5,021 nucleotides of DNA from Treponema sp. (GTDB taxonomy: Bacteria; Spirochaetota; Spirochaetia; Treponematales; Breznakiellaceae). The notes under the pieces were generated by a model. The model saw only the letters and a list, made by a program, of their open reading frames with translations, ran no database searches and had not been told where the DNA came from. The stretch covers positions 1 to 5,021 of the forward strand of contig JAISPH010000122.1 of assembly GCA_031275035.1 (NCBI GenBank), in the 5' to 3' direction. Position 1 is the first letter of the stretch. The number at the start of each line of letters is the position of its first letter. The position numbers and the translations under genes are program-made. Of the stretch, positions 1-5,021 are shown in pieces.

Positions 1-338
1 CCGTCTCTATCGCAAAGACCGTGCCGCCTATGGTTTCATTGATATACCCGGCGACAAGTTCCATGTTGGGATGACGATGCTTGCCTGTGAAGCGGCGTCT
101 ATGTTCGGGTCTATAAGGCTTCGGTCAACGACACGGCTTGTTGAAAAATAGGCAATGAGGATATTACCCGCATCGCCGTTTTGTGTCTCTCCGGCGTTAT
201 TGTTAGCAACAACAGCACCGGTTGAATTCCCGCTTGTTGCGGGCGAGGGTTTTTCCCCGAATTACTGGTATTACAGCCTGCTGTTGCGAAGATCAACATT
301 ACCGTTAGGCCCAAATTTAAAAATCTTTTTTCTGACAT
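1..338 (-). pseudogene. Flavodoxin-like lipoprotein, frameshifted and cut by the window edge
   Basis: The ATG at 338-336 follows a strong ribosome site. The first frame gives a lipoprotein signal peptide (MSEKRFLNLG, hydrophobic stretch, then ATAGC with Cys22 as the probable lipidated residue). Near the G/A/C homopolymers at 247-258 the sensible reading moves by one base into a Ser/Thr/Asn/Gly-rich linker, then GNILIAYFSTSRVVD, which is a flavodoxin first beta strand plus phosphate-loop region, then IDPNIDAASQASIVI. Near 60-72 it moves again, into NMELVAGYINETIGGTVFAI, the helix and second strand of the flavodoxin fold. Read straight through, the first frame stops at 111. Both shifts fit loss of one base. 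Flavodoxins are FMN electron carriers; a lipidated form would sit outside the inner membrane. About 110 residues are visible of roughly 160-200 expected. The family call is firm for the core; whether the gene is dead or mis-sequenced is not decided here. Confidence 0.75.
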
Positions 339-701
339 ATAATCTCCTTCTCAAACATGATTTCCTTACGGGAAAGGCTGCCGCCGTTGGGCACCGGTTT
401 TTGCTGTCCCCCTCGCCCTCCGTCCTCATCGGAATAAAGACCTTTGTGGCAATGACAAATTTTTCATGGGGTAGTTCCTTGACGGCCTCTCTCAGGTATT
501 TCTCGCTTGTACCGCAGGAATAGCAATTTGCCGTGTCAAAAAAGTTGATGCCCAAATCATACGCGCCGAAGATCGCCTCTTTGCTTTCCTCTTTTCCGGT
601 AACCCAGCTATGAAAGCCGGTTTTTACATCTCCAAAACCATACACCCCGGGCAGATTCCGGATACATCCAATCCCGAATTGCCAAGTTTTACATACTGCA
701 T
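317..701 (-). pseudogene. Aldo/keto reductase N-terminal remnant, two frameshifts and truncated
   Basis: The start is the ATG at 701-699, behind AGGAGGGG. The first frame reads MQYVKLGNSGLDVS and then a CPGCM segment, typical of the aldo/keto reductase N-terminus, but stops at 624. A one-base shift near 637-641 (ATGG where ATGGG would restore the frame) continues with GFGDVKTGFHSWV, DLGINFFDTANCYSCGTSEK and KFVIATKVFIPM. A second one-base shift near 389-396 continues with PNGGSLSRKEIMFE. In the restored numbering, catalytic Asp56, Tyr61 and Lys87 of the family's D-Y-K-H tetrad are present. The His and the rest of the roughly 330-residue TIM barrel are missing. Recognisable homology ends at 350; the last frame runs on to a stop at 317-319, inside the flavodoxin gene. 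The family reduces carbonyls with NADPH in the cytoplasm, but this copy cannot make a working enzyme. Confidence 0.85.
343..350 (-). promoter_or_regulatory. Ribosome binding site of the flavodoxin-like lipoprotein
   Basis: On the minus strand GAAGGAGA lies 4 nt before the ATG at 338. It fixes the start of the lipoprotein. It also sits immediately after the point where aldo/keto reductase homology ends. Confidence 0.8.
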
Positions 702-704
702 TGT

Positions 705-712
705 CCCCTCCT
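705..712 (-). promoter_or_regulatory. Ribosome binding site of the aldo/keto reductase remnant
   Basis: On the minus strand AGGAGGGG lies 3 nt before the ATG at 701. It shows that the true start is at 701, not the GTG near 645 that opens the longer uninterrupted frame. I saw no clear -10/-35 pair upstream on this strand. Confidence 0.75.
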
Positions 713-779
713 GTACGTATTCTTGTTTTTCAACGGCCTTTTTCCATTGACCCATCTTTCAAAAAAGCAGATTGAAGCC

Positions 780-863
780 ATGAAAATTGCCGGAAAAGAG
801 TATGTTCCGGTAGACTTTAAGGAAACCCTTTACAAGGCCATCCTGCTTTTGCTCAAGGATTAG
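780..863 (+). other. 27-codon ORF, possibly the 3' end of a lost gene
   Basis: The ATG at 780 opens MKIAGKEYVPVDFKETLYKA followed by ILLLLKD and a TAG. The same frame is open upstream (…LSKKQIEA), so this may be the C-terminal end of a gene whose 5' part has been lost. There is no good ribosome site before 780. A weak terminator-like hairpin follows the stop by a few bases, which is what the end of a real gene would look like. I do not recognise the family. It lies between two pseudogenes and an AT-rich gene, where debris would be expected. Confidence 0.25.
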
Positions 864-866
864 TGA

Positions 867-904
867 AAAGCCGCTGTCGCATAGAAAATCATCGTTGCGG
901 TTTT
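867..904 (+). terminator. Weak terminator-like hairpin
   Basis: AAAGCCGC at 867-874 can pair with GCGGTTTT at 897-904 (eight pairs, one of them G-U) around a 22-nt loop, and a run of six T begins at 901. Part of the T-run is used in the stem and the loop is long, so termination would be inefficient. It starts four bases after the stop codon at 861-863. Confidence 0.3.
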
Positions 905-978
905 TTCGGATAAAAAGACGGTAAAACGGGGCATTACTAAAATGTCGGATATGGGACGGAATTTTCAAGTCCCGCGCG

Positions 979-1007
979 TTGACAATGCATAAACACGGTG
1001 ATATATT
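979..1007 (+). promoter_or_regulatory. Sigma-70 type promoter of the three-gene operon
   Basis: TTGACA at 979-984 and TATATT at 1002-1007 are separated by exactly 17 nt, close to the housekeeping consensus. Transcription would begin near 1013-1015, only about 8-10 nt before the ATG at 1023. The purine-rich AGAGGG at 1011-1016 would then lie at the very 5' end of the message. It is the only strong promoter I see ahead of the genes from 1023 to 4647. Confidence 0.65.
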
Positions 1008-1022
1008 GCAAGAGGGTGGTCT

Positions 1023-1595
1023 ATGCGTTTTAGTATGCTTTTTGTTATAGTTACTTTTTGTTTCATTTCTTGTCATTCAAATCCTGAAAACATTGATGGA
1101 TTAATAGATTATTCGGATATAAGCCTGTCAAAAACGAAAATGTACAATATAAACCTTGATATTTATAATAAAGACATAGTATCGCTAAAAAAGGGCGTAG
1201 TTAATGAGATTGTTAAGAGCGATGGTATAATAAATAATGATGTTATAGAGAACAGAAACAGGAATAGGATTATGATATATATTCCAAAACAGAACATTGC
1301 AAATTTTATTGAAAATATTAAATCCTACGGAATAATTGTAAATGAAGCCGTTGATTATGTGGATATAAATAGAGAAATGGGTATTAATGATATTGAAATG
1401 AGGATTGAGAATGCAGAAAACATGCTCGAAAAATTTGATAAGCTATTGATAGACGCTGATAATATAGCTGATAAAATAGCGCTTGAAAAAGAAATAAATA
1501 CTGTACGGAATGAAATAGAAATGTTAAAGTTAAGGACAGAAGAAATGGAAACCAGGGTTGAGAATGTTACAATGACAATTTTAATGTACAAATAA
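1023..1595 (+). CDS. DUF4349-like lipoprotein, AT-rich
   Basis: This 190-residue protein begins MRFSMLFVIVTFCFISC, a short lipoprotein signal peptide with Cys17 as the probable lipidated residue; the FISC lipobox is of the relaxed spirochaete kind. Residues about 40-110 form an alpha/beta region containing RIMIYIPKQNIANFIENI, matching the 'P…f…l' part of DUF4349. Residues 111-125 (DYVDINREMGINDIE) match the 'DVT..y.DlE' region. Residues about 125-180 are a predicted coiled coil, and the end, NVTMTILMYK, matches the family's final strand. Many DUF4349 proteins continue into a C-terminal membrane helix; this one stops at the strand and is anchored at its N-terminus instead. The function of DUF4349 is not established. 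Base composition is about 30% G+C by eye and rich in ATA, AAT and GAT codons, very unlike the two genes after it, which suggests separate acquisition. The start at 1023 has a modest GAGGG site; the ATG at 1035 is an alternative. Confidence 0.75.
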   Translation: MRFSMLFVIVTFCFISCHSNPENIDGLIDYSDISLSKTKMYNINLDIYNKDIVSLKKGVVNEIVKSDGIINNDVIENRNRNRIMIYIPKQNIANFIENIKSYGIIVNEAVDYVDINREMGINDIEMRIENAENMLEKFDKLLIDADNIADKIALEKEINTVRNEIEMLKLRTEEMETRVENVTMTILMYK

Positions 1596-1598
1596 ACC

Positions 1599-2195
1599 AT
1601 GAAACTGCAAAGAATCGGGCTGGCGCTCCTGGGAGGTCTTGCGGCTCTGACCCTTTTTGCCTGTTCGACCACGGAGACCGGGCTTGCAGGAGCCGGGACT
1701 CCGGGAGCCGCCGGGGATATGCCGGATACCGCTCCGGGTTCGGGAAGCTCCGCCGGGAAAGCGGGAAAGGCCGGGGAACCGGCGGACGTGGAAAGTCCCG
1801 CGGCCGCTTCCCTGGCGGAAGCCCTCTATCAGTCATACGGTGAATTGTCAAAGGATATCCCTGGCCGTGCTTCCATCGCCGTGATCAGTATTGCCGCCGC
1901 CGACCCGGTGGAGGGGGAATTTGCCGTGGAGGAACTAACCCTCTTGCTGGTGAATTCGAGAAAGTACAGCATCGTAGACCGGCGGAACCTCGATATTATC
2001 CGGGCGGAACAGGACTTTCAGCTTTCCGGGGAGGTGGATGACGATACCGCCGTTTCCATCGGCCACCTTATCGGTGCAACGATGGTGATTACCGGAAGCA
2101 TAAGCCCCTACAACGCGATACAGTACCTGCGCCTTAAAGTTCTGGATGTGGAGACCGGTGAAATCCGGGCCATGGCTTCCCGGCGTTTTAATTAA
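1599..2195 (+). CDS. CsgG/FlgO-like lipoprotein
   Basis: This 198-residue protein starts MKLQRIGLALLGGLAALTLF followed by AC, a classical lipoprotein signal with Cys22. Residues 23-68 are a Gly/Ala/Ser/Pro linker. Residues about 70-195 form a compact domain: a first strand ASIAVISIAA, a helix and strand around SRKYSIVDRRNLDIIRAEQD, the motif LSGEVDDDTAVSIGHLIGA, then MVITGSIS and VLDVETGEIR. This order, 'vvdR.nLd.i..E…lsG.vdd.ta..iG..lGA…itG', is typical of the CsgG / FlgO / LpoB-like lipoproteins of the periplasm and outer membrane. It lacks the length of a pore-forming CsgG, so an accessory or scaffold role is more likely than secretion. It starts 3 nt after the previous stop with no Shine-Dalgarno, so translation is probably coupled. 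Its stop overlaps the ribosome site of the next gene. The same domain recurs at the end of that gene. Composition is GC-rich, unlike the gene before it. Confidence 0.8.
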   Translation: MKLQRIGLALLGGLAALTLFACSTTETGLAGAGTPGAAGDMPDTAPGSGSSAGKAGKAGEPADVESPAAASLAEALYQSYGELSKDIPGRASIAVISIAAADPVEGEFAVEELTLLLVNSRKYSIVDRRNLDIIRAEQDFQLSGEVDDDTAVSIGHLIGATMVITGSISPYNAIQYLRLKVLDVETGEIRAMASRRFN

Positions 2196-2200
2196 GGAGG
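2194..2200 (+). promoter_or_regulatory. Ribosome binding site deciding the start of the VWA gene
   Basis: AAGGAGG lies 5 nt before the ATG at 2206 and overlaps the previous stop codon (2193-2195). It selects 2206 over the in-frame ATG at 2146, which would add 20 residues with no signal-peptide character and overlap the previous gene. Confidence 0.9.
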
Positions 2201-2205
2201 AACCC

Positions 2206-4647
2206 ATGCTTGAAAAAAAGCCGTTGACTTGCCCGTGGGCCCTGCTTGCGGGGGCGCTTTTTGTGGGTGTGGTCTTCTCCGCCGCCGGTGGAGGGGCGCA
2301 GCAGAGCGGCGGTTCGGCCACCAGGGGGCGTTACCTTGCGGGGCGGGGGATCATCGTGCCCCCTGAGGAGGTGTATACCGACTCCTATATCGCCTCTATC
2401 GACTACAAGTACCCCCAGCCGGAGGCGGATCTGGGAGTCTACCTATACAACAGTTCCGGCCAGATGAACCGCCAGGGCCAGGAGGGGATCCTCCACATCG
2501 GCCTTCAGGGAAAACGCCTGCCCTTCGAGGGCCTTCCCCCCATGAACCTTGCCTTAGTGATCGATACTTCCGACTCCATGAACGAGGAGGACAAAATATC
2601 CTGGGTCAAGGAGTCCATGGCTGTTTTTATGAACAAGATCCGGAATGTGGATTCCCTGGCCCTGGTGAGTTTTAATGATACCGTTCAGGTGCTTTTTGAG
2701 TCCACCCGGATGGATAGTCCCGAAAAGCGGCGGCGTTTTCTTGATGCGGTGAACGCCCTCAAGCCCGAGGGCGGGACGGATCTTGAGGCGGGCCTTAAGG
2801 CGGGGTATGAACAGGTCCTGGCCAATTACCGGGAAGCCTCGGTGAACCGGGTTCTTTTCTTTTCCGATGGTACGGAATTTTCAAGCCGCCTTGCCAGGGC
2901 GGGGGCCCAGTCCGGGGATGTCCGGGTTTCCCTGCTCTGGAACAACCGGAACGATCTAGACATCCACGTGATAAGCCCCTGGGGGGAGGAGATCTTCTAT
3001 GGTCATTCCAAGGATGCCGCCGGGGGATTTCTTGACGTGGATATGAACGTGAGGGGCGAAACCACCAAACCGGTGGAAAATGTTTTTTGGGCTCAAGGCA
3101 AGGCCCTTCAGGGCCGGTACCGGGTTTTTGTCCAAAACTACGACTACCATGAGAGGAGACGGGAACCTACCGCCTTTCAAGTGGAGATAAAAAACGGTAA
3201 TGAATACAGCCGTTTTGAGGGAACTGTTTCCGGCAAGGGCCAGGACAGCAATACCGATGTCTGTACCTTTGAGTACAAGGGCGTTTCGGCGCTTAAACAG
3301 GAAAAGGCCCTGATCTATCAACTGGCGGAAAGCTACCGGCAGATGGGGATATCTATTTCTACCCTGGGTGTGGGTGTGGGCTTTGATCTGGAACTGATGC
3401 GGACCCTTGCAGAGGAAGGGGGCGGCAGTTCCCGCTTTATCAGCGACCGGGAGGAGATGCGGAAGACCTTCGATACCGAATTTGAGCGGATGGCGGTGGT
3501 CCTTGCCAGGGAAGTAACGATGGAACTGGAATTTCTGCCCGGGGTCTCGATCATCGAGACCTGGGGCTACCAGCACCGGGTAGAGGGGACCCGGATTTCC
3601 TACCGGCTCCCTGCCCTGCATCTGGGGGATTATGAAACCCTGCTGGTCCGCTACCGGCTGCCGGCCCAGGGGCCGGGGGATACAAGGCGGCTTGCCCGGT
3701 TCCGGCTTAACGCCCTGGATATTCAGGGGCGGGCCCTGCCGCCGGTTGAAAAGGATGTGAACATTGCGCTTTCAGATACCCCGGCGGACGGTATATCCAA
3801 CGGGATGGTCCTCTATTCGGGGACTATGATGCGTTTTGCCGAGACCCTCAAAGAAATCGGCGGCTTCTACTATACCGGCCAGGATGACCTGAACGCCCTT
3901 TCCCAGTTGGAACAGGAGGGCGGCGCCGGAGATCGCCGCCGGAGGGAGGAACTAAGGGGAGCCTTCCGGGACCACCTGGAAAAGGCCCTGGGGCAAACCT
4001 GGGCCTTCCGGGAGGAAATGGAGAATGCAAAACTCAGGCTGGATGACAGGGAAGCTTTTACCCAGGAGCTTGAAATCCTTGGCCGTTATGAGGATATCCT
4101 GTCGAGGGAACTGGTTGAAAACGGCGGAACCCTTGCGGAGGGCGCCGGTGGCGGAGCAGGGGTTTCAAACGGCGCGGGCGGGGGAGCGGCGGCTCCGGCG
4201 GTGATTTCCCCGGAGCTGAATGTCCTCCGAAACCGGGTGGAAGGGCTCTTTAAGGAGATAAGCCTATCCTTCCCCGAGGGAGAGCGCTCCGTGGCGGCCC
4301 TTGCCCCCTTTGCCATTCGAGACGGGGGAGAACCGCCGCTCCTCTCCTACCTGAACGAGAGCGCCCTGACGGTCCTGGCAGGGGACTCCCGGCTGACCCT
4401 GGTGGAGCGGAGCCGCCTGGACGCGGTGCGGATGGAACAGAGCCTCGCCACTACGGGGATGCTGGACGCCGACACCGCCATAGGGGTAGGGAAGCTGCTG
4501 GGAGCCCGGTACATGATAACCGGCCAGGTAATTCCCATGACCAGCCAGGTGATTGTTTTTGGCAGGGTGATCAACGTAGAAACCGGAGAGATTCTCAGCG
4601 CCGCCCAAATCTATCTGGACCGGAAAACGGTGGGGGAACTGTTGTAG
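2206..4647 (+). CDS. Secreted VWA protein with an inserted DUF2135-like domain and C-terminal CsgG/FlgO-like domain
   Basis: This is an 813-residue exported protein. Residues 1 to about 27 are a signal peptide (hydrophobic ALLAGALFVGVVF, then SAA) without a lipobox. Residues 55-112 are a beta-rich lead-in. The VWA domain begins at 114 with NLALVIDTSDSM. All MIDAS metal ligands are present: Asp120, Ser122, Ser124, Thr191 (GGTDLEAGL) and Asp221 (LFFSDGTEF). The next VWA strand, ISISTLGVGVGFDLELMRTL, appears only at 382. Between them, about 238-358 resemble the YfaP/DUF2135 beta domain (LLWNNRNDLDIHVISPWGEE, IFYGHSKDAAGGFLDVD, GRYRVFVQNYD). Residues 436-525 are a beta sandwich like that after VWA in YfbK-type proteins. 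Residues 540-640 are helical and charged, followed by a Gly/Ala linker at 641-667. Residues 672-800 form a CsgG/FlgO-like domain (LTLVERSRLDAVRMEQ, DADTAIGVGKLLGA, YMITG, VETGEIL). VWA domains usually bind protein ligands through a divalent metal; ligand and role here are unknown. It is the last gene of the operon. Confidence 0.88.
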   Translation: MLEKKPLTCPWALLAGALFVGVVFSAAGGGAQQSGGSATRGRYLAGRGIIVPPEEVYTDSYIASIDYKYPQPEADLGVYLYNSSGQMNRQGQEGILHIGLQGKRLPFEGLPPMNLALVIDTSDSMNEEDKISWVKESMAVFMNKIRNVDSLALVSFNDTVQVLFESTRMDSPEKRRRFLDAVNALKPEGGTDLEAGLKAGYEQVLANYREASVNRVLFFSDGTEFSSRLARAGAQSGDVRVSLLWNNRNDLDIHVISPWGEEIFYGHSKDAAGGFLDVDMNVRGETTKPVENVFWAQGKALQGRYRVFVQNYDYHERRREPTAFQVEIKNGNEYSRFEGTVSGKGQDSNTDVCTFEYKGVSALKQEKALIYQLAESYRQMGISISTLGVGVGFDLELMRTLAEEGGGSSRFISDREEMRKTFDTEFERMAVVLAREVTMELEFLPGVSIIETWGYQHRVEGTRISYRLPALHLGDYETLLVRYRLPAQGPGDTRRLARFRLNALDIQGRALPPVEKDVNIALSDTPADGISNGMVLYSGTMMRFAETLKEIGGFYYTGQDDLNALSQLEQEGGAGDRRRREELRGAFRDHLEKALGQTWAFREEMENAKLRLDDREAFTQELEILGRYEDILSRELVENGGTLAEGAGGGAGVSNGAGGGAAAPAVISPELNVLRNRVEGLFKEISLSFPEGERSVAALAPFAIRDGGEPPLLSYLNESALTVLAGDSRLTLVERSRLDAVRMEQSLATTGMLDADTAIGVGKLLGARYMITGQVIPMTSQVIVFGRVINVETGEILSAAQIYLDRKTVGELL
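3543..3561. repeat. 19-nt interrupted palindrome inside the VWA gene
   Basis: GGTCTCGAT, one C, then ATCGAGACC: nine-base perfect arms. It encodes part of the VSIIET segment at residues 447-452. It may be chance within coding sequence. Confidence 0.6.
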
Positions 4648-4674
4648 TTTTTTCCCATAATCTCACTATAAAAA

Positions 4675-4711
4675 GAGGCTTTCCCAAAACTTCAGTTTTT
4701 GGGACAGGCTC
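4675..4711 (-). terminator. Degenerate long hairpin, T-tract on the minus strand
   Basis: GAGGCTTTCCCAAAAC at 4675-4690 pairs with GTTTTTGGGACAGGCTC at 4695-4711 around TTCA, with two mismatches and one bulged T. The A-run at 4670-4674 makes a T-tract after the stem only on the minus strand, so it reads as a rho-independent terminator for leftward transcription. For the operon ending at 4647 it could still act as a 3' stem-loop. Confidence 0.55.
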
Positions 4712-4778
4712 AAAACTAACCAAATTTGGCCACCGGCCTGGGCAACAGCATTTACTTTTTGCCTACACTCAAAAAAGG

Positions 4779-4813
4779 GTGGGGAGTGGGGAGTTGAGAG
4801 TGAAGCGTGAAAA
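4779..4813 (+). repeat. Degenerate 7-bp tandem repeat, five units
   Basis: Units are GTGGGGA, GTGGGGA, GTTGAGA, GTGAAGC and GTGAAAA. The first two are identical and the rest decay while keeping the leading GT and the 7-bp period. Confidence 0.5.
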
Positions 4814-4843
4814 TTACCCGAATTATGCGAGGAACCCCCTCTT

Positions 4844-4853
4844 CCCCCCCCCC
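4844..4853. repeat. Run of ten C
   Basis: Ten consecutive C (ten G on the other strand) are followed directly by TATAAG. A run this long is prone to slippage. No gene in the window is clearly controlled by it. Confidence 0.7.
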
Positions 4854-4881
4854 TATAAGGAACGCCTGGGCAATTTTTTGA

Positions 4882-4910
4882 CATTTCTCCGGGATACCCT
4901 GGAGAAAATG
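4882..4910. repeat. Hairpin with 12 pairs and two bulges
   Basis: CATTTCTCC (4882-4890) pairs with GGAGAAAATG (4901-4910, one extra A). Inside, GGG and CCC pair around ATA, with a bulged T at 4900. No T-tract follows on either strand, so it is not a standard terminator. Confidence 0.6.
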
Positions 4911-4945
4911 CACCGGTACGGTAGAGAAAAACCTTGATGGGGCGG

Positions 4946-5000
4946 CGGAGTAAAAGCCATAGGGGGGCCCCTTTGGGGGGCACCTATGGCTTTTACTCCG
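4946..5000. repeat. Long inverted repeat with 18-bp perfect arms
   Basis: The arm at 4946-4963 (CGGAGTAAAAGCCATAGG) is the exact reverse complement of 4983-5000. The 19-nt centre contains CCCC, TTT and a G-run that can form an inner stem. There is no flanking T-tract on either side, so it resembles a repetitive palindromic or MITE-like element or a structured RNA more than a terminator. Confidence 0.75.
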
Positions 5001-5021
5001 TCAGGACCCCAAGAAATTCCC

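Follow-up and report, generated by a model that had tools for sequence, protein, structure and literature searches.

VWA domains bind their partners at the metal-site loops, and what an insertion does there is left open by the ARM2 of pilus adhesins. The window, a 5,021-nucleotide stretch of a Treponema sp. contig, raises this question in a different kind of protein, whose VWA domain is split beside its metal site by a complete beta-sandwich domain. ORF prediction placed the gene at 2206..4647 on the + strand (813 aa plus stop), inside a frame that is open for 833 aa in the window. We infer that translation starts at the ATG at 2206 rather than at the upstream ATG at 2146, because AAGGAGG precedes the former and the resulting length agrees with that of P0003, the closest homologue among the matches listed (814 aa, 85% identical, from Treponema sp. 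TIM-1 according to its source). The product is probably an exported, YfbK/ArnB-like, spirochaetal protein. All of its parts lie on the + strand. Ahead of the VWA is a region that looks YfbK-like by eye in an alignment (2311..2529, residues 36-108), for which no Pfam family was listed. Pfam, AF2 and conservation delimit the first part of the VWA (2530..2874, residues 109-223), which comprises b1 to b4 and the MIDAS residues DxSxS / T / D (D120, S122, S124, T191 and D221). A linker placed by AF2 (2875..2910, residues 224-235) leads to the insert (2911..3276, residues 236-357; AF2, kinship and conservation). AF2 and structural alignments define the second part of the VWA (3277..3498, residues 358-431), with helix 359-379, b5 (383-389) and b6 (409-412). 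Further on come a second beta-sandwich, like that of the ArnB / Sec23-24 core (3499..3795, residues 432-530), a helical region (3796..4125, residues 531-640; AF2 and structural alignments) and a CsgG/LpoB-like C-terminal domain (4213..4620, residues 670-805; PF03783, E 3.4e-8).

A sequence-only reading of this DNA had claimed that the VWA is interrupted by a YfaP/DUF2135-like beta domain, and this was borne out by AF2, by profile homology and by relatives that have no insert. The motifs lie where that reading had put them (VIDTSDSM at 118, LFFSDGTEF at 217-225, NDLDIHVI at 249, YGHSKD at 265, RYRVFV at 304 and ISISTLGVGVG at 382), and its gap of about 155 residues between the MIDAS-Asp strand and the next VWA strand measures 156 residues (226 to 381). 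We aligned the window protein with 96 homologues (45-86% identical, picked from the best 120 of 465); the interval 226-381 holds 150-158 residues in all 97 rows, so the long gap is not a local error. The insert, of about 120 residues, splits the VWA directly after D221, the last MIDAS Asp, in agreement with its proposed place in a loop near the metal-site face. AF2 modelled the VWA as one six-strand alpha/beta sheet, which aligned to single VWAs in structural alignments; b5 and b6 form after the insert, which is itself predicted as a beta-sandwich. The linker into the insert has a pLDDT under 50 at residues 224-234, and at the other end the last strand of the insert (350-357) joins helix 359-379 with one residue between. 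The Pfam matches to VWA (1-115 of 174) and VWA_3 (2-117 of 155) both end at the start of the insert. The contrary arrangement, in which the protein has two VWA-like folds independent of each other or finishes its VWA ahead of residue 238, would account for the match to Pfam VWA_2, whose 107 positions are covered nearly whole (2-106) ahead of the insert. However, VWA_2 is itself a short model, b5 and b6 are placed after the insert by AF2, the VWA of CLCA1 aligns structurally to 111..412 over 155 of 157 residues, and the two VWA parts are directly joined in insert-free relatives. We therefore regard an arrangement without nesting as highly improbable. Sequence and prediction together establish that the insert is nested in the VWA and homologous to YfaP/DUF2135, a conclusion that we hold with near certainty.

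The homology was recovered by hhalign at 97.7% over 86 columns (the target being a three-sequence profile) and by tblastn, which matched an E. coli record annotated yfaP with 36% identity over 61% of the query (E 4e-4). The kinship that the sequence-only reading had proposed thus stood, whereas a match to PF09906 (DUF2135, cut-off 22 bits) did not follow, this family not being listed for the window domain at E<=10. Among the 14 members of the insert-domain profile, four matched PF09906 at E<=1 (best 7.2e-4), and all 14 matched the phage family phrog_1735, annotated as hypothetical. The proprotein convertase P-domain (PF01483) matched more members than DUF2135 did (five of 14), at weaker E-values (best 0.011); for the window domain it reached at most 16.3 bits, under its 21-bit cut-off. 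We suggest that the 48-position Pfam DUF2135 model spans just a portion of a larger sandwich domain, which is found in many bacteria and phages and often sits in proteins labelled hypothetical. The fold appears TerD-like, on a marginal match: the best six rows of VIA-align were 3ibz TerD (8.9), 2qng SAV2460 (8.4), 2qz7 TerD homologue (8.3), 9a6r GLPD-SCP2 model (8.0), 7jtk radial spoke (7.3) and 2kxt TerD (7.3). As a family, TerD (PF02342) was rejected on sequence, with 0.7% by hhalign and no listing in the Pfam scans. Foldseek returned nothing for the insert at E<=0.001, and by sequence no solved structure matched the single insert domain at E<=10; the insert profile gave weak matches only, the best being a subtilisin-like protease (E 0.064). 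DUF2135 together with von Willebrand was not found in the literature searched. The texts found under YfaP never mention DUF2135, and one such text uses yfaP as a strain marker only.

An insertion at this position of a VWA is known from the adhesins Mfa5, RrgA and GBS104; the novelty lies in the kind of module inserted and in how it has spread and been lost. According to excerpts of PMC7835359, additional loops form a lid over the MIDAS cleft in these three proteins, and ARM2 is part of this lid over the metal site; excerpts of PMC7893114 and PMC8179133 describe the arms of RrgA and PilB, respectively. As in the ARM2 adhesins, the long insertion of the window protein lies between VWA b4 and the next helix, beside the MIDAS. 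In Mfa5, ARM2 forms a small 98-residue domain whose long loops surround three very short strands and which holds a metal modelled as calcium, and in RrgA and GBS104 it has 123 residues and no metal bound (excerpts of PMC7835359), whereas the insert studied here is a complete YfaP/DUF2135-type sandwich. The hosts also differ, the ARM2 adhesins being pilus or fimbrial tip proteins that bind host or matrix and the window protein being YfbK/ArnB-like with a CsgG-like end. The VWA of ARM2 adhesins is itself set inside an Ig-like beta-sandwich; in the window protein, strands 76-102 before the VWA and 432-530 after it could pack together, as judged from AF2 strand positions. Literature searches for nested VWA inserts turned up pilus adhesins and integrins, among others.

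The window protein also resembles the YfbK/ArnB/Sec23-24 core, in which VWA, beta-sandwich and helical domain follow in the same order (AF2 and structural alignments; excerpts of PMC12852372). The VWA profile of the insert-free rows matched E. coli YfbK at 99.8% by hhalign. E. coli YfbK differs in having no insert in that VWA loop and no CsgG in its Pfam list; it matches vWF_A (PF12450) and YfbK_C (PF12034), neither of which was listed for the window protein at E<=1.

A search with residues 356-640 retrieved proteins of about 665 aa that have VWA and CsgG-like domains and no insert. In their alignment the two VWA parts meet directly (for example ...FLTDGVGES-GILDMAETYKEMGINVSTIGVG), and they keep the same other domains as the insert-bearers. 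We hand-chose 105 rows from the homology searches for tree building, 71 with and 34 without the insert; the interval 223-382 holds 152-162 residues in the former vs 19-29 in the latter. Insert columns were left out of the trees. A quick tree of the 105 rows needed three changes of insert state. In a careful tree of 46 hand-picked rows, unrooted and with P0210 left out, the insert-free P0201 and P0207 fall into one group with five insert-bearers (100/99); a topology in which one split separates the two insert states was rejected (p-AU 8e-6). The sequences on these trees demonstrate at least two changes of state, counts that do not distinguish gain from loss. A quick tree rooted on E. coli YfbK, with P0127, P0206 and P0069 dropped, put the 69 insert-bearers left in it together with four rows that lack the insert, apart from the remaining 29 without it. 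This makes an ancestor without the insert likely but not firm, because of the dropped rows, the weak backbone (fork supports 9, 58, 88 and 75) and the very long YfbK branch (5.3). The best reading we infer is one gain in an ancestor with an ordinary VWA, then loss in some lines; two gains would be the less favoured history, on a root that is weak. In P0201, SDGTEF is retained and is accompanied by a short AAASGE stretch that resembles a scar. A partial copy in L074 (reverse strand, frame from 751) holds approximately the first 42 insert positions, about the first third, after which the reading frame continues unbroken into the VWA helix; because this frame stops early on unrelated sequence, the copy may be decaying or may reflect an assembly fault. 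Natural copies with, without and, on one contig, with a partial insert are ready-made pairs for testing the effect of the insert on the VWA.

The insert is under about as much constraint as its host VWA. The mean share of the commonest residue across the 97 rows is 0.70 in the insert vs 0.71 and 0.76 in the two VWA parts, and invariant columns are alike in number for length. Seven polar residues of the insert (D250, D252, D277, D279, N281, E291 and N292) do not vary in any of the 97 rows, and the set is complete in 67 of the 71 wider insert-bearers; by comparison, 78 of the 97 rows have every MIDAS residue (with S or T accepted at 122, 124 and 191), a comparison that flatters the insert because the seven were picked after being seen invariant. 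The MIDAS is complete in 56 of 71 insert-bearers vs 31 of 34 insert-free rows, and incomplete in 15 and 3, respectively, a difference that is free of this picking bias but counts related rows.

Our best explanation of the whole, to which we give about an even chance, is that the nested insert and the MIDAS make up a surface that binds a partner and depends on metal, located either in the periplasm or at the outer membrane. The YfaP/DUF2135-type sandwich, which prediction places in the loop directly behind the metal-site Asp at b4 of a YfbK/ArnB-like VWA, would lie over the MIDAS face in the manner of the Mfa5 ARM2. The Asp/Asn/Glu cluster conserved in the sandwich would bind either a ligand or a divalent metal, most probably calcium, and insert and VWA would act as a pair, the former covering or extending the MIDAS. 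It is the CsgG-like C-terminus and a CsgG-like, lipoprotein-looking neighbour that would give the unit this periplasmic or outer-membrane location. Binding of metal or ligand by the insert is, from its conserved residues, a proposition evenly balanced in our judgement; calcium as the metal is suggested by a single line of evidence, the TerD-like fold. Since ARM2 occupies the same loop in Mfa5, RrgA and GBS104, the analogy leads us to expect that the YfaP-like domain covers the MIDAS face or adds to it; a putative gating of the MIDAS by the insert we consider doubtful.

Alternatively, the insert may be a spacer or an assembly module, for example contacting the CsgG-like neighbour, without touching metal-site function. 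Its state changes at least twice while the rest of the protein stays alike, the domain also occurs in proteins of other make-up, phage proteins included, and the MIDAS is incomplete in 15 of 71 insert-bearers, all of which would suit such a role. Polar residues that are invariant in 97 of 97 rows exceed the needs of a spacer, though they could be structural, and we rate this alternative as possible but rather unlikely. A putative regulatory role, in which the insert would act as a calcium sensor that controls the VWA via helix 359-379 instead of binding a ligand, would make use of the close joint between strand 350-357 and that helix, opposite a low-confidence linker, and of the TerD-like fold; the fold match is marginal, however, and we judge this role improbable.

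As for where a metal-dependent partner-binding surface, our preferred reading, would operate, the CsgG-like C-terminus and the CsgG-like upstream gene suggest a complex that is periplasmic or sits at the outer membrane. The upstream CsgG/LpoB-like gene (1599..2195, +; PF03783, 8.1e-10) is separated from the VWA gene by 10 bases, and its domain is 34% identical to the C-terminal CsgG/LpoB-like domain of the VWA protein. By eye, its product has a Cys after an N-terminal hydrophobic stretch and is likely a lipoprotein. Of 17 loci searched, three (L001, L002 and L012) have a homologue of this gene as the immediate upstream neighbour of the VWA gene, and most of the 17 extend only a short way upstream; the 5 kb of upstream sequence in L003 contain no such homologue. 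PADLOC matched nothing among four proteins submitted.

Within the order of a close relative, the insert domain occurs in 24 of 194 genomes. Twelve of these 24 hold the nested order, with both VWA halves found by profile, at 13 loci (L005, L012-L017, L019-L023 and L035). Eight others carry the domain in frames of 921-1,076 residues (L025-L032); it lies late in the protein in L041 and L043, the two frames of this type read further. In L041 Pfam finds VIT at 45-154, VWA at 272-361 and DUF2135 at 926-973, that is, at the far C-terminus and apart from the VWA, whereas in the window protein the domain lies inside it. The remaining four genomes hold a second family (G044) or other frames (G173, G144 and G004). 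At phylum scale 42 of 344 genomes had a domain match, and six of the 30 loci returned from these matches are nested, the partial L074 included (L005, L017, L021, L023, L065 and L074). With tblastn the domain matched 23 plasmid and 413 phage records; the four plasmid proteins read (L008-L011) gave no Pfam match at E<=0.1, and in the two phage proteins read (L039 and L040) this VWA was not seen by eye. Four of the proteins that carry the domain, in phages (L039 3723-5753 and L040 2690-4765) and on plasmids (L008 2714-4756 and L009 2726-4756), are large and annotated hypothetical, and in these it sits behind a helix, IDxEIKxRVExAGGQY..., that is also present in the second family.

That second family (A8), of about 460-520 aa and from spirochaetes, comprises 24 rows (P0132, P0134, P0135, P0139, P0150 and P0168 among them) together with L018 and L066-L070, and carries the insert domain at about 60% identity. 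By eye it resembles a divergent VWA (ALDVTRSRGDD, EGGGGTGQES, FFFVGDEGF) in which the module would sit at a later position, a reading that we treat as a lead. Pfam VWA matched none of the seven members scanned, and hhalign gave no support for a VWA; the same test misses the VWA of the VIT protein (0.2%) while finding YfbK with the insert-free VWA (99.8%), so it can overlook a true VWA pair. The insert could be a mobile TerD-like calcium-binding module, put into VWA-type folds more than once at different loops and here replacing the MIDAS as the working surface, the last point because MIDAS residues are lost more often in insert-bearers (15 of 71 vs 3 of 34); we think this unlikely.

Elsewhere in the window, a 124-aa frame at 271-645 (-) aligns to the aldo/keto reductase family at positions 3-79 of 291 only and is possibly a broken or cut gene. 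A DUF4349 protein at 1023-1595 (+), with a likely lipoprotein start by eye, is encoded in DNA visibly A+T-richer than the genes after it. Downstream of the VWA gene, at about 4947-4999, a long inverted repeat is seen by eye (GGAGTAAAAGCCATAGG ... CCTATGGCTTTTACTCC).
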